Assembly (NCBI RefSeq): GCF_024436435.1
Contig: NZ_JAFMZP010000006.1
Span: 186,001 to 250,000 of the forward strand
DNA: 64,000 nt
Source: Desertivirga xinjiangensis
Lineage (GTDB): Bacteria; Bacteroidota; Bacteroidia; Sphingobacteriales; Sphingobacteriaceae
Direction: 5' to 3'
The notes under the pieces: model-generated
Databases searched by the model: none
The model's input: the letters and a program-made list of their open reading frames with translations, nothing else
Told to the model about the DNA's origin: nothing
Position numbers and translations under genes: made by a program
Shown: positions 1 through 64,000 of the stretch, in pieces
How positions within the stretch are numbered: the first letter of the stretch is position 1
Layout of the letters: each line of letters begins with the position of its first letter

Positions 1-380
1 GCTCAGCAAAGCTGAACAGAATAATCTATTGGATTGCTACTCTCTGGCTTACCCTCGGCATGCTATCCACCGGAATAGTGCAGTTATTACGAGTTAAAGG
101 AGAAATTGAATTTATTTTAAATTTGGGCTATCCCGACTATTTACTTACGATCGTGGGTGTTTCAAAAATTTTGGGTGTTATAATAGTTCTTATTCCTAGA
201 TTTACTTTACTAAAGGAATGGGCTTATGCGGGCTTTTTTTATACGATGGCAGGAGCCTTTGTTTCACATATAGCAGCGGGAAGCCCAATGAATGAAATCT
301 TTCCTTCGGTATTATTGCTAACCCTAACTGTGGTATCCTGGTTTTTCAGGCCTGCAGATAGAAAAATCGTTTCTCACTAA
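1..380 (+). CDS. DoxX-like membrane protein, 5' end cut by window
   Basis: This is a small integral membrane protein of the DoxX-like (DoxX_2) kind. The frame is open from the first bases of the window: codons before the ATG at position 60 read KLNRIIYWIATLWLTLG and form a membrane helix that the family needs, so the ATG at 60 is internal and the true start lies at or before base 1. Further hydrophobic segments follow, with a short charged tail ending VSH. The DUF4256 gene begins 19 bases downstream on the same strand, so the two are probably cotranscribed. The role of this family is poorly defined; some relatives are linked to redox stress. Family assignment is fairly sure, function is not. 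Confidence 0.8.
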   Translation, partial: SAKLNRIIYWIATLWLTLGMLSTGIVQLLRVKGEIEFILNLGYPDYLLTIVGVSKILGVIIVLIPRFTLLKEWAYAGFFYTMAGAFVSHIAAGSPMNEIFPSVLLLTLTVVSWFFRPADRKIVSH

Positions 381-399
381 ACTACAAAAGATCTATAAG

Positions 400-975
400 A
401 TGAACAATAGTATTATCAACCAAAAGGAGTTGTTACCGGAACAACGTGAAGAACTACTGAACACTTTGAAATCCCGTTTTGAAAAGAACATGAACCGGCA
501 TAAAGGTATGGAATGGGCTAAAGTACAAGCAAAGCTGGAAGCCAGTCCAGAAAAATTGTGGGTGCTTGATGAAATGGAAGTCACTGGTGGCGAACCGGAT
601 GTTGTTGATTTTGATAAGAAAACTGGTGAAATTATTTTTTATGATTGTTCGGCTGAAAGCCCTAAGGGTCGAAGAAGTATTTGTTTTGACCAGGATGCTT
701 TAAATTCAAGGAAAGAGCATAAGCCAGCCGACAGTGCTATGAATATGGCAAAGAACATGGGTATTGAAATTCTTTCTGAAGAGCAATACCGGGCGCTGCA
801 GCAACTTGGAGAATTCGACAAAAAAACCTCCAGCTGGATACAAACTCCTGCTCCTATCAGAAAACTAGGCGGGGCTCTCTTTTGCGATCGTCGATATGAC
901 CATGTCTTCTTGTATCATAATGGGGCAGAGTCTTATTATGCTGCCAGGGGTTTCCGGGGCTCGCTGAGAGTTTAA
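400..975 (+). CDS. DUF4256 domain-containing protein
   Basis: The protein has 191 residues and matches the DUF4256 family over its whole length. Recognisable family features are the N-terminal helical part with GMEWAKV, the strand segment GGEPDVV, the FYDCSAESPKGRRS block near residue 85 and the C-terminal YYAARGFRGSLRV. There is no signal peptide or membrane segment, so it should be cytoplasmic. Nothing is established about its activity; the conserved Cys, Arg and Tyr residues could form a binding site, but that is only inference. It follows the DoxX-like gene closely and faces the tspO gene, with a perfect 34-base palindrome between the two stop codons. Confidence 0.85.
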   Translation: MNNSIINQKELLPEQREELLNTLKSRFEKNMNRHKGMEWAKVQAKLEASPEKLWVLDEMEVTGGEPDVVDFDKKTGEIIFYDCSAESPKGRRSICFDQDALNSRKEHKPADSAMNMAKNMGIEILSEEQYRALQQLGEFDKKTSSWIQTPAPIRKLGGALFCDRRYDHVFLYHNGAESYYAARGFRGSLRV

Positions 976-1001
976 TACCAGCATTTGCACCTGCATAAAT
1001 C

Positions 1002-1035
1002 GGTATATGAATTAACGCGCGTTAATTCATATACC
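1002..1035. repeat. Perfect 34-bp palindrome at a convergent gene junction
   Basis: Positions 1002-1018 are the exact reverse complement of 1019-1035; the centre is GCGC. The right half contains the stop codon and last codons of tspO (stop at 1022-1024). It lies between two converging genes, which fits a bidirectional terminator, but no clear T-run follows on either strand. A protein operator is an alternative. Confidence 0.8.
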
Positions 1036-1489
1036 AGATAGCTCCATTCAAACATGCAGCAAAACTTACCCACAAGAGATAGGGAAGCTGCAGCCAGGCT
1101 GCCACCTTGCTAATCTGATGGAACCAGAAGATCATAAAGATAATGCTTATCCATAACAGAACGATTTCAATCAAAGCCAGACCGGTTTGATGGAAATAAA
1201 AAAATAAAAAACTCCAGGCAAAGTTCAACAACAGCTGAAGAAAAAAAATTGTCAGTGCCGTTGATCTTATTTTTCCTGGTTCGGCCTTCCAAATTAGATA
1301 CAAGGAAATTCCCATTAAAATATATAGCGCAGTCCAAACCGGGCTGAATACTTCATTCGGGGGATTGAATGATGGCTTATTCAGGTAAACATACCAGTTT
1401 GATATATTAGAAGATGTTGCATAACCAGCCACCCCTCCTACCAGCAAGGGCAGTGCTATACTTAAAATGAGCCTGATAACGTTTTTCAT
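1022..1489 (-). CDS. tspO: TspO/MBR family tryptophan-rich sensory protein
   Basis: This 155-residue protein is a TspO/MBR (peripheral benzodiazepine receptor) homologue, a five-helix membrane protein that binds porphyrins and related ligands. Family marks are the GGVAGYATSSNISNWYVYL region, the KPSFNPP motif near residue 39, and WTALYILMGISLYL. Helices three to five follow, with NFAWSFLFF and a final GAIWYMN. The start is ATG at 1489. The upstream sorbosone-dehydrogenase-like gene stops only 8 bases before, so both are probably in one transcript. In other bacteria TspO modulates tetrapyrrole traffic or stress responses; its role here cannot be read from the sequence. Confidence 0.92.
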   Translation of the reverse strand: MKNVIRLILSIALPLLVGGVAGYATSSNISNWYVYLNKPSFNPPNEVFSPVWTALYILMGISLYLIWKAEPGKIRSTALTIFFLQLLLNFAWSFLFFYFHQTGLALIEIVLLWISIIFMIFWFHQISKVAAWLQLPYLLWVSFAACLNGAIWYMN

Positions 1490-1497
1490 ATTCCAGA

Positions 1498-2826
1498 TTA
1501 TTTTATTGCAGCCACTCTCCAGATCACGTTAGAGGCATCGTCAGCTACCAGGAGGGATCCATCATTCAGTACGCTAACACCAACCGGCCTGCCGTATACT
1601 TTTCCTTCTTCCTGGTCTGCTATAAACCCGGTTAGGAAATCTTCGGGTTTACCTGAAGGTTTTCCGTTTTTGAAAGGCACGAAAACTACTTTATATCCCA
1701 CAAGTTCTGAGCGGTTCCAAGACCCATGTTGTCCAATAAACGCACCGTTATGGTATCTAGCCGGGAATGCTTTTTTACCATAGAATGCCAGGCCCAGCGA
1801 AGCGGAATGTGCTTCCAGAGGAACATCAGGCACGGTTGTTTTTTTTACAAGATCCGGCCTGACACCCTTAAGGCGCGGATCTTCATTCTGACCGAAATAA
1901 GCATAGGGCCATCCGTAAAATCCTCCTTCCTTAACACTGGTCAGATAGTCCGGTACAAGCTCATCTCCCAATCCGTCACGTTCGTTAACTGCTGTCCATA
2001 AGGTTTTAGAACCCGGATACCAATCCATTCCTACCGGGTTTCGCAGGCCACTTGCGTAAACGCGTTCGCCACTGCCATCGGGATCTATTTCCAATATATT
2101 TGCTCGTCTGACCTCATGTTCCATACCGTGCTCGGCTACATTTGAGGCAGATCCAACAGATACATAAATTTTAGAACCATACCGATTTGCAATGATATTC
2201 CGCGTCCAGTGATTGTTATATCCGTCGGCAGTAAGCTGCAGTATTCGCTTCCCTTTAGCTGTGATTTTGGATTGACCAGGGGTGTAGGGATATTGCACTA
2301 CACCATCCGTATTAGCTACATAAAATGAATTATTAACTATCAGCATTCCCAGCGGTTGCTTCAAACCTTCCAAAAATGTTTGCCTGAATTCAGGCCTACC
2401 ATCTTTGTCTGCGTCGCGAAGAATGGTGATACGATTGGCACTGCCGCCTTTTTGATGTGATTTTGCTTTCCCTGAAACCAGGTCTTTGGCTTTTGTTGAA
2501 AGCGACTTTTCGGTAGATGCTTCGGCTACAAAAATATCCCCGTTAGGGGCCTGGTACATCCAGCGGGGACTTTGAAATCCATCAGCGAAGCGTGTTACCA
2601 CAAATCCCTGTGGTGCAGCAGGAGATTTATCTGCTGGCCATCCTATAATGTCTGAAAATTTATTCTTTGAGGCTGTGGTGTCTGGCTCGGGAAGTGTAAT
2701 GCTACCGGACCGGGTTGCCACTGACGCGACTGTGTCTGCAACTGATTGTTCCTTCTTCCCGCTCCCGCTTTGGCACGAGATTGAGATTGAAATAAGTATG
2801 TAAGCTGGGAATAGTATGTATTTCAT
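1498..2826 (-). CDS. Sorbosone dehydrogenase-like / PQQ-type sugar dehydrogenase lipoprotein
   Basis: A 442-residue protein with a lipoprotein signal peptide: the hydrophobic stretch ends in ISISC with Cys18 as the lipidated residue, followed by a low-complexity Ser/Thr-rich spacer. The body is a beta-propeller of the glucose/sorbosone dehydrogenase class, with IFVAEAST, GLRNPVGMDWYPGS, a DELVPDYL segment, GFYGWPYAYFG and HGSWNRSE. These match the L-sorbosone dehydrogenase-like group that uses PQQ in characterised members; the substrate here is unknown. It should sit in the periplasm or outer membrane. The tspO gene follows after 8 bases. The region upstream carries clustered small hairpins. 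Confidence 0.82.
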   Translation of the reverse strand: MKYILFPAYILISISISCQSGSGKKEQSVADTVASVATRSGSITLPEPDTTASKNKFSDIIGWPADKSPAAPQGFVVTRFADGFQSPRWMYQAPNGDIFVAEASTEKSLSTKAKDLVSGKAKSHQKGGSANRITILRDADKDGRPEFRQTFLEGLKQPLGMLIVNNSFYVANTDGVVQYPYTPGQSKITAKGKRILQLTADGYNNHWTRNIIANRYGSKIYVSVGSASNVAEHGMEHEVRRANILEIDPDGSGERVYASGLRNPVGMDWYPGSKTLWTAVNERDGLGDELVPDYLTSVKEGGFYGWPYAYFGQNEDPRLKGVRPDLVKKTTVPDVPLEAHSASLGLAFYGKKAFPARYHNGAFIGQHGSWNRSELVGYKVVFVPFKNGKPSGKPEDFLTGFIADQEEGKVYGRPVGVSVLNDGSLLVADDASNVIWRVAAIK

Positions 2827-2918
2827 ATTTGCTATGTTTTAAAAGTATTAAACACACACTATAACTGTTTTGAGGGGATCTGGTTTGCCGGATTCGGCAC
2901 TTTGAATTACTTGGAAGA

Positions 2919-2990
2919 CTTGCCTAGGCAAGAGGTCCTGAAACAAGTTCAGGATGACGAAGAAAGGGATTTAGGTTCTCTTCGAAGAAC
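2919..2990. repeat. Cluster of small extragenic hairpins
   Basis: Three short inverted repeats lie between the PhnP-like gene and the dehydrogenase gene: the 14-base palindrome CTTGCCTAGGCAAG at 2919-2932, a CCTGAA/TTCAGG stem with loop ACAAG at 2937-2953, and a GTTCT/AGAAC stem at 2975-2990. The second resembles hairpin repeats common between bacterial genes. Copy number in the genome cannot be judged from here. Confidence 0.5.
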
Positions 2991-3007
2991 GGAACGTATT
3001 CACAGTC

Positions 3008-3775
3008 TCAGACATCTACCTCTATCACCAGGCCGTCATAAGCCAGCTCAATTCCCGGCGGAAGTTCCTTATTGATCTCAAAATGCCTTCCGAGACGATG
3101 GCTGATATGAGTAAAGTACGTGCGTTCCGCATCTATATCTTTCGCAAAATCGATTGCCTCCTCAAGAATAAAATGAGATATGTGCTTTTCCTTTTGCAAT
3201 GCATTAATCACAAGAACTTTTGATCCCCGGATTTTTTCTTTTTCTTCAGGTGACACTGTCTTGGCATCAGTGATGTAAGTGAAATCCCCTATCCTGAATC
3301 CAAAAACAGGTAATTTATAATGCATCACTTCGATAGGAGTTACAGTAACACCCTCTACATCGAAAGGCTCGTTTTTTATTTCGTTTAAGTTGATAAGTGG
3401 TACACCAGGATACTTTACGGACGCAAAAGCATAATAAAATTCGCGCATCAGGCTCTCCTGCACCCTTTTATGAGCATAAACATTCATCGCCTCCTGCTGA
3501 TGATAATTGAAAGCTCTTATATCATCCAATCCGGCAATATGATCTTTATGCTCATGGGTAAATAGTACCGCATCCAGCAACTTAACTTTTGCCCTGAGCA
3601 TCTGGTACCTGAAATCCGGGCCGGTGTCAATAACTATTGTCTTGTTGTCAATTTCAAGCAGTGCGGAAGATCGCAGCCTGTTATCTTTAGGATCAGGAGA
3701 TGTACATACAGCACAGCCGCATCCTATTACCGGTACTCCCTGTGAGGTTCCTGTTCCTAAAAAAGTTATTTTCAA
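3008..3775 (-). CDS. PhnP-like metallo-beta-lactamase-fold phosphodiesterase
   Basis: This 255-residue cytoplasmic enzyme has the metallo-beta-lactamase fold. It shows FLGTGTSQGVP at the N terminus, the di-metal motif HEHKDH at residues 74-79, DTGPDFR at 50-56 and a late THISHRLG with a further histidine. A C-x-C-x-x-C motif (Cys19, 21, 24) matches the structural zinc site of PhnP, the cyclic phosphate phosphodiesterase. Substrate is unproven. The start is TTG at 3775, forced by the context: it overlaps the TGA stop of the upstream 91-residue gene in the sequence TTGA, and translation from it gives the expected MKITFLGTG. Translational coupling with that gene is likely. Confidence 0.85.
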   Translation of the reverse strand: MKITFLGTGTSQGVPVIGCGCAVCTSPDPKDNRLRSSALLEIDNKTIVIDTGPDFRYQMLRAKVKLLDAVLFTHEHKDHIAGLDDIRAFNYHQQEAMNVYAHKRVQESLMREFYYAFASVKYPGVPLINLNEIKNEPFDVEGVTVTPIEVMHYKLPVFGFRIGDFTYITDAKTVSPEEKEKIRGSKVLVINALQKEKHISHFILEEAIDFAKDIDAERTYFTHISHRLGRHFEINKELPPGIELAYDGLVIEVDV

Positions 3776-4047
3776 AGCTGCAGTGATGTTTGTTTCAGTG
3801 AATATAAAAATTGTATCTGCTTTTCATCCAACAAACTTTCATCTGCAGGAATAGTTTGCAACAATAAAACGAGCGAGTTGATCTTACTTTCTATATTTGA
3901 AAACTTATTCACTACCACTATCCGGCTATTTTCAATCATACAGGCCCCTGTCTTGAAACTTCCTTTTTCATACCTAACCTTGTACTTTAAAGATTTGAGC
4001 AAGCTTTCAAGCTTTTCCAGCGTGTATTGGGTATATGTAAGCGACAT
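3772..4047 (-). CDS. Conserved hypothetical protein, 91 residues
   Basis: A small soluble protein starting at ATG 4047. I do not recognise a named domain. It begins MSLTYTQYTLEKLESLLKS with an amphipathic helix, then short strands (YKVRYEKGSF, SRIVVVNKF), then helices; the layout looks like a compact alpha/beta fold. Its TGA stop overlaps the TTG start of the PhnP-like gene by the 4 bases TTGA, which implies coupled translation and a linked function. A terminator for lolA lies just upstream, so this gene probably has its own promoter in 4048-4100. Confidence 0.75.
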   Translation of the reverse strand: MSLTYTQYTLEKLESLLKSLKYKVRYEKGSFKTGACMIENSRIVVVNKFSNIESKINSLVLLLQTIPADESLLDEKQIQFLYSLKQTSLQL

Positions 4048-4102
4048 AATTCAAAAATAGAAAAAACAAACGTGGTTCGGGCTTTACAATCAGGGACCGG
4101 AT

Positions 4103-4133
4103 AAAAAAAAGCGATGATCGCTCACCGCTTTAC
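4103..4133 (-). terminator. Rho-independent terminator after lolA
   Basis: Read on the minus strand, a stem AGCGAT-C-ATCGCT (4110-4122) is followed by eight T residues. It lies about 45 bases past the lolA stop and should end the ftsK-lolA transcript. Confidence 0.75.
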
Positions 4134-4167
4134 AATTCATCTATCTAAATATGGTATTCGCAAGATT

Positions 4168-4818
4168 TTAACGGAGATCTTCTACGTTGACACCCGGATG
4201 TTTTTTAGCATCAAAAGCGAACATTGAATCGGAGACCTTCACGTTTGGACTAAACGATTTTATGGTATAGGTATATTTATTACCATTTTTAGCAAAGATC
4301 ACAGCATTGCTTATTTGCTTCGAAACCTTATCGACATTTAGCCTAACCTTAAAAAAAGAGCTTTTTGAGTCAGTTGGTGTAAGATCGATAATATGCTGAA
4401 CCTTTCCGTTAAGCTTTGTATCACCGGTATAAAGATATTTGAACCCCTTTTCATAAATGGTAAATATCTTTGCGGGATTTAAAGCATCCGCACTGTTATT
4501 CACATCACTTACCTGAACTTCTTTTTCATTTTTAAGATAAGTCCAGACCGTTTTTCCATCGCTGATCAGATCCTGATCTTTCATGCTGACCCTATACTTG
4601 TTTGCCTTGGATCTGGCATACAATGTTCCCGTTTGGGTTTCTTTTATCTTCGCCTGTGGGTTATCTAGCGTAAACGCAAAATCTGTTTTAATTACGTCGT
4701 AAGATTTGTATTTTTTACTTACCTGAGCCAGGATCGCCTTAGCTTTTGCATCAGTTTGTGCCAATGCGGCTATTCCTGTTCCAACAATTATCAGTGACGT
4801 TAAAATGTATTTATTCAT
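4168..4818 (-). CDS. lolA: Outer-membrane lipoprotein carrier LolA family protein
   Basis: A 216-residue periplasmic protein with a clear signal peptide cleaved near ALAQ at about residue 20. The mature part matches the LolA/LolB fold: the helical start with ILAQVSKKYKSYDVIKTDF, the strand series with GTLYARSKANKYRV, SDGKTVWTYLKNEKEVQV, and a PAKIFTIYEKGF segment. LolA carries lipoproteins from the inner to the outer membrane. The start is ATG at 4818. It lies 72 bases downstream of ftsK on the same strand, an order often seen in Bacteroidota, and a terminator follows it. Confidence 0.88.
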   Translation of the reverse strand: MNKYILTSLIIVGTGIAALAQTDAKAKAILAQVSKKYKSYDVIKTDFAFTLDNPQAKIKETQTGTLYARSKANKYRVSMKDQDLISDGKTVWTYLKNEKEVQVSDVNNSADALNPAKIFTIYEKGFKYLYTGDTKLNGKVQHIIDLTPTDSKSSFFKVRLNVDKVSKQISNAVIFAKNGNKYTYTIKSFSPNVKVSDSMFAFDAKKHPGVNVEDLR

Positions 4819-4890
4819 GTAGATTTTTATGAAAATTAATAGTCTGACAATTTAATTGGCTAAAGGTTTAGTCCAAACCTGTTTTTCAAT

Positions 4891-7602
4891 CTATTTATCA
4901 TTCATATTATCAAGAAACTGCTCGAGAGCGTAATCGTCAGGAATGAGCACTTCACGGGCTTTACTGCCTTCGAAAGGCCCAACAATACCCGCAGCTTCGA
5001 GCTGATCAATAAGCCTTCCAGCACGATTGTATCCCAGTTTAAGTTTACGCTGGATTAGCGAGGTGGAGCCCTGCTGATGCATAACGATCAACCTTGCAGC
5101 ATCTTCAAAAAGCGGATCGCGGTCACTTGGATCGAAGTCCTTAATACTTCCACCCTCACCATTTTCATCAACATATTCGGGCAACATCCAGGCTGATGAA
5201 TAGCCTCTCTGCTCTCCTATATAATCAGATATGCGCTCTACTTCCGGAGTATCAACAAAGGCGCATTGAAGCCTGATCAAATCGTTCCCGGTCGAGAATA
5301 GCATGTCTCCCCTACCAATAAGCTGATCGGCACCACCGGAATCCAGAATGGTCCTCGAATCTATCTTCGATAGTACCCTGAATGCAAGCCTTGCAGGGAA
5401 GTTGGCTTTTATAGTACCCGTGATAATATTTACAGAGGGTCTTTGAGTAGCGATCACAAGGTGAATACCAACTGCACGCGCCAACTGCGCTAAACGGGCA
5501 ATCGGTGTTTCTACTTCTTTACCTGCTGTCATCATCAAATCAGCAAACTCGTCTACTATCAATACGATGAACGGCAGAAAGCGATGTCCTTCTTCCGGAT
5601 TTAGCTTACGGTTGACAAACTTGGCATTGTATTCCTTTAAGTTACGAACTTGTCCGTTCTTAAGAAGGTCGTAGCGCTGATCCATTTCAATACAAAGAGA
5701 ATTCAGGGTATTGATCACTTTTTTTGTATCGGTAATAATGGCATCTTCTTCTCCCGGTAGTTTTGCCAGGAAATGTCTTTCTATTTTTCGGAATAGCGTT
5801 AACTCAACCTTTTTGGGATCTACCAGAACAAATTTAAGCTGTGAAGGATGAAGCTTGTACAAGAGAGAAACCAGAATAGAGTTGATCCCAACAGATTTAC
5901 CCTGCCCGGTGGCACCGGCAACCAGTAAGTGTGGCATTTTAGCCAGGTCGGCGATAAAAACTTCATTGGATATGGTTTTGCCAAGAGCGATAGGCAGATC
6001 CATGGTGGTATTCTGAAACTTGTCTGTTGCTAAAACCGAGCGCATGGCCACCATCTCAGGATGAGAGTTTGGCACTTCTATACCGATGGTACCCTTTCCT
6101 GGCATCGGAGCGATAATACGGATACCCAAAGCGGCAAGACTTAATGCGATGTCATCTTCAAGGTTTTTGATCTTAGAGATCCTAACACCCGGCGCTGGTA
6201 CAATTTCATAAAGTGTAACGGTTGGCCCGATAGTAGCTTTAATCTTATCGATCTCAATGTTATAATGATTGAGCGTTTCAACAATTTTGTTTTTGTTGGC
6301 CTCCAGCTCCTCCGCATTAACATTTATCTTATTGGTACCATAATTTTCAAGAAGATCCAGTACAGGATATTTGTAAGATGAAAGGTCCAGCTTGGGATCA
6401 TATTGGCCAAATTGCTCTACCAAACTTGCAGCAGTACGCTCTTCAGGAGTTTTTTCAATCGTTAATACGGGCGATTCTTTTTCAGGAATAACCGTCTCTA
6501 AAACGAGCTGGTGTTCGGACTCATCCGGAATCGTATTTTCAATACTTAGTTCATGCTCTACCGGGGTAAGTTCATGCACTTTCTCTTCTTCTTTAGGAGT
6601 ATTAAAAGCAAGAGCAGATCCGGTAACGGCCGCAACTGTTTCTAAAGGCACAGGCTTTGGAACTACAAACTCAGGTTCCGGTTCTTCGTCAATGACAATC
6701 GGAGGCACAACTCTTTCCTGTCTGAGCTGCTCTTTTTGCTGATCTCTGCGCCCGGGTTCTTCATTCTCTTCAATTTGAGGTTCCTGATGGATCACCTTAT
6801 TTGCGCGCAGAGGAAACTCAACAGGCTGCGTCCTGAAATCGTCCTCATTTTCGATATCTTCATCAGCTATCGCATCAGGGATAGTTCCCATCACAACCTT
6901 TTTCTCCCGCTGAGGGATTTTAAAATCAATATTGTATGCAATTATTAAGGCAGATAATCCTGCAAATGTCAGAATACCGGCTGTTCCTGTATTTCCAATC
7001 TGTGCCTGCAGGAGACGATTTGTCCAGAAGCCGAATTCACCTTCGAGAAAATGCGGGTAATCGGAGGCGAAACCGTGAAGAAATGCCAGCAGAAGAGAGG
7101 TAAACACTAAAAGGAAAAAAGAATAACCCAGCGTTTTTGAAATCGAAGCAATACGCACTTTAAACAATAAGCGGTATCCGATAACAAAAAATACACCGAT
7201 AAAAATAAAGGATGCTATACCAAACCATTCATAAATAAACTGGTGTGACAATAAGGCGCCAAATTTCCCCAGCCAGTTTTCAACTGCCGGATTAACGACA
7301 CCAGCTTTTGAAAGCTCTTCTACAGATTTAAAAAGATTAGACCATCCCCCGTTAGCTTCGATCACATAACTTTGATCGTCCTGCCAGGTGAAAAGATAAG
7401 AGGTAAATGCAACTAGAAAATATAATGAAAGGATCAAAAAGAATAACCCGATTATCTTCAGAATCCTTCCATCATTGAATGCAAATCTGGGCAATACTTC
7501 TGTTTTCTCTCTCTCTTTTACAATACGCTCACGGGCAGGGGCTTTTGTACCCGGCTCTCCTCTGAAACTATTTGACCTGAACTGATTTCCTTTTACCGGC
7601 AT
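4891..7602 (-). CDS. ftsK: DNA translocase FtsK
   Basis: This 903-residue septal DNA pump clears and aligns chromosomes at division. Its order is: basic N terminus; four membrane helices between about residues 45 and 225; an acidic, Pro/Glu-rich linker (about 240-390); the alpha/beta motor; and a C-terminal winged-helix gamma domain ending near REVLIPDDYALEQFL. The Walker A motif reads GATGQGKSV, where Gln takes the place of the commoner Ser. Walker B is FIVLIVDEFADLM, and LVDPKKVEL is present. Length and order are normal for the phylum. The start is ATG at 7602, giving MPVKGNQFRS. It is transcribed away from the ankyrin gene and into lolA. Confidence 0.96.
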   Translation of the reverse strand: MPVKGNQFRSNSFRGEPGTKAPARERIVKEREKTEVLPRFAFNDGRILKIIGLFFLILSLYFLVAFTSYLFTWQDDQSYVIEANGGWSNLFKSVEELSKAGVVNPAVENWLGKFGALLSHQFIYEWFGIASFIFIGVFFVIGYRLLFKVRIASISKTLGYSFFLLVFTSLLLAFLHGFASDYPHFLEGEFGFWTNRLLQAQIGNTGTAGILTFAGLSALIIAYNIDFKIPQREKKVVMGTIPDAIADEDIENEDDFRTQPVEFPLRANKVIHQEPQIEENEEPGRRDQQKEQLRQERVVPPIVIDEEPEPEFVVPKPVPLETVAAVTGSALAFNTPKEEEKVHELTPVEHELSIENTIPDESEHQLVLETVIPEKESPVLTIEKTPEERTAASLVEQFGQYDPKLDLSSYKYPVLDLLENYGTNKINVNAEELEANKNKIVETLNHYNIEIDKIKATIGPTVTLYEIVPAPGVRISKIKNLEDDIALSLAALGIRIIAPMPGKGTIGIEVPNSHPEMVAMRSVLATDKFQNTTMDLPIALGKTISNEVFIADLAKMPHLLVAGATGQGKSVGINSILVSLLYKLHPSQLKFVLVDPKKVELTLFRKIERHFLAKLPGEEDAIITDTKKVINTLNSLCIEMDQRYDLLKNGQVRNLKEYNAKFVNRKLNPEEGHRFLPFIVLIVDEFADLMMTAGKEVETPIARLAQLARAVGIHLVIATQRPSVNIITGTIKANFPARLAFRVLSKIDSRTILDSGGADQLIGRGDMLFSTGNDLIRLQCAFVDTPEVERISDYIGEQRGYSSAWMLPEYVDENGEGGSIKDFDPSDRDPLFEDAARLIVMHQQGSTSLIQRKLKLGYNRAGRLIDQLEAAGIVGPFEGSKAREVLIPDDYALEQFLDNMNDK

Positions 7603-7728
7603 TGATTGTTGCGGGGTTTAACCTGACAAATATATTTATAAATTACATGGTGTAGGAACCTGTTTTTTATTAAAGCTACAAATTTTAGTTGCACAAGGTA
7701 TCTACTTTTTTATTAATATTGTTATTAG

Positions 7729-8382
7729 ATGAGCCAGACAGAATTAATTGAAGAGTACATTCAAACGGGAAATCAGGCAGATTTGAGCCAATTGTTACAG
7801 GCAAATCCGGAAATCGCCAACAGCAATACAAGCTTTAATGTATCCCCTTTGATGCTTTCTTGTTATTATAAAAAACCCGAGATATCATCAATATTATTAA
7901 AATATGTGCGGGGCCTGAGCATACATGAAGCAGCTGCAATCGGTAAGCCCGAGTATCTGGTACCTATCCTAAACAACCGGCCAGACCTGATCAATTCCTT
8001 TTCCCGGGATGGGTTTACGCCGCTTGGCCTTGCGTGTTATTTTGGGCATGAAGACGTTGCCAGGCATCTTTTATTAAAAGGTGCAGATGTTAATTTACCA
8101 TCACAGAACGGTTATAGTGTATACCCTCTCAATTCGACCACCGCAGCGAACAACAATGACATTACAAAAATGTTACTGGAAGCAGGAGCCGAAGTAAACG
8201 TAGCACAAAGCTCTGGTCTCACACCCCTGCATTCTGCTGCGCAGCATGGCAATATTGAAATACTGATCCTGCTGCTGGAGGCCGGCGCGAACATCGATGC
8301 CAGAACAGAGAGTGACAAAACACCGGCAGATGTTGCTCTTGCAAGTGGACATCTGGAGATTGCGAGAATACTGGAAGTTTAA
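7729..8382 (+). CDS. Ankyrin repeat protein
   Basis: A 217-residue soluble protein made of ankyrin repeats. Recognisable units include DGFTPLGLACYFGHEDVARHLLLKGADVN (split here as DGFTPLGLACYFGHEDVA and RHLLLKGADVN), then NGYSVYPLNS, SGLTPLHSAAQHGNIEILILL and SDKTPADVALASGHLEIA. The first repeats are degenerate. No signal peptide or other domain is present, so it should be a cytoplasmic binding scaffold with unknown partner. It is divergent from ftsK and convergent with the PspC-like gene. ATG at 7729 is a good start; the upstream 125 bases must hold both promoters. Confidence 0.88.
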   Translation: MSQTELIEEYIQTGNQADLSQLLQANPEIANSNTSFNVSPLMLSCYYKKPEISSILLKYVRGLSIHEAAAIGKPEYLVPILNNRPDLINSFSRDGFTPLGLACYFGHEDVARHLLLKGADVNLPSQNGYSVYPLNSTTAANNNDITKMLLEAGAEVNVAQSSGLTPLHSAAQHGNIEILILLLEAGANIDARTESDKTPADVALASGHLEIARILEV

Positions 8383-8468
8383 GAATTTAAACCCGATCGA
8401 GCATAAATTTGGAAAGGAGTTGATTTCACTAAGCAATGAACAGCTAACCCTTTAACTCTAAGCTTAAG

Positions 8469-8690
8469 CTAAAAGTCCCAGATGCGGGTACGGATGCGTT
8501 TCATATAGTTACGGATGCCCAACACAAAGGCGGCGCAGAAATAAAAAATCAGGGGAAAACCCACAGCCAGAAAAGACGAGTAGATAAAAAACAAACGAAT
8601 TTTAGAGATAGACATGTCGAAACGTTCACCAAGGTATGTTGATACTCCAAAAGAGCGCTTCTCGAAATATTCAAGTATTTGCTGTATCAT
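8469..8690 (-). CDS. PspC domain family small membrane protein
   Basis: A 73-residue protein with one strong membrane segment (IRLFFIYSSFLAVGFPLIFY) and a basic tail NYMKRIRTRIWDF. It matches the short PspC-like proteins seen in Bacteroidota, in which the motif FGVSTYLGERFDMSISKIRLFF precedes the helix (here at about residues 14-35). I place the start at ATG 8690, two bases after the stop of the DUF2851 gene; the frame runs further upstream but only by overlapping that gene. It probably depends on the DUF2851 transcript. PspC proteins act in envelope stress in enteric bacteria, but this role should not be assumed here. Confidence 0.8.
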   Translation of the reverse strand: MIQQILEYFEKRSFGVSTYLGERFDMSISKIRLFFIYSSFLAVGFPLIFYFCAAFVLGIRNYMKRIRTRIWDF

Positions 8691-8692
8691 AT

Positions 8693-9973
8693 TTATACTA
8701 CCTTTATAATCTTTGCTCCGATTGCACAAGTTACACATTTTTTCTGATCGCAGTAATATTTCTTTAACTGCAGCAAGGCCTGCGAATCGGCAGCCGTATC
8801 TGTCTTTATCCCTAAACTCTTAAACCGATTAATGATTTGATTTGTTTCAGGAGGCAGGTTTTCCAGCACTTCCAGCGCCCGGTTTATCAGCTGCTGGTCT
8901 CCTGTATACTTACCGTAACTGAACAGGGAAATAACGACAGTGTTCAGTAGAATATTATGGATCGAATCTAAGCCGAGGTCTGTGCAAACCTTTTCTGACA
9001 TCTTTCCGAAACGATAATGCTTTTTCCAATAGTCATTTACAGGCAGGTCCCGGAAAATGGAAACGATGTCTTTGCTGTTGCTCATGTGAAGTATCCTGGA
9101 AAACAGGTGCTGCGATTTTATGATCAGGGCAGCAAACTGAGCCAGGCGGATGGATGGAAAATTTTGAGGGCGCAAACGCATAAATTTCCATAAATACATA
9201 TCAACCGGTTTTAACTGATATTTGCGCTGAAGATGAACATACTCTTTTTGTAAAGTAAGAGAATAATCATCCTGGGGATTCTTAAGAAATCCTGCCTGGC
9301 CAAATACCAGCGCTTCGATCTGTCTTGCACTGTTCTTGTGTTTTGCGAGGATCTGTTGCGGCAGCGATCTGGCCAGCAATTCAAAAGGTACAGCATTCGT
9401 TTTAAACCCGAGATTCCTGGCTAAAAGCCAGTAGAAAACATCATCCCAGCTTCCCTTACATTCATTCAGTAAATTCAACACAAAGGTTGACTTATCTTCA
9501 AGTCGTTCGACAAGTACCCGGGCTAACCAGCTTCCATAATGAGCACGTTCTACATTGTGCAATATCTTTTCGCAAGGGATCCAGGAGAGGTTTCCAATCA
9601 GATCTTCATATCTTTGCTCTAAACCGGGAAGAATATGTTCCTTAAGCACAAATGTAACTATCCGGGTGCCATCACTTCTCAAAACTGTCCGGTCGTTGTC
9701 ATACACAACATGCAGTATAACATTGTTATAGGATTCATCTGATGTATGATCATGCCTGTCCCAATCTGATGACTTTATATGAATTTCAACGTTGCCCACC
9801 CACACGGTATCAGCGATACGGATCTTCACATTTTCAAAATCGGCTCCTGCATGAGTATTGTGAAAACCAGGTGATATTATTTCGAGCGGCTCATCAAAAT
9901 CAGTAAACAACTCTTTATGATTGAAGAGACGATACTTCCATACAAAGTGCAAGAAATCTTCATTAAAGGTCAT
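8693..9973 (-). CDS. DUF2851 family protein
   Basis: A 426-residue cytoplasmic protein of the DUF2851 family, which is widespread in Bacteroidota and has no assigned function. The most conserved block is near the N terminus: FVWKYRLFN, then PGFHNTHAGADFENVKIRI, then WVGNVEIHIKSSDWDRHDH and YNNVILHVVYDND. The rest is mostly helical. Cysteines cluster at the C terminus (YYCDQKKCVTCAIG), which may bind a metal. The PspC-like gene follows immediately. The clustered Asp, Glu, His and Lys residues in the conserved block suggest an enzyme, possibly a nuclease-like one, but that is inference only. ATG at 9973 is the start. Confidence 0.88.
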   Translation of the reverse strand: MTFNEDFLHFVWKYRLFNHKELFTDFDEPLEIISPGFHNTHAGADFENVKIRIADTVWVGNVEIHIKSSDWDRHDHTSDESYNNVILHVVYDNDRTVLRSDGTRIVTFVLKEHILPGLEQRYEDLIGNLSWIPCEKILHNVERAHYGSWLARVLVERLEDKSTFVLNLLNECKGSWDDVFYWLLARNLGFKTNAVPFELLARSLPQQILAKHKNSARQIEALVFGQAGFLKNPQDDYSLTLQKEYVHLQRKYQLKPVDMYLWKFMRLRPQNFPSIRLAQFAALIIKSQHLFSRILHMSNSKDIVSIFRDLPVNDYWKKHYRFGKMSEKVCTDLGLDSIHNILLNTVVISLFSYGKYTGDQQLINRALEVLENLPPETNQIINRFKSLGIKTDTAADSQALLQLKKYYCDQKKCVTCAIGAKIIKVV

Positions 9974-10033
9974 TCTAAAGAACTAAAAAGACCTTTAAAT
10001 ATAGAAGAATTGCTTACACAACAGCAATGATCT

Positions 10034-10861
10034 TTACCAGATATTTTTCAGGGCTTCTGCCATATCCTTCTGAACTTTCAAAGCTTCAGCACGGGCAGCT
10101 TCAGCAAAATTCTGATCAGATGCTGCATAGATAATTGCGCGCGAGGAATTCACAAGTAAACCGCAGTCTTTATTCATTCCATATTTACAAACCTCTTCCA
10201 AACTTCCGCCCTGCGCGCCCACACCCGGTACCAGCAGAAAATTATCAGGGGCATGCTTACGAACAGTTAAAAAACCTTCTCCCCGCGTGGCGCCAACTAC
10301 AAACATCAGCTGATCAGCACCTGCCCAGGTATTAGCGGTTTTTAATACCTTTTCGAAGAGCATTTCATTTTCAGTAACCTGTGTATACTGAAAGTCGGCA
10401 CTGCCTCCGTTAGATGTTAAGGCCAGAAGTATCACCCATTTATTGGCTGACTTAAGAAAGGGTTTCACTGAATCTGAACCCATATAAGGAGCAACAGTTA
10501 TTGAATCGAAACTCATCCCTGACGAATTTTCGTTAAAGAATGCCTCGGCATACATTTCTGACGTATTACCAATGTCCCCTCGCTTTGCATCGGCAATACT
10601 AAAAGCTTCTTTAGGGAGGTATTTCCAGGTTTTAATCAGGCTTTCCCATCCTTTTACACCACGGCTTTCATAAAATGCGGTATTGATCTTATATGATACA
10701 CAAAGATCTTTTGTAGCGTCAATAATATGCCTGTTAAATTCAAAAACTGGATCTTCGGCATCCAGAAGGTGTTGGGGAATCTTTTTTATATCCGTATCCA
10801 GTCCGATACACAAAAACGATTTCTTGCTTTTTATTTGTTCAATCAGTTGTTTCCGTTCCAT
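10034..10861 (-). CDS. pyrF: Orotidine 5'-phosphate decarboxylase
   Basis: This 275-residue enzyme converts OMP to UMP, the last step of de novo pyrimidine synthesis. The length and motifs fit the longer class (type 2) found in Bacteroidota and Actinobacteria. CIGLDTD starts the barrel, the catalytic motif is [11 protein letters not shown] near residue 91, and [10 protein letters not shown] with LLVNSSRAI form the phosphate-binding end. The start is ATG at 10861. The gene is divergent from rho, with 230 bases of AT-rich sequence between them. DUF2851 lies 60 bases downstream and may be cotranscribed. Confidence 0.96.
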
Positions 10862-11091
10862 AATTTAAGCTTGTCAAAGTAACCAAAAACAATTCCCCCG
10901 GTAAAAACTTTTTTTATTTTTTGCTATTATCAAATTAATACAGTACAATTGTGGCGTTATCTCAAAATTTTATCTTCCTATTCGAAGAAAAAATCATCTC
11001 AATTTTCTTGACGACATTGGTGATATCTTTTTCTCAGAGTACTGATAAATTCTTATTTGATTAAAAAAATCCAAAATAATATTTCAATTAA

Positions 11092-12738
11092 ATGGTGAAC
11101 AATACAGAATTGAACGATAAGCTTGTATCAGAGCTTCGTGAGATTGCGAAATCGTTCGGCGTTGCAGAAGCAGACTCCCTACGTAAACAAGAATTAATTA
11201 ATAAAATTACTGAACAACAAGCTCTTATTGCTGCAGCACGCGAAGCAAGTCCTGATGCTCAGGCAGAAGAGGCAGAAGCCGATCCTAAACCAAGAAAGCG
11301 CACCCGCACAGTAAAGGCTAAAGCAGAAGCATCCACTGCAGTTGCAGATACTAATATTCAGAGTGAAACTCTTTTTGATACTGATAGCAGTCCGAAAACA
11401 ACAGCTTCGGAAAGCCAGACAGATAGTTCTGTTGCTACTGAAGCTTCTCCAAGGGAGCGCCAGCAGGAAAGAGGCCAGCGTTTTGAAAAACGCTTTACTC
11501 CTCAGGCCAGAAACCAGGAAAGAAGTCCGGAAAGAACTACAGAGAGGACTTCTGAGAGACCCTCTGAGAGAGTACAGGAGAAACCTGTTGAAGTGCAGCA
11601 AAGTCCGGCTACAAGCCTTGACTTTGATAATGTAATAGCGAATGAAGGTGTATTGGAGATCATGCCTGATGGCTATGGTTTTTTAAGATCATCTGACTAT
11701 AACTACCTGACCTCTCCTGACGACATTTATGTATCTCAATCGCAGATAAAGCTATTTGGTTTAAAGACCGGTGACACGGTTAGAGGAAGTATCAGACCTC
11801 CCAAAGAAGGAGAAAAATACTTTCCTTTGGTAAGGGTTGAAGCCATCAACGGCAGAATTCCTGCTGAAGTAAGAGACCGGGTGCCTTTCGACTACCTCAC
11901 TCCTCTATTTCCAACAGAAAGACTAAATCTTTTTGCTGATACCAGCAATCAGTCGACCCGCATCATGGATCTGTTTACTCCGATCGGTAAAGGTCAGCGT
12001 GGTCTTATCGTTGCTCAACCTAAAACAGGTAAAACAATCTTGTTAAAAGATGTGGCTAACGCTATCGCAAAAAATCACCCTGAGGTTTACCTGATCATCC
12101 TGTTAATCGATGAGCGCCCCGAAGAGGTAACTGATATGGCACGTAGTGTACGTGCAGAGGTTGTTTCTTCTACCTTTGATGAGCCGGCTGAGCGCCATGT
12201 AAAGATCGCGAATATCGTTCTTGAAAAGGCAAAACGTATGGTAGAATGTGGCCATGATGTAGTTATCCTTCTTGATTCTATTACGCGCTTAGCGAGAGCT
12301 TATAATACTGTGGCGCCAGCTTCAGGCAAGATATTATCAGGTGGTGTGGATGCCAACGCATTGCACAAACCTAAGCGCTTCTTTGGTGCTGCCCGTAACA
12401 TCGAAGACGGAGGGTCTTTAACTATTCTAGCGACAGCATTGATTGATACCGGCTCAAAAATGGATGAGGTTATCTTCGAAGAATTCAAGGGTACGGGTAA
12501 CATGGAGCTTCAGTTAGACAGAAAGCTTTCTAACAAACGTATCTTCCCTGCTATCGACCTTACCGCTTCAAGTACGCGGCGTGATGATCTTCTCCTTGAC
12601 AGGGAGACGCTTCAACGAATCTGGATACTTCGTAATCACCTTGCTGATATGAACTCCCAGGAGTCAATGGAATTCCTGCTCAGCCAGATGAGAGGAACCA
12701 AGAGCAACGAGGAATTTTTGGTTTCGATGAATAGTTAA
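11092..12738 (+). CDS. rho: Transcription termination factor Rho with disordered insert
   Basis: Rho is the hexameric RNA-dependent ATPase that ends transcription. At 548 residues this one exceeds the usual length of about 420. Residues 1-45 form the Rho_N helical domain, and about 50-180 are a low-complexity insert rich in Glu, Arg, Ser and Thr (for example [15 protein letters not shown]). The cold-shock-like RNA-binding domain (about 185-255) includes [13 protein letters not shown], and the motor domain follows. Walker A is [11 protein letters not shown] and Walker B is [15 protein letters not shown]. The insert is typical of Bacteroidota Rho; in Bacteroides thetaiotaomicron it is reported to drive condensate formation. 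A hairpin terminator follows the gene. Confidence 0.97.
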
Positions 12739-12754
12739 TCGCATCAACCTGATA

Positions 12755-12786
12755 AAAGCGCATAACGGATACCGTCTATGCGCTTT
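12755..12786 (+). terminator. Terminator hairpin after rho
   Basis: AAAGCGCATA (12755-12764) pairs with TATGCGCTTT (12777-12786), a 10-bp stem with a 12-base loop, 16 bases after the rho stop. The following T-run is short and interrupted. Confidence 0.65.
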
Positions 12787-12838
12787 ATTGGTTATATAAG
12801 ACCTGTTAGTCGCGATCACCATTAATGCAGATTAATAA

Positions 12839-13561
12839 ATGAAAAAACATATACCTAATGCGATCACCTGCCTGAATCTGCTTTGCGGATGTTTGGGTAT
12901 AGTGTTCGCTTTTGACACTTCGCTTATAGATAAAGGCTTCGAAAATATCATCTACGCCGGTTATACTATACTGTTGGCGGCAGTTTTTGATTTTCTGGAC
13001 GGATTGGTGGCGAGAAGCCTTAATGCCTATTCCGAAATCGGAAAGGAGCTTGATTCGCTGGCTGACATGGTAAGCTTTGGTGTATTACCCTCCGTAATCG
13101 TGTACCACCTCTTTCTTGAGGCTGACCAGATAACAGATTTAAGCAGATACCTGAATTTTTCGGCCTTCGCCATTGCCATATTTTCTGCGCTACGGTTAGC
13201 GAAGTTTAATACGGATGTACGGCAAAATGAAAACTTCATAGGTTTGCCTACACCTGCAAACGCTATGCTTATTGCATCACTGCCTTTAATAATTGCACAT
13301 TCCGGGCCCTTTTGGCGAGCGTATATTCTCAACCCCTTCTTTTTATTCATATTCAGTTTGGGGATGAGCTTTTTATTGGTAATGGAGTTGCCTCTTATCT
13401 CTCTTAAATTCAAGAACTTAGATTACAAAGAGAACTTACTGCGCTATATTTTAATACTCTCGGCAGCCGTCCTGATCCTAATTTTCAAATTCGCCGCCGT
13501 TCCGATTATTATATTTATATATATAATATTATCAATTATTCAATTCAGATTTATAAGATAA
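12839..13561 (+). CDS. pssA: CDP-diacylglycerol-serine O-phosphatidyltransferase
   Basis: This 240-residue membrane enzyme makes phosphatidylserine, the precursor of phosphatidylethanolamine. The CDP-alcohol phosphotransferase signature D-G-x2-A-R-x8-G-x3-D-x3-D is present: FDFLDGLVARSLNAYSEIG followed by KELDSLADMVSFG. ITCLNLLCGCLGIVFA forms the first helix, and further helices continue to the C terminus. Start ATG at 12839 gives MKKHIPNAITC, as expected. It lies 100 bases after rho, behind a hairpin, so it is likely transcribed separately. It converges on the Hpt gene with a shared terminator. Confidence 0.95.
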   Translation: MKKHIPNAITCLNLLCGCLGIVFAFDTSLIDKGFENIIYAGYTILLAAVFDFLDGLVARSLNAYSEIGKELDSLADMVSFGVLPSVIVYHLFLEADQITDLSRYLNFSAFAIAIFSALRLAKFNTDVRQNENFIGLPTPANAMLIASLPLIIAHSGPFWRAYILNPFFLFIFSLGMSFLLVMELPLISLKFKNLDYKENLLRYILILSAAVLILIFKFAAVPIIIFIYIILSIIQFRFIR

Positions 13562-13569
13562 GACTGACC

Positions 13570-13615
13570 AAAGAAGAAATAAAGGCGCTTAGAGTTTCGC
13601 CTTTATTTCTTCTTT
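13570..13615. terminator. Bidirectional terminator, perfect 18-bp stem
   Basis: 13570-13587 is the exact reverse complement of 13598-13615, with a 10-base loop. The stem base is A/T rich on both sides, so it can serve pssA (plus) and the Hpt gene (minus), whose stop codon lies inside the loop region. Confidence 0.88.
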
Positions 13616-13966
13616 GATTTTATTGAGATCTTCGTAAAGCCCGGCGCACTTCTGATTTAAGGAACTAAACATATCTGGTATTTCAGAAACGTTTTCCATA
13701 GCACGTGCCTTCCTTTCAATTTCAGCCATACTTTCCTTTGCTTCGTTTATTCCTATAAATGCAAGTGTCGGTTTTATCTTATGAGCCATATCTCCAACTC
13801 CTTTCCAGTCGTTAGCTTTAATTGCCTGCTCCAGCTGGTCAAAATAGACAGGGGTTTGCTCAATAAAAATATCGATCATATCTATGATGAATTCCCCGCT
13901 ACCACCGGCAACGTCATTAAGGTATGTAAGATCTATTTCAAACCCTCTATTGTTTGTTTCTGCCAT
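13589..13966 (-). CDS. Hpt (histidine phosphotransfer) domain protein
   Basis: A stand-alone phosphotransfer protein of 125 residues. The Hpt signature is DMAHKIKPTLAFIG, with His62 as the expected phosphorylated residue, inside an all-helical bundle. It has no receiver or kinase domain, so it would relay phosphate between a hybrid kinase and a response regulator encoded elsewhere. No kinase gene is nearby. folK lies 64 bases upstream on the same strand, so the two could share a promoter, although the functions are unrelated. ATG at 13966 is the start. Confidence 0.9.
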   Translation of the reverse strand: MAETNNRGFEIDLTYLNDVAGGSGEFIIDMIDIFIEQTPVYFDQLEQAIKANDWKGVGDMAHKIKPTLAFIGINEAKESMAEIERKARAMENVSEIPDMFSSLNQKCAGLYEDLNKIKEEIKAKL

Positions 13967-14030
13967 TGCTATCTGTTCTATATGTGTTGTGGGTAATAGA
14001 TTTCACTTGTTTTGCAAAGCAAATCTAAAC

Positions 14031-14510
14031 CTATACTTTGTGTACGGATAATTCATCAGTAAGTTCAAGAGCTATTATACTTATTGTTTTGTGCAGCACC
14101 GGATGTTCAAAATCAGGAGCTATCTCCAGCATCGGCATAACAGCGAAACGTCTTTCCTGGAAATAGGGATGCGGGACAGTAAGATCGGGTTCGTTAATAA
14201 TAGAACTCCCGTAGAAGAGAATATCAATATCAATGATCCGCGAACCCCATTTTTCCAGCCGCTTTCTACCCAACAGGTTTTCAATCTCTAGTAACTCTTT
14301 CAAAACCTTCAAAGCACTCATGCCCGATTCAATACAGATTACCTGATTGAGAAAATGCGGCTGTCCGGTTTTCCCCCACGACTCCGTCTCATATAGTGAA
14401 GATTTCTGAAGGATATCACCCACCCTTTCTGAAATTGCTTCGGCCGCTTTATGCAAAACTTGATCGCGCTCACCTAAATTGCTCCCTAATAATAAATAAA
14501 TGCGCTGCAT
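14031..14510 (-). CDS. folK: 2-amino-4-hydroxy-6-hydroxymethyldihydropteridine diphosphokinase
   Basis: HPPK transfers pyrophosphate from ATP to the pterin in folate synthesis. This 159-residue protein has every family landmark: YLLLGSNLGER at the N terminus, SLYETESWGKTGQPHFLNQV, GRKRLEKWGSRIIDIDILFYG with the Mg-binding DIDI, and VPHPYFQERRFAVMPMLEI. The gene lies divergent from sppA with only 78 bases between start codons. Other folate-pathway genes (DHFR, thyA) are about 18 kb away, not linked. ATG at 14510 is the start. Confidence 0.96.
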   Translation of the reverse strand: MQRIYLLLGSNLGERDQVLHKAAEAISERVGDILQKSSLYETESWGKTGQPHFLNQVICIESGMSALKVLKELLEIENLLGRKRLEKWGSRIIDIDILFYGSSIINEPDLTVPHPYFQERRFAVMPMLEIAPDFEHPVLHKTISIIALELTDELSVHKV

Positions 14511-14588
14511 AAACCTTATAAGCCTTGTAACGTTTCAAATATATTTATATCTAACGTATACTTGCATACAATATTTAGTTTAGCGTCA

Positions 14589-16355
14589 ATGAAAAGTTTT
14601 TTTAAAATGGCATTAGCCTCTATGGTGGGTATCATTGTCTCGTTCTTTATACTACTCATCGTGATGATTTTGATTGTCGGCGTAATCATATCTTCTGCAG
14701 AGGACGAGAAAGTACGGGTGTATTCCAATTCGGTGCTTCACATGCCATTAAATCATCCGATAATTGAAAGAGGTACAAAAGGTCCCTTTGATAATATAGA
14801 TATTGGTGGAATTGGTGCCAGCCGCAGCATGGGGCTCAATGATATTCTGATTTCTATTAATAATGCTAAAAGTGATGATAAAATTAAGGGCATTTACCTG
14901 GATCTGACAAACATTCAGGCCGGACTTGCCACTTCAGAAGAGATTAGAAATGCCTTGCTCGACTTTAAAAAATCCCGAAAATTTATTCTGGCGTACAGCG
15001 AAGTCTATACTAAAGACTCGTATTACCTGGCATCAGTGGCGGATAAAGTATACCTTAATCCCGAGGGTATCCTCGAGTTCACCGGGTTCAGCTCCGAGCT
15101 GATGTTTTTTAAGGGTGCACTTGAAAAACTGGAAATTGAGCCGCAGGTAATAAAGGTGGGTACCTATAAGAGTGCCGTCGAGCCTTTTATACTCGATAAG
15201 ATGAGCGAAGCAAATCGCCAGCAGGTGACATCGTTTCTCGGTTCAATGTATGATCATTACTTGCAGAGAATATCTGCAAGCCGTAACGTTCCAAAAGATT
15301 CTTTGTTTAGTATCGCTAACCAGCTCAAGGTAAAGACTGCAGCTGACGCATTTACTTATAAACTGGTGGATGGCTTACGTTATAAGGACCAGATTTTAGA
15401 TGAACTGAAGTCGAGAACGGGAACGGATAAGGATAAGGATGTCAAATCGGTTACGTTAGCCAGCTATATAAAAAATAACGAGCGAGAAGATGGTGATTTT
15501 GATACCCGTATTGCTGTGGTTTACGCCTCCGGTGACATTAACAGCGGAGAAGGCGACGATGAAAGCATTGGTTCTGAGCGTATCTCCCGGGCAATCCGAA
15601 AAGCCCGAACCGACGAGAAAGTAAAGGCTGTTGTGCTTAGGGTTAATTCGCCGGGCGGAAGTGCTTTAGCATCGGATGTTATTTGGCGTGAAGTGGTTTT
15701 GACGAAAAAAGTAAAACCTGTGATCGTTTCCATGGGTGACCTGGCGGCGTCAGGGGGCTATTATATTTCCTGCGCTGCCGATTCCATCTTTGCTCAGCCT
15801 AATACCATCACTGGTTCCATCGGGGTATTCGGTATCATACCGAATATGCAGAAATTTTTCAATAATAAACTTGGAATTACTTTCGACCGTGTGAAGACGG
15901 GCGAGTATGCCGACCTGGGAAGTGTTGCCCGGCCATTGACTGAAACGGAAAGGCTTGTCATTCAGAAGGAAGTAAACCGAATTTATAACTCTTTCACAAA
16001 AAGAGTTGCGGAAGGACGCAAAAAAACACAACAATACGTCGATGAGATTGGTCAGGGACGTGTTTGGAGCGGCTCTGAAGCTCTGAAAATAGGGCTGGTT
16101 GATAAGCTGGGAGATTTTGATGATGCAATCCGCTCTGCTGCCACCATGGCAAAGATTAAGGATTATAGGATTGTCTCTTATCCAATCCAAAAAGATCCCC
16201 TGGATGCGTTTTTTGACAAGTCAGGCGATGATATCAGGGAGTATTTTGCCAAACAAGAACTGGGAGATCAGTACCAGTATTACCAAAAAGTGAAAGCTGC
16301 CTTAAGGTTTAAAGGGGTTCAGGCAAGAATGCCGTTTGATGTAGTGGTGAGATAG
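14589..16355 (+). CDS. sppA: Signal peptide peptidase SppA, 67K type
   Basis: A membrane-anchored serine protease of 588 residues that degrades signal peptides after cleavage. One N-terminal membrane helix (GIIVSFFILLIVMILIVGV) anchors two tandem S49 domains. The catalytic lysine should be that of GTYKSAVEPF in the first domain, and the serine that of GDLAASGGYYIS in the second, which matches the 67-kDa long form. I chose ATG at 14589 (MKSFFKMAL) because the open frame upstream has only a TTG and no reason to be used. A hairpin between this gene and the converging AI-2E gene probably ends both. Confidence 0.94.
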   Translation: MKSFFKMALASMVGIIVSFFILLIVMILIVGVIISSAEDEKVRVYSNSVLHMPLNHPIIERGTKGPFDNIDIGGIGASRSMGLNDILISINNAKSDDKIKGIYLDLTNIQAGLATSEEIRNALLDFKKSRKFILAYSEVYTKDSYYLASVADKVYLNPEGILEFTGFSSELMFFKGALEKLEIEPQVIKVGTYKSAVEPFILDKMSEANRQQVTSFLGSMYDHYLQRISASRNVPKDSLFSIANQLKVKTAADAFTYKLVDGLRYKDQILDELKSRTGTDKDKDVKSVTLASYIKNNEREDGDFDTRIAVVYASGDINSGEGDDESIGSERISRAIRKARTDEKVKAVVLRVNSPGGSALASDVIWREVVLTKKVKPVIVSMGDLAASGGYYISCAADSIFAQPNTITGSIGVFGIIPNMQKFFNNKLGITFDRVKTGEYADLGSVARPLTETERLVIQKEVNRIYNSFTKRVAEGRKKTQQYVDEIGQGRVWSGSEALKIGLVDKLGDFDDAIRSAATMAKIKDYRIVSYPIQKDPLDAFFDKSGDDIREYFAKQELGDQYQYYQKVKAALRFKGVQARMPFDVVVR

Positions 16356-16363
16356 AGAGTAGT

Positions 16364-16410
16364 AAGTTAAAAGTTATAAGTTCAGTGCGCAGACTTATAA
16401 CTTAAAACTT
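16364..16410. terminator. Hairpin between converging sppA and AI-2E genes
   Basis: AAGTTATAAGT (16371-16381) pairs perfectly with ACTTATAACTT (16393-16403), and AAGTT/AACTT extend the stem after a small internal loop. It overlaps the stop codon of the minus-strand gene. A/T-rich flanks fit a weak bidirectional terminator. Confidence 0.55.
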
Positions 16411-17481
16411 AAAAAACGCTTTCACCTTGTCTATCCAGGGGCTTTCCCTTTTGGGTTTATCTTCACCGATAAGGTACCCGTAAGGTTTTAATGGCTCAAT
16501 ATTATCACAGATGATCTTAAGCATTCCTAACAATGGTATTGCGAGGACTAATCCGGCGATGCCCCAGAGTAATTCGCCGACAACCAAAGCTATGATAGTG
16601 AACAGAGGATTTATATTCACCTCAGCACCAACTACCATTGGCTCTATGATGTAACTCTGAATAAACTGAACCAACAGATAAATTGCTACCACCCCAATTA
16701 TCATACCTCCACCGCCACCCTGGGTAACTGCCATCAATACTGTTATGCTTGTACCAGTTAAGTTACCTACAAAAGGAACTATCTCCAACGTACCACATAA
16801 AACGGCAAAGAACAGCGCGTTTTTTATTCCAACCGCCGAAAAGCCTATGCCGTATAGTATCCAGAGCATCACAATCATCGTAGCCATTCCTGATAAATAT
16901 TTGTAGGATACCTGTGTGGTATCATGAAGCACCTTTTCGGCCCTTGAAAGATTCTCCGCTGGAACCAACTTTAATATAAACTTTTTCAGATGGCTCCTGA
17001 AATAGATAAAGATAAATGTATATACCAGCACAAGAACAAGATTCACCATCATTCCCAGTGTATTAGAAAGTAATTTTGTCATGCCCCCACCACCTTTGGG
17101 TTGCGACGACTCCAAAAACTTTTTCTGCTCCGCTTCTGTGATGCCCAGTTTGTTGTGAAGTAACCTCTGTATCTGATGTAACAATTCGGAGAGCTTCTGT
17201 TGCATTTCCGAAAAGTCTTTTGCGATGCCTGAAATTTGCCACACAAGCAAGGCGATGATTCCAGACACAACCAGTAACAACATTAATAAGCTAATGCCTG
17301 CAGCAAATGGCCGGCTCAGTCCTCTGCTTTCTATGCGCTTACTCAGAGGAAGCAATAACATAGAGATGATAGCGGCAAGCGTGAAAGGGATTAAAAACGG
17401 CCGGGCAAAATACAGTCCGGCAAAGACGAGGAACAAAAAAATAAGAAAATTTGCCGATCTGTTAAGCGAAGGGTTATGCAT
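16402..17481 (-). CDS. AI-2E family transporter (permease)
   Basis: A 359-residue polytopic membrane protein of the AI-2E (PerM/TqsA-like) family, with about eight helices. It has the N-terminal SANFLIFLFLVFAGLYFARPF region, a cytoplasmic helical stretch between about residues 75 and 125, the EIVPFVGNLTG motif and the VEVNPLFTI-like segment (here AEVNINPLFTIIALVVG). Substrates in this family range from autoinducer-2 to ions, and this one is not assignable. The start is ATG at 17481 rather than a TTG 18 bases upstream. It is divergent from the PolX-like gene; both promoters lie in about 100 bases. Confidence 0.9.
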   Translation of the reverse strand: MHNPSLNRSANFLIFLFLVFAGLYFARPFLIPFTLAAIISMLLLPLSKRIESRGLSRPFAAGISLLMLLLVVSGIIALLVWQISGIAKDFSEMQQKLSELLHQIQRLLHNKLGITEAEQKKFLESSQPKGGGGMTKLLSNTLGMMVNLVLVLVYTFIFIYFRSHLKKFILKLVPAENLSRAEKVLHDTTQVSYKYLSGMATMIVMLWILYGIGFSAVGIKNALFFAVLCGTLEIVPFVGNLTGTSITVLMAVTQGGGGGMIIGVVAIYLLVQFIQSYIIEPMVVGAEVNINPLFTIIALVVGELLWGIAGLVLAIPLLGMLKIICDNIEPLKPYGYLIGEDKPKRESPWIDKVKAFFKF

Positions 17482-17569
17482 AGAAAAAATATTTATCAAT
17501 TTATATCATTATATGTGGGAAACATGAAAAGAACAGCAGATGTTTTTGGCGCGGGATAAGGGATATGTG

Positions 17570-17577
17570 TATTTTTG
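17570..17577 (+). promoter_or_regulatory. Bacteroidota -7 box before the polX-like gene
   Basis: TATTTTTG matches TAnnTTTG and ends 9 bases before the ATG at 17587, so the transcript would have almost no leader. No strong -33 TTG was identified at the ideal distance. Confidence 0.5.
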
Positions 17578-17586
17578 AATCTTAAC

Positions 17587-19269
17587 ATGGAAAATAAAAC
17601 CATAGCGAGAACTTTAAGGCTTCTAAGCCAGCTGATGGAATTACATAATGAGAATTCCTTTAAAGTTAAATCAATGGCTGCTGCAGCCTTTAAAATTGAT
17701 AAGCTGCCTTTTTCTGTTGCACAGAAAAACCTTGAAGAAATTGAGAAGATTGACAGTATCGGTAAAAGCACTGCGTCAAAGATCAACGAGCTGATTAAAA
17801 CCGGAGTTATCGCCGAACTGCAGAGCTTATTTGAAAAGACTCCACCAGGCGTTGTTGAAATTATGAGCATTAAAGGGTTGGGTCCCAAAAAAGTGCTTAC
17901 TATCTGGAACGAACTGGGAATTGAAACTGTGGGAGAACTTTATTACGCCTGCAATGAAAACCGGCTTATTGAAGCGAAAGGTTTCGGGTTCAAAACTCAG
18001 GAAGAAATCCGAAAGGCCATTGAGTTTAAAATTGCCAGTAATGGACGGTTCCTATACCGTCAGGTTGAAGAAATTGCTGAACCTCTGCTATTAGACTTAA
18101 AAAAGGTGCTGCCCGGACAATTAATTTCTTTTACGGGTGATTACCGTCGGAAATGTGAAATTGTCGACGGCCTGGATGTCCTTATCGGCTGTCCTTTGAA
18201 CGAGGATATCATCGCAAAGATCCATAGCCTGAGTTTCCTGTCATTGATTAAAACTGACGGTAAGAGAATTGAATCTGAGCATTCCACCGGAATTAAAATC
18301 TATCTTGATTTTTGCGGGCATGAGGCCTTTTATTCGGAGCTTGCATGGAAAACGGGCACAGCGGAACATCTCGCCGAACTTAAAAGTCGGCTGAAAGAGG
18401 TTCCACTTGTCGTTTCATCCGAAAAAGACCTTTATTTGAAGGCCGGCCTACCTTTAATTGAACCAGAGCTGCGAGAAGGCAGGAACGAATTTGAACTGGC
18501 CGACAAGGGAATGCTGCCAAAACTGGTGGAATGGGACGATCTGAAAGGCACGCTGCACAGTCACAGTACCTGGAGCGATGGGGTTCATACCTTAGAACAA
18601 ATGGCCCTTTACTGCCGGGATAAACTAGGACTTGAATACATGGGAATCAGCGACCACTCAAAGACAGCAGTATATGCCAAAGGCCTTTCTGAAGAGCGTG
18701 TACTTGCTCAGCATCAGGAGATAGACCAGCTTAACGGGAAGATCAGTAATTTCAGAATACTTAAGGGCATTGAGTCTGACATACTTTTTGACGGTTCGCT
18801 CGACTATCCGGATGAACTTTTGGCTACTTTTGATTTCGTTATTGCTTCCGTTCACTCGGCATTTAAAATGAACGAAGAAAAAGCCACCAGCCGTTTAATT
18901 AAAGCGATTGAAAACCCTTACACAACTATACTTGGTCACCCCACCGGACGACTCCTGCTCTCCAGGAAGGGCTACCCCATCAACTATGAAAAAGTAATTG
19001 ATGCCTGTGCTGCCAACCAGGTCATCATTGAAATAAATTCGAATCCCTTACGTTTGGATATCGACTGGAGATGGCATCAGTATGCGCTCGAAAAAGGTGT
19101 AATGCTTTCTATAAACCCGGATGCACACAGCATAAAAGGTTTTCATGACACTCATTTTGGAATCCTGGCGGCCAGAAAGGGTGGCGTATCAGCATCCAAC
19201 TGCCTAAATGCCTTAAACCTTGAAGCAATCACAGCTTACTTAAAACAAAAACGAGGGATAAAAGCTTGA
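17587..19269 (+). CDS. polX: PolX-like protein: HhH domain, degenerate polymerase core, PHP domain
   Basis: Bacterial PolX combines a family X polymerase with a PHP nuclease for DNA repair. This 560-residue homologue has the helix-hairpin-helix N terminus (IDSIGKSTASKINEL, IKGLGPKKVLTIW) and a C-terminal PHP domain with intact metal motifs: TLHSHSTWSDG, GISDHSK, IASVHSAF, ILGHPTGR and NPDAHS. The polymerase motif that usually reads GD-x-D is DGLD here (residues 194-197), and the third catalytic Asp appears to be Tyr (KIYLDF). Polymerase activity is therefore doubtful while nuclease activity looks possible. The ATG at 17587 is preferred over an upstream TTG. Its TGA stop overlaps the next gene's TTG start. 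Confidence 0.88.
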   Translation: MENKTIARTLRLLSQLMELHNENSFKVKSMAAAAFKIDKLPFSVAQKNLEEIEKIDSIGKSTASKINELIKTGVIAELQSLFEKTPPGVVEIMSIKGLGPKKVLTIWNELGIETVGELYYACNENRLIEAKGFGFKTQEEIRKAIEFKIASNGRFLYRQVEEIAEPLLLDLKKVLPGQLISFTGDYRRKCEIVDGLDVLIGCPLNEDIIAKIHSLSFLSLIKTDGKRIESEHSTGIKIYLDFCGHEAFYSELAWKTGTAEHLAELKSRLKEVPLVVSSEKDLYLKAGLPLIEPELREGRNEFELADKGMLPKLVEWDDLKGTLHSHSTWSDGVHTLEQMALYCRDKLGLEYMGISDHSKTAVYAKGLSEERVLAQHQEIDQLNGKISNFRILKGIESDILFDGSLDYPDELLATFDFVIASVHSAFKMNEEKATSRLIKAIENPYTTILGHPTGRLLLSRKGYPINYEKVIDACAANQVIIEINSNPLRLDIDWRWHQYALEKGVMLSINPDAHSIKGFHDTHFGILAARKGGVSASNCLNALNLEAITAYLKQKRGIKA

Positions 19270-20222
19270 AAATATTGATCATCCGGTTCAGCTCTATTGG
19301 AGATATTGTACTTACCACCCCGGCAATACGTTGTATCAAGCAACAAATACCCGCATGTGAAGTCCATTTCCTTACTAAAAGTTCATTTCACACGGTATTG
19401 GCAAATAATCCTTATATCGACAAATTACATTTTCTTAAAAAACCGCTCGCCGTCACGCTGGACGATCTCAGAGCAGAGCACTTTGATTATGTGATTGACC
19501 TCCATAACAATATCCGCACAAGGATTATTAAGTTTAAGCTTGGTGTAAAGTCATCGGCTTTTGATAAGTTAAATTTTCGAAAATGGCTATTGGTAAACCT
19601 CAAGGTCGACATTATGCCCGAAAAGCATATTGTAGACAGATATATTGAGACGGCCTCTTTTCTTGGAGTAAAGAACGATGGTAAAGGTTTGGACTATTTC
19701 CTGGAGGAAGAGCACGATCTCACTGTTCTACTGCCTCAAAGTCACCAGCAATATACAGGCCTTGTAATAGGCGCCCAGCATGCTACCAAACGCCTGCCAA
19801 CTCATAAGCTCATTGAGGTATGTCAGCGCATTAAAAGTCCGGTAGTATTACTTGGCGGTAAGGAAGACAAAGAACGAGGAGCGGAAATTGCATCCGCCAG
19901 CGGCGTTCATGTGTTCAATGGTTGTGGGAAATTCACATTAGACCAATCTGCTTTTTTAGTCAGGGAAGCTCAATTGATTATAACGCATGATACCGGCCTC
20001 ATGCATATAGCAGCTGCCTTCGACAAGCCAATCACTTCTGTATGGGGAAATACTGTACCTCAGCTAGGCATGTACCCCTATAAAACAGGTCAGCTAAAAA
20101 TTGCGGAAGTAAAAGGCCTAAGCTGCAGGCCCTGCTCAAAAATAGGTTATAAGAAATGTCCAAGGGGCCATTTTAAATGTATGAATGATCAGGATATTGA
20201 AGCCATAGCTTCGGGCTTTTAA
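19266..20222 (+). CDS. Glycosyltransferase family 9 (heptosyltransferase-like)
   Basis: A 318-residue cytoplasmic enzyme of the GT9 family, which adds heptose or related sugars to the LPS core. It has two Rossmann halves: MKILIIRFSSIGDIVLTTPA at the start, and the nucleotide-sugar binding HDTGLMHIAAAFDKP motif with TSVWGNT and a late cysteine-bearing CRPCSKIGYKKC. The start is TTG at 19266. It overlaps the TGA stop of the PolX-like gene within TTGA and yields the exact family N terminus, so translation is probably coupled. Acceptor and donor are not predictable. Confidence 0.9.
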   Translation: MKILIIRFSSIGDIVLTTPAIRCIKQQIPACEVHFLTKSSFHTVLANNPYIDKLHFLKKPLAVTLDDLRAEHFDYVIDLHNNIRTRIIKFKLGVKSSAFDKLNFRKWLLVNLKVDIMPEKHIVDRYIETASFLGVKNDGKGLDYFLEEEHDLTVLLPQSHQQYTGLVIGAQHATKRLPTHKLIEVCQRIKSPVVLLGGKEDKERGAEIASASGVHVFNGCGKFTLDQSAFLVREAQLIITHDTGLMHIAAAFDKPITSVWGNTVPQLGMYPYKTGQLKIAEVKGLSCRPCSKIGYKKCPRGHFKCMNDQDIEAIASGF

Positions 20223-20255
20223 AACTTTTTTAGCACATTCACCCTTTATGACTTT

Positions 20256-20756
20256 ATGAAGCAACTCCTTTTGGTTCGTCATGCCAAGTCCGACTGGGCA
20301 GATATCAACCTCGCTGATTTTGATCGCCCCTTGAATAACAGGGGACATAATGCTGCACCTGAAATGGCTGAACGCCTTTTGAAAAAACATATCATTCCGC
20401 AACATATTGTAAGCAGCCCGGCACTAAGAGCTTATACAACTTCAAAGTATTTCGCAAAAACGTTTGGAATGGACAAAAGCGAAATAGAATTACGACCTGA
20501 TATTTACGAGGCAAGCCCCGATACACTGTTGCGTGTGATAAATCAACAGGAGAACAAGTTTGATTTCATTGCTCTTTTCGGTCACAACCCTTCTATCACC
20601 ACCCTGGCAGTTGGTTTATGCGGCTGTCATATTTTTAATATGCCTACTTGCGGAATGATCCTGATAGAGTTCCCTTTTGACGATTGGAAACTGGTCAGCT
20701 ACGGTACTGGGGAGCAGAAATTATATGATTATCCAAAAAACTCCGGAGAGGACTGA
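20256..20756 (+). CDS. SixA-like histidine phosphatase
   Basis: A 166-residue histidine-phosphatase superfamily protein. The phosphohistidine motif is LLLVRHAKSDW with the active His near residue 9, then FDRPLNNRGHNAAPEMAERL, SSPALRAYTTSKYFA and the second catalytic His in LFGHNPSI. This layout matches SixA-type phosphatases, which dephosphorylate Hpt-domain proteins in E. coli. An Hpt protein is encoded about 6 kb away, but nothing shows they act together. It begins 33 bases after the GT9 gene and converges with dprA. Confidence 0.87.
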   Translation: MKQLLLVRHAKSDWADINLADFDRPLNNRGHNAAPEMAERLLKKHIIPQHIVSSPALRAYTTSKYFAKTFGMDKSEIELRPDIYEASPDTLLRVINQQENKFDFIALFGHNPSITTLAVGLCGCHIFNMPTCGMILIEFPFDDWKLVSYGTGEQKLYDYPKNSGED

Positions 20757-20767
20757 AGCAAAAAATA

Positions 20768-21862
20768 CTACAGCAGTCTGTAGATCTTTCCAGGCAGCGC
20801 TACCACTATTCCCTGCATTTCTAATGCGAGTACAGTTATTGCAAGTTTGCTTTGCGGCATGTTTGCCTGTAAACTAAGGACATCATACGCCAGGCTGCCC
20901 TTTACTTTCAGAATATCTACGATCTTTTGTTCATCAGCAGATAAATTCAGGTCGAGGCTGATCTGCTTCGCAGGTAAATATTGTTTGTCCGTTGCCCAAC
21001 CCATTATATACATGAGATCATTAGGATTAGTCATCAGATTGGCTCGATGGGTTTTAATAAGATAATTACAGCCTGCAGAGAATTCATCGTTCACTCTGCC
21101 GGGATAAGCAAAAACGTCCCTGTTATATGAATTTGCGAGTTCAGCTGTAATCAGGGCTCCACCTGTCAGGCTGGCTTCAACAATAATCGTGGCATCGGCC
21201 ATGCCTGCAACGATACGGTTACGTTTGGGAAAATTCTCCCGGTCAGGATTGGTTTCCGAGGTAAACTCTGTTAATAAACCACCGTTACTGATCATTTTTT
21301 CTGCAATAGCCCGGTGCTGGGCGGGATAGATCCGGTCCAGCCCGTGTCCAACAACGCCAATGTTAGGTATCCCTGCTTTCAGACATGCTTTATGGGCTAT
21401 GCCATCGATGCCGTGGGCCAACCCGCTAATGATCAATATGTCCTGTTGTTTCAGGCTTTCCACCAGAGATTGCGTAAGTTCCTTCCCATAGGGAGTGGCC
21501 CGGCGCGTACCAACTATGCTGACAATTTTCTTGCTGTTCAAATCAGCCGTCCCTTTATAGTAAAGCACCATCGGCGCATCATAGCAGTTCTTGAGTCTTG
21601 CGGGATAGGAAACGGAGGTATAGGTAAGTACATCAATTTTATACCGCTGTGCAAAGGCAAGTTCTTTTTCGGCGCGGGCAAACGCCTGTTGTTTGAGGAT
21701 GCTGTCGGCAGTTTTTACGCCGATTCCCGGAACAGCTGTAAGCTGAGCTTTTTTTGCTTTAAAAATCGCTTCTGCCTCTCCAAAATGATCTATCAGGGAG
21801 CGTGCCGTGACGGCCCCTATTCCAGAGGTTAGAGATAAAGCTATTTCATAAAAACCGGACAT
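20768..21862 (-). CDS. dprA: DNA-processing protein DprA
   Basis: DprA loads RecA onto incoming single-stranded DNA in natural transformation. This 364-residue protein has an N-terminal SAM/HhH-like part (SGIGAVTARSLIDHFG, VPGIGVKTADSIL). The extended Rossmann fold follows, with IVGTRRATPYGKELT, ISGLAHGIDGIAHKACL and the GHGLDRIYPAQHR motif. The C-terminal winged-helix segment (SADEQKIVDILKVKG) completes the usual order. The gene is the last of an overlapping chain: its ATG shares one base with the stop of rsmG. No competence pilus or uptake genes are in the window, so competence itself is not shown. Confidence 0.95.
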   Translation of the reverse strand: MSGFYEIALSLTSGIGAVTARSLIDHFGEAEAIFKAKKAQLTAVPGIGVKTADSILKQQAFARAEKELAFAQRYKIDVLTYTSVSYPARLKNCYDAPMVLYYKGTADLNSKKIVSIVGTRRATPYGKELTQSLVESLKQQDILIISGLAHGIDGIAHKACLKAGIPNIGVVGHGLDRIYPAQHRAIAEKMISNGGLLTEFTSETNPDRENFPKRNRIVAGMADATIIVEASLTGGALITAELANSYNRDVFAYPGRVNDEFSAGCNYLIKTHRANLMTNPNDLMYIMGWATDKQYLPAKQISLDLNLSADEQKIVDILKVKGSLAYDVLSLQANMPQSKLAITVLALEMQGIVVALPGKIYRLL

Positions 21863-22494
21863 TATTGCGCTGGGAAATACACTACATATTTAGTATCAAA
21901 AAAATCCTCGTCAAAATAAGAGTTTAATGGCAGCAGCTGAATATCCTTCAGACGGGCTGCATTTAATTCCTGCTCCAGATCTCCCCCCTTTAGATACAAT
22001 ACACCGTTGGGAAGAACATTACGCGACTGCCTGTTAAATTTATCCCTCACCCAGGGATAAAAATCTCTAAGCTGAGTTACCGCCCTGGATACAATGAAAT
22101 CAAACTTATCATCGATCTGCTCAGCACGAGCATGACTCGCCTTAAGATTCTTCAGGCCAATGGCTTTTGAAACTTCGGAAACAACTTTAATTTTTTTTCC
22201 GATTGAATCCACAAGATGAAATTCTGTTTCAGGAAATAATATTGCCAGTGGAATGCCCGGGAAGCCGCCTCCTGTGCCAACGTCCATCACCTTTTCTCCC
22301 GGTAAAAACTTCAACGCCCTGGCAATGCCCAGTGAATGAAGGATATGTCGCAGGTACAAGCTCTCAATATCTTTCCGGGAAATCACATTGATTTGAGAGT
22401 TCCATAACGTATAAAGTTGTTCAAGCTGATTAAACTGTTCCTTCTGCGTATCCGTCAGACCGGGAAAATATTTAAATATAAGATCAGAAGTCAC
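21862..22494 (-). CDS. rsmG: 16S rRNA (guanine(527)-N(7))-methyltransferase RsmG
   Basis: RsmG (GidB) methylates G527 of 16S rRNA with S-adenosylmethionine. The 210-residue protein has the N-terminal FPGLTDTQKEQFNQL, NVISRKDIESLYLRHILHSL (binding surface), the SAM motif VMDVGTGGGFPGIPLAI and FDFIVSRAV. The start is GTG at 22494, inside the end of the sigma factor gene (11-base overlap); no ATG is available nearby. Its stop overlaps the dprA start by one base. Loss of rsmG confers low-level streptomycin resistance in other bacteria; this copy looks intact. Confidence 0.95.
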   Translation of the reverse strand: MTSDLIFKYFPGLTDTQKEQFNQLEQLYTLWNSQINVISRKDIESLYLRHILHSLGIARALKFLPGEKVMDVGTGGGFPGIPLAILFPETEFHLVDSIGKKIKVVSEVSKAIGLKNLKASHARAEQIDDKFDFIVSRAVTQLRDFYPWVRDKFNRQSRNVLPNGVLYLKGGDLEQELNAARLKDIQLLPLNSYFDEDFFDTKYVVYFPAQ

Positions 22495-23098
22495 TTCCTG
22501 GGGTTTTCTTCCTGCGATTAATAATATTAGACAATAGATCTCTCGCTCTGAAAAGCTGAGCTTTCACAGTACCCAGCGGTAAGTCTAATTGCTGGGCAAT
22601 TTCCTCATACGATTGTTCTTCGAAATAACGTAAGACGATCAGGGTTTTATAACGCTGAGGAAGCTTATCAACAATAAACTTGAGCTGTTCCTGCTGCTGC
22701 TTTTTTATGGAGGTTTCCTCGGGGTTTAAAGAATCTGATTTGATCTGCAAAGGCCTGTCATCTCCTTCGTCGTCTACCATAGAATTGATAGAAACCAGAC
22801 TTACTCTCTTTTTACGGATAAAATCTATACAATTGTTGGTTGCTATACGAAATAGCCAGGTACTAAAAGCGAAGTCAGGTTTATATTTTTCGATGTTTTC
22901 AAAAGCCTTTCCAAATGTCTCCACCGTGAGATCCATAGCATCATCCTTGTTATTGACCATCTTCAATGCCATGAAATATATCGAGTCTTTGTAACGCTGC
23001 ATTAACTCGGCATATGCCTTTTGGTCTCCCACTTTTGCTTTTCCAACCAGATTGAAATCGTTAAGCGCATTTGCCGAAAAATTCGGGTTTACTTCCAT
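22484..23098 (-). CDS. ECF-type RNA polymerase sigma factor
   Basis: A 204-residue sigma-70 family factor of the extracytoplasmic function type. Region 2 is at about residues 20-90 (AYAELMQRYKDSIYFMALKM, TFGKAFENIEKYKPDFAFST, WLFRIATNNCIDFIRKKR). An acidic linker follows, then region 4 (LPQRYKTLIVLRYFEEQSYE, GTVKAQLFRARDLL). No anti-sigma gene adjoins it: upstream is a glycosyltransferase and downstream is rsmG, both overlapping by about ten bases. This fits the conserved stand-alone ECF group seen in Bacteroidota. Its regulon is unknown; possible control of genes near it was not tested. Confidence 0.92.
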   Translation of the reverse strand: MEVNPNFSANALNDFNLVGKAKVGDQKAYAELMQRYKDSIYFMALKMVNNKDDAMDLTVETFGKAFENIEKYKPDFAFSTWLFRIATNNCIDFIRKKRVSLVSINSMVDDEGDDRPLQIKSDSLNPEETSIKKQQQEQLKFIVDKLPQRYKTLIVLRYFEEQSYEEIAQQLDLPLGTVKAQLFRARDLLSNIINRRKKTPGSDF

Positions 23099-24204
23099 TT
23101 GACTGTTTTCCTAAATGACGAAATTATGCTAAGTACGAGTATATAAAAATTATAAATCAAATCCAATGCCGGAAGCCACCAAATTAGATCTTTATAACTA
23201 AGCCTCTTAAATACAGGATAATAAATAACAACCTGGGCGAGCAGCCGGATACAATAAAATGAAGAAATTACATACCATTGTGCATTTAGTAGCAAAAGCA
23301 ATACAAGCAGTACATAAAAAGCAATGCCTGATCCGGCCTGAAAACTTAGCATCCGCTTATGTTCGGCCTTATAAGCCTTGCCTGCTCCCATATGTCTTAT
23401 TTTTTGCGACAGGTACGATCTGAATGTTGCTTTAGGCTCCGTCCATACATGTGTTTCCGGATGGATTTCTATTACAGTGTTTAGGGAATTTGCATTTTGA
23501 TTTACAAAAAGATCGTCGTCGCCCGACGGGATATGCATATGTGAGGCAAAACCTTTTCCCCGGAAAAACAGGGATTTTGTATAAGCCATATTGCGACCTA
23601 CCCCCATATAGGGTTTCCCGGCAAGAGTGTATGATAAATAATTGAGAGCAGTAAAAAACGTTTCATAACGTATAAGCTTATTCAGGATACCCGGTGTGCT
23701 ATTGTAAGGAGAGTAGCCGAGAACTATCTCCGTAGAATCTGAAAAATTTTGCTGCATTTGTTTTAACCAGTTCATCGAGGCAGGGCAACAATCCGCATCT
23801 GTAAATAACAAATGCTCATATTTAGCTGCTTTAATTCCCAAAGTCACTGCGAATTTCTTCCCATGTTTAAAACGTACGTGCTCTGTGATAGTAACAACTT
23901 TAAGGTGGGAATATTTCTGTGAAAATCTGCGGAGAAGGAGATCAGATTCGTCAACAGAACAATCGTTGACTACAATTACTTCAAAGTCAGGATACTCCTG
24001 TTCCAGAATATATGACAAATTCTTCTCCAGGTTTCTTTCTTCATTTCGGGCGCAAACGATTATTGAAACCGGCCGCTCCATAGGGCTTTTTTCTTTGGCC
24101 TTGTAGTTCCTCAGATTCCTATGAACTACTATAATATAGTATAGCTGTAAAAAAAAGGCTAATTGAAAGAGCGCAAAAACTGTGATATATAGATAGTCTG
24201 CCAA
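23089..24204 (-). CDS. Family 2 glycosyltransferase, membrane bound
   Basis: A 371-residue inner-membrane glycosyltransferase. It has one N-terminal helix (ITVFALFQLAFFLQLYYII), a GT-A domain and three C-terminal helices. Motifs are VSIIVCARNEERNLEKNL, VVNDCS, the metal-binding LLFTDADC and the QKIRHMG acceptor motif, similar to processive or ceramide-type GT2 enzymes. The start must be TTG at 24204, because an in-frame stop lies two codons upstream and no ATG occurs until residue 42. Its 3' end overlaps the sigma factor start by 10 bases. Product unknown. Confidence 0.87.
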   Translation of the reverse strand: MADYLYITVFALFQLAFFLQLYYIIVVHRNLRNYKAKEKSPMERPVSIIVCARNEERNLEKNLSYILEQEYPDFEVIVVNDCSVDESDLLLRRFSQKYSHLKVVTITEHVRFKHGKKFAVTLGIKAAKYEHLLFTDADCCPASMNWLKQMQQNFSDSTEIVLGYSPYNSTPGILNKLIRYETFFTALNYLSYTLAGKPYMGVGRNMAYTKSLFFRGKGFASHMHIPSGDDDLFVNQNANSLNTVIEIHPETHVWTEPKATFRSYLSQKIRHMGAGKAYKAEHKRMLSFQAGSGIAFYVLLVLLLLLNAQWYVISSFYCIRLLAQVVIYYPVFKRLSYKDLIWWLPALDLIYNFYILVLSIISSFRKTVKWK

Positions 24205-24295
24205 ATTTTAATTTTTAGAACAAGCCGCAAAGGTCTGATTTTTACTTAATATTTTTAACATGCATATTTTAAAACTAAAGCCCGGCGTAATTTGC

Positions 24296-24303
24296 TATTT
24301 TTG
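24296..24303 (+). promoter_or_regulatory. Bacteroidota -7 box before tgt
   Basis: TATTTTTG matches TAnnTTTG and lies 8 bases before the tgt ATG, implying a near-leaderless message. It heads the tgt-lptF/G-EamA operon. Confidence 0.5.
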
Positions 24304-24311
24304 CATCCTTA

Positions 24312-25442
24312 ATGAAATTTCAACTACAGGCTTCAGATAAATTCTCAAAAGCAAGGGCTGGAGAAATCACTACAGACCACGGCAGCATAAAAACTCCTAT
24401 TTTCATGCCAGTAGGAACTGCCGGCACGGTAAAAGCCATTCATCAGCGCGAGCTTAAAGAGGATATTAAGGCACAGATCATTCTAGGAAACACCTATCAT
24501 CTTTACCTTCGGCCAGGTTTAAACACCATTGAACAAGCAGGAGGTCTGCACCGGTTTAATGGATGGGATAAACCTATTTTGACGGACAGCGGTGGTTACC
24601 AGGTGTATTCTTTAACCGAAGTAAGAAAGATAAAAGAAGAAGGGGTAACTTTCCGTTCACATATTGACGGATCTAAACACCTTTTCACTCCTGAAAATGT
24701 GATGGACATACAGCGGACCATTGGAGCTGATATTATCATGGCCTTTGATGAATGTACACCTTATCCTTGTGAATATCAATATGCCCGTAAGTCAGTGGAT
24801 ATGACGCATCGCTGGTTAAAACGGTGCTGTGATCGTTTTGATAGTACCGAACCAAAATACAATTACTCGCAAAGCTTTTTTCCAATTGTCCAGGGTTCCG
24901 TTTATAAAGACCTTCGTAAAAAGTCGGCCGAAGTAATTGCTTCATTTGAGCGGGAAGGTAATGCTATCGGAGGTTTATCTGTTGGCGAACCCGCAGAGGA
25001 GATGTATGCAATGACAGAAATTGTCTGTGATATATTGCCTGAAAGCAAACCGAGATATCTTATGGGTGTTGGTACGCCGGTAAACATCCTGGAAAACATC
25101 GCTTTAGGTGTAGATATGTTCGATTGTGTTATGCCTACCAGAAACGCCCGGAATGGAATGCTTTTTACGAAGAACGGTATTATCAACATAAAAAACGAAA
25201 AATGGAAAAATGATTTCTCTGCTATTGAGGAAGACAGCGACCTCTTTTCTGACATAAATTATTCCAAGGCATACCTGAGGCATCTGATCACATCTAAAGA
25301 AATTTTAGGGGCGCAGATTGCTACACTTCATAATTTGCATTTTTATATTTGGCTTGTTACTGAGGCAAGGGAAAAGATTATTGCAGGTGATTTTTACGAC
25401 TGGAAAAATAAAATGGTAAAAATCCTGGCACAGCGTTTATAG
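24312..25442 (+). CDS. tgt: tRNA-guanine transglycosylase lacking the zinc cysteines
   Basis: Tgt swaps guanine-34 of certain tRNAs for a queuosine precursor. The 376-residue barrel has the nucleophile/base motifs ILTDSGGYQV (Asp92) and DMFDCVMPTRNARNG (Asp271), with GGLSVGEP between them. The zinc site of characterised bacterial Tgt is C-x-C-x2-C plus a distant His. Here the aligned positions 309, 311 and 314 are Ser, Leu and Asp, just before NYSKAYLRHL; the His of LHNLHF remains. I recall the same loss in other Bacteroidota Tgt proteins, so the protein is probably functional with an altered subdomain. It is first in an operon with the next two genes, spaced 4-5 bases. Confidence 0.94.
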   Translation: MKFQLQASDKFSKARAGEITTDHGSIKTPIFMPVGTAGTVKAIHQRELKEDIKAQIILGNTYHLYLRPGLNTIEQAGGLHRFNGWDKPILTDSGGYQVYSLTEVRKIKEEGVTFRSHIDGSKHLFTPENVMDIQRTIGADIIMAFDECTPYPCEYQYARKSVDMTHRWLKRCCDRFDSTEPKYNYSQSFFPIVQGSVYKDLRKKSAEVIASFEREGNAIGGLSVGEPAEEMYAMTEIVCDILPESKPRYLMGVGTPVNILENIALGVDMFDCVMPTRNARNGMLFTKNGIINIKNEKWKNDFSAIEEDSDLFSDINYSKAYLRHLITSKEILGAQIATLHNLHFYIWLVTEAREKIIAGDFYDWKNKMVKILAQRL

Positions 25443-25446
25443 AACT

Positions 25447-26535
25447 ATGTTTAAACACATCAAGTTAATTGACAGATATATCATCGGAAAGTATTTGGGT
25501 ACCTTCTTGTTTACTATGATCATTTTCTCAGTGGTCATCGTAATATTTGATGTTTCAGAAAAGCTTGATGATTTCTACAAGAACAATGCCCCTCTTTCAA
25601 AAGTAGTATTCCAATATTATGCGGGCTTTGTTCCGTTCTACCTGAACTTCCTATCGCCCCTGATCAACTTTATAGCAGTTATTTTTTTTACTGCTAAGAT
25701 GGCCGATCAAACCGAAATAGTTCCTATCCTAAGCAGCGGAGTCACATTCAGAAGATTTCTCTGGCCCTATTTCCTCTCTTCCTTTGTGATCTTCGCCGTA
25801 ACGTTGGTGTTCAACCTCTTTATTATACCGGAGACCAATCAGCTGAAGGTCGACTTTGAAAATATCTACATCAAGCCTCAGAAAGACAACAACAAAATGT
25901 ACACGCATATGCAGCTGGATCAAAACACCTACGTGTACATTGAAAACTTCGATAACAATCAGAAAATAGGCTACAAGTTCTCCCTTGAAAAATTTAAGGG
26001 TGATGAACTGGTTGAAAAAACGATGGCGGAACGCATTGTGTGGGACTCTGTAAAGAGAAACTGGAACATGGAAACATATTCCGTAAGAAAGGTGGATGGG
26101 CTTAAGGAAAGCATGGCCTACGGGGAGAAAAAGCGTATCAAAATTGATATGCGACCGACAGACTTTGAACTGTTTGACAATATCTATGAGGCCATGAACA
26201 TGAACGAACTGAACAGCCGCATTGAAAAGGAGAAGATCAGGGGAACCGGAGTTATGGAAAGATTGCTTCTTGAGAAATATAAACGATTCATTAACCCATT
26301 CTCGGCATTTATCCTCACCCTTATGGGAGTTTCCCTGTCATCCCGAAAGGTACGCGGAGGCGTTGGCTTACCGCTGGGTATTGGTATATTCTTAAGCTTT
26401 ACCTATATTCTTTTTAATCAGTTCGCCACAATGTTTTCGCTGAAAGGCAATCTTCCCCCATTAATCGCCGTATGTATCCCAAACGTAATTTTTGGAATTC
26501 TAGGTCTCTACCTTCTGGCCAAAGCGCCTAAATAA
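25447..26535 (+). CDS. LptF/LptG family LPS export permease
   Basis: A 362-residue inner-membrane permease of the LptF/LptG family, which with the LptB ATPase extracts LPS for transport to the outer membrane. It has three N-terminal helices (TFLFTMIIFSVVIVIFDV and two following), a periplasmic beta-jellyroll-like domain (about residues 130-250), and three C-terminal helices with NPFSAFILTLMGVSLSSRKVR. Only one such permease gene is here; a partner would be elsewhere. It starts 4 bases after tgt, and the EamA gene begins 5 bases after it. Confidence 0.92.
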   Translation: MFKHIKLIDRYIIGKYLGTFLFTMIIFSVVIVIFDVSEKLDDFYKNNAPLSKVVFQYYAGFVPFYLNFLSPLINFIAVIFFTAKMADQTEIVPILSSGVTFRRFLWPYFLSSFVIFAVTLVFNLFIIPETNQLKVDFENIYIKPQKDNNKMYTHMQLDQNTYVYIENFDNNQKIGYKFSLEKFKGDELVEKTMAERIVWDSVKRNWNMETYSVRKVDGLKESMAYGEKKRIKIDMRPTDFELFDNIYEAMNMNELNSRIEKEKIRGTGVMERLLLEKYKRFINPFSAFILTLMGVSLSSRKVRGGVGLPLGIGIFLSFTYILFNQFATMFSLKGNLPPLIAVCIPNVIFGILGLYLLAKAPK

Positions 26536-26540
26536 ATCTT

Positions 26541-27464
26541 ATGGATCAAGAGTCTTTCAGGCACCGCAACCGTAACTTGCTGGTACTACACTTTACTGTC
26601 TTCGTATGGGGCTTTACGGGCATCCTCGGAGCACTTATATCAGTTAACGCAACGCACCTCGTATGGTATAGAGTATTGATAGCCGTAATAAGTTTGTGGC
26701 TTTGGTTCAAATATAAAAAAACCAACTATAAGCTGAGCTGGAATTCCCTGATCACACTTTTTTCAACTGGAGCAATTGTTGCCTTACACTGGATACTCTT
26801 CTTTTATGCCATCAAGCAGTCGACCGTATCAGTAACACTTGTATGCCTGTCTTCTTTAAGCCTTTTCACTGCATTTCTTGAGCCATTGATCAATCGATCC
26901 AAAGTTTCAAAATTAGACATCGGTATCGGCTTGCTGATCATCACAGGGATCTATATTATTTTTGAATTTGAATCAAAATATACCATTGGAATTATCTCTG
27001 GCCTGGTTAGCGCAATATGTGCTAGTTTGTTTTCAATCATCAATTCGAAACAGATAAAAAAGCATGAGGCACCGGTAATAAGTTTCTATGAACTTATGGG
27101 TGCACTGGTTTGGATCAGCATTTTCCTTGCTGCCGTCGGAGGCTTCAACAAAGCCATGAAACTGAATGAAAGTGATGTCTTTTACCTGATCGTTTTAGGC
27201 ACCATATGCACTTCATTAGCATATGTAGCCGGGGTATCAGTAATGAAAGAATTATCAGCGTTCCGGGTGGCACTAATAACAAACCTTGAGCCTATATACG
27301 GTATTCTGCTTGCCTTTTTATTCTTTGGAAAAGACGAACAGATGAGCTTCCACTTCTACCTCGGAGCCGCTATCATTTTGATCGCGGTATTTGCTCACCC
27401 CTTGCTCCACAAACATTTTGAAAAGCAAAAAAATAAAGCAAAATATATTCCTGACGGACAGTAA
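26541..27464 (+). CDS. EamA/DMT superfamily transporter
   Basis: A 307-residue membrane protein with ten predicted helices in two EamA repeats. The first repeat starts FVWGFTGILGALISV and has YAIKQSTVSVTLVCLSSL; the second has FSIINSKQIKKHEAP and a late LITNLEPIYGILLAFLFF, the typical EamA ending. The basic C-terminal tail is cytoplasmic. DMT carriers export amino acids, nucleosides or other metabolites, and the substrate here is unknown. It is the third gene of the tgt operon by spacing. The next 454 bases carry no gene. Confidence 0.88.
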   Translation: MDQESFRHRNRNLLVLHFTVFVWGFTGILGALISVNATHLVWYRVLIAVISLWLWFKYKKTNYKLSWNSLITLFSTGAIVALHWILFFYAIKQSTVSVTLVCLSSLSLFTAFLEPLINRSKVSKLDIGIGLLIITGIYIIFEFESKYTIGIISGLVSAICASLFSIINSKQIKKHEAPVISFYELMGALVWISIFLAAVGGFNKAMKLNESDVFYLIVLGTICTSLAYVAGVSVMKELSAFRVALITNLEPIYGILLAFLFFGKDEQMSFHFYLGAAIILIAVFAHPLLHKHFEKQKNKAKYIPDGQ

Positions 27465-27918
27465 TATTATCAGCTTAACCCTTCCCGGATCTTATCTATT
27501 TTCACTTCTTATACGCGATCAAAAAGCATTCAACTGACAGGAAAAATCCTCAGAATTGGAAGGTTGTTAGAACTTATATCCTAGTCCTTAAAGCTTTTTA
27601 CTGGTCAACAGCGGGGATAAAATCAGGAAACGCCCAAGAATATATCGGCCCCACAATCTTTTCAGCTTAGCCCAATTAATCGTCTAGAAAGAAGCAATTG
27701 GCAATCAAATTTTTATTTGATCCCATATATCGATACATTTGGTAAATATGCAGCCTAGACTGTAACAATTTAAGTGCTTTAAATCGATACATTTTCGAAT
27801 AATTTTTATAATACGATTCTCTTAATCAAATATTTAATCGAATCAACCTGAATTTAAACTACAATAGAGGATACATCCAAAACCAGCAAATTACTAACAA
27901 AGTTAGCAATCAAGTAAA
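27465..27918. other. 454-base gene-free region with repeated ATCGATACATTT
   Basis: No credible coding frame is present. The sequence is A/T rich, notably near 27700-27900. ATCGATACATTT occurs twice, at 27729-27740 and 27783-27794. The first copy overlaps TACATTTG (27734-27741), a perfect TAnnTTTG box for the 946-residue gene, about 177 bases before its ATG. A long untranslated leader or a binding site for a regulator would explain the spacing. Confidence 0.5.
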
Positions 27919-30759
27919 ATGACTTTTAAATCGACATATAAAAACCTAAAAATCAAACAATTAACCATTATCATATCAATTATTCTATCAAACGAAGCAA
28001 TCGCCCAAATTTTTTCTGCAAATCAGAACCCTCCTACTCTCAACTGGCGTCAAATAAACACAAAAAACTTTCAAATAGTTTACCCGTCAGAGTTTGAACC
28101 GGAAGCAAAAAGAATGGCAAATGTTTTAGATAAACTAATTTTAAGAGTTAGCTATTCTCTAAATAAAGACCCCAAAAAAATAAGTATATTCCTACAAAAT
28201 CAGGGCACGAGTTCTAACGGTTTTGTTCAATTGGCACCAAGGCGCTCCGAGTTTTTCACGACACCTTCTCAGAGCTTTGATTATCAAAATTGGCTGAACA
28301 GTCTGGCCGTACATGAGCTACGTCATGTAGTGCAATTTGACAAACTTACAGGTAAATATAACAGTCCTCCTTTTGAGTCAATTGCGCTCGCTGTTTTTGG
28401 AATTATACTTCCTCCATGGTTCTATGAAGGGGATGCCGTAACTATCGAAACGGCACTAAGTGGCGCGGGAAGAGGACGACTTCCGGAGTGGAGTTTAGCT
28501 ATCCGGACAAACACCTTAAGCGAGAAAAAATTCAGCTATTCAAAAGACTTCTTCGGTTCTTTAAAAGACTTCACCCCCGGTTATTATCAACTGGGATTCT
28601 TTATGAACAGTAAGCTCAGAAGAGATTATGGAAGAGGAATTATGGATAGTATATTTACCCGTATTTCTCAGTTCCCTATCCGCCCTTATAACCTGAGTAA
28701 CTCAATAAAAAAATTCACTGGGTTAAACACACGGCTGCTGCATGACTCGACAGTAAGCGACTTAGAAAGCCTTTGGAAGCAACAGTTAAGTAAGGTACAA
28801 TATCAGACATATGTTTCCCTGAATGGAAGAAAAAATAAAACACCCGAAAGCTACCTTTTGCCGGTATCAATTCCAGGGGACAAAGTATTGTTCCTTCTCG
28901 ACAGCAAAGCAAATCCTCCGGCGATTTGCCTGTTGGATAAAAGTGACAAAGTCAGCAACCTTATCCGGATTGGATACCAGGAAGTACCTTGGTTCAATTA
29001 TGCTGCGGGAAAAGTTGTCTGGGATGAATTCCGGTATGATAAGCGGTATCAGCAGAGATCTTTTAACGTCATAAACATCTACGATCTTAGCACATCCAAA
29101 GCAAGGCAGCTTACGCATAAAAGCAGACTCTTCGCTCCGGTATTATCGCCCGACGGAAAAATAATAGCGGCGATCAAGGTAGCGCTCAATAACCAGGTCC
29201 AGCTGGTTGAAATAGATGCAGAAACGGGAGACGAAATCCGACAGTATACCAGTCCAGGAAACAATATGCTTCAGATGCCTTCATTCGATGCCAGCGGAAA
29301 AAAGATCGTTGTAGTAAGCGTGGCAAGCACCGGAAAAACATTACTTGAACTTAACCGCAGCAGCGGAGAATTCACCCAGGTACTTCCTATCCAGCTCCAG
29401 GAGATACTAAAGCCTGTATACGCAGAAGATCAGATTGTCTTTAAAGCTCACTTCAACGGAATCGATAACCTTTACCGGTTTAATCCCGCAGACAAAGAGA
29501 TCTATCAGATCACTTCAGCCAGGTTCGGAATTCATCATCCTTCATATGATGAGGGACAACAGCGGTTACTTTTTAACGATTATCAGGTTCAGGGTTATGA
29601 TATTGCCTCAGTCAAATGGCAGCCGGACGGTGGGGAAAAAATCTCTAAAATCCCGACCACTTATGTTAATTATGCAGCTCCGCTTAGTTCTCAGGAGGGT
29701 GGATCAAATGTTTTTGACTCTATTCCAAGTTTAGATTTTAAGTCCAAACCATACAGGGAACTTTCTAACCTCTTTTATTTTCACAGTTTTTATCCTGTAA
29801 CGGACGACAATGCCAGGGGCTTACAGATCCAGTCAGATAACAAACTCAATACCCTTAATTTCTATACAGGCTACCAGTTCAATACCTCGCTTAGAAAAAG
29901 CGAGTATATTGCAGGATTTTCGTACAGACGCTTCTACCCTATTCTTAATGTGGATTATATCAACCGGGCAAGGCTGATAAACAGAAGAGCTGTGGTTAAT
30001 GGGCAGACAGTGCTAACGCCTGTAACATGGCGGGAAAACGAAATCAAAACTGAGACGAACGTTCCTTTCACCTTCAACCGCTTTAACTATACCTATTCAA
30101 CCGGAATTAAAGCAGGCACGAGTTATACCAACAGGTATGCCGTAAGTCAGCCCTTTCCGGCGCTTGTAGAAAAGATCAGCTTCCCTATGCACTACCAGAT
30201 ATACGCTGGCAGAAGCAGCAGAAGAAGCGCAAGGGACCTGGCGCCTAAATGGGGGCAAAGTTTCAACCTTACCTACCGGCACTTTCCGTTCGACAACGTT
30301 TTAGTGGGAGATCTGCTAGTGTTCAAAAGCTCGTTCTTTTTCCCGGGAATTCACAAGAATCACTCCTTTCAGGCAGCATTCAACTGGCAGCATGGAGCCG
30401 GCGATTATCAAAACACTATTGATATTCCAAGGGTAAGTGGATACACTTACATGAGCGCTATTGGTAATCCTTACAATACTTTGTTTTTAAATTACAGGTT
30501 GCCTCTGTTTTACCCTGACTGGGAACTTGGTCCGCTTGCATACATCAAGCGTATTAAAGCGGGCCTGTTTGCTGATTTTGAAAACGTCGGTCATGGCAAT
30601 TCATTTTCTCCCCGCTCATACGGAGTGGAGTTAAGAGGAGACATGAACCTGCTGCGATTCTACCTGCCAAATTTTGACCTGGGGGGCAAACTGGTTTTCA
30701 TTAATGAGAAGGCCAATCACAAACCTGTATTCGAATTAATCAGCACTTACAGTTTTTAA
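27919..30759 (+). CDS. Fusion of zinc-metalloprotease-like, propeller and outer-membrane barrel domains
   Basis: A 946-residue exported protein. A basic N terminus and hydrophobic stretch (LTIIISIILSNEAIA) act as signal peptide. Next is a gluzincin-like domain with HELRH at residues 132-136 and a possible third ligand, Glu170, in PPWFYEGDA. Residues of about 300-600 form TolB/WD40-like propeller blades (for example SPDGKIIAA, LFAPVLSPDG). The last 300 residues alternate polar and aromatic residues like an outer-membrane beta-barrel (GYQFNTSLRKSEYIAGFSYR) and end in Phe (STYSF). I infer a surface or periplasm-facing protease anchored by its own barrel. Relatives in Bacteroidota are usually annotated hypothetical or TolB-like. 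The start region is more A/T rich than the rest. Confidence 0.75.
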   Translation: MTFKSTYKNLKIKQLTIIISIILSNEAIAQIFSANQNPPTLNWRQINTKNFQIVYPSEFEPEAKRMANVLDKLILRVSYSLNKDPKKISIFLQNQGTSSNGFVQLAPRRSEFFTTPSQSFDYQNWLNSLAVHELRHVVQFDKLTGKYNSPPFESIALAVFGIILPPWFYEGDAVTIETALSGAGRGRLPEWSLAIRTNTLSEKKFSYSKDFFGSLKDFTPGYYQLGFFMNSKLRRDYGRGIMDSIFTRISQFPIRPYNLSNSIKKFTGLNTRLLHDSTVSDLESLWKQQLSKVQYQTYVSLNGRKNKTPESYLLPVSIPGDKVLFLLDSKANPPAICLLDKSDKVSNLIRIGYQEVPWFNYAAGKVVWDEFRYDKRYQQRSFNVINIYDLSTSKARQLTHKSRLFAPVLSPDGKIIAAIKVALNNQVQLVEIDAETGDEIRQYTSPGNNMLQMPSFDASGKKIVVVSVASTGKTLLELNRSSGEFTQVLPIQLQEILKPVYAEDQIVFKAHFNGIDNLYRFNPADKEIYQITSARFGIHHPSYDEGQQRLLFNDYQVQGYDIASVKWQPDGGEKISKIPTTYVNYAAPLSSQEGGSNVFDSIPSLDFKSKPYRELSNLFYFHSFYPVTDDNARGLQIQSDNKLNTLNFYTGYQFNTSLRKSEYIAGFSYRRFYPILNVDYINRARLINRRAVVNGQTVLTPVTWRENEIKTETNVPFTFNRFNYTYSTGIKAGTSYTNRYAVSQPFPALVEKISFPMHYQIYAGRSSRRSARDLAPKWGQSFNLTYRHFPFDNVLVGDLLVFKSSFFFPGIHKNHSFQAAFNWQHGAGDYQNTIDIPRVSGYTYMSAIGNPYNTLFLNYRLPLFYPDWELGPLAYIKRIKAGLFADFENVGHGNSFSPRSYGVELRGDMNLLRFYLPNFDLGGKLVFINEKANHKPVFELISTYSF

Positions 30760-30807
30760 GTTTTATTTACGTATTTTTAAAATGGGACCATTATAATCAC
30801 AGAGTGT

Positions 30808-31101
30808 ATGAACGCAAAAACAATTTTTATTATAGCAACAACAGCATTGCTGACTCTTATCCTGGCGCAGAATGCTGATGAAATGGACTTTTGGCTATTT
30901 GGCACTTACAAGTTTTCTAAGCTGGTTGTTCTTGCCTCTGTTTTCGGGGTTGGCTTTGTGTTGGGGATGGTCGCGCGTTCGCCGGGTAGAAAACAATCCA
31001 GACAGGCTGGACCAGCAAATGCCTATTCTGAAGAGGAAATGGAAGAATTACCTGATAACCGGTCAAAGTTAAGCGACGAAGACAGGGATTATATTAATTA
31101 G
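30808..31101 (+). CDS. LapA-domain (DUF1049) small membrane protein
   Basis: A 97-residue inner-membrane protein with two helices (IFIIATTALLTLILAQNAD and KLVVLASVFGVGFVLGMVA) and an acidic C-terminal tail with EEEMEELPDN. The helix pair with a short FWLFGTYKFS loop is the LapA/YciS pattern. In E. coli LapA takes part in LPS assembly and turnover with LapB; no lapB is seen here. It starts 48 bases after the 946-residue gene and may be cotranscribed with it. It converges with ispE across only two bases. Confidence 0.83.
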   Translation: MNAKTIFIIATTALLTLILAQNADEMDFWLFGTYKFSKLVVLASVFGVGFVLGMVARSPGRKQSRQAGPANAYSEEEMEELPDNRSKLSDEDRDYIN

Positions 31102-31103
31102 GC

Positions 31104-31907
31104 TTACATCCCGTAAAAAACCTGGTTGTTTTTTTCAAGGCCGGGAAGCTCTGCCGGATCCTTGAATATTCCGTATACAGCAGCGCCGCTACCACTCATC
31201 GAAGCGTATAAAGCACCTGCTTCGTATAGCGCCGATTTTATCCCACGAATGGATGGGTGATTTTTAAACACCGATTCCTCAAAATCATTTTTGATCTGCC
31301 CCTTCCATTGATCTATCGGCAGGCCGATCAGATCCTTTAAACTAAAAGGAGGCGTCGCAGGTTTTACACCACGATATGCCTCTCCTGTAGATACATGTAC
31401 AGGAGGCATCACCAGAATGATGTAGTATCTAGACAAGTCGAGTGTTATAGAAGTAAACTCGTCTCCCTTTCCACTAGCAAATACAGGTTGATTGCGAATA
31501 AAAAAGGCACAATCTGCTCCGAGTTGCCTTGCATAGTCTTCCATTTTCTCGATGCTCAAACAGAGATTAAACTTCTGGTCTAAGAGTTTAATAAAAAAAG
31601 CCGCATCTGCCGATCCACCACCCAGACCCGCCCCAATTGGAATTGCCTTATGAAGATGGATTGCCAACCCGGGAACAGAATAGTCTTTACGGATCAGATC
31701 GAGGGCTTTAAGACAGAGATTTTCATTAGCGTAGCCCGGAATTTCGATTCCTGTTGAAGTAAATGCAAACTCATCTGATTCAATCGCTTCGAGCGCATCC
31801 TTAACTTTTACAGGATAGAAAACCGTTTCCAGATTGTGATAACCATCACTTCTCCGGCTTATAACATTCAGACCTATATTTATTTTAGCGTTGGGAAAGA
31901 CGATCAT
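31104..31907 (-). CDS. ispE: 4-diphosphocytidyl-2-C-methyl-D-erythritol kinase
   Basis: IspE phosphorylates CDP-methylerythritol in the MEP route to isoprenoids. This 267-residue GHMP kinase has PNAKINIGLNVI with the substrate lysine, the ATP motif PIGAGLGGGSADAAFFI and the C-terminal SGSGAAVYGIF. The start is ATG at 31907; the frame opens further upstream only with a TTG at 31919. The gene is divergent from thyA, with 100 bases between them. Family and function are secure. Confidence 0.95.
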   Translation of the reverse strand: MIVFPNAKINIGLNVISRRSDGYHNLETVFYPVKVKDALEAIESDEFAFTSTGIEIPGYANENLCLKALDLIRKDYSVPGLAIHLHKAIPIGAGLGGGSADAAFFIKLLDQKFNLCLSIEKMEDYARQLGADCAFFIRNQPVFASGKGDEFTSITLDLSRYYIILVMPPVHVSTGEAYRGVKPATPPFSLKDLIGLPIDQWKGQIKNDFEESVFKNHPSIRGIKSALYEAGALYASMSGSGAAVYGIFKDPAELPGLEKNNQVFYGM

Positions 31908-32007
31908 TTTTTTCAACAATAAATGTTTTTTCCATAATTGTAGGACGGTAAAAATACATTTATTTCCTTTGTAGCCAAGAGCGGGTTGTATTCGCTTTCC
32001 CTAATAC

Positions 32008-32802
32008 ATGAAACAATATCTTGATTTAATGCAGCATGTGCTGGATACGGGCACACAAAAACATGACCGTACAGGCACAGGAACGATTAGTGTTTTTGGA
32101 TATCAGATGCGTTTTAACCTCGAAGAAGGTTTTCCGATGGTTACTACCAAAAAACTTCATCTCCGTTCTATTATCCATGAGCTGATCTGGTTTTTAAAGG
32201 GTGATACCAATATCCGGTACCTTAAAGAAAATGGCGTAAGTATCTGGGACGAATGGGCAAATGAAAAGGGGGAACTGGGCCCTGTATATGGATACCAGTG
32301 GCGTTCGTGGCCAACTCCGGATGGAAGACATATCGACCAGATCACGCAGGTGATTACCCAGATTAAAAACACTCCTGATTCAAGAAGACTAATCGTCTCG
32401 GCCTGGAATGTAGCCGAAATTGAAAACATGGCACTCCCTCCCTGCCACAGTTTTTTCCAATTCTATGTGGCTGATGGAAAACTCAGCTGCCAGTTATACC
32501 AACGAAGTGCAGACATCTTTTTGGGCGTACCTTTTAACATCGCATCTTATGCTTTGCTCACTTTAATGGTTGCTCAGGTTTGTAACCTAAAACCTGGAGA
32601 GTTCATTCACACCCTGGGGGATGCACACTTGTATAATAACCATCTTGAGCAAACCAGGCTCCAGTTAAGCCGCGAACCGAAACCATTGCCGACAATGAAG
32701 CTCAACCCCGAAGTCAAAAATATCTTTGATTTTAAATTTGAAGACTTTACATTGGAGAACTACCAACATCACCCTCATATCAAAGCGCCGGTTGCCGTTT
32801 AG
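32008..32802 (+). CDS. thyA: Thymidylate synthase ThyA
   Basis: ThyA methylates dUMP to dTMP and oxidises methylene-tetrahydrofolate to dihydrofolate. At 264 residues it has the standard short bacterial length. It shows [20 protein letters not shown], the nucleophile in [12 protein letters not shown], the phosphate-binding [16 protein letters not shown] and the final [10 protein letters not shown]. The DHFR gene starts 10 bases after its stop, so both enzymes of the dTMP cycle are made from one operon. ATG at 32008 gives the expected N terminus [12 protein letters not shown]. Confidence 0.98.
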
Positions 32803-32812
32803 TAAAAAGACA

Positions 32813-33304
32813 ATGTCAAAAATCATATCTGCAGTAGTTGTTGTAGATGCCAATAATGGCATCGGAAAAGAGAATAAACTGTTAGTGCATTTCCCGGCTG
32901 ATCTGAAGCGATTCAAGAATATTACTACTGGACATAGCATTGTTATGGGCAGGAAAACTTTTGACAGTATGGGACGTGCACTGCCAAACCGTAGAAACAT
33001 TGTGATAAGCAGGCAAGCCGATCTGGTAACCGAAGGAGCCGAAATTGCCCGCTCGCTGGAAGAGGCTTTGAATTTATGCAGGGATGAGGATGAGGTGTTC
33101 ATTATAGGAGGAGCCGAAATATTTAAACAGGCGTTCGCTATCACCGACAGGATATACCTTACACGAATCCATAAAAGCTTCGAAGCCGATACCTTTTTCC
33201 CGGATATAAGCAATCGGAGCTGGCGGGAAGCAGAGAGAACCGACTTTCAACCTGATGAAAAAACGCCATTTTCCTACTCCTTTATTACTTACCAAAAGCG
33301 GTAA
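32813..33304 (+). CDS. folA: Dihydrofolate reductase
   Basis: This 163-residue enzyme regenerates tetrahydrofolate after ThyA. Landmarks are SAVVVVDANNGIGKENKLLV, FPADLKRFKNITTGHSIVMG, RKTFDSMGRALPNRRNIV with the NADPH-binding Arg, and VFIIGGAEIFKQA. I chose ATG at 32813, 10 bases after the thyA stop, because this gives the family N terminus; the open frame extends upstream only inside thyA. It is the second gene of the thyA operon and the substrate-side target of trimethoprim-type drugs in this family. Confidence 0.96.
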   Translation: MSKIISAVVVVDANNGIGKENKLLVHFPADLKRFKNITTGHSIVMGRKTFDSMGRALPNRRNIVISRQADLVTEGAEIARSLEEALNLCRDEDEVFIIGGAEIFKQAFAITDRIYLTRIHKSFEADTFFPDISNRSWREAERTDFQPDEKTPFSYSFITYQKR

Positions 33305-33422
33305 TATAAGCCTCCGACGATTTCTATACTAAAAGAATTTTATAAATTAAAAATTTACTTAGATTTGCCGTCTTATCAGAACTATATCACATATATAATA
33401 CATTAATATACTTAAATTTAAA

Positions 33423-36407
33423 ATGCAAGGTAAAGGATTGATTAAATTCGCCGCGATAGCATTAACGATTGGATGTCTGTATTCTCTTTCGTTTACGTGG
33501 GTGGCTAACAAGGTTGAAAAAGATGCGAAGGAGTACGCCAAAGGAGATCCCGAAAAGGAAAGAGCATATCTTGACTCTATGGCTACCCAGCCAGTGTACA
33601 ACCTGGGATTCACCAAATTCACTTATCAGTACGTAAAGGAAAATGAAATTCCTTTGGGACTGGATCTTGAAGGTGGTATGAACGTTACCATGGAGATCTC
33701 GTTAAACGAGCTCGTGAGGAATCTGGCTAACAATAGCCAGGAACAGGCTTTTAATACAGCCTTAACAAATGCAACCAACAGGCAGAAGTCTTCTCAGAAA
33801 GATTTCATCTCTCTTTTCGGTGAAGAATACGAAAAATTAAATCCTAACGGAAAACTTGCAGCCCTTTTTGCAACTAAAGAAAATGCTTCATTTATTAAAC
33901 CAGATGCAAGCAACTCAGAAGTTCTTACATTCTTACAGAATCAGGCAAACGATGCTATAGACCGTTCATTTAACATTCTTCGCACACGTATCGATAAATT
34001 CGGTGTGACGTCTCCAAATATCCAGCGCCAGCAAGGAACCAATCGTATCCTGATTGAGCTTCCGGGTGTTTCCGACGTACAACGTGTACGCAAGCTGTTA
34101 CAAGGTTCCGCTAAGTTGCAGTTTTGGGAAACTCATGAAAACATGGAGATATTCCCTCTGATCGAAAACATTAACAAAGTTATCGCTTCAACACAAAAAG
34201 CAGCTGATACCACTGCAAAAGCTGGAACTGCAAAAGCGGATACTGCCGGAGGAAAACTTGCAAATCTTGGAGCAAAGCCAGGTGCTGCTAAAGGAAAGGA
34301 TTCCTTAGCACTTAACCAGGCCGAACAAGCTAAACAAAATCCGCTGTTCACTTACCTTGCTCCTGCCACTTATCAGGCAGAGGGTGGACAGCAAAGTCTT
34401 CGTCCGGGACCGGTGGTAGGATACTCAGCTCAGAAAGATACAGCAAAGGTTAACCGCTACTTGGAATTACCAGAAGTAAAAGCAATCATTCCTTCAAATG
34501 TAAAGTTCTTGTGGGCTGTTAAGCCGATCAGTGATGAGAGCAAGGTTCTCGAATTATACGCCCTTAAGACCAGCGGTTTTGGTAACGCTGCTGCTTTGGA
34601 AGGTGATGTGATCACAGATGCAAGAGCCGATGTAGATCAACGTGGTAACAATGAAGTGCTAATGTACATGAATGCTACAGGAGCGCAGCAATGGAAAAGG
34701 CTTACTGCTCAGGCAGCCGGAGATCCTGGAAACAAAAATGACAACAGATCTATTGCTATTGTACTTGATCAATATGTGTACTCTGCCCCCACTGTGCAAA
34801 ACGAGATTCCGGGCGGAAGTTCGTCAATCAGCGGGAACTTCACCGCTAACGACACAAAAGATTTAGCCAACGTATTAAAAGCCGGTCGTCTTCCTGCTCC
34901 TGCAAAAATTGTAAGTGAATACGTTGTCGGACCTTCTTTAGGTTTAGAGTCTATTCAAAGTGGTTTGATATCCTCTATTGCGGGAGTGATCATTATCCTT
35001 CTTTTCATGGCTCTTTACTATAATAAAGCAGGATGGGTTGCCAACATCGCTTTAATTGTCAACTTGTTCTTCCTTATGGGAATCCTGGCATCGCTGGGAG
35101 CCGTACTATCACTGCCAGGTATCGCCGGTATCGTACTTTCCCTTGGTATGTCGGTAGATGCCAACGTACTAATCTACGAGCGTGTTCGTGAAGAGCTGGC
35201 CGAGGGCAAAGGAATGCGTTTGGCGATAGCAGAGGGTTATAGAAAAGCGATGTCGTCAATCCTTGATTCCAACATCACAACCTTCTTAACCGGTGTTATT
35301 TTATACATCTTCGGTAGCGGCCCTATTGTTGGTTTCGCAACAACTTTGATGATCGGTATTATCACCTCATTATTTGCGGCTATCTTCATCACACGTCTTA
35401 TTTTTGAGTGGTTCCTTGAAAAACAACAAAATATCAGCTTCTCGATAAAGGCAACTCAAAACCTTTTTAAAGATTCAAAATTTGACTTTATTTCCGGAAG
35501 GAAGAAGTTCTACGCTTTATCAAGCATTATCATCGTTGCGGGACTTATATCAATGTTTACCCGCGGCTTCAGCCTTGGAGTGGACTTTAAAGGAGGACGC
35601 TCTTATTTCGTTCAGTTTGATAAGCCGGTAAGTACAAACGATGTACGGGAAGCACTATCAGATGAATTTGAATCGGCACCTGAAGTAAAAACCTATGGTT
35701 CAAGCAACGAGGTGAAGATCACTACTTCTTACAAAATAGACGAAACGTCTGAAGAAGCGGAAGCACTGGTATCGCAAAAGCTAAATGAGGGCTTAAAAAA
35801 GGTTAGCCCTAACTATGAGATAAAGGATTCACAGAAAGTAGGTCCTACAATCGCTAACGATATTAAGATTTCAGCTATTTACGCCGTCATATTCTCTATT
35901 ATTGTAATCTTCCTTTATATCCTTATCCGTTTCCGGAAATGGCAGTTTGGTGTATCAGCAATTGTAGCCTTGGCACACGACGTTCTGGTACTTTTATCAA
36001 TTTTTTCTCTTTTGAATGGCTTCGTTCCTTTCTCTTTAGATATTGATCAGGCCTTCATTGCAGCAATCCTGACGGTGATGGGTTACTCTATTAACGATAC
36101 AGTAGTTGTGTTCGACAGGGTAAGGGAATATATCGACCAGCATCACTCAAAAGATGAAAACATGCCTTCGGTTATTAATAACGCACTAAACAGCACATTA
36201 AGCCGGACTGTAATAACCGGTGTCTGTGTAATAGCCGTTTTAATTGTGATCTTCATTTTCGGTGGAGAGATATTAAGAGGTTTCTCATTTGCGATGCTTA
36301 TAGGTGTGATCTTCGGTACCTATTCATCTCTCTTTGTGGCTACACCGTTTGTGGTTGAGCTTATCAGAGAAAAAAGAAGTGCTAAAGTTCCCGCATTGCA
36401 GAAATAA
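33423..36407 (+). CDS. secDF: Fused protein translocase SecDF
   Basis: SecD and SecF use the proton gradient to drive late steps of protein export. Here they form one 994-residue chain, as is usual in Bacteroidota. SecD occupies about residues 1-660 with periplasmic P1 domain, DLEGGMNVTMEI, FGVTSPNIQRQQGTNRILIE, GLESIQSGL and the helix motif LSLGMSVDANVLIYERVREE. SecF follows (GVDFKGGRSYFVQF, GYSINDTVVVFDRVRE). An Ala/Lys/Thr-rich spacer near residues 255-310 (KAADTTAKAGTAKAD) interrupts the SecD periplasmic part. Twelve membrane helices are expected. A strong hairpin terminator follows. Confidence 0.97.
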   Translation: MQGKGLIKFAAIALTIGCLYSLSFTWVANKVEKDAKEYAKGDPEKERAYLDSMATQPVYNLGFTKFTYQYVKENEIPLGLDLEGGMNVTMEISLNELVRNLANNSQEQAFNTALTNATNRQKSSQKDFISLFGEEYEKLNPNGKLAALFATKENASFIKPDASNSEVLTFLQNQANDAIDRSFNILRTRIDKFGVTSPNIQRQQGTNRILIELPGVSDVQRVRKLLQGSAKLQFWETHENMEIFPLIENINKVIASTQKAADTTAKAGTAKADTAGGKLANLGAKPGAAKGKDSLALNQAEQAKQNPLFTYLAPATYQAEGGQQSLRPGPVVGYSAQKDTAKVNRYLELPEVKAIIPSNVKFLWAVKPISDESKVLELYALKTSGFGNAAALEGDVITDARADVDQRGNNEVLMYMNATGAQQWKRLTAQAAGDPGNKNDNRSIAIVLDQYVYSAPTVQNEIPGGSSSISGNFTANDTKDLANVLKAGRLPAPAKIVSEYVVGPSLGLESIQSGLISSIAGVIIILLFMALYYNKAGWVANIALIVNLFFLMGILASLGAVLSLPGIAGIVLSLGMSVDANVLIYERVREELAEGKGMRLAIAEGYRKAMSSILDSNITTFLTGVILYIFGSGPIVGFATTLMIGIITSLFAAIFITRLIFEWFLEKQQNISFSIKATQNLFKDSKFDFISGRKKFYALSSIIIVAGLISMFTRGFSLGVDFKGGRSYFVQFDKPVSTNDVREALSDEFESAPEVKTYGSSNEVKITTSYKIDETSEEAEALVSQKLNEGLKKVSPNYEIKDSQKVGPTIANDIKISAIYAVIFSIIVIFLYILIRFRKWQFGVSAIVALAHDVLVLLSIFSLLNGFVPFSLDIDQAFIAAILTVMGYSINDTVVVFDRVREYIDQHHSKDENMPSVINNALNSTLSRTVITGVCVIAVLIVIFIFGGEILRGFSFAMLIGVIFGTYSSLFVATPFVVELIREKRSAKVPALQK

Positions 36408-36417
36408 TCATATTTTA

Positions 36418-36464
36418 TTCCATAAAAAAGGTCTTTGCAAAAGCAAAGGCCTTTTTTTATGGAA
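36418..36464. terminator. Strong terminator after secDF
   Basis: GGTCTTTGC and GCAAAGGCC form the core stem with an AAAA loop, extended by TTCCATAAAAAA and its complement to a stem of about 21 bp. A seven-T run lies in the right arm. It begins 10 bases after the secDF stop. Confidence 0.88.
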
Positions 36465-36478
36465 TAATTGTCTAAAAA

Positions 36479-36500
36479 GCGCACGCGTGCCGCGTGTGCC
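36479..36500. repeat. GC-rich extragenic hairpin, copy 1
   Basis: The 22 bases here are the exact reverse complement of 43501-43522. The core is CACGCG-TGC-CGCGTG. It sits between the secDF terminator and the NADH dehydrogenase gene, in otherwise A/T-rich sequence. The rest of 36465-36693 shows nothing codable. Confidence 0.8.
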
Positions 36501-36693
36501 TATTGTGTGTTTCTATATGTCTTTGCCAATCCTCGCCCTTGCAAAACACCAACCATCCCGGTGCTTACTCATGACGGTTATTTGTAAAAATTTCCTTAAC
36601 CTTGCACCAAAATTCCGGGTCTCAAAAAAAGCTTCTCCTTTTGCCTAACATTTAGCTTAAAAATCCGGTTATGATATATATTGCACATATAAA

Positions 36694-37998
36694 ATGGAGA
36701 AAAATAGCCCTTCAGTAAATTTCCCTAAAATAGTTATAGTGGGTGGTGGCTTTGGTGGAATTCAGCTCGCTAAAAAATTACGTGATCAGGAAGTACAGAT
36801 CTTAATGCTCGACAGGCATAATTATCACACCTTCCAGCCCCTTTTGTACCAGGTTGCGACAGGCGGATTGGAAGCCGATTCTATCGCTTTTCCTTTAAGA
36901 AAAATCTTTAAAGGGCAGAAGAATTTCCTTTTCAGGAATGCAGAGGTGACATCTATTAATCCTGAAAGAAAAATCGTCACAACCAATATAGGAGACTATA
37001 GTTATGACTACCTGGTACTGGCTACGGGTTCGGATTCGAACTATTTCGGATCGCGGGAACTGGAGCATTTTACCATGCCCATGAAGACCATCCCTGAGGC
37101 TTTGAATTTGAGGAGTATGATCCTTCAGAACCTGGAAGAAGCCCTGATAGAAACCGATCCCGATGTAAAAAAAGGACTTTTGAACTTCGTTGTTGTGGGT
37201 GGTGGTCCTACCGGAGTTGAACTTTCGGGATCGTTATCTGAATTGAAAAGGCATGTCCTTAAAAAGGATTATCCGGAGCTTGATATCTCAGAGATCAACA
37301 TCTATCTAATCGAAGGCTCTCCTGTATTGCTTGGACCAATGTCTCCTCAGTCGCAACGCCACTCAAAAGAGTTTCTTATAGAGATGGGAGTAAACGTCAT
37401 TACCGGAGTTACTGTGACCTCTTACGACGGCCAGGTGATCAAGCTATCTAACAATACAGAGATCATCACCAAGAACGTATTGTGGTCGGCAGGCGTTAAG
37501 GGAGAGGTCCCTGAAGGTGTGCCAAAAGATAAAATTGTGAGGGGTGGACGGATTAAAGTTGACCAGTTCAACAGGATAGAGGGATATAAAGACATCTTTG
37601 CCATTGGCGATGTTGCTTCTATGCAAACCGAAGAATATCCTAACGGCCATCCGGGCGTGGCACCGGCCGCAGTTCAGCAGGGTAAACATCTGGCCAAAAA
37701 CTTTATTAAGGTGCTCAACAATGAACCTCCCGAACCGTTCAAATATTTTGACAAGGGATCGATGGCGACTATCGGCCGAAACAGAGCAGTGGTCGATCTT
37801 GGCAAGATCCGTTTCCAGGGGGTATTTGCCTGGTTTGTATGGATGTTTGTGCATTTGATGAGCCTTGTAGGCTTCAGAAATAAACTGGTGGTGCTTGTGA
37901 ACTGGATATGGAGTTATTTCAGCCTTGACAGGGGAACAAGATTGATCATTCGGAGATTTAACCGGGAATCTATGCGGGAGGATACTTCCGGTAAATAA
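36694..37998 (+). CDS. ndh: Type II NADH dehydrogenase (NDH-2-like flavoprotein)
   Basis: A 434-residue FAD enzyme that passes electrons from NADH to quinone without pumping protons. The FAD motif is IVIVGGGFGGIQLAKKL, and the NADH motif is VVVGGGPTGVELSGSL. FQPLLYQVATGGLEADSIA and the second FAD motif KDIFAIGDVASM are also present, and PAAVQQGKHLAKNF is characteristic. A C-terminal stretch (FAWFVWMFVHLMSLVGF) anchors it to the membrane. The start is ATG at 36694. It stands alone, with a hairpin terminator 80 bases downstream shared with the aldolase gene. Confidence 0.92.
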   Translation: MEKNSPSVNFPKIVIVGGGFGGIQLAKKLRDQEVQILMLDRHNYHTFQPLLYQVATGGLEADSIAFPLRKIFKGQKNFLFRNAEVTSINPERKIVTTNIGDYSYDYLVLATGSDSNYFGSRELEHFTMPMKTIPEALNLRSMILQNLEEALIETDPDVKKGLLNFVVVGGGPTGVELSGSLSELKRHVLKKDYPELDISEINIYLIEGSPVLLGPMSPQSQRHSKEFLIEMGVNVITGVTVTSYDGQVIKLSNNTEIITKNVLWSAGVKGEVPEGVPKDKIVRGGRIKVDQFNRIEGYKDIFAIGDVASMQTEEYPNGHPGVAPAAVQQGKHLAKNFIKVLNNEPPEPFKYFDKGSMATIGRNRAVVDLGKIRFQGVFAWFVWMFVHLMSLVGFRNKLVVLVNWIWSYFSLDRGTRLIIRRFNRESMREDTSGK

Positions 37999-38079
37999 TT
38001 GGGATTGAAACTCAAAAGTGCATAGAGGCACATATACTGTCCATAGAATTCCGAAGGGTTTCTATGGATTCATTTATAA

Positions 38080-38142
38080 AAAAAGAGTCTCTGCCTCGTT
38101 AAAGCGCCATTCTTAACGCTTAGCGAGTCAGAGACTCTTTTT
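38080..38142. terminator. Bidirectional terminator between ndh and fbaA
   Basis: AAAAAGAGTCTCTG (38080-38093) pairs with CAGAGACTCTTTTT (38129-38142), and inner arms CTCG/CGAG continue the stem. A-run and T-run flank it, so it works in both directions for two converging genes. A second small hairpin, CCATAGAA...TTCTATGG, lies at 38041-38067. Confidence 0.87.
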
Positions 38143-38205
38143 CATTGCTAAATCCGGAGAGCGCTACGCTAACTCTCGCGGACAGAAATAAGCAATCTTT
38201 CTTTC

Positions 38206-39285
38206 TTAAAGCTTAGAATTAACATCAAGGCAGTTTAAGTCCTCGAATGCTTTTGATAAGCGCTTAACAAAAGTTTCTTCTCCTTTACGCAACCAAACGC
38301 GTGGGTCGTAATATTTCTTATTGGGAGAATCAGCTCCTCCAGGATTACCGATTTGTCCTTGAAGATAATCTTTATTCGCTTCATAATAATCACGAATACC
38401 TTCCCAAAATGCCCATTGCATATCGGTATCAATATTCATTTTTATTGCACCATAAGAAATAGCTTCTCTGATCTCCTCCTGGGATGATCCGGAACCGCCG
38501 TGGAACACAAAGTTGATTGGTTTCTCTTCAGATAAACCAAGTTCCTTCTTAATATAATCCTGTGAATTTTTAAGGATCACCGGCTGAAGTTTTACATTCC
38601 CAGGTTTGTAAACACCATGGACATTACCGAAAGCGGCGGCAACAGTGAATCTGTGGCTTACGCTGCTTAATTCTTTGTAAGCATAGGCAACCTCTTCAGG
38701 CTGGGTATAAAGCTTAGAGCTGTCGACATCTGAATTATCAACACCGTCTTCTTCCCCTCCGGTTACACCTAATTCAATTTCAATTGTCATACCTAGAGCT
38801 TTCATACGCTCAAGGTATTTCTTGCTTATTTCAAGGTTTTCTTCTATGGATTCCTCAGAAAGGTCGAGCATATGCGAAGAAAACAATGGCTTACCAGTTT
38901 GCTGATGGAAACGCTCGCCATGAGCCAACAAGCCGTCTATCCATGGTAATAATTTCTTAGCGGCATGATCTGTATGAAGTATTACGGCAACACCGTAGTG
39001 CTCAGCCAATAAATGAACATGACGAGCAGCAGAAACTGCTCCTAAAATACATGCCTCAAGTTTAGAGTTATCTAATGTTTTTCCAGCATAAAACTGAGCG
39101 CCGCCATTAGATAACTGGATAATCACAGGAGAATTAACAGCTTTTGCTGTTTCCATCACTGCGTTAATGGAGTTAGTTCCAATAACATTTACTGCAGGCA
39201 AAGCAAACTGATGCTTTTTTGCTTGTTCAAATAGCTCCTGAACAGCATCCCCGTACAGTACGCCTTTGTAATTTTTTAAATTCAT
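38206..39285 (-). CDS. fbaA: Class II fructose-bisphosphate aldolase
   Basis: This zinc enzyme cleaves fructose-1,6-bisphosphate in glycolysis and runs in reverse in gluconeogenesis. It has 359 residues, close to E. coli FbaA. Metal and substrate motifs are [28 protein letters not shown], the glycine-rich [11 protein letters not shown] and [14 protein letters not shown]. The start is ATG at 39285, preceded by AGAGGA, one of the clearer ribosome-binding sites in the window; the open frame extends 28 codons further without a site. It is divergent from accD. Confidence 0.96.
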
Positions 39286-39426
39286 TTTTATTTCCTCTTT
39301 ACAAAAGCCGAAAATAGAAATTTTAGTCCGAGTATAAATGATATAAATCAGAAATTTAAGTACATCCAAGAATATCGCCCCGGTTTCTCAAAAAATTCGT
39401 TTATTTGTACCGCTTATTTTAAAAAC

Positions 39427-40278
39427 ATGGCTTGGTTTAAAAGAGAGAAAAAAGGGATTATAACTTCTACGGAAGAAAAGAAAGAAGCACCGGATGGCAT
39501 CTGGAATAAATGCCCCCAATGCAAAAAGCCATTACACTATGCCGAGCAGGTAGAGCACAAATATGTTTGCCATTACTGCAGCTATCATTTAAGGGTCGGT
39601 TCAAAAGAATATTTTTCAATACTGTTCGACAATAACGAGTTCACGGAACTCTTTCCCGGTTTGCGTTCAGGAGACCCCCTGACATTTACCGATTCAAAAT
39701 CATATACTAAACGCCTTGAGGAAAGTTATGCTAAAACCGGCCTTACCGATGCTATTAGATCAGGTCATGGAAAGATAAACGGTATGGACCTGGTGATAGC
39801 TTGTATGGATTTTAGTTTTATCGGAGGTTCAATGGGTTCGGTAGTAGGCGAAAAAATCGCTCGTTCTATTGATTATTGTATTGAACATAAGATCCCCTTC
39901 CTGTTAATCTCGAAATCCGGCGGCGCCCGGATGATGGAGGCTGCATTTTCATTGATGCAGATGGCTAAAACCTCTGCGAAACTAGCCTTGTTATCGAAAG
40001 CTAAAATACCATACATTTCGCTAATGACTGATCCAACAACCGGTGGAGTTACAGCTTCATATGCTATGCTCGGGGATATTAACATAGCAGAACCTGGCGC
40101 TTTAATTGGTTTTGCAGGACCAAGGGTTATTAAAGAAACTATTAAGAAAGATCTTCCTAAAGGATTTCAAACTTCAGAGTTTGTTCTGGAGCATGGATTC
40201 CTTGATTTCATTGTAGATCGTAGACAAATGAAAGAGCGTCTTGCGTCCTTTATCAAAATGGTTTACTACAGGAATTAA
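39427..40278 (+). CDS. accD: Acetyl-CoA carboxylase carboxyltransferase subunit beta
   Basis: AccD with AccA carries out the carboxyl transfer that commits acetyl-CoA to fatty acid synthesis. The 283-residue protein has the N-terminal zinc ribbon (CPQC near residue 35 and CHYC near 55), the crotonase-like core with [37 protein letters not shown] and [15 protein letters not shown], and [12 protein letters not shown]. accA is not nearby. The promoter-like TTTATTTG lies 22 bases upstream of the start. It converges with a metallo-beta-lactamase-fold gene. Confidence 0.97.
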
Positions 40279-40312
40279 ATTTAATGCAACCTCTGACAGG
40301 ATAAATCTCTTG

Positions 40313-41221
40313 TCAGGGCTTGCTTACATCAGCGCTAAGCTCTTCATAAGCAGCCGTCAAACTTCGCTCTATCCCTGCCCCCTGCCATTGAATAGCTCCC
40401 GGAATTACTTTGGTTTTTAATATTTCTTCCAGAGATTTCCCGGCTTTTATCTCCGATTCGACATGAACTAACAACCGCGACAGATAGTTCTGGAATGCTT
40501 TCAGATCGTCGGCATCACCCGTTACTTTCTCGGGATTTAGAGCATGGCCAAAAACATATAAAGCGTCTTTATCGAAGGTCTTTAACGTACGATCCAACAC
40601 TTTAATCCAGCTGCGGATACTGGCACCACCTGGACGGTCTATAAATGGGAAACGACGATTAAATACAAGATCTCCAACGTGTATTATATTCGCTTCTGTA
40701 AAATGGATCAAAGCATCGCCATTAGTATGCCCAGGGCCAAAATAATATAATTTAATATTCTCATCTCCCACCCTAAGGTCCATATCATCTTTAAAAGTTT
40801 TCGATGGGAATAACATCTTATCTTCTGTTTTTTGCTCTTCTGCCACTCTCTTTAAATTCTTCAGAGCGTTATCATGTGCAATTACTTCTGAGACCAGTCC
40901 TTTAAATGCAATATTTCCAGACGTATGGTCACCGTGATGATGGGTATTGATCAGGCATTTGAAAGGCTTTTCCGACTGCTTCTTTAATTCGGATATTAAA
41001 TGACCTGCAGGCTCAGGGAATTGAGAATCGACCACTACTATACCCTCCTTATTTACGAGCCAGGCAATTGTTCCACCTTGTTCGGTAAAAATACCGACAT
41101 TTCTTCGAAGAAGCCTAAGGTTATAAGCCCTTTTAAAAAACTCAGAATAAGCATTATTCTGCAACAGTCCAAGAAGTCCGAGGGAGAGTCCTGCTGTTCT
41201 TATAAATTGTCTTCTTTCCAT
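40313..41221 (-). CDS. Exported metallo-beta-lactamase-fold hydrolase
   Basis: A 302-residue hydrolase with a twin-arginine-like signal (MERRQFIRTAGLSLGLLG), so it is probably folded before export to the periplasm. The di-zinc motif is INTHHHGDHTSGN, with a further GPGHTNGDALIHF and IHVGDLVF, and HALNPEK near the end. This pattern is that of the class-B-lactamase-like or quinoprotein-associated hydrolases. No beta-lactamase-specific Cys motif is present, so antibiotic hydrolysis should not be assumed. Substrate unknown. ATG at 41221 is the start. Confidence 0.85.
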   Translation of the reverse strand: MERRQFIRTAGLSLGLLGLLQNNAYSEFFKRAYNLRLLRRNVGIFTEQGGTIAWLVNKEGIVVVDSQFPEPAGHLISELKKQSEKPFKCLINTHHHGDHTSGNIAFKGLVSEVIAHDNALKNLKRVAEEQKTEDKMLFPSKTFKDDMDLRVGDENIKLYYFGPGHTNGDALIHFTEANIIHVGDLVFNRRFPFIDRPGGASIRSWIKVLDRTLKTFDKDALYVFGHALNPEKVTGDADDLKAFQNYLSRLLVHVESEIKAGKSLEEILKTKVIPGAIQWQGAGIERSLTAAYEELSADVSKP

Positions 41222-41292
41222 CTTGAAGCTGGGGGTTAAATCAAAAGAGGATATTCGAATTTAATTAAAATTATGAATATCCTCTAATTGCT

Positions 41293-41472
41293 TTATCGTC
41301 CGGTTTCATTACGCTTACCAAGGTTGTGATCCTTGGCGGTTGTATTGAAGTTGCTCCTCTTGTCAGGTTTCTTATTAGAAGCCTTTCTTTTGGGTGGATT
41401 AATTAAATCTTTTCCGGGAACATCAGAAGGAGTCTGGCCCGTATGATTATGCAAATCCTTTTTATCTTCCAT
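41293..41472 (-). CDS. Small basic hypothetical protein, 59 residues
   Basis: The protein runs from ATG 41472 and is rich in Lys, Arg, Asn and Pro, with no predicted fold and no membrane segment (MEDKKDLHNHTGQTPSDVPG at the start, LGKRNETGR at the end). It is probably disordered. The gene begins 10 bases after the stop of the Asp-rich gene on the same strand, so both are likely in one transcript. An upstream extension of the frame overlaps that gene and is less likely. I recognise no family. The opposite net charges of the neighbours suggest they might bind each other, which is inference. Confidence 0.6.
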   Translation of the reverse strand: MEDKKDLHNHTGQTPSDVPGKDLINPPKRKASNKKPDKRSNFNTTAKDHNLGKRNETGR

Positions 41473-41482
41473 TATATTTCTT

Positions 41483-42058
41483 TTAAATACCGCCGGTGCC
41501 CGGCTCATGGTCTGTCATACGCCCGGTTTGGCGTTCAGGGTGACGAACTTCAAAGTTGGGGTCCAGGCCTGCAGTAGTTGATCCTGTATCTTCATCATCG
41601 TCGCCATCCTCCAAATACGTATCCTCATCGTCGTCATCTGTCCATGTTTCATCGTCTTCGTCGGGATCAGGTACCACAGGAATCACATCAGGGTTTTCAA
41701 TTTCCTCCTCATCATCATCGAAGAGCTCATCGTCGTCAGCGTCCAGATCATCATCTTCATCGATTGAATTAATGGATTGCATATCAACAATCTCATCATC
41801 ATCTTCTTCTAAATCATCATCCAACAGTAAATCATCGTCGTCTTCGACGAGATCATCATCGTCTTCCCCGGGATTTATGTACATATCATCAATGTCGTCT
41901 TCGTCAACTTCATCCCCCAATGGAGTGACTTCGGTATTTTCGCCAAGATCGTCATTGCTATAGTCCAAATCATCGTCTTCTTCAGGCTCGTCTCTTGAAG
42001 GGTCTACTTTTACATATTCATCCTGAATAGATAAAAATTCGTCGCGAAATAATGTCAT
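41483..42058 (-). CDS. Highly acidic Asp/Glu-rich protein
   Basis: The 191-residue protein has 87 Asp or Glu residues (about 45 percent) and only about six Lys or Arg. The acidic mass lies between residues 22 and 165 as runs of D and E separated by short hydrophobic spacers. The ends are not acidic-only: MTLFRDEFLSIQDEYVKVDP at the start and FEVRHPERQTGRMTDHEPG near the end are more complex and may be the conserved parts. No signal peptide, fold or known family is evident. Calcium or cation binding, or mimicry of nucleic acid, are possible roles but unproven. Upstream lies an array of short hairpins. Confidence 0.7.
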   Translation of the reverse strand: MTLFRDEFLSIQDEYVKVDPSRDEPEEDDDLDYSNDDLGENTEVTPLGDEVDEDDIDDMYINPGEDDDDLVEDDDDLLLDDDLEEDDDEIVDMQSINSIDEDDDLDADDDELFDDDEEEIENPDVIPVVPDPDEDDETWTDDDDEDTYLEDGDDDEDTGSTTAGLDPNFEVRHPERQTGRMTDHEPGTGGI

Positions 42059-42170
42059 AGGTGTTTAGCTTTTAATCTATAAACACCCGGCCTTATACTC
42101 TTTGTTTTAAAATTATAGAAAATTTAACTGGTGTGCTGTCATCGGTTCACAGAACCTACGACAGGGGCTC

Positions 42171-42282
42171 GGAAATGTAATTTCCGAAGAGCAGGCAATT
42201 CTTCGAACAGCAGGAGCAGCAGGAAATGTAATTTCTGGAGAGCAGGGGATTTCGAGAGCGGAACGTAAGTTCTGAAGAGCAG
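42171..42282. repeat. Three degenerate hairpin units with a GAAGAGCAG-like tail
   Basis: Units start at 42171 (GGAAATGTAATTTCC then GAAGAGCAG), 42222 (GGAAATGTAATTTC then TGGAGAGCAG) and 42260 (GGAACGTAAGTTC then TGAAGAGCAG). Each is a small palindrome centred on GTA, followed by nearly the same tail. They fill the space between the cysteine desulfurase stop and the acidic gene start, with no coding frame. Confidence 0.7.
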
Positions 42283-42316
42283 ATCTCAGACATTCATCAA
42301 AAGCCTCTGGACAGAG

Positions 42317-43456
42317 CTAAATAAGAGATGAACTGATTTCTTTTAGCCTGGATACTGTGAAATCAATCTCTTCCCTGGTATTAAACTTACTAAAAGAAAA
42401 ACGGATTGCAGGGCGGTCAGGGTTTGCAACAATTCCCTCAAGCACATGCGAGCCGATATTGGTTCCTGAACTGCATGCGCTTCCTCCCGAACATGAGATC
42501 CCTGAGATATCCAGGTTAAACAATAGCATATCCGCCATCTCCATTACTGGAAATGAAACATTCAACACCGTATACAAACTTTTTTCGGGGCCGATCTCGC
42601 CATTGAATTCGACCCCTGGGACATCCTCTACGAGCCGGCTGATCATGTAAGATTTCAGTTCCTGGATATAAGCCTGATGCTGATCCATATCTCTGTAAGC
42701 GATTTCCAGGGCTTTGGCCAAACCAGCTATACCATACAGGTTCTCTGTCCCTCCCCTCATGTTTCTTTCCTGAGCTCCGCCATAGATCATCGGGTTAATT
42801 CTTATAGCAGGATTGACATACAAAAAACCTGTCCCTTTAGGACCATGGAACTTATGTGCAGCACAGGTGATAAAATGCACTTTTAACTTCCTCAGATCAT
42901 GGTGGTAGTGACCCATTGTCTGTACCGTATCACAATGATAGATTGCTCCGTATTGAGAACATAGCTCTCCAATAGCTTCTATGTCTGTAAGTGTTCCAAT
43001 CTCGTTATTAGCCTGCATCAAGGAAACAAAGCTTCGTTCATTGGTAGCAAGCAGATCCTGAAGATGCTCCATGTTGACATTGCCTTTAGCGTCAACTCCC
43101 ACGAAACTCAGGCTGATACTTCCAGCCTTCTCCAAGGCCTGCAGGGTATGCAATACCGCGTGGTGTTCAATCCGGGTGGTAATGGCATGCCGGATGCCAT
43201 GATCGACAATCGCCGATCTTATGGCCATATTATCGGCCTCTGTTCCTCCTGAAGTAAAAAATATCTCTGCCGGCGAAACTTTCAGAAGACCAGCTACGGT
43301 TTTGCGGGCTTTCTCGAGAACAGTCCGCGCCTCGCGTCCATGCGCATGTATTGACGAAGGGTTTCCAAAGTGGGTTTCCATCACATTGTACATTTCCTGT
43401 AAAACCTCATTATCAATAGGAGTTGTGGCTGCGTTATCGAGATAGATCCTGGGCAT
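42317..43456 (-). CDS. Cysteine desulfurase (NifS/IscS-like)
   Basis: A 379-residue PLP enzyme that takes sulfur from cysteine for iron-sulfur clusters or tRNA thiolation. It begins MPRIYLDNAATTPID, as expected, at ATG 43456; the frame extends upstream into a hairpin repeat but without reason. Other marks are TSGGTEADNMAI, MQANNEIGTL, the PLP lysine in CAAHKFHGPKGTGFLYV, and the sulfur-accepting Cys loop SCSGGSACSSGTN of group I enzymes. It is isolated from any isc or suf genes, so a tRNA-modification role is possible. A 13+6-bp hairpin lies 35 bases before the start. Confidence 0.94.
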   Translation of the reverse strand: MPRIYLDNAATTPIDNEVLQEMYNVMETHFGNPSSIHAHGREARTVLEKARKTVAGLLKVSPAEIFFTSGGTEADNMAIRSAIVDHGIRHAITTRIEHHAVLHTLQALEKAGSISLSFVGVDAKGNVNMEHLQDLLATNERSFVSLMQANNEIGTLTDIEAIGELCSQYGAIYHCDTVQTMGHYHHDLRKLKVHFITCAAHKFHGPKGTGFLYVNPAIRINPMIYGGAQERNMRGGTENLYGIAGLAKALEIAYRDMDQHQAYIQELKSYMISRLVEDVPGVEFNGEIGPEKSLYTVLNVSFPVMEMADMLLFNLDISGISCSGGSACSSGTNIGSHVLEGIVANPDRPAIRFSFSKFNTREEIDFTVSRLKEISSSLI

Positions 43457-43490
43457 TATATATGAATAAAAAAGACGTCCAACAAATTTT

Positions 43491-43533
43491 GCGGCTGGTT
43501 GGCACACGCGGCACGCGTGCGCCAACCAGCCGC
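43491..43533. repeat. GC-rich extragenic hairpin, copy 2 with extended stem
   Basis: GCGGCTGGTTGGC (43491-43503) pairs perfectly with GCCAACCAGCCGC (43521-43533). Inside, CACGCG and CGCGTG pair around the loop GCA. The whole makes about 19 bp with one mismatch. The inner 22 bases (43501-43522) are the reverse complement of copy 1. It lies just upstream of the cysteine desulfurase start. Confidence 0.82.
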
Positions 43534-43559
43534 AAACATACGTTAGCTAGCGTATAAAA

Positions 43560-43597
43560 CACAAAAGTTATGGCTAAATTAAGCCATAACTTTTGTG
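43560..43597. terminator. Terminator hairpin after glmM
   Basis: CACAAAAGTTATGGCT (43560-43575) is the exact complement of AGCCATAACTTTTGTG (43582-43597), a 16-bp stem with a 6-base loop. It lies 11 bases past the glmM stop on the minus strand. Confidence 0.82.
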
Positions 43598-43608
43598 GGT
43601 ATATGATA

Positions 43609-44991
43609 TTATTGTAATATTTCCTTAATATCAGCTATTATTTTGTTGGCAAGGCTGTCCGCCACCGTCTCGGAGCTGCCTTCTGAATATATACGGATAA
43701 TAGGTTCGGTATTAGACCTCCGCAGGTGTACCCATTGTTTGTCAAACTCGATCTTCAATCCGTCTATCGTAGAATACGGTTGATTCTTGTATTTTTCCTC
43801 TACTTTTTTCAGCAAGCCATCGATATCCATTTCCGGTGTAAGAGTGATCTTGTTTTTGGAAATGAAATAGTTAGGATATGAGCTTCGTAAAGCTGAAATG
43901 GTTTTGCCCGATTGAGCAAGATGCGTTAAAAACAAAGCTATGCCAACCAAAGCATCACGGCCATAGTGCAGTTCCGGGTAAATGATACCGCCATTACCCT
44001 CGCCTCCTATCACAGCCTTGTTTTCTTTCATCTTAGTAACAACGTTTACCTCTCCAACAGCAGAAGCGTTATATGTCTGACCGGCAAGTTCTGTTACATC
44101 ACGTAAAGCACGGGTCGAAGACAGGTTTGAAACGGTGTTTCCGGGCGTATTCTTCAGAACATAATCAGCCACAGCCACCAGGGTGTACTCCTCGCCAAAC
44201 ATAGTGCCATCTTCGCATACAAAACAAAGGCGGTCAACATCAGGGTCTACAGCAATTCCAAGGTCTGCCTTTTTGCTCAGCACCTCTTGTGAAAGGGCCA
44301 CAAGGTTTTCTGGCAGGGGTTCAGGATTATGAGGGAAATGACCGTCAGGTTTGCAGTAGAGTTCATAAACGGTTTCCACCCCTAATGCTTTCAGTAAAGC
44401 AGGAACATAGATGCCACCGCTGGAGTTTACGCAATCGATAGCCACTTTAAACTTCGCGTTGCGAACTGCCTCCACATTGACCAGCGGAAGTGCTAAGATC
44501 TTATCAATATGTTTCTGAAGGTAAGATTCGTTATAAGTAAGTGTACCTAAAGAGTTGACATCTGAAAATACGAGATCCGTATCTTCAGCCATTTCCAATA
44601 CTAACCTTCCATCGGCATCGTTTATAAATTCACCCTTTTCGTTCAACAGTTTCAGGGCATTCCATTGTTTTGGATTATGACTCGCAGTAATGATAATCCC
44701 CCCACCTGCGTTCTCGTCGGTCACGGCCACTTCCACAGTAGGTGTTGTCGAAAGGCCCAGGTCAACCACATCAATCCCGATACTTTGCAGGGTACCGGCT
44801 ACCAGATTACGAACCATCTCGCCCGATATCCGCGCATCGCGACCTATAACAATTTTGTTTTTACCACTATTGGCTACCACCCATTTTCCGAAAGCAGCCG
44901 TAAACTTGAGTATATCTGCCGGAGTAAGACCATCTCCTGGCTTTCCTCCAATGATTCCTCTTATACCTGATATTGATTTTATTAACGTCAC
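43609..44991 (-). CDS. glmM: Phosphoglucosamine mutase
   Basis: GlmM converts glucosamine-6-phosphate to glucosamine-1-phosphate for peptidoglycan and LPS. This 460-residue protein has the four-domain phosphohexomutase layout. It starts TLIKSISGIRGIIGG, then has the phosphoserine loop ITASHNPKQWNALK, metal loop DPDVDRLCF, substrate loop IGGEGNGG and the C-terminal LRRSNTEPIIRIY. The best start is GTG at 44991. A TTG further upstream (45039) is unlikely, because it falls exactly where the -33 promoter element would lie, with TACTTTTG as -7 box between. An isolated terminator follows. Confidence 0.92.
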   Translation of the reverse strand: MTLIKSISGIRGIIGGKPGDGLTPADILKFTAAFGKWVVANSGKNKIVIGRDARISGEMVRNLVAGTLQSIGIDVVDLGLSTTPTVEVAVTDENAGGGIIITASHNPKQWNALKLLNEKGEFINDADGRLVLEMAEDTDLVFSDVNSLGTLTYNESYLQKHIDKILALPLVNVEAVRNAKFKVAIDCVNSSGGIYVPALLKALGVETVYELYCKPDGHFPHNPEPLPENLVALSQEVLSKKADLGIAVDPDVDRLCFVCEDGTMFGEEYTLVAVADYVLKNTPGNTVSNLSSTRALRDVTELAGQTYNASAVGEVNVVTKMKENKAVIGGEGNGGIIYPELHYGRDALVGIALFLTHLAQSGKTISALRSSYPNYFISKNKITLTPEMDIDGLLKKVEEKYKNQPYSTIDGLKIEFDKQWVHLRRSNTEPIIRIYSEGSSETVADSLANKIIADIKEILQ

Positions 44992-45009
44992 TTTAATTTT
45001 TTTTATGCT

Positions 45010-45039
45010 CAAAAGTAAGAATAAAAGAAGAACGCTCAA
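45010..45039 (-). promoter_or_regulatory. Promoter of glmM
   Basis: On the minus strand, TTG at 45039-45037 (-33) and TACTTTTG at 45017-45010 (-7) are separated by 19 bases, matching the Bacteroidota TTG/TAnnTTTG promoter. The GTG start lies 18 bases beyond. Confidence 0.6.
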
Positions 45040-45070
45040 GTGGAAAGCACCAGAGAAATTCTTATTTGTC

Positions 45071-45078
45071 TATATTTG
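45071..45078 (+). promoter_or_regulatory. -7 box for the methyltransferase operon
   Basis: TATATTTG matches TAnnTTTG and lies 107 bases before the ATG at 45186. It is divergent from the glmM promoter, only about 50 bases away. Confidence 0.42.
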
Positions 45079-45185
45079 CAGGCCAAAGTCTTCCGGAGGT
45101 GAAGGCAGAGGGTTAATAAGGATGCATGACAGGCATTCCGTCGCTTTGCATTAACAAAACGATTCAATTAATTTATAAGATCTCT

Positions 45186-45923
45186 ATGCCGATAAAATGG
45201 TATCAAAATTGGTTTAATTCCCCGTACTATCACATTCTGTATCATCAGAGAAATGACGAAGAGGCTGAATTTTTCATCGACAACTTGTGTGCACTGCTTA
45301 AACCTGTAAAAAATACCCGTATTTTAGACATTGCCTGTGGAAGAGGCCGACACTCAGTTTACCTGAATAAAAAGGGCTATGACGTAACCGGGATTGACCT
45401 CTCCTATTCAAACGTCAAATTTGCCAAGCAATTCGAGAATGAGACACTTCATTTCTTTGAGCATGATATGAGGCATTTGTTGAACATAAGGTATTTTGAT
45501 ATTGCGCTTAACCTGTTTACGAGCTTCGGTTATTTCGAGACTGAAAGAGATCATGTAAATGCACTAAAAACCTTCCGGAAATCCCTAAAGCAAGATGGTG
45601 TGATGATCCTTGACTACTTCAACATTGAAAAGATCCTAAAAAATTTGACACGCCAGGAAGTGAAGCACATCGACGGAATTGATTTCAACATTTCGAAAAA
45701 AATTGCAAATGAAAAGATTGTAAAAACTATTTCCTTTGAAACGCGCGGAAAGGATTACCATTTTAAGGAAGAGGTTAAAGCCTTCTCATTAGGTGATTTC
45801 GAGCGGCTTTTTAAACTAAGTGGTTTTAGGATCGAATCAATATATGGTGATTATTCGCTGGGTGAGTTTAATGAAATCAAATCTGACCGTTTAATTTTTA
45901 TTTGTAAGAAGGCGGATGCTTGA
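45186..45923 (+). CDS. Class I SAM-dependent methyltransferase
   Basis: A 245-residue cytoplasmic methyltransferase. The SAM-binding motif I is ILDIACGRGRHSVYLNKKGY, followed by VTGIDLSYSNVKFAKQF and the motif FDIALNLFTSFGYFE, with a later MILDYFN. This matches the methyltransferase_25-like group; substrate unknown. I chose ATG at 45186 (MPIKWYQNWF), since the region before it shows no family similarity. The next gene starts 8 bases before its stop, so translation is coupled to the PAP2 gene. An operon of three overlapping genes is likely. Confidence 0.87.
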   Translation: MPIKWYQNWFNSPYYHILYHQRNDEEAEFFIDNLCALLKPVKNTRILDIACGRGRHSVYLNKKGYDVTGIDLSYSNVKFAKQFENETLHFFEHDMRHLLNIRYFDIALNLFTSFGYFETERDHVNALKTFRKSLKQDGVMILDYFNIEKILKNLTRQEVKHIDGIDFNISKKIANEKIVKTISFETRGKDYHFKEEVKAFSLGDFERLFKLSGFRIESIYGDYSLGEFNEIKSDRLIFICKKADA

Positions 45924-46497
45924 ACAATTAATTAATTTTGATCATCAGCTTTTTAAAGCTATAAACGTAGGGCTGACTAATCCTTTTTTCGATTGGCTGA
46001 TGCCATTGTTACGTAACCGGTATTTCTGGGCTCCCCTGTATTTTTTTCTTATTATATTTCTTATCAGGAATTATAAAAAAGCCGGAGTTATCTGCATTTT
46101 ATTTTTGCTGATAACGTTTGGAATCGCGGATTATGTCAGTGCCTCAGTTATAAAACCGTCTATTGAACGACTGCGGCCATGTAACGAGCCGGGCTTTAAT
46201 ACCGAAATTATTGCCAGGGTTGTCTGTGGTAGTGGATTTAGTTTTCCTTCAACCCATGCCACAAATCATTTTGCTATAGCGATGTTTTTATCGGTAGTAT
46301 TTTCGAGGCGGTGGAAGTGGATATGGCTTGTAAGTTTTCTTTGGGCATTTAGTATTATTTTTGCCCAGGTTTATGTTGGTGTGCACTTTCCGGTTGATGT
46401 TACATGCGGGGCACTCCTTGGTTGCCTGGTGGGCTATCTTACCGCAACAGTGTTTCTAACCGTACAATCAGAAAAGAAATGGAATTCTGGCCTATAG
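45916..46497 (+). CDS. PAP2 family phosphatase
   Basis: A 193-residue membrane phosphatase with six helices. The three PAP2 motifs are KPSIERLRPC, SFPSTHATNHFA and YVGVHFPVDVTCG. The second reads PSTH in place of the common PSGH, which is a tolerated variant. Such enzymes dephosphorylate lipids such as undecaprenyl diphosphate or phosphatidate at the outer face of the inner membrane. It overlaps the methyltransferase upstream by 8 bases and the ZIP gene downstream by 19, so all three share a message. Confidence 0.9.
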   Translation: MLEQLINFDHQLFKAINVGLTNPFFDWLMPLLRNRYFWAPLYFFLIIFLIRNYKKAGVICILFLLITFGIADYVSASVIKPSIERLRPCNEPGFNTEIIARVVCGSGFSFPSTHATNHFAIAMFLSVVFSRRWKWIWLVSFLWAFSIIFAQVYVGVHFPVDVTCGALLGCLVGYLTATVFLTVQSEKKWNSGL

Positions 46498-47198
46498 TAA
46501 TATTATTTTCCAGCTGCTTTTTGGGGGGGCTTTCGGTTTTCTTTTTTAAAAAAGATAGTTCACAGCGGTTGAAACTGATCTTGTCTTTCAGCGGTGCATA
46601 TCTGTTTTCAATAACGATATTACATCTTATCCCTGAGGTGTATCAGCATGCCGGTCATGATCATTCCATAGGCCTGTTTGTTCTGGGCGGTTTTCTATTT
46701 CAGATTTTGTTAGAGCAGTTTTCCCAGGGAATCGAACACGGGCATATTCATAAACACAGCCATGACCAGCCGACTTTTCCCTATGGGATAATGTTAAGTC
46801 TTTGCCTTCACGCCTTTCTGGAAGGCATGCCGCTGGCTAAGGGCTATCAAAATGAACTGCTATTCGGTATCGCTCTTCATCATATTCCCGCCGCCTTTGC
46901 CTTAGGAAGCGTCCTTTTGCAAAATCATCTCCGCAAAGCAAACATTATCCTTTTGCTGGTCCTGTTTTCGGTGATGTCACCTGCCGGATACCTGCTGAGC
47001 AATGGTTTAAGCAATGGCTCTATGGGCAATATTGATCAGTATTTCGACCGGATAATGGCAGTGGTAATAGGAATCTTTCTGCACATCTCTACCACAATTC
47101 TATTTGAATCCAGTGTTGATCACCATTTCAACTTTAAAAAGCTCATGGCTGTTCTTGCGGGTATTGCTGTCGCTTTAATAAATTTCTTATTACATTAA
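46479..47198 (+). CDS. ZIP family metal transporter
   Basis: A 239-residue membrane protein of the ZIP family, importing Zn2+, Fe2+ or related ions. It has the His-rich cytoplasmic loop EHGHIHKHSHD between helices 3 and 4, then the metal-site helices with LHAFLEGMPLA and ALHHIPAAFALG, and a second half with MGNIDQYFDRIMA. The start is ATG at 46479, inside the PAP2 gene by 19 bases; the open frame upstream is shadow. It converges on the marR gene with 4 overlapping bases (TTAA), and no terminator separates them. Confidence 0.88.
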   Translation: MEFWPIVILFSSCFLGGLSVFFFKKDSSQRLKLILSFSGAYLFSITILHLIPEVYQHAGHDHSIGLFVLGGFLFQILLEQFSQGIEHGHIHKHSHDQPTFPYGIMLSLCLHAFLEGMPLAKGYQNELLFGIALHHIPAAFALGSVLLQNHLRKANIILLLVLFSVMSPAGYLLSNGLSNGSMGNIDQYFDRIMAVVIGIFLHISTTILFESSVDHHFNFKKLMAVLAGIAVALINFLLH

Positions 47199-47641
47199 CC
47201 CCTAAGCTTATCTAAAAGACTATTTAACAAAAAAACATCTTCTTCCGCAATATTCTGTTTTAAAATCTCGTCAGGAGTAATAATGGGGTCGATCTTTTTT
47301 AAGATTTCCAGACCTTTTTCGGATATAATAATATCCACAGCCCGTCTGTCTTTCTGGTTAATATTTCTAACGACAAGCCCTTTCTGCACTAGTCTGTCAA
47401 CTATTCTCGAAGCATCAGACATTTTATCAAGCATCCTGTCCTTCAGTAGGTTAATTGTAGCAGGTTTGGGATACTGCCCTCTGAGTATTCTCAGTATATT
47501 GAATTGCTGAAGAGTTATTTGATGTTTACTTAATCGCTTCTTAAGAATTGAAGTTACCCAGCCATAAGTATAAACAATGTTTACGACAACTTTTTGATAC
47601 TCACTTTCAAATTTTGATTGAATCTCCTTATCAAGGTCCAT
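47195..47641 (-). CDS. MarR family transcriptional regulator
   Basis: A 148-residue winged-helix regulator. The helix-turn-helix lies around residues 55-105 (NILRILRGQYPKPATINLLK, MLDKMSDASRIVDRLVQKGL) and the wing contains VVRNINQKDRRAVDIIISEK. These are typical MarR features, and RxKDRR is the wing Arg motif. It would bind a palindrome as a dimer and respond to small phenolic or oxidative signals in other members. Targets are unknown; the adjoining ZIP gene is a candidate only by position. ATG at 47641 is the start. Confidence 0.9.
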   Translation of the reverse strand: MDLDKEIQSKFESEYQKVVVNIVYTYGWVTSILKKRLSKHQITLQQFNILRILRGQYPKPATINLLKDRMLDKMSDASRIVDRLVQKGLVVRNINQKDRRAVDIIISEKGLEILKKIDPIITPDEILKQNIAEEDVFLLNSLLDKLRG

Positions 47642-47696
47642 GTATTTTTTTCGAGGTTTAGCTATAAACGTTTTTTCAAGGGCCCGGTTTGCACTA

Positions 47697-48638
47697 TCAT
47701 ATCAGAATCTTTACTGGTAATTTACCTTCAAAATGTTTTCGAAGATGAGTACCATCACCATGTAAGGTCCATATTTCCCGCGGTCTAACCACCTGGATGC
47801 TTTTAAGTATGTCATCCCAGTCCGCATGATCAGAAATATATAGCGATGCATCATTGTTGTGCTGCAGTCTTTTCCAGCCTGATGCGAACATTCGAAGCAC
47901 ACCCTTTGCCCTGAAATAGCTATCAAATGTAAGAGGAGGAACGATATAAACAAACCCTTTACCCGGTAATTTCATTAACTTTCGGTTGTATGGCTCATAA
48001 CTTCCGGGATTAAAGGCAAAATCTTCATACAATTTGGTGATAGATAACATCGAATGATGTAAATAAACTTTACGAGCGGGGCAATTCCTGTGAATAAGAT
48101 TTACAATCCGCTGTGCCTTACCTAAAGCATAGGCTCCAAGAAGCACGTTATGATGAGAATCGTTAAGTTTGATGATCTGTTCGACCGGGTCAGGATGTTT
48201 TATTTCCGGGTCGGCAAAAGTTGTTTCCGTAATAAAAACATCAGCTTCAACGAGTTCCGCCGGCTCACAGGTCGCATCTTCCTGAAGTTTGAAATCCCCG
48301 GTATACAGATATCTGATCCCCTGGTATTCCATCAAAACCATAGCTGAGCCTAAAATATGCCCGGCAGGGAAAAAGCTTATTACAACATTGTTGATCGTAA
48401 ACTTTTGCTCGTATGGAAACTTTAAGAATTCTTCCCCCGCATTCTTTTTTAACCGTAATTGCATGATAGATGCGGTAGCAGGTGTACAGTACACTTTTGT
48501 GTTCCCTGAACAAGCATGATCGCCATGCGCATGGGATATTACAGCGGTTTGCACGGCTTGGTGCGGGTCAAGATAGAAGTTGCCGACTTTGCAAAACAGT
48601 CCTTTCTCATCGTATACTAAAAAATCAGCTAATATCAT
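47697..48638 (-). CDS. Metallo-beta-lactamase-fold exonuclease of the DNA-ligase-associated type
   Basis: A 313-residue enzyme with the beta-CASP-like metallo-beta-lactamase fold of the DNA ligase-associated exonuclease family. Motifs are ISHAHGDHACSG, FFPAGHILGSAMVLM, YLYTGDFKLQED, TETTF and the terminal SDHADWDDIL with the late His-Gly. Members usually sit beside an ATP-dependent ligase and an Lhr-like helicase, but neither is next to this gene. It follows coaE by 6 bases on the minus strand and is probably cotranscribed. Nuclease activity is inferred from the family. Confidence 0.85.
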   Translation of the reverse strand: MILADFLVYDEKGLFCKVGNFYLDPHQAVQTAVISHAHGDHACSGNTKVYCTPATASIMQLRLKKNAGEEFLKFPYEQKFTINNVVISFFPAGHILGSAMVLMEYQGIRYLYTGDFKLQEDATCEPAELVEADVFITETTFADPEIKHPDPVEQIIKLNDSHHNVLLGAYALGKAQRIVNLIHRNCPARKVYLHHSMLSITKLYEDFAFNPGSYEPYNRKLMKLPGKGFVYIVPPLTFDSYFRAKGVLRMFASGWKRLQHNNDASLYISDHADWDDILKSIQVVRPREIWTLHGDGTHLRKHFEGKLPVKILI

Positions 48639-48644
48639 GTGTGT

Positions 48645-49229
48645 TTATTCGCCCAGAAACCTCTGATGGAGTTCCAGTATATGTGGAATTAAAAATTGTT
48701 TTTCGTCATTAATTAAACATGTTCCTGCCATCATTTCCTTTTCCTTATCAGGAAGCTGTCGCCGTATCCTTTTTCGTATTTCCTCCTCATCTAGCCGGTC
48801 CCTTAGCTTAACTCTCTCAATCCTTAAATGTTCAGGAGCTTTCACCAGTATGGTGTGGTCGCAGTCGAGATACGATTTACTTTCGAATAACAATGCAGCT
48901 TCCTTCAGTACATAGGCACTGTGCTGAGATTTAACCCAAAGGTCAAAAGCCCGGAAGACTGCAGGATGGACCAATGAATTCAAGCGTTCAAGAGCCTCTT
49001 TATCATTAAATACTTTTGATGCCAGGTATTTTCGATCTAGTTGTCCATTGGCAGAATAACTTTCGGCACCAAATGAATCTTTAACTCTTTGTATAAGAGG
49101 CAGATCACTTTGCATAAGCTCTTTAGCCACTAGATCAGCGTAAAAAACAGGGACGCCTAATAATTCAAAAACCTGGCATACAGTTGTTTTTCCACTGCCA
49201 ATACCTCCTGTAATTCCTATCTTGAGCAT
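48645..49229 (-). CDS. coaE: Dephospho-CoA kinase
   Basis: CoaE adds the 3'-phosphate to dephospho-CoA, the last step in coenzyme A synthesis. At 194 residues it has the P-loop MLKIGITGGIGSGKTTVC, the substrate motif YADLVAKELM, and the lid segment RDRLDEEEIRKRIRRQ. Its start shares one base with the stop of the YbbR gene, and the exonuclease follows 6 bases after. The YbbR-CoaE pairing is common in Bacteroidota. Confidence 0.95.
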   Translation of the reverse strand: MLKIGITGGIGSGKTTVCQVFELLGVPVFYADLVAKELMQSDLPLIQRVKDSFGAESYSANGQLDRKYLASKVFNDKEALERLNSLVHPAVFRAFDLWVKSQHSAYVLKEAALLFESKSYLDCDHTILVKAPEHLRIERVKLRDRLDEEEIRKRIRRQLPDKEKEMMAGTCLINDEKQFLIPHILELHQRFLGE

Positions 49230-50170
49230 TATTCCTGGATTATAAAATCTACTATCTGCGGCTCAGCCTTCACTAATTTGGAGTAAGCAGGAAACTTTGT
49301 AAAAACCACCGGAAGCTGGGTATATTTCCTTTTGATCCAGTCGTTAAAGTTAACACTAACAGCAAATGAGTCCTTTTCGACTTTTGCATAATTAGAGAGA
49401 GCTGTTAACACCGTAACTTTAATCTTTTCCGGAACGATCCTAATGTTTTTGTTCTTATTATTAGTGATACTTACTGGAAGATCTATTACTTTTTCCGTAA
49501 ATTCATCAACAGGTACTTCCACCTTAACTTCTTGTGGAACAATGTCTATATTGCTGCTAAGAGCATCAAAACCAACCTTAGTACTGATCGGAGAGCTGAT
49601 ATCACTAAGCACCAGGTTTTTTGTCTGCCAGTATTTGATATTCTTCAGATCCGCCGCTGCCCCTGCTATCATAATAGAATCAGGAACGATCTTCATAGGT
49701 CCGGATATACCAAATGACCTTTTAAAGGTAAATTGATATAACAGCTTAACAGGGACCTTCTTTGTAACACGTTCAGAGAAATCGAAAAATAAAGTATCGG
49801 GAAAGACACGTATTATCCGTTGACCTGATTCTAATTGCCGGTTTAGTTCATTTACCTGGCTACTAAGAGTAATATACTTCTTATGTTCAAGTTCTTTCAA
49901 ACTGACATTTATGGTAGTGAGGCTGATCCTTAAACGGGAAAAAAAAAGTTGCCAGCCGGTGCCTTCAATACTTAATGCGAGTGTATCGTCGTGTAATGGA
50001 TGGTAAGCTTTATGCACAGGAGGGTTTATATAGTTAACCCGTATGTCCATTTTGTACTCATAACGATTAGATAAAGCGAAGAACAACCAAGCTATTATCG
50101 CGATAATTAAACTAGTCAGAAATACTGACAAACGTTTACGTTCTAAGCGGCTAAGCGTTAACAATGGCAT
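49229..50170 (-). CDS. YbbR-like domain protein
   Basis: A 313-residue protein with one N-terminal membrane helix (VFLTSLIIAIIAWLFFALS) and a periplasmic region of repeated beta-rich YbbR-like domains (for example KKVPVKLLYQF, PDSIMIAGAA, EKVIDLPVSITN). YbbR domains in other bacteria regulate diadenylate cyclase, but no such gene is here. It shares one base with coaE, and a terminator separates it from yajC upstream, so it probably has its own promoter. Confidence 0.83.
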   Translation of the reverse strand: MPLLTLSRLERKRLSVFLTSLIIAIIAWLFFALSNRYEYKMDIRVNYINPPVHKAYHPLHDDTLALSIEGTGWQLFFSRLRISLTTINVSLKELEHKKYITLSSQVNELNRQLESGQRIIRVFPDTLFFDFSERVTKKVPVKLLYQFTFKRSFGISGPMKIVPDSIMIAGAAADLKNIKYWQTKNLVLSDISSPISTKVGFDALSSNIDIVPQEVKVEVPVDEFTEKVIDLPVSITNNKNKNIRIVPEKIKVTVLTALSNYAKVEKDSFAVSVNFNDWIKRKYTQLPVVFTKFPAYSKLVKAEPQIVDFIIQE

Positions 50171-50242
50171 AGTAACAAAGTTACATTTGGATTTGGGTTT
50201 AACAAACCGGAAAGCAGTTTTTTATAACAGAATGGAAACGCA

Positions 50243-50272
50243 CAAAAAAGCCGGTCAGTTAACTGGCCGGCT
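50243..50272 (-). terminator. Terminator after yajC
   Basis: On the minus strand, a 12-bp stem formed by 50249-50260 and 50261-50272, with one wobble pair, is followed by six T residues. It ends the nusB-DUF1573-yajC transcript before the YbbR gene. Confidence 0.8.
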
Positions 50273-50292
50273 CTCCAAATAATTTTGGATCG

Positions 50293-50607
50293 TTAAGATT
50301 TTGCAGGCGTATTTAATGCTTTTGAAGCCTCAAGAGAAACGGCAGATTTGTCAAAACGGATTTTGGCACCACTTTCTACTTCAATTAAGAAAGTAGTGTC
50401 GTTCATATCGGCAATACGACCATGGATACCGGCCGTTGTAACAATCCTATCGCCTCTTTTTAGTTCTTCAACATATTTCTTTTGATCCTTGGCTTTCTTC
50501 ATTTGAGGACGGATCATGAAAAAATAAAACACTACGACAATTAATATCATAGGGATCATTTGCATCAGACCACTGCCACCCGCTTGTAATAAAATGTTTG
50601 CTGTCAT
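50293..50607 (-). CDS. yajC: Preprotein translocase subunit YajC
   Basis: YajC is an accessory of the SecDF complex. This 104-residue protein has an N-terminal helix (MIPMILIVVVFYFFMIRPQM) and the characteristic KKAKDQKKYVEELKRGDRIVTTAGIHGRI pattern (shown in parts: KDQKKYVEELKRGDRIV and TTAGIHGRI). Both are standard. secDF is about 14 kb away, so the Sec genes are dispersed. It is the third gene of an operon that begins at nusB. Confidence 0.94.
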   Translation of the reverse strand: MTANILLQAGGSGLMQMIPMILIVVVFYFFMIRPQMKKAKDQKKYVEELKRGDRIVTTAGIHGRIADMNDTTFLIEVESGAKIRFDKSAVSLEASKALNTPAKS

Positions 50608-50693
50608 TATTTATCTAATTATGTTTAATCTGTTTATTTGCCTGCAAATAAGTGCAGGCTGGAATTATCTATCTGTTTTTTTCAGCCCCAATA

Positions 50694-51140
50694 CTATTTT
50701 TTCGATAAGACCTCGCCTACCAGAAAGACTTCTGTTGCTGCCGGAACCGTATTTGATGTAATTGTAACAACTTTGTTTTGCATGCCGGACTTACCTTCAC
50801 TATCAAAAACAACCTTAATTACAGAGCTGGCACCAGGAAGGATAGGTTCGTGAGGATAATCAGGCACCGTGCATCCGCAAGTAGCTGTAGCATTAGAAAT
50901 TATCAGAGGGCTTTTCCCGGTATTCGTAAACTTAAAATCATAGGATACTTTTTCTCCTGATGTGATCTTACCGAAATCGTAACTGGTCTTTTCAAACTTA
51001 ATAACCGGTGCATCTTCTGGTACAACAGCTGCAGAATCAGTTGCTGCACTATCCGCACTAAGCGCAGTTTTTTTATTACTATTACATGATGCAAGAAAGA
51101 AGGTTGCTGCAGTTATAGCGAGAACTATTTTATTCATCAT
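50694..51140 (-). CDS. DUF1573 lipoprotein
   Basis: A 148-residue lipoprotein with a DUF1573 (ASH/immunoglobulin-like) domain. The signal peptide ends FFLASC, giving the lipidated Cys at about residue 19, then a Ser/Ala-rich spacer. The domain reads IKFEKTSYDFGKITSGEKVS, YDFKFTNTGKSPLIISNA and TCGCTVPDYPHEPILPGA, all typical of the family. It sits between nusB and yajC as in many Bacteroidota. Function unknown, presumably a periplasmic structural or binding role. Two ATG codons (MMN) adjoin at 51140. Confidence 0.87.
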   Translation of the reverse strand: MMNKIVLAITAATFFLASCNSNKKTALSADSAATDSAAVVPEDAPVIKFEKTSYDFGKITSGEKVSYDFKFTNTGKSPLIISNATATCGCTVPDYPHEPILPGASSVIKVVFDSEGKSGMQNKVVTITSNTVPAATEVFLVGEVLSKK

Positions 51141-51165
51141 TATATATATTGTTATTTGTCTTTAA

Positions 51166-52113
51166 TTATTCAATCAGGCCCCTGCCGGCTTTCCTCACTT
51201 TACCCGCCGCTTTTAGCTCAGCTAAAATTTTGTCTAAAATACCATTTATAAAGAAATTACTCTTAGGCGTGCTGAATTCTTTTGCAATCTCGATATATTC
51301 GTTCATGGTGACTTTAACCGGTATTGACGAAAAGTGTGACAGCTCTGCTAACGCCATTTTCATAAGGAGGATATCTATAATTGCAATCCGCTCTGCTTCC
51401 CAGTTCTTAGTTTTCTCAGAGATATACAATTGGTATTCTTCATCATAGGTAATTACTTTGTTGAACAAGTTCACGATAAATTCGCGGTCTTCTGCCCAAT
51501 CAGGACTGATTTTCGCCAGCTTGTTTTCATCAGGTATCTCACTCTGGAAATTACTGAAAGTTTTGGCCACCAATGCATCAAGCACATCTCTGTCGACAGG
51601 CCAGTTAATGAACTTTTCCTCGAAGACCTGCTCAACCGAAGGGGTAACTTTGATAATTTTCTTGAAGATAAACTTTATGATGTCCTTTTCTGATCGCATG
51701 GTATCATCCTGGGATACCAGATAGTTTTGATATACCGGAGTGTCTTTTAAAATATTAAAGACCGTTTTTACCACCTCGGGATCAAAACTCCAGGAAACGG
51801 AATACTTTTTTACTTCCCTCTGAAACTCCGTGTTACCTCTCAGTGCAACGATAAACTTATTGAAATGCAACTTCGTATTCGAATTCAGATCGGTTTCTGA
51901 AGGAAGATAGCGGTTGGCCCGCTCGTCGGCATCTCTTATAACGAAATCTGCGACCTCTACCAGTAAAGACAAAAGCCAGATATATGTTTCGTAGACTTCA
52001 TCAACACTTTCAAGTACTTTTTTTTCAAAAACCCTCACAGATCTATTTTCCGACAAATTGTAAGCATATAATACCTGCAATACCTTAACCCTTAGCTGAC
52101 GTCTGTTTAACAT
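51166..52113 (-). CDS. nusB: Transcription antitermination factor NusB, long Bacteroidota form
   Basis: NusB joins NusE in the antitermination complex on rRNA operons. The classical protein has about 140 residues; this one has 315. The extra sequence is N-terminal and middle, highly helical and charged, while the C-terminal half carries the NusB signature: WEAERIAIIDILLMKMALAE, TMNEYIEIAKEFS and KSNFFINGILDKI. Bacteroidota NusB proteins share this length, so it is not a fusion artefact. I chose ATG at 52113 (MLNRRQLRVKVLQVLYAYNL), which is the family start. A TACTTTTG box lies at 52171-52178. Confidence 0.92.
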   Translation of the reverse strand: MLNRRQLRVKVLQVLYAYNLSENRSVRVFEKKVLESVDEVYETYIWLLSLLVEVADFVIRDADERANRYLPSETDLNSNTKLHFNKFIVALRGNTEFQREVKKYSVSWSFDPEVVKTVFNILKDTPVYQNYLVSQDDTMRSEKDIIKFIFKKIIKVTPSVEQVFEEKFINWPVDRDVLDALVAKTFSNFQSEIPDENKLAKISPDWAEDREFIVNLFNKVITYDEEYQLYISEKTKNWEAERIAIIDILLMKMALAELSHFSSIPVKVTMNEYIEIAKEFSTPKSNFFINGILDKILAELKAAGKVRKAGRGLIE

Positions 52114-52170
52114 GTTATAAGAACGATTCTTTTTATAATTCCAGATCCCTTGATTTTCGGGTCCCGAGGG

Positions 52171-52178
52171 CAAAAGTA
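52171..52178 (-). promoter_or_regulatory. -7 box of the nusB operon
   Basis: On the minus strand TACTTTTG matches TAnnTTTG, 57 bases before the nusB ATG. Confidence 0.45.
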
Positions 52179-52224
52179 CTAAAATTATAGTTCTAAGCGA
52201 AAGAATGATATTAACAGAAATACT

Positions 52225-52232
52225 TAGCTTTG
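52225..52232 (+). promoter_or_regulatory. -7 box of the ABC exporter gene
   Basis: TAGCTTTG matches TAnnTTTG and lies 15 bases before the ATG at 52248, implying a very short leader. Confidence 0.48.
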
Positions 52233-52247
52233 CGTTTGCCAGATTAG

Positions 52248-54041
52248 ATGAAAGAGCTTGCCTATTTAAATAAATTCTTTTACAAATACCGCTGGAGATT
52301 AGTTCCCGGTATATTGTTCGTTATCATTTCCAATATTTTTGGCGTTTTACCAGCAAGAGTTATTCAAATAGCTTTCGATCTTGTAAGCGAGAATATTGAT
52401 ACTTACCGTCTCTTTAATGGCTTTAACCGTCAGGGTCTGGTATATGAAGCCTTTACTTCAAGCCTCATGCTATTCGGAGCTTTAGTGCTGGCGCTTGCAT
52501 TATTGCGTGGGCTGTTTCTTTTCTTTATGCGGCAAACCATTATCTTAATGTCGCGCCATATCGAGTTTGATCTTAAAGACGAGATCTACAGGCACTACCA
52601 GAAACTTTCAATGGCCTTTTTCAGAAAGAACAATACGGGCGATCTAATGAACAGGGCAACGGAAGACGTTAACCGGGTGAGGATGTATTTAGGTCCCGCT
52701 ATTATGTATGCCATTAATACGCTGGTGTTGTTTATGCTGTCTATCACATTCATGCTCAACGTAGATCCATGGCTCACATTTTATTGTATCCTTCCTTTGC
52801 CCATCCTTGCCTTGTGTATCTACTATGTCCACAACCTTATAAACCATCGTAGCGAACGGATACAGGAGCAGCTTTCGAAGTTGTCGGGTTTTGTGCAGGA
52901 GAACTTTTCCGGCATCAGGGTGATAAAGGCTTATGGACGCGAAAAGGAAATCAGAAAAAAGTTCGCCCTTGAAAGTGAAGGATATAAACAAACTTCATTA
53001 GCCCTCGTGCAAGTTCAGGCAATTTTTTACCCTGCCATTCTGTTCCTGGTTGGAATAAGTACATTAATTACCGTATACCTGGGCGGTATACAGGTAATGA
53101 ATGGAAAGATTACCGCGGGGAATATTGCAGAATTTATAATATATGTCAACCTTTTAACATTCCCGGTGATGTCTCTTGGCTGGGTGACGTCCTTAATTCA
53201 GAGGGCGGCAGCTTCCCAAAAACGAATCAATGAATTTCTTAGAACAAAACCTGATATTACCTGGGAAGGTAAAGAACCGTTAGACCTGAAAGGGAATCTC
53301 GTGTTTCGAAATGTAAGCTTTGTATATCCCGACACGGGTATCAGGGCCCTCGACGATGTATCTTTTGAAGTTGAACCGGGCGAGTTTGTGGCCATAATAG
53401 GGAGAACCGGTTCTGGCAAATCAACTATCGCAAATTTACTGATGCGAATGTACGATGCCACCGATGGCGCAATTATAGTCGACAACAAACCTCTGCAAAG
53501 CATTGATCTTAGGTCGTATCGTGATCAAATAGGTTTTGTACCGCAGGAGGTTTTTCTCTTTTCAGATACCATCGCAAACAATATTGCATTCGGTGAAGCG
53601 GAGGCCAATATGGTAAAAGTGGAACAGGCGGCAAAAGATTCTGCTCTTTATAATAATATCATAGAATTTCCAAACGGATTTCAGACACTTATCGGAGAAA
53701 GAGGCATCACCTTGTCAGGCGGACAAAAGCAAAGACTGTCGATTGCCAGAGCTTTGGTTAAAAACCCGCAAGTCCTGGTATTCGACGACTGCCTTTCGGC
53801 CATTGATACGCGTACAGAAGAAGAAATTCTTACTAATCTGGGAAAAAAAATGCAGGGCAGATCGACAATTTTAATCGCCCATCGTGTATCTACGATCAAA
53901 AATGCTGATAAAATCCTCGTATTGGATGATGGGAAAATAATTGAACAGGGAAATCATGCAGATTTGATAGAAGCAAAAGGCGCTTATATGAAATTGTATG
54001 AAAAACAATTACTTGAAGAACAACAAGCCGACCTGATATAG
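52248..54041 (+). CDS. ABC exporter, fused permease and ATPase (MdlA/YheI-like)
   Basis: A 597-residue half-exporter: six membrane helices (residues about 15-320), then one nucleotide-binding domain. Walker A is GRTGSGKST, the signature is LSGGQKQR, and Walker B is LVFDDCLSAID. The residue after the Walker B Asp is Asp rather than the catalytic Glu seen in MsbA-like exporters. This matches one half of heterodimeric MdlA/YheI-type transporters, yet no partner subunit adjoins. Substrate unknown; lipids, peptides or drugs are all possible. ATG at 52248 is the start. Confidence 0.9.
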   Translation: MKELAYLNKFFYKYRWRLVPGILFVIISNIFGVLPARVIQIAFDLVSENIDTYRLFNGFNRQGLVYEAFTSSLMLFGALVLALALLRGLFLFFMRQTIILMSRHIEFDLKDEIYRHYQKLSMAFFRKNNTGDLMNRATEDVNRVRMYLGPAIMYAINTLVLFMLSITFMLNVDPWLTFYCILPLPILALCIYYVHNLINHRSERIQEQLSKLSGFVQENFSGIRVIKAYGREKEIRKKFALESEGYKQTSLALVQVQAIFYPAILFLVGISTLITVYLGGIQVMNGKITAGNIAEFIIYVNLLTFPVMSLGWVTSLIQRAAASQKRINEFLRTKPDITWEGKEPLDLKGNLVFRNVSFVYPDTGIRALDDVSFEVEPGEFVAIIGRTGSGKSTIANLLMRMYDATDGAIIVDNKPLQSIDLRSYRDQIGFVPQEVFLFSDTIANNIAFGEAEANMVKVEQAAKDSALYNNIIEFPNGFQTLIGERGITLSGGQKQRLSIARALVKNPQVLVFDDCLSAIDTRTEEEILTNLGKKMQGRSTILIAHRVSTIKNADKILVLDDGKIIEQGNHADLIEAKGAYMKLYEKQLLEEQQADLI

Positions 54042-54075
54042 ATGTTACAACACTAAAAAGTATTAAAAATTGTAT

Positions 54076-54107
54076 TTTGAACTTAATTTATTTTTACTTT
54101 ATATTTA
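54076..54107 (+). promoter_or_regulatory. Promoter of the DUF3276 gene
   Basis: TTTG at 54076-54079 and TATATTTA at 54100-54107 are spaced 20 bases apart, close to the Bacteroidota -33/-7 consensus. The start codon lies 24 bases beyond. Confidence 0.5.
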
Positions 54108-54131
54108 CCGCAAGCAAACTTTAACTATATC

Positions 54132-54461
54132 ATGGGAGATTTTGAAAACAAAGAAAGAGAAGAGGTTTTTTCAAAAAAAGTAAGAGCAGGAAAGCGTACC
54201 TATTTTTTCGATGTAAAAGCAACACGTTCTAACGATTATTATATAACCGTAACCGAAAGCAAAAAAAGATTAGAAGACGGGGTATTCGTGAAACATAAGA
54301 TTTTTTTATACAAAGAAGATTTTGAAAAATTCAGCGAAGGACTGAAAGACACAGTTGATTACATTAAATCTCATCAGGACGTAGTTGAGAAAAGATATGA
54401 GTTTAGTGAGCACTCAATTGAGACTGCCAAGGCTGAAGATGACTTCTCTTTTGATATTTAA
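54132..54461 (+). CDS. DUF3276 (PUR-alpha-like) nucleic-acid-binding protein
   Basis: A 109-residue protein of the DUF3276/PurA-like family, which has the whirly fold and binds single-stranded DNA or RNA in characterised relatives. The repeat-like elements are EVFSKKVRAGKRTYFFDVKA with RSNDYYITVTESKK, then VKHKIFLYKEDFEKFSEG, and an acidic tail ending AEDDFSFDI. It is cytoplasmic and highly conserved in Bacteroidota. A clear promoter lies upstream and a terminator downstream, so it is transcribed alone. Confidence 0.85.
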   Translation: MGDFENKEREEVFSKKVRAGKRTYFFDVKATRSNDYYITVTESKKRLEDGVFVKHKIFLYKEDFEKFSEGLKDTVDYIKSHQDVVEKRYEFSEHSIETAKAEDDFSFDI

Positions 54462-54487
54462 TTAAAGATCCCACGTTGTAAGATATC

Positions 54488-54518
54488 AACCATTCCGGTA
54501 ATTCGGGATGGTTTTGTT
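54488..54518 (+). terminator. Terminator after the DUF3276 gene
   Basis: AACCATTCCG (54488-54497) pairs with CGGGATGGTT (54504-54513) including one wobble, then TTGTTTTTTA follows. It ends the DUF3276 message 26 bases after its stop. Confidence 0.85.
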
Positions 54519-54549
54519 TTTTATAGCCACTCCTCCATCTCATTATTCT

Positions 54550-54557
54550 TATCTTTG
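54550..54557 (+). promoter_or_regulatory. -7 box of the agmatinase-like gene
   Basis: TATCTTTG matches TAnnTTTG and lies 16 bases before the ATG at 54574. Confidence 0.5.
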
Positions 54558-54573
54558 CGCAAATTTTGCAGCT

Positions 54574-55461
54574 ATGACTTCTTTGCCGGCAGATAAAAAC
54601 TTCCTGGGATTACAGGATGAGTCACTATATGCGTACAACACATCTAAGGTTGTGATACAGCAGGCTCCCTATGAATATACTTCATCTTACCTTCAGGGCT
54701 CGGCGAAAGGGCCACAGGCAATTATCAGTGCATCGGCCTATGTGGAGTGTTACGACGAGGAGCTAGACACCGAAATTGTCGAAAAAATTGGTATCGCCAC
54801 GCTGCCTGCCTTAAATTTTGAAGGCATTGTGGATGCAGAAGCTGTTAGCCTGATTGAACGGGAAACTGAAAAACTGCTTGATGACCATAAATTTGTGGTA
54901 TCTCTGGGCGCCGAGCATACAGTAAGCTATGGATTTGTAAAGGCATTCTCAAAAAAATTCGCAAACTTAAGTGTTCTTCAGATCGATGCACATTCAGACC
55001 TGCGTCAGTCTTATAATAATAATATCTATTCGCATGCATCGGTGATGGCAAGGATCCATGAAATGGGATTAACCATCTGCCAGGCAGGCATCCGGGCGCA
55101 ATGCAGGGAAGAGGCTCAGCTAATTAAAGAATCAGATAACATTCACACATTCTATGCGCATCAGATCCGACAAAATCCGTTATGGATCGATGAGATGGTT
55201 GCACCTCTGAGTAATGATGTATATATTACTATAGATGCCGATGGTTTCGATCCTTCCATAATGCCGGGCGTTGGTACCGCCGAACCGAACGGACTGCTAT
55301 GGACAGAAACTTTGCAATTACTAAAAAGAGTTTTCCAGGAACGAAATGTAGTTGGCTTTGACGTAGTAGAATGCGCCCCTATTGAAGGCAGTATCCTCTC
55401 TGAATACACCTTAGCTAAACTGATATATAAGCTTATCGGTTACAAATACGCCGAAAGGTAA
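54574..55461 (+). CDS. speB: Agmatinase-like ureohydrolase
   Basis: Agmatinase splits agmatine into putrescine and urea. This 295-residue arginase-family enzyme has both metal motifs: GAEHTVSYG, DAHSDLRQ and DADGFDPSIMP, with a conserved GVGTAEPNG loop. The DAHSD and DADGFDP sites hold the two manganese ions. The start is ATG at 54574 (MTSLPADKNFLG), not the open frame upstream, which runs through a terminator. Arginine decarboxylase, its usual partner, is not seen nearby. Guanidinobutyrase-type activity cannot be excluded. Confidence 0.87.
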   Translation: MTSLPADKNFLGLQDESLYAYNTSKVVIQQAPYEYTSSYLQGSAKGPQAIISASAYVECYDEELDTEIVEKIGIATLPALNFEGIVDAEAVSLIERETEKLLDDHKFVVSLGAEHTVSYGFVKAFSKKFANLSVLQIDAHSDLRQSYNNNIYSHASVMARIHEMGLTICQAGIRAQCREEAQLIKESDNIHTFYAHQIRQNPLWIDEMVAPLSNDVYITIDADGFDPSIMPGVGTAEPNGLLWTETLQLLKRVFQERNVVGFDVVECAPIEGSILSEYTLAKLIYKLIGYKYAER

Positions 55462-55500
55462 TTAATCGAAAAATCGTAAATCGTAAATTTTAAATATTAA

Positions 55501-56601
55501 ATGGCATTACAATGCGGAATAGTTGGCTTGCCCAACGTAGGAAAATCAACCCTTTTTAATTGTTTATCGAATGCTAAAGCGCAGGCGGCCAACTTCCCGT
55601 TCTGTACTATAGAACCCAATGTTGGAGTAATAACCGTTCCCGACGCTCGTTTAACAAAACTTGCGGAATTAGTTAATCCGCAGAAGATTGTGCCGAACAC
55701 TATCGAAATTGTCGATATAGCAGGTTTGGTAAAAGGCGCAAGTAAAGGCGAAGGTCTCGGTAACCAGTTCCTGGGAAATATACGTGCAACCAACGCCATC
55801 ATCCATGTACTTCGTTGCTTCGATGACGGGAATGTAGTGCATGTGGACGGTTCTGTTGATCCAATTCGCGATAAAGAGATCATTGATACAGAATTGCAGT
55901 TGAAAGATCTTGACACCGTAGATAAAAGGATCCAGAAAGTAGAGAAAATGGCTAAGACAGGTGGTGACAAAAATGCCAAAAAAACGTTCGATGTCTTGAG
56001 CATCGTTAAAAGTCACCTGGAGTCAGGGAAATCTGTCCGCACAGCTCCACTAAGCGAGGAAGACACAGACTTTATCGCCGATTTAAGTCTTCTTACGTCT
56101 AAACCGGTTCTGTACGTATGTAACGTTGATGAAGCCTCGGTAAACACAGGAAACGCCTATGTTGATCAGGTAAAAGAAGCGGTAAAAGACGAAAATGCAG
56201 AAGTGTTAGTTATTTCTGCTAAGATTGAATCAGAAATTGCAGAACTGGAAAGCTACGAAGAACGCCAGATGTTCCTTGCCGACCTTGGTCTTGATGAATC
56301 AGGTGTCGCCAAACTTATCCGCGCCGCATACAAGTTATTAGACCTTTATACCTATTTTACAGCCGGGGTACAGGAAGTTCGGGCCTGGACCATTACAAAG
56401 GGATTTACAGCTCCGCAGGCAGCTGGTGTAATCCATACGGACTTTGAAAAAGGATTTATACGGGCCGAGGTGATCAAGTATGAGGACTTTGTAAAATACG
56501 GATCAGAATCAGCATGCAAAGATGCCGGAAAGCTCAGCGTTGAAGGAAAGACTTACGTCGTGGACGATGGAGACATCATGCATTTCAGATTCAACGTATA
56601 A
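55501..56601 (+). CDS. ychF: YchF/Ola1 family ATPase
   Basis: YchF is a universally conserved GTPase-fold protein that prefers ATP and associates with ribosomes and stress control. The 366-residue protein has G1 GLPNVGKSTLFNCLS, G3 DIAGLVKGASKGEGLGNQFL, a helical coiled-coil insert (about residues 130-180) and a C-terminal TGS domain with TPAGVQEVRAWTITKG-like text (here YFTAGVQEVRAWTITKG) and GDIMHFRFNV. The N terminus MALQCGIVGLPNVGKS confirms ATG 55501. It is transcribed in the direction of the agmatinase-like gene and starts 39 bases after it. Confidence 0.97.
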   Translation: MALQCGIVGLPNVGKSTLFNCLSNAKAQAANFPFCTIEPNVGVITVPDARLTKLAELVNPQKIVPNTIEIVDIAGLVKGASKGEGLGNQFLGNIRATNAIIHVLRCFDDGNVVHVDGSVDPIRDKEIIDTELQLKDLDTVDKRIQKVEKMAKTGGDKNAKKTFDVLSIVKSHLESGKSVRTAPLSEEDTDFIADLSLLTSKPVLYVCNVDEASVNTGNAYVDQVKEAVKDENAEVLVISAKIESEIAELESYEERQMFLADLGLDESGVAKLIRAAYKLLDLYTYFTAGVQEVRAWTITKGFTAPQAAGVIHTDFEKGFIRAEVIKYEDFVKYGSESACKDAGKLSVEGKTYVVDDGDIMHFRFNV

Positions 56602-56850
56602 AAAAGCAAGACCGAATTGATCTTATTACGGTGCTTCAATAAGTGCAATCTTTTTGGAGCACCCTAACTCCTGCGGCCATCCTTCATCCATCGGTGAAAA
56701 CCCGGGATCTGTCGCCAGCGATATCTTGAGCCGCAAGCGAAATAAAAATGATTGAAATTCCAAATGCTTTTTACAATGATGTGTTTATAGATTGACAATT
56801 CCGTGTTTCTATACATTTACCGGCAGAAAACGAAAGAGTAATATTGCAAG
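56602..56850. other. Gene-free region with an ORF-like remnant on the minus strand
   Basis: About 45 codons are open on the minus strand without a good start (reading in part DPGFSPMDEGWPQELG and ending IALIEAP at 56627-56629). It resembles no protein I can name. A decayed element or dispersed repeat is possible. The -33/-7 signals for the MFS gene must lie at its right end. Confidence 0.35.
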
Positions 56851-58080
56851 ATGTTTACCGAAACACAAAAGATTAAATATATTGACCCAGACAAGCAAGG
56901 TGTATCTACTGTTTTAGCGTTCGCCCTACTGCCCTTATCTGGCTTTGCAACCGACATTTACATTCCTTCTCTGCCTAGTATGGCCTCTACCCTGGGGGTA
57001 GGCAGTATAGATGTTCAGCTAACATTAAGCTTGTTCCTAATAAGCTACGGAGTTTCCCAGCTTTTCATTGGCAGCATCGTTGATAGTTTTGGGAGATATA
57101 AATTAAGTATGATATCCCTGCTCATCTTTGCAGCATCCTGTATTGTTATTGCGATAACCCATAATATCTACCTCATTTACCTGATGAGGATAATTCATGG
57201 ATTTACGGTCGGGACAATCATCGTTGCGAAAAGAGCCTATTTCGTCGATGTTTATCACGGTGAGAAGTTAAAACATTATCTCAGTCTATTCTCAATTATC
57301 TGGTCGACAGGACCCATAATTGCTCCGTTCATTGGAGGATATCTCCAGACTGCTTTCGGCTGGGAATCGAATTTTTACTTTCTGGCGGCTTTGTCGATAA
57401 TCATGGTCTTATTAGAGTATAGATACAGCGGCGAAACCCTTAAGCATTTTTCTGAATTCAGACTCGGCAACATCGCAGGTATATATTATAGTATGGTGAA
57501 AACTGCCAACTTTTCCTTGGGAATAGTAATGCTGGGACTGGCCTACTCGATGGTGATGATATACAACATGACCGGACCTTTCATTATAGAGCACCACCTT
57601 GGTTTAACACCCATGGTAGCAGGCTACAGCTCACTGATTTTAGGTTTCGCCTGGATGGTTGGAGGATTTATAGGAAAGGCAACCATCAACAGACCCTTTT
57701 TTAAAAAAATGGGCTCCAATTTAATGCTTCAGTTTTTATTTGTGATTGCAATGATCCTGAGCCTTCGCTTCGTTGCCAATCTATACTCTTTGCTGTTTTT
57801 TGCTTTTATAATTCATGTTACCGCAGGATATATTTTCAACAATTACTTCACTTTTTGCCTGGGTCTCTTCCCGAAAAATGCAGGAATAGCCAGTGGTCTG
57901 ACAGGGGGAATAACTTATGTTATAGTATCACTCCTAAGCTACGGCATTATAAACATGCTTCCAGCCAAAGATGAACACAATCTTAGCTTAAGCTACCTGA
58001 CAATAAGCATCGTATCTGGCCTGATCATGTTCACCATTTACCGAATAAGTCAAAGGAATCTCCAGGGATCTAACGTTTGA
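56851..58080 (+). CDS. MFS transporter, Bcr/CflA-like
   Basis: A 409-residue major facilitator with twelve helices. The family features are LPLSGFATDIYIPSLPSMAS near the N terminus, the loop motif GSIVDSFGRYKLSMISLLIF, MRIIHGFTVGTIIVAKRAYF, GPIIAPFIGGYLQTAFGW and a second-half pattern. DIYIPSLP marks the Bcr/CflA drug exporters, so efflux of an antibiotic or dye is likely, though the actual substrate is unknown. It overlaps the reverse-strand RibD-like gene by 11 bases at the 3' end. ATG at 56851 is the start. Confidence 0.88.
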   Translation: MFTETQKIKYIDPDKQGVSTVLAFALLPLSGFATDIYIPSLPSMASTLGVGSIDVQLTLSLFLISYGVSQLFIGSIVDSFGRYKLSMISLLIFAASCIVIAITHNIYLIYLMRIIHGFTVGTIIVAKRAYFVDVYHGEKLKHYLSLFSIIWSTGPIIAPFIGGYLQTAFGWESNFYFLAALSIIMVLLEYRYSGETLKHFSEFRLGNIAGIYYSMVKTANFSLGIVMLGLAYSMVMIYNMTGPFIIEHHLGLTPMVAGYSSLILGFAWMVGGFIGKATINRPFFKKMGSNLMLQFLFVIAMILSLRFVANLYSLLFFAFIIHVTAGYIFNNYFTFCLGLFPKNAGIASGLTGGITYVIVSLLSYGIINMLPAKDEHNLSLSYLTISIVSGLIMFTIYRISQRNLQGSNV

Positions 58081-58777
58081 CAGCCTCTTTAATCACCAGA
58101 TAACGGATCCATAGAAAGTCGTCATATATCCTTTCAACCGATTTAATACTGAACTGTGTTGCACGCCGGTTTTCATACCCTTCCTGAGCCTCAAAAACCG
58201 TTGGTGAGCCGATGGTTCCATCCGCTACCGGCGCAAGCACAAGACTGAACTCATCAATTAGACCGGCATTCAGAAAAGATCCGTTCACATGTCCCCCTCC
58301 ATCGATGCGGACAGTTTTAATATTAAACAGCAAATACAATTTTCTCAATACCAAATCCAGATCTAGGTCATTCTTTCCTGCAAAGATATAGGATACGTTT
58401 TTTTTCCTGAGATGCTCAAGATATCCGGATGCTACGCCTTCTGTTAGTACTTCGATCACATATTCAGTGGATACCATATTGGAGTCCCAAAAACATTTGC
58501 CCAACGGATCGATAACAACTGCATAGGTTTTGGCCTGGGTGTCTGCAACAAAATCTTCCTTTGGAACAGAGTCTACCTCAGCATCTATTAAATACTTTTT
58601 CTTACTTGAAAATTCTTCCATGGTTACCCGGCCTACCAGCCAGGCATCTGCCTGAATCTTCTCTGCAGTCTCTTCGAAATATTTATGGTGATCTCTAAAT
58701 TCCCAGATATCCTGCTTGATCCGTCCATCAACGGAGCCTAACATATGACATATCACATAAGGTTTTTTAATATTCAT
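58070..58777 (-). CDS. RibD C-terminal / dihydrofolate reductase-like protein
   Basis: A 235-residue Rossmann-fold reductase of the RibD C-terminal family, related to riboflavin pathway reductase and DHFR. It begins KPYVICHMLGSVDGRIKQDIW, followed by ADAWLVGRVTMEEFS, YAVVIDPLGKCFWD, VLTEGVASGYLEHLRKKNVS and TVRIDGGGHVNGSFLNAGLIDEFSLVLAP (shown as IDGGGHVNGSFL and LIDEFSLVLAP). It is not linked to other riboflavin genes, so a general NADPH-dependent oxidoreductase role fits better. It overlaps the MFS gene tail to tail by 11 bases. Confidence 0.85.
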   Translation of the reverse strand: MNIKKPYVICHMLGSVDGRIKQDIWEFRDHHKYFEETAEKIQADAWLVGRVTMEEFSSKKKYLIDAEVDSVPKEDFVADTQAKTYAVVIDPLGKCFWDSNMVSTEYVIEVLTEGVASGYLEHLRKKNVSYIFAGKNDLDLDLVLRKLYLLFNIKTVRIDGGGHVNGSFLNAGLIDEFSLVLAPVADGTIGSPTVFEAQEGYENRRATQFSIKSVERIYDDFLWIRYLVIKEAVKR

Positions 58778-58871
58778 TTAATTTATAATCTTGAAGTAAT
58801 ACCTCCGGATTCAAAAAGCGTTCAAATTACTGACTAATTGAGATAAATACACATCAAAAGTCCTTTGGCAC

Positions 58872-58901
58872 TTTGAATCCTGGTTTTTATTCTTACCTTT
58901 A
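58872..58901 (+). promoter_or_regulatory. Promoter of the first cold-shock gene
   Basis: TTTG at 58872-58875 and TACCTTTA at 58894-58901 are 18 bases apart, near the Bacteroidota consensus. The ATG lies 19 bases beyond. Confidence 0.5.
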
Positions 58902-58920
58902 TAAACATAACAATAAAATA

Positions 58921-59112
58921 ATGCAACAAGGAACAGTAAAATTTTTTAATGAAAGCAAAGGATTCGGATTTATCGTACCTAATGATGGTGGAAGCGAAAT
59001 CTTTGTACACTCTTCAGGTCTGACTGACAATATCCGTGAAAATGATGTCGTTAGCTATGATGTAGAGCAAGGTCGCAAAGGACCTAACGCGGTAAATGTG
59101 AAAATAGCATAA
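58921..59112 (+). CDS. cspA: Cold-shock protein, CspA family
   Basis: A 63-residue single cold-shock domain, an RNA chaperone. RNP1 reads KGFGFI and RNP2 is IFVHSSG, within GTVKFFNESKGFGFIVPNDG. The start is ATG at 58921; the open frame upstream is not needed. A clear terminator follows 21 bases after the stop. It is the first of two cold-shock genes separated by 132 bases. Confidence 0.95.
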   Translation: MQQGTVKFFNESKGFGFIVPNDGGSEIFVHSSGLTDNIRENDVVSYDVEQGRKGPNAVNVKIA

Positions 59113-59133
59113 GATACTATATAAATCATTTGT

Positions 59134-59165
59134 AAAGCATTCCCCCGCGGGAATGCTTTTTTATT
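59134..59165 (+). terminator. Terminator after cspA
   Basis: AAAGCATTCCC (59134-59144) pairs with GGGAATGCTTT (59149-59159) and a T-rich tail follows. Confidence 0.9.
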
Positions 59166-59244
59166 TTCGATTTTTAAGTATTACATTCATATAAGTAAAG
59201 TAATACAATTATAACCAACAAGCTTCGCAGAAAAATATAAAGAT

Positions 59245-59700
59245 ATGGGTAGATCAACTGAAACATTCAGCAAAAAAGAAAAAGAGAAAAAAAGATTAAA
59301 AAAAGCACAAGACAAAAAGGAAAAGGCAGAAGAGCGTAAAGCGAATTCCGACAAAGGAAAGAGCTTAGATGAAATGATGGCCTATGTAGACGAAGATGGG
59401 AATATCACATCAACTCCTCCCGATAACACCAACAGGAAAAAAATTAAGCCGGAAGACATCCAGATTGGCATTGCGAAACAGGAGTTTTCGCCTGAAGACC
59501 TGATAAAAAACGGAATAGTTACCTTTTTTAACGAATCAAAGGGCTATGGCTTTATCAAGGACCTGCAATCACAAGAAAGTATTTTTGTGCATATAAACGG
59601 CCTCCTTGATCCCGTCCAGGAAAACGATAAAGTAACCTTTGAAACCGAAAAAGGACAGAAAGGTTTGAATGCCATCAAGGTAAAGAAGGTAGTTAAATAG
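59245..59700 (+). CDS. Cold-shock domain protein with basic N-terminal extension
   Basis: A 151-residue protein whose last 65 residues are a cold-shock domain (GIVTFFNESKGYGFIKDLQ, SIFVHINGLLDPVQENDKV). The first 80 residues are highly charged, Lys/Glu-rich and probably disordered or helical (FSKKEKEKKRLKKAQDKKEK). This longer kind is frequent in Bacteroidota and is likely an RNA-binding protein in addition to the compact CspA. It shares no transcript with cspA because of the terminator between them. ATG at 59245 is the start. Confidence 0.9.
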   Translation: MGRSTETFSKKEKEKKRLKKAQDKKEKAEERKANSDKGKSLDEMMAYVDEDGNITSTPPDNTNRKKIKPEDIQIGIAKQEFSPEDLIKNGIVTFFNESKGYGFIKDLQSQESIFVHINGLLDPVQENDKVTFETEKGQKGLNAIKVKKVVK

Positions 59701-59787
59701 TCTTAAAACAGGCATTAAGTGAAAATTGGGTTAAGTGCAGAGAGACTATCTCTTTGATTAGCCTGGTTTTCAAGCTACCCTGTCGTC

Positions 59788-60438
59788 TCATTGAATAAGT
59801 ACCTTTTGCGAAACCTGAACAAAGGTATTATCGTCAACTTGGTTATTAAAAGGCGGAACATTCTGAATAAAACCTGAAGGATACTTTGAGGGATCAAAAT
59901 TACCTGTAAAATCAGCATCCTTACTATCTCCAACCAGTATTCCGGTCCGGGTATTCTTGATGGTATTATTTTTCACATAACAATTACTCGCCGCTATATA
60001 AAAACCCCTTTCCTCTTTCCCTTTGGCCATCCCATACATTAGCCTTATAGCTGTCTGAGCACCCGAAATTTCGTTGTTAGTAATCTTGTGGCCGGTCCCA
60101 TTAATGCGTATACCCCCGCGGTTATCTTCGAAAACATTGCTGTCGATAAGACAATCATGCCCCCCACGCATTACCATCTCTCCACTGCAATTTTTGAAAT
60201 AGTTTTTCAGATATTTATTTCGCGAGCTTTTGTTACTACCTACCTCCGCTTCAGCATTACAGTTAACAAAAAGATTCTTAGTTACAATAGTATAAGCCTC
60301 CTTGTTACCCAGCAAAACAGGATCCTGCCCTATTTGCACACATTCCCCACCGTTGCTAACTTTCCAGCTCACCTTCTTTTTATTCTTAAACACATTATTC
60401 CTGACCTCGGTATTAACAGGACAGGATGCTTTTGTAAG
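59788..60438 (-). pseudogene. PL6-type (chondroitinase B/alginate lyase) remnant, 5' part missing
   Basis: The last half of a right-handed beta-helix lyase is readable, with NKSSRNKYLKNYF holding the candidate catalytic Lys, then GEMVMRGGHDCLIDSNVF with the candidate Arg, and GGIRINGTGHKITNNEISG. Intact PL6 enzymes have about 450 residues and a signal peptide; here only about 215 codons remain. The frame is open upstream past the GTG at 60393 to a TAG at 60439-60441, with lyase-like sequence (PVNTEVRNNVFKN) just beyond that GTG and nothing lyase-like further. I infer a truncated, inactive gene, though an unusual short protein cannot be ruled out. Confidence 0.65.
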
Positions 60439-60571
60439 CTATTCAACTGCAAGTCAGGTGAAAACGGAGTACATGAAAAAGATTGCTGATACGGTTAAAC
60501 TACATTGAAAATTTATGAGTTGCAAAAGCCGGTACGGGTTCATAAGAGTTTAAAGGCTAGCAAATTTTATC

Positions 60572-60579
60572 TAAGTTTG
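60572..60579 (+). promoter_or_regulatory. -7 box of surE
   Basis: TAAGTTTG matches TAnnTTTG and ends only 4 bases before the surE ATG at 60584, so the transcript should be leaderless or nearly so. Confidence 0.5.
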
Positions 60580-60583
60580 CACA

Positions 60584-61357
60584 ATGAAGAACGGAAAGCC
60601 GAACATACTGGTAGTTAATGATGATGGTATTGATGCTCCGGGTATCCGGGCGCTGATCGATGTAATGAAAGAGCTTGGGAATGTTGTTGTGGTAGCTCCG
60701 GATAGTCCGCAATCGGGCATGGGACATGCCATCACGATCAGCAAACCTCTACGTTTGGACAGGGTCCATATCTACCCGGATGTAGAAATGTACAAAAGTT
60801 CAGGCACGCCTGTAGACTGTGTTAAACTTGCGGTCAACAAGGTATTTAAAGGTAAGAGACCTGACCTTTGTGTCTCGGGCATAAACCATGGCTTGAATCA
60901 TTCCATTAATGTCATTTATTCAGGCACTATGTCTGCTGCTGTTGAGGGAGCAATTGAAAGCATACCTTCTGTCGGCTTCTCATACGATGACTTCACTTAT
61001 GACGCCGATTTCAGTAAATGCTTACCGTTTATTAAAACTATAGCCCAGCAGGTTTTAGAACATGGTTTACCTCAGGGAACTTTACTAAATGTGAACTTTC
61101 CCAAAACTGACAAAATTAAAGGAATAAAGATCTGCAGACAGGCCAATGCCAAGTATGCGGAAGAATTCGATGAACGCCTTGATCCGCATAAACGCAATTA
61201 CTATTGGCTGACCGGCATCTTCCAGAATAACGACAAAGGTGAGGACACCGACGTGTGGGCCCTGGCCAATGATTATACTTCTGTAGTACCGATTCAGTTC
61301 GACCTTACAGCCCATCATGCAATACCTTTTTTAAACAACTGGAAACTAAATGCTTAA
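60584..61357 (+). CDS. surE: 5'/3'-nucleotidase SurE
   Basis: SurE is a metal-dependent nucleotidase that dephosphorylates nucleoside monophosphates. The 257-residue protein starts PNILVVNDDGIDAPGIRAL with the metal-binding DDG pair, then VVVAPDSPQSGMGHAI, the phosphate-binding SGTPVDCV, and CVSGINHGLNHSINVIYSGT. The start is ATG at 60584. An 86-residue membrane protein gene overlaps its stop by 8 bases, and lpxB follows with a 4-base overlap, so the three form a tight operon. Confidence 0.95.
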   Translation: MKNGKPNILVVNDDGIDAPGIRALIDVMKELGNVVVVAPDSPQSGMGHAITISKPLRLDRVHIYPDVEMYKSSGTPVDCVKLAVNKVFKGKRPDLCVSGINHGLNHSINVIYSGTMSAAVEGAIESIPSVGFSYDDFTYDADFSKCLPFIKTIAQQVLEHGLPQGTLLNVNFPKTDKIKGIKICRQANAKYAEEFDERLDPHKRNYYWLTGIFQNNDKGEDTDVWALANDYTSVVPIQFDLTAHHAIPFLNNWKLNA

Positions 61358-61610
61358 CAAAGACAATGTCTGGTTTGGAACCGCGTTAGGGCTTATTCTG
61401 CCAGCAATAGCTTTCATCATCGTAGAAGTACTTAAAAAGAACATCGCAGTACTTAAAAGCGCCGATCTCTTATACATTGGCTGCGTTGCTTTGAACCTCT
61501 TTATAGTCAAGTATTATTCCAAAAGATACATGGAATCGACAGCGCGTGGCATAATTGGCTCAACCTTTATATGTGCTTTCATCTTCTTCTATTATAAAAT
61601 GCAGGTATGA
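61350..61610 (+). CDS. Small membrane protein between surE and lpxB
   Basis: An 86-residue protein with three hydrophobic helices (LGLILPAIAFIIVEVL, LLYIGCVALNLFIV, IIGSTFICAFIFFYY) separated by short charged loops including YYSKRYMEST. I recognise no named family. It overlaps surE by 8 bases and lpxB by 4 (ATGA), which argues strongly that it is translated. The position beside lipid A synthesis suggests an envelope role, by inference only. Confidence 0.75.
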   Translation: MLNKDNVWFGTALGLILPAIAFIIVEVLKKNIAVLKSADLLYIGCVALNLFIVKYYSKRYMESTARGIIGSTFICAFIFFYYKMQV

Positions 61611-62716
61611 GGTATTATCTTATTGCCGGTGAAGCGTCGGGAGACCTGCATGCAGCTAATCTGATGCGTGCTCTGAGGTCGGAGGACGGAAATGCCCAAT
61701 TTCGTTTCCTCGGCGGAGATTTGATGATTGCCCAGGGTGGAGATTTGGTGAAGCATTATAGTGAGATGTCTTACATGGGCTTTGCCGAGGTACTGATGAA
61801 CCTCCCTGCCATCTTGAGAAATTTAAAGCAAGCAAAAGCAGATCTTCTTCATTACAAACCCGATGCGCTAATCCTGGTAGACTTTCCAGGCTTCAACCTT
61901 AAGGTTGCAGAATTCGCAAAAAAAAATGGGATAAAAGTCTACTATTACATCTCTCCCAAGGTTTGGGCCTGGAACCAGAAACGTGTATTAAAAATAAAAA
62001 AGGTTGTCGACAAGCTGTTCTGTATCCTGCCTTTTGAAGTTGATTTTTATCGTAGGTGGGGAATGGAGGTGGATTACGTTGGCAATCCCTTACTTGATGC
62101 CATTGCTGCGTTCAAACCCAATACAGCGTTCAGGGAACAGCATGGCCTGGAAGGTAAACCCTTAGTAGCTCTCCTTCCTGGCAGCAGGAAGCAGGAAATC
62201 ACTAAGATACTCCCAGATATGATTAGGGTAGCCGCACGTTTTCCGCAATACCAGTTTGTTATTGCCGGAGCTCCCAATTTTTCGGCTCAGTTTTATCATG
62301 ATTTCCAGCAAAGTCAAAAATTGCCCTTAGTGTTTGGTGAAACATACGACTTACTGACCAACGCCGATGCCGCAATTGTTACATCCGGTACAGCAACCCT
62401 GGAAACTGCCTTATTTCATATTCCGGAAGTGGTGGTATATAAGACAAGCGCAATATCAGTAGCTATTGCACGTCTGGTAATTAAGATCAGGTTTATATCC
62501 CTGGTTAACTTAATCATGGATAAGCTTGTGGTAAAAGAGCTGATTCAGGAGGAATGTAATCCCGAGCAAATATCTGAGGAACTTGCCAGATTGCTGAAGG
62601 GCGGTTACCGCGAGCAGATGCTGCAAAACTATGAAGATCTGTCGGCCAGGATGGGAAAGCCAGGCGCCTCCGAAAAGACAGCAAAACTTATTATAAAAAG
62701 CCTCATTAAAGAGTAA
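61607..62716 (+). CDS. lpxB: Lipid-A-disaccharide synthase
   Basis: LpxB joins two acylated glucosamine units into the lipid A disaccharide. The 369-residue GT19 enzyme begins YYLIAGEASGDLHAANLMRAL and includes FLGGDLM, ILVDFPGFNLKVAEFAKKNG, YYISPKVWAWNQKRV, LLPGSRKQEI and TSGTATLETALF. These are complete family motifs. ATG at 61607 overlaps the small membrane gene by ATGA. A perfect terminator covers its stop codon. The presence of lpxB indicates a Gram-negative envelope with lipid A. Confidence 0.96.
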   Translation: MRYYLIAGEASGDLHAANLMRALRSEDGNAQFRFLGGDLMIAQGGDLVKHYSEMSYMGFAEVLMNLPAILRNLKQAKADLLHYKPDALILVDFPGFNLKVAEFAKKNGIKVYYYISPKVWAWNQKRVLKIKKVVDKLFCILPFEVDFYRRWGMEVDYVGNPLLDAIAAFKPNTAFREQHGLEGKPLVALLPGSRKQEITKILPDMIRVAARFPQYQFVIAGAPNFSAQFYHDFQQSQKLPLVFGETYDLLTNADAAIVTSGTATLETALFHIPEVVVYKTSAISVAIARLVIKIRFISLVNLIMDKLVVKELIQEECNPEQISEELARLLKGGYREQMLQNYEDLSARMGKPGASEKTAKLIIKSLIKE

Positions 62717-62731
62717 ATTAATGAGGCTTTT
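62696..62731 (+). terminator. Terminator overlapping the end of lpxB
   Basis: AAAAGCCTCATTAA (62696-62709) is perfectly complementary to TTAATGAGGCTTTT (62718-62731), with the lpxB stop in the loop. The A/T flanks let it also stop minus-strand messages from the 36-codon ORF. Confidence 0.88.
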
Positions 62732-62754
62732 ATCATTCAATCTTAAGTACCTGT

Positions 62755-62865
62755 TTATTTCTCAAACCGGCTCTTTTGCTGGTTCCTTACCGGAACAAGT
62801 GCTGGTTCTTTCTTTTTTAAGCTTTCAATAAAATCAGACACTAATTCTTTTAACTTCTCAAACAT
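62755..62865 (-). CDS. Possible 36-residue basic amphipathic protein
   Basis: An ATG at 62865, preceded by AGGGG eight bases upstream, opens a 36-codon frame ending TAA at 62755. The peptide begins MFEKLKELVSDFIESLKKK, an amphipathic helix, and ends PVRNQQKSRFEK. It is the only credible frame in a 407-base stretch without a larger gene and converges with lpxB, sharing its terminator. The clear ribosome-binding site and charged helical sequence favour a real gene; no family is known to me. Confidence 0.5.
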   Translation of the reverse strand: MFEKLKELVSDFIESLKKKEPALVPVRNQQKSRFEK

Positions 62866-63123
62866 AATTAACCCCTTTTCTGGTATAGTGTGATTGACTA
62901 TTCTTACTATTACGTATTTAAGTCTTTTTTAGTATAAATGCGAAGATCTATATTTTCCAGGACATAAATGTTATTCATTAATACGTAAGCTCCCAGCAAA
63001 AGTTGCTTTATTAAACAAATATTTTGTCAGTCGATCTTCATTTAAGCATTAAAGTGTTTATTTATGGATATTCGCAATGAAATTTAACATTGTACAATAA
63101 ACAAATAAGACAGATATAAACAC
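62866..63123. other. A/T-rich space before the HAD gene
   Basis: No coding frame is apparent. The octamer TTACGTAT near 62907 and its complement ATACGTAA near 62980 form a spaced inverted pair. The promoter of the HAD gene should lie in 63050-63110. Together with the small ORF, this fills 62717-63123. Confidence 0.4.
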
Positions 63124-63789
63124 ATGAAAGCATTTTTGTTCGATTTAAACGGGACGATGATAGACGATATGGGCTACCATACAGACGCCTGGCACGATAT
63201 ATTAAATAATGATCTCGGCGCCAATCTTAGTCGCGAAGCGGTTAAAATGGAGATGTACGGAAAAAACCACGAGTTGCTAGCCCGGGTGTTTGGAGATGAT
63301 CATTTTACAAAGGAAGAGAAAGACAGGCTTTCATTTGAAAAAGAGAAGCGTTACCAGGAAACCTACAGGCCACATTTAAGGCTGATTGAGGGACTTGATA
63401 GTTTCCTTGAAGAGGCTGATAAGAAAGGCATTAAAATGGCTATTGGGTCGGCCGCTATGACTTTTAATGTTGACTTTGTATTAGACGGCTTAAACATTCG
63501 CAAATATTTTCCGGTGATCATCAGTGCCGATCACGTGAGCGTAAGTAAACCTGATCCTGAAACTTTTTTAAAAGGTGCCGAAGGGCTCGGATTTAAACCG
63601 GAAGACTGTATTGTTTTTGAAGATAATCCGAAAGGAGTTGAAGCAGCCAGAAGAGCAGGTATGGAATGTGTAGTATTAACCACCATGCACGAAGAATATG
63701 AGTTTGACGGATTGGACAATATTCTCGTGTTTGTTAAAGACTATACCGATCCTTTCTTTAAGGACTTCCTAAAACGGGTTAGTGTGTAG
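63124..63789 (+). CDS. HAD hydrolase, beta-phosphoglucomutase-like, with DxN motif
   Basis: A 221-residue HAD superfamily protein with a cap domain. Motif I reads FLFDLNGTMIDD; the second acidic residue, the general acid/base in DxD enzymes, is Asn9. The rest is normal: MAIGSAA (motif II), SADHVSVSKPDPETF with the motif III Lys, and CIVFEDNPKGVEAARRAGM (motif IV). The cap has YHTDAWHDIL as in beta-phosphoglucomutase. Phosphatase or mutase activity may be reduced or altered. It starts at ATG 63124 and is transcribed alone, with a hairpin repeat pair after its stop. Confidence 0.85.
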   Translation: MKAFLFDLNGTMIDDMGYHTDAWHDILNNDLGANLSREAVKMEMYGKNHELLARVFGDDHFTKEEKDRLSFEKEKRYQETYRPHLRLIEGLDSFLEEADKKGIKMAIGSAAMTFNVDFVLDGLNIRKYFPVIISADHVSVSKPDPETFLKGAEGLGFKPEDCIVFEDNPKGVEAARRAGMECVVLTTMHEEYEFDGLDNILVFVKDYTDPFFKDFLKRVSV

Positions 63790-63837
63790 AAGCTGTTACC
63801 ACGTTGTAGAACCACAGCTGTACCGTAAATTATAAAC

Positions 63838-63913
63838 CACACGCGGCACGCGTGCGCTAGCAAGCAAACAAGGTCTTCAATCTGCATATGCTAGCGCACG
63901 CGTCCGCGTGTGC
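63838..63913. repeat. GC-rich extragenic hairpin, inverted pair (copies 3 and 4)
   Basis: The arms at 63838-63861 and 63891-63913 match in inverted orientation with a single base missing from the right arm, separated by a 29-base spacer. Each arm also has the CACGCG/CGCGTG core or its variant, seen in copies 1 and 2. Together they could fold into one long hairpin. Confidence 0.8.
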
Positions 63914-63932
63914 TTAGAACTGTTAGTGCTGG

Positions 63933-64000
63933 TTATGCTTTATTCAACTGATAATAAACATCGCTCCAGCGAAGGTCATTTTTCAATTGATACAAGTCCG
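63933..64000 (-). CDS. C-terminal end of a gene that continues beyond the window
   Basis: On the minus strand the frame is open from the window end to a TAA at 63933-63935 and reads DLYQLKNDLRWSDVYYQLNKA. The aromatic-rich, well-composed sequence looks like a real C terminus. The protein cannot be identified from 21 residues. It converges with the HAD gene across the hairpin pair. Confidence 0.4.
   Translation of the reverse strand, partial: DLYQLKNDLRWSDVYYQLNKA

Follow-up and report, generated by a model that had tools for sequence, protein, structure and literature searches.

One chain with a predicted metalloprotease, a TolB-like propeller and an Omp85-type barrel, probably a protease of the Bacteroidota outer membrane

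The window analysed here, a stretch of 64,000 nucleotides from Desertivirga xinjiangensis (genome size 5.5 Mb), contains at positions 27919..30759 a complete gene for a protein of 946 residues plus stop; like every feature given below, it lies on the forward (+) strand. ORF, start and stop had been proposed in a sequence-only reading of the window and were borne out, and the chain closes in Phe946 in the translation, the C-terminal Phe noted there. Residues 1-29 (27919..28005) were recognized by eye as a signal peptide, with likely signal peptidase I cleavage between AIA and Q, before Gln30; this residue is invariant in 29 of the 29 rows of our alignment A1, which agrees with the Q-rule reported for signal peptidase I substrates of Bacteroidetes (PMC5837995, sections available). 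The AlphaFold2 model of the full chain, built on an alignment of 65 sequences, shows three domains in order (mean pLDDT 91.3, pTM 0.88), and an architecture of metalloprotease, TolB-like propeller and POTRA-less 16-stranded Omp85-type barrel in one chain is well supported by model and sequence comparison. No Pfam family reaches its own cut-off on the protein, whose matches in Pfam, NCBIfam and PDB-sequence searches are weak or under cut-off, the best being TolB-like propellers; the A1 rows likewise give weak Pfam matches alone (PD40 in 4 of 29, DUF3909 in 1). Starting 48 bp downstream, positions 30808..31101 encode a 97-aa protein weakly similar to LapA_dom (Pfam, 18.6 bits, cut-off 28), and this gene is possibly co-transcribed with the protease gene. 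A pair of ATCGATACATTT near 27730 and 27785 was considered as a conserved upstream regulator site and rejected by conservation and shuffle tests, with 3 matches at one mismatch upstream of 80 relatives and a count in the window that was equalled by 5 of 100 shuffles.

Homologues were compared in several samples. A1 comprises 29 rows, 27 of them from the same family; it omits L028 (a fragment), L002 (a propeller paralogue) and the matched genomes without a retrieved locus, namely G004, G028, G036, G015, G023 and G025, of which G015 and G036 entered later through the phylum-scale search. From the genome collection, 80 loci were taken among the matches listed, and after omission of the partial L097, L100 and L104 the remaining 77 were reduced to 64 by an 85% identity filter (A2). 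Set PH holds 24 rows, set FR 16 places hand-picked from the phylum-scale match list, and set A3 15 distant relatives.

The N-terminal domain spans residues about 34-292 (28018..28794), as delimited by the model, conservation and profile matches to Peptidase_MA_2-type relatives. Its presumed zinc-site motif is HELRH at residues 132-136 (28312..28326), and the presumed third zinc ligand is Glu170 (28426..28428), which lies 34 residues past His136 within the WFYEGD part of PPWFYEGD (residues 165-172); both had been read from the letters, are present in the translation and are backed by sequence, model and conservation. In the AlphaFold2 model HELRH is found not on a strand but on helix 125-147, with Glu170 on the neighbouring helix 166-180, an HExxH plus a downstream Glu on the following helix as in gluzincin metallopeptidases. 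Across 143 homologue rows (duplicates removed), of which 74 came from the collection search with patterns that included the HExxH/Glu motifs and the other 69 (A1 29, PH 24, FR 16) from whole-protein or whole-profile searches, no row departs from His132, Glu133 and His136 where it has a letter (142 of 142) or from Glu170 (143 of 143); the single gap at HExxH belongs to L123, whose ORF was begun at a later Met. The residues expected to be conserved are thus invariant wherever aligned, and the combination of HExxH and Glu170 is more than a chance occurrence, since it is kept throughout the homologue rows. Of the three domains the protease also varies least: pairs of A1 rows are on average 52% identical in it, against 38% in the propeller and 42% in the barrel, and 27 of the 46 invariant positions of A1 fall in residues 100-235.

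Profile comparisons connected this domain with a HELVH group of 7 proteins (99.8%, E 2e-27), a HEFTH-type group of 6 (98.9%, E 1e-17) and a set of 18 made up of 15 same-family paralogues and 3 HEFTH-type proteins (97%, E 1e-10), in which the paralogue ORFs had been picked by requiring HE.[TV]H, so that their HExxH is no independent evidence; control comparisons of the protease profile with four barrel profiles gave 0.1-0.8%. The alignments place HELRH over HELVH or HEFTH and Glu170 over the Glu of an EG motif. Among the 15 distant relatives of A3, 6 match Peptidase_MA_2 at E 0.01 or better and 6 match the NCBIfam flagellinolysin HExxH model. A paralogue in the own genome scores above the Peptidase_MA_2 cut-off (33.7-37.5 bits vs 32.4) and is the sole place of PF13485 there; the window protein itself is not matched by PF13485 in the Pfam search. 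In relative L236 a single chain carries PD40 (88 bits), Omp85 (PF01103, 24.5 bits, passing the cut-off of 24) and, under its cut-off, Peptidase_MA_2 (25.5 bits); in ten further relatives, nine from other families, neither Peptidase_MA_2 nor Omp85 was matched at E 0.1. We consider the N-terminal domain to be a probable metalloprotease related to Peptidase_MA_2 (PF13485), with a gluzincin-type motif and hence a putative zinc enzyme, and the gluzincin-like part of the sequence-only reading is upheld by the model and by these profile matches. It resembles Peptidase_MA_2 in the order HExxH then W..EG.A and in profile homology via relatives, and differs from it in being fused to a propeller and a barrel.

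Sequence and profile searches together with a fold search identify residues about 300-572 (28816..29634) as a TolB-like beta-propeller, whose strands occupy 310-566 in the AlphaFold2 model, in the middle of the chain where propeller blades had been suspected. VIA aligned it with the TolB crystal structure 3iax (Z 22.7, 237 residues, 2.9 A) and, level with it in the list, a TolB integrative model (Z 22.9), and 12 of the 15 PDB sequence-profile matches are TolB. The TIGR02800 TolB model gives the window protein 28.1 bits, far under its cut-off of 343.15, and finds nothing over that cut-off in the own genome. Among the folded domains the propeller is the most variable, with 5 of its 273 positions invariant.

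Since propellers filled the list of the full-model fold search, the barrel was folded separately (residues 575-946), which gave 16 strands at a pLDDT of 90.2. Full model, barrel-only model and fold searches place the 16-stranded Omp85-type barrel at residues 621-945 (29779..30753); the barrel read earlier at about 640-946 therefore stands, with its start shifted to nearer 620, at residue 621. Foldseek returned 73 matches for the barrel alone at E 0.001 or better, the best 50 of which all come from Omp85-superfamily entries, and so do 50 of the 50 matches listed by VIA; these entries comprise BamA/BAM, TamA, FhaC, CdiB, SAM and TOC, with SAM and TOC counted by entry and not by chain. The best VIA match is BamA of D. 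radiodurans (Z 18.7, rmsd 4.0, 301 aligned), and BamA of F. johnsoniae reaches Z 18.0. The membrane barrel is described as the defining feature of the Omp85/TpsB superfamily (PMC4104836, sections available), and the model predicts a barrel of this type, whose usual task is the assembly or export of proteins. The model shows no POTRA domain: the 54 residues from the end of the propeller strands to the start of the barrel strands (567-620) include two short helices. POTRA domains are usual in the Omp85/TpsB superfamily, not defining. The window protein has no match to PF01103 (Omp85), and direct comparison of the barrel profile with Omp85 barrels gave 8.1%, no better than the TonB-receptor control at 8.7%, while the paralogue barrels gave no match (5.9%). 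The barrel profile is connected with the barrels of the HELVH group (97.6%) and the HEFTH-type group (94.4%), and from these intermediates the comparison with Omp85 barrels gave 26.6% and 98.4%, respectively. As the direct comparison does not exceed its control, the Omp85 assignment rests on the fold, the intermediates and the position of a motif in loop 6.

According to the sections available of PMC7644211, in all Omp85 structures the Arg of (V/I)RG(F/Y) at the tip of loop 6 pairs with the Asp of (F/G)xDxG on strand 13, and disruption of the loop-6 motif is reported to compromise the folding activity of BamA (PMC12505904, likewise in part). Model and profile alignment locate the equivalent of loop 6 between strands 11 and 12 at residues 829-852 (30403..30474), the longest loop of the barrel, where VSGY (839-842) replaces the motif and Ser840 stands for the Arg; strand 13 carries FAD with Asp886 (30574..30576), which model and alignment place at the position of the partner Asp. 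In the profile alignments VSGY lines up with MKGY of the L145 group, which in turn lines up with LRGY of Omp85. Compared with BamA, TamA, FhaC and CdiB, the window protein thus shares the barrel fold, the strand number, the position of loop 6 and the FxD on strand 13, and differs in the missing POTRA, the Ser in place of the loop-6 Arg and the lack of a PF01103 match. Neither the Omp85 kind of the barrel nor the missing arginine had figured in the sequence-only reading.

Among the 27 A1 rows of the same family, one has the arginine and 26, with the window protein among them, lack it; the three own-family rows of PH (24 rows) have Arg, Lys and Tyr at this position, so that the 30 own-family rows combined (27 from A1, 3 from PH) hold Arg in two and Lys in one. 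In these alignments the own family has mostly lost or changed the loop-6 lock, if not in every member. The other-family rows of PH have the Arg in 17 of 21 cases, and among 74 named rows it occurs in 7, none of which bears a Sphingobacteriaceae title. The Arg-Asp pair (840/886) is found in 28 of 127 non-distant rows, 26 of these 28 being outside the own family or without its title, and 41 rows, apparently mainly from Pedobacter, have Tyr-His instead. All 36 rows with Arg or Lys at 840 have an acidic residue (Asp or Glu) at 886, a link that is weaker than it appears: of the 98 non-distant rows that have neither Arg nor Lys at 840, 48 still carry Asp886, and the rows share kinship and are not independent events. 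The pattern supports an Omp85 ancestry of the barrel, and the family would offer a natural test for the role of the loop-6 arginine.

Matches to the protein were found in 36 of the 60 genomes searched: in 34 of the 37 that belong to the own family, with the window's own genome counted, and in 2 of 23 elsewhere in the class. At the scale of the phylum, 263 of 296 genomes match somehow, many via the propeller only; 30 genomes reach at least 467 bits, 29 of them nearly full length and G091 after its frame was rescored. In the genome collection at least 547 of 593 candidate stretches encode relatives, and the highest-ranked named loci among the matches listed are those of Pedobacter sp. SYSU D00535 (58% identity) and Daejeonella oryzae (57%). 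The gene is patchy across the phylum and is broken in one same-family genome (G023). A plasmid-borne gene was ruled out, as no relative was found in 72,556 plasmid records.

Fusions of a propeller with an Omp85 barrel are known. The WD40-Omp85 subfamily, described in 2014 by Heinz and Lithgow and likened to a BamA-BamB fusion (PMC4104836, sections available), resembles the window protein in carrying a TolB-like propeller N-terminal to a POTRA-less Omp85 barrel and differs, as far as its description goes, in that no metalloprotease before the propeller is mentioned there; the word 'peptidase' is absent from the main text of that paper, and the 'Omp85-metalloproteases' in its available sections are a separate 'Metallo' subfamily tied to PF00149, which did not match the window protein in the Pfam search. 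The sequence-only reading took the combination to be uncharacterised, which holds for the three-part chain with a peptidase and not for the propeller plus Omp85 barrel; the apparently new element is the metalloprotease joined ahead of both. No description of the three-part chain was found in the literature titles and abstract openings listed, which cover subscription journals only in small part. Two papers of 2025 on the BAM of Bacteroidota (PMC12611786, PMC12578637) mention neither 'peptidase' nor 'TolB' in the parts available, and BamI, the six-bladed propeller protein reported in PMC12578637, is other than the propeller protein discussed here. With a metalloprotease linked covalently to its Omp85-type barrel, this Bacteroidota family, in which Pfam misses both of these domains, would be an example of Omp85 barrels put to new use as anchors for enzymes and would add a candidate player to outer-membrane biogenesis in the phylum.

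From model, sequence and analogy we propose, with moderate confidence, that the protein is an outer-membrane-anchored zinc metalloprotease that faces the periplasm, with the barrel as its anchor, and that its most likely task is to help mature exported or outer-membrane proteins or to control their quality. Many Bacteroidota probably carry it as a protease integral to their outer membrane. Export by Sec, cleavage by signal peptidase I and insertion by BAM would leave both chain ends in the periplasm. The barrel, lacking the loop-6 Arg, may then serve mainly to anchor the enzyme and to position it on the periplasmic side of the outer membrane; the propeller may hold substrates or partners, and the putative zinc site would cleave the substrates so held, much like a built-in BepA. 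The even number of strands (16), the N-terminal signal peptide and the mostly short loops, the longest being the counterpart of loop 6, speak for a working side in the periplasm, so that of the earlier wording 'surface or periplasmic' the latter is preferred; 'self-anchored protease' fits, protease and barrel being within one chain.

BepA, an E. coli M48 metalloprotease acting at BAM, provides a precedent and is, with the lipoproteins YcaL and LoiP, among the E. coli metalloproteases tied to outer-membrane protein quality control (PMC13067283, sections available). The likeness to BepA is hypothetical and functional, that of a metalloprotease acting at the outer membrane, between unrelated proteins, and the window protein differs in having no M48 or TPR match in Pfam. 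BepA is not known to have a barrel of its own, and none of BepA, YcaL and LoiP is known to belong to one. A simple replacement of BepA was ruled out by three M48 places in the own genome, none of which is the window protein. A bolder version, to which we attach little probability, would be a self-contained proteolytic machine of the outer membrane, in which an Omp85 barrel without POTRA and mostly without the loop-6 lock lets stalled outer-membrane proteins be caught at its seam or by the propeller and handed to the fused metalloprotease.

A missing POTRA and a lost loop-6 Arg make both a normal Omp85 transporter and a type Vd autotransporter less likely here. We regard it as unlikely that the protein is an assembly or translocation factor of the outer membrane, akin to a BamA-BamB fusion, whose protease edits or regulates the clients of an active Omp85 barrel; the Omp85 fold, the propeller adjoining the barrel, as in the 2014 hypothesis for WD40-Omp85 (PMC4104836, sections available), and the 28 of 127 non-distant rows that keep the Arg together with Asp886 would suit such a role, but the model has no POTRA domain and the Arg is gone from nearly all same-family A1 rows (26 of 27), part of a motif whose disruption impairs the folding activity of BamA in the text available of PMC12505904. 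It appears rather improbable that the barrel exports its own N-terminal passenger in type Vd fashion for display outside. The type Vd autotransporters PlpD and FplA likewise have an enzyme N-terminal to a 16-stranded Omp85-like barrel in a single chain, but they are lipases with one POTRA (PMC6555100, sections available), whereas in the window protein a metalloprotease is followed by a propeller, the model has no POTRA separating the would-be passenger from the barrel, and Pfam gives no patatin match at E 1; moreover, both the enzyme and a closed propeller would need passage, and the loop-6 Arg is mostly lost. It is very doubtful that the propeller is the chief functional part, replacing TolB in a Tol-Pal or peptidoglycan linkage, that the barrel anchors it and that the protease plays an accessory role: TolB heads the fold list and makes up 12 of the 15 PDB profile matches, and no TIGR02800 match exceeds the cut-off in the own genome, yet it is the active site that is invariant and the propeller that is least conserved (5 of 273). 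That the metalloprotease fold is kept for binding only is most improbable, as an invariant HExxH and Glu170 in divergent relatives are unexpected for a dead enzyme.

For the preferred periplasm-facing protease, none of the gene neighbours in the 80 loci points to a substrate. A small ORF follows directly downstream in 51 of the 80 loci, or in 50 if the 77 loci that leave 600 bp for it are counted, and L070 has it in a slightly overlapping frame; relatives of the neighbours recur across the 80 loci as tgt in 48, lptG in 49, EamA in 47 and the small downstream ORF in 50. This neighbourhood is shared by loci titled Pedobacter, Daejeonella, Olivibacter, Nubsella and a few others; L035 alone among the Sphingobacterium-titled loci shares part of it, and the distant loci have none of tgt, lptG, EamA and the small ORF. 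As the neighbourhood is confined to some lineages, the gene stands alone, with a small partner possible in one lineage.

The positions of the Omp85 loop-6 arginine and its strand-13 aspartate partner correspond to residues 840 and 886 of the metalloprotease–propeller–barrel protein (codons at 30436-30438 and 30574-30576 of the window), where Ser and Asp are found, respectively. Tyr and His jointly occupy these two positions in 41 of the aligned homologues. Separately, a homologue broken into three pieces and carrying internal stops was observed in one genome of the same family (G023:C5:130357-131605).

A paralogue carrying Peptidase_MA_2 and PD40 repeats is encoded on the minus strand elsewhere in the window's own genome (G000:C21, about 282.3-285.0 kb; L165:1766-4480). 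Its reading frame is broken by an in-frame stop directly after the LIRG of a loop-6-like motif, past which similarity to a paralogue goes on in the same frame, and we regard it as either a pseudogene or the product of a sequencing error. Three long frames of G000, that of the window protein among them, encode TolB-like propellers, yet no match to TolB over the TIGR02800 cut-off was detected in the whole genome.

The gap 5' of the gene contains two copies of ATCGATACATTT with a spacing of 54 bp (window 27728-27794), for which no conservation was found in the regions upstream of the gene's relatives (80 loci). The 3' side is adjoined by a gene for a 97-aa, weakly LapA_dom-like protein (window 30808-31101), which is kept in many Pedobacter-like loci.
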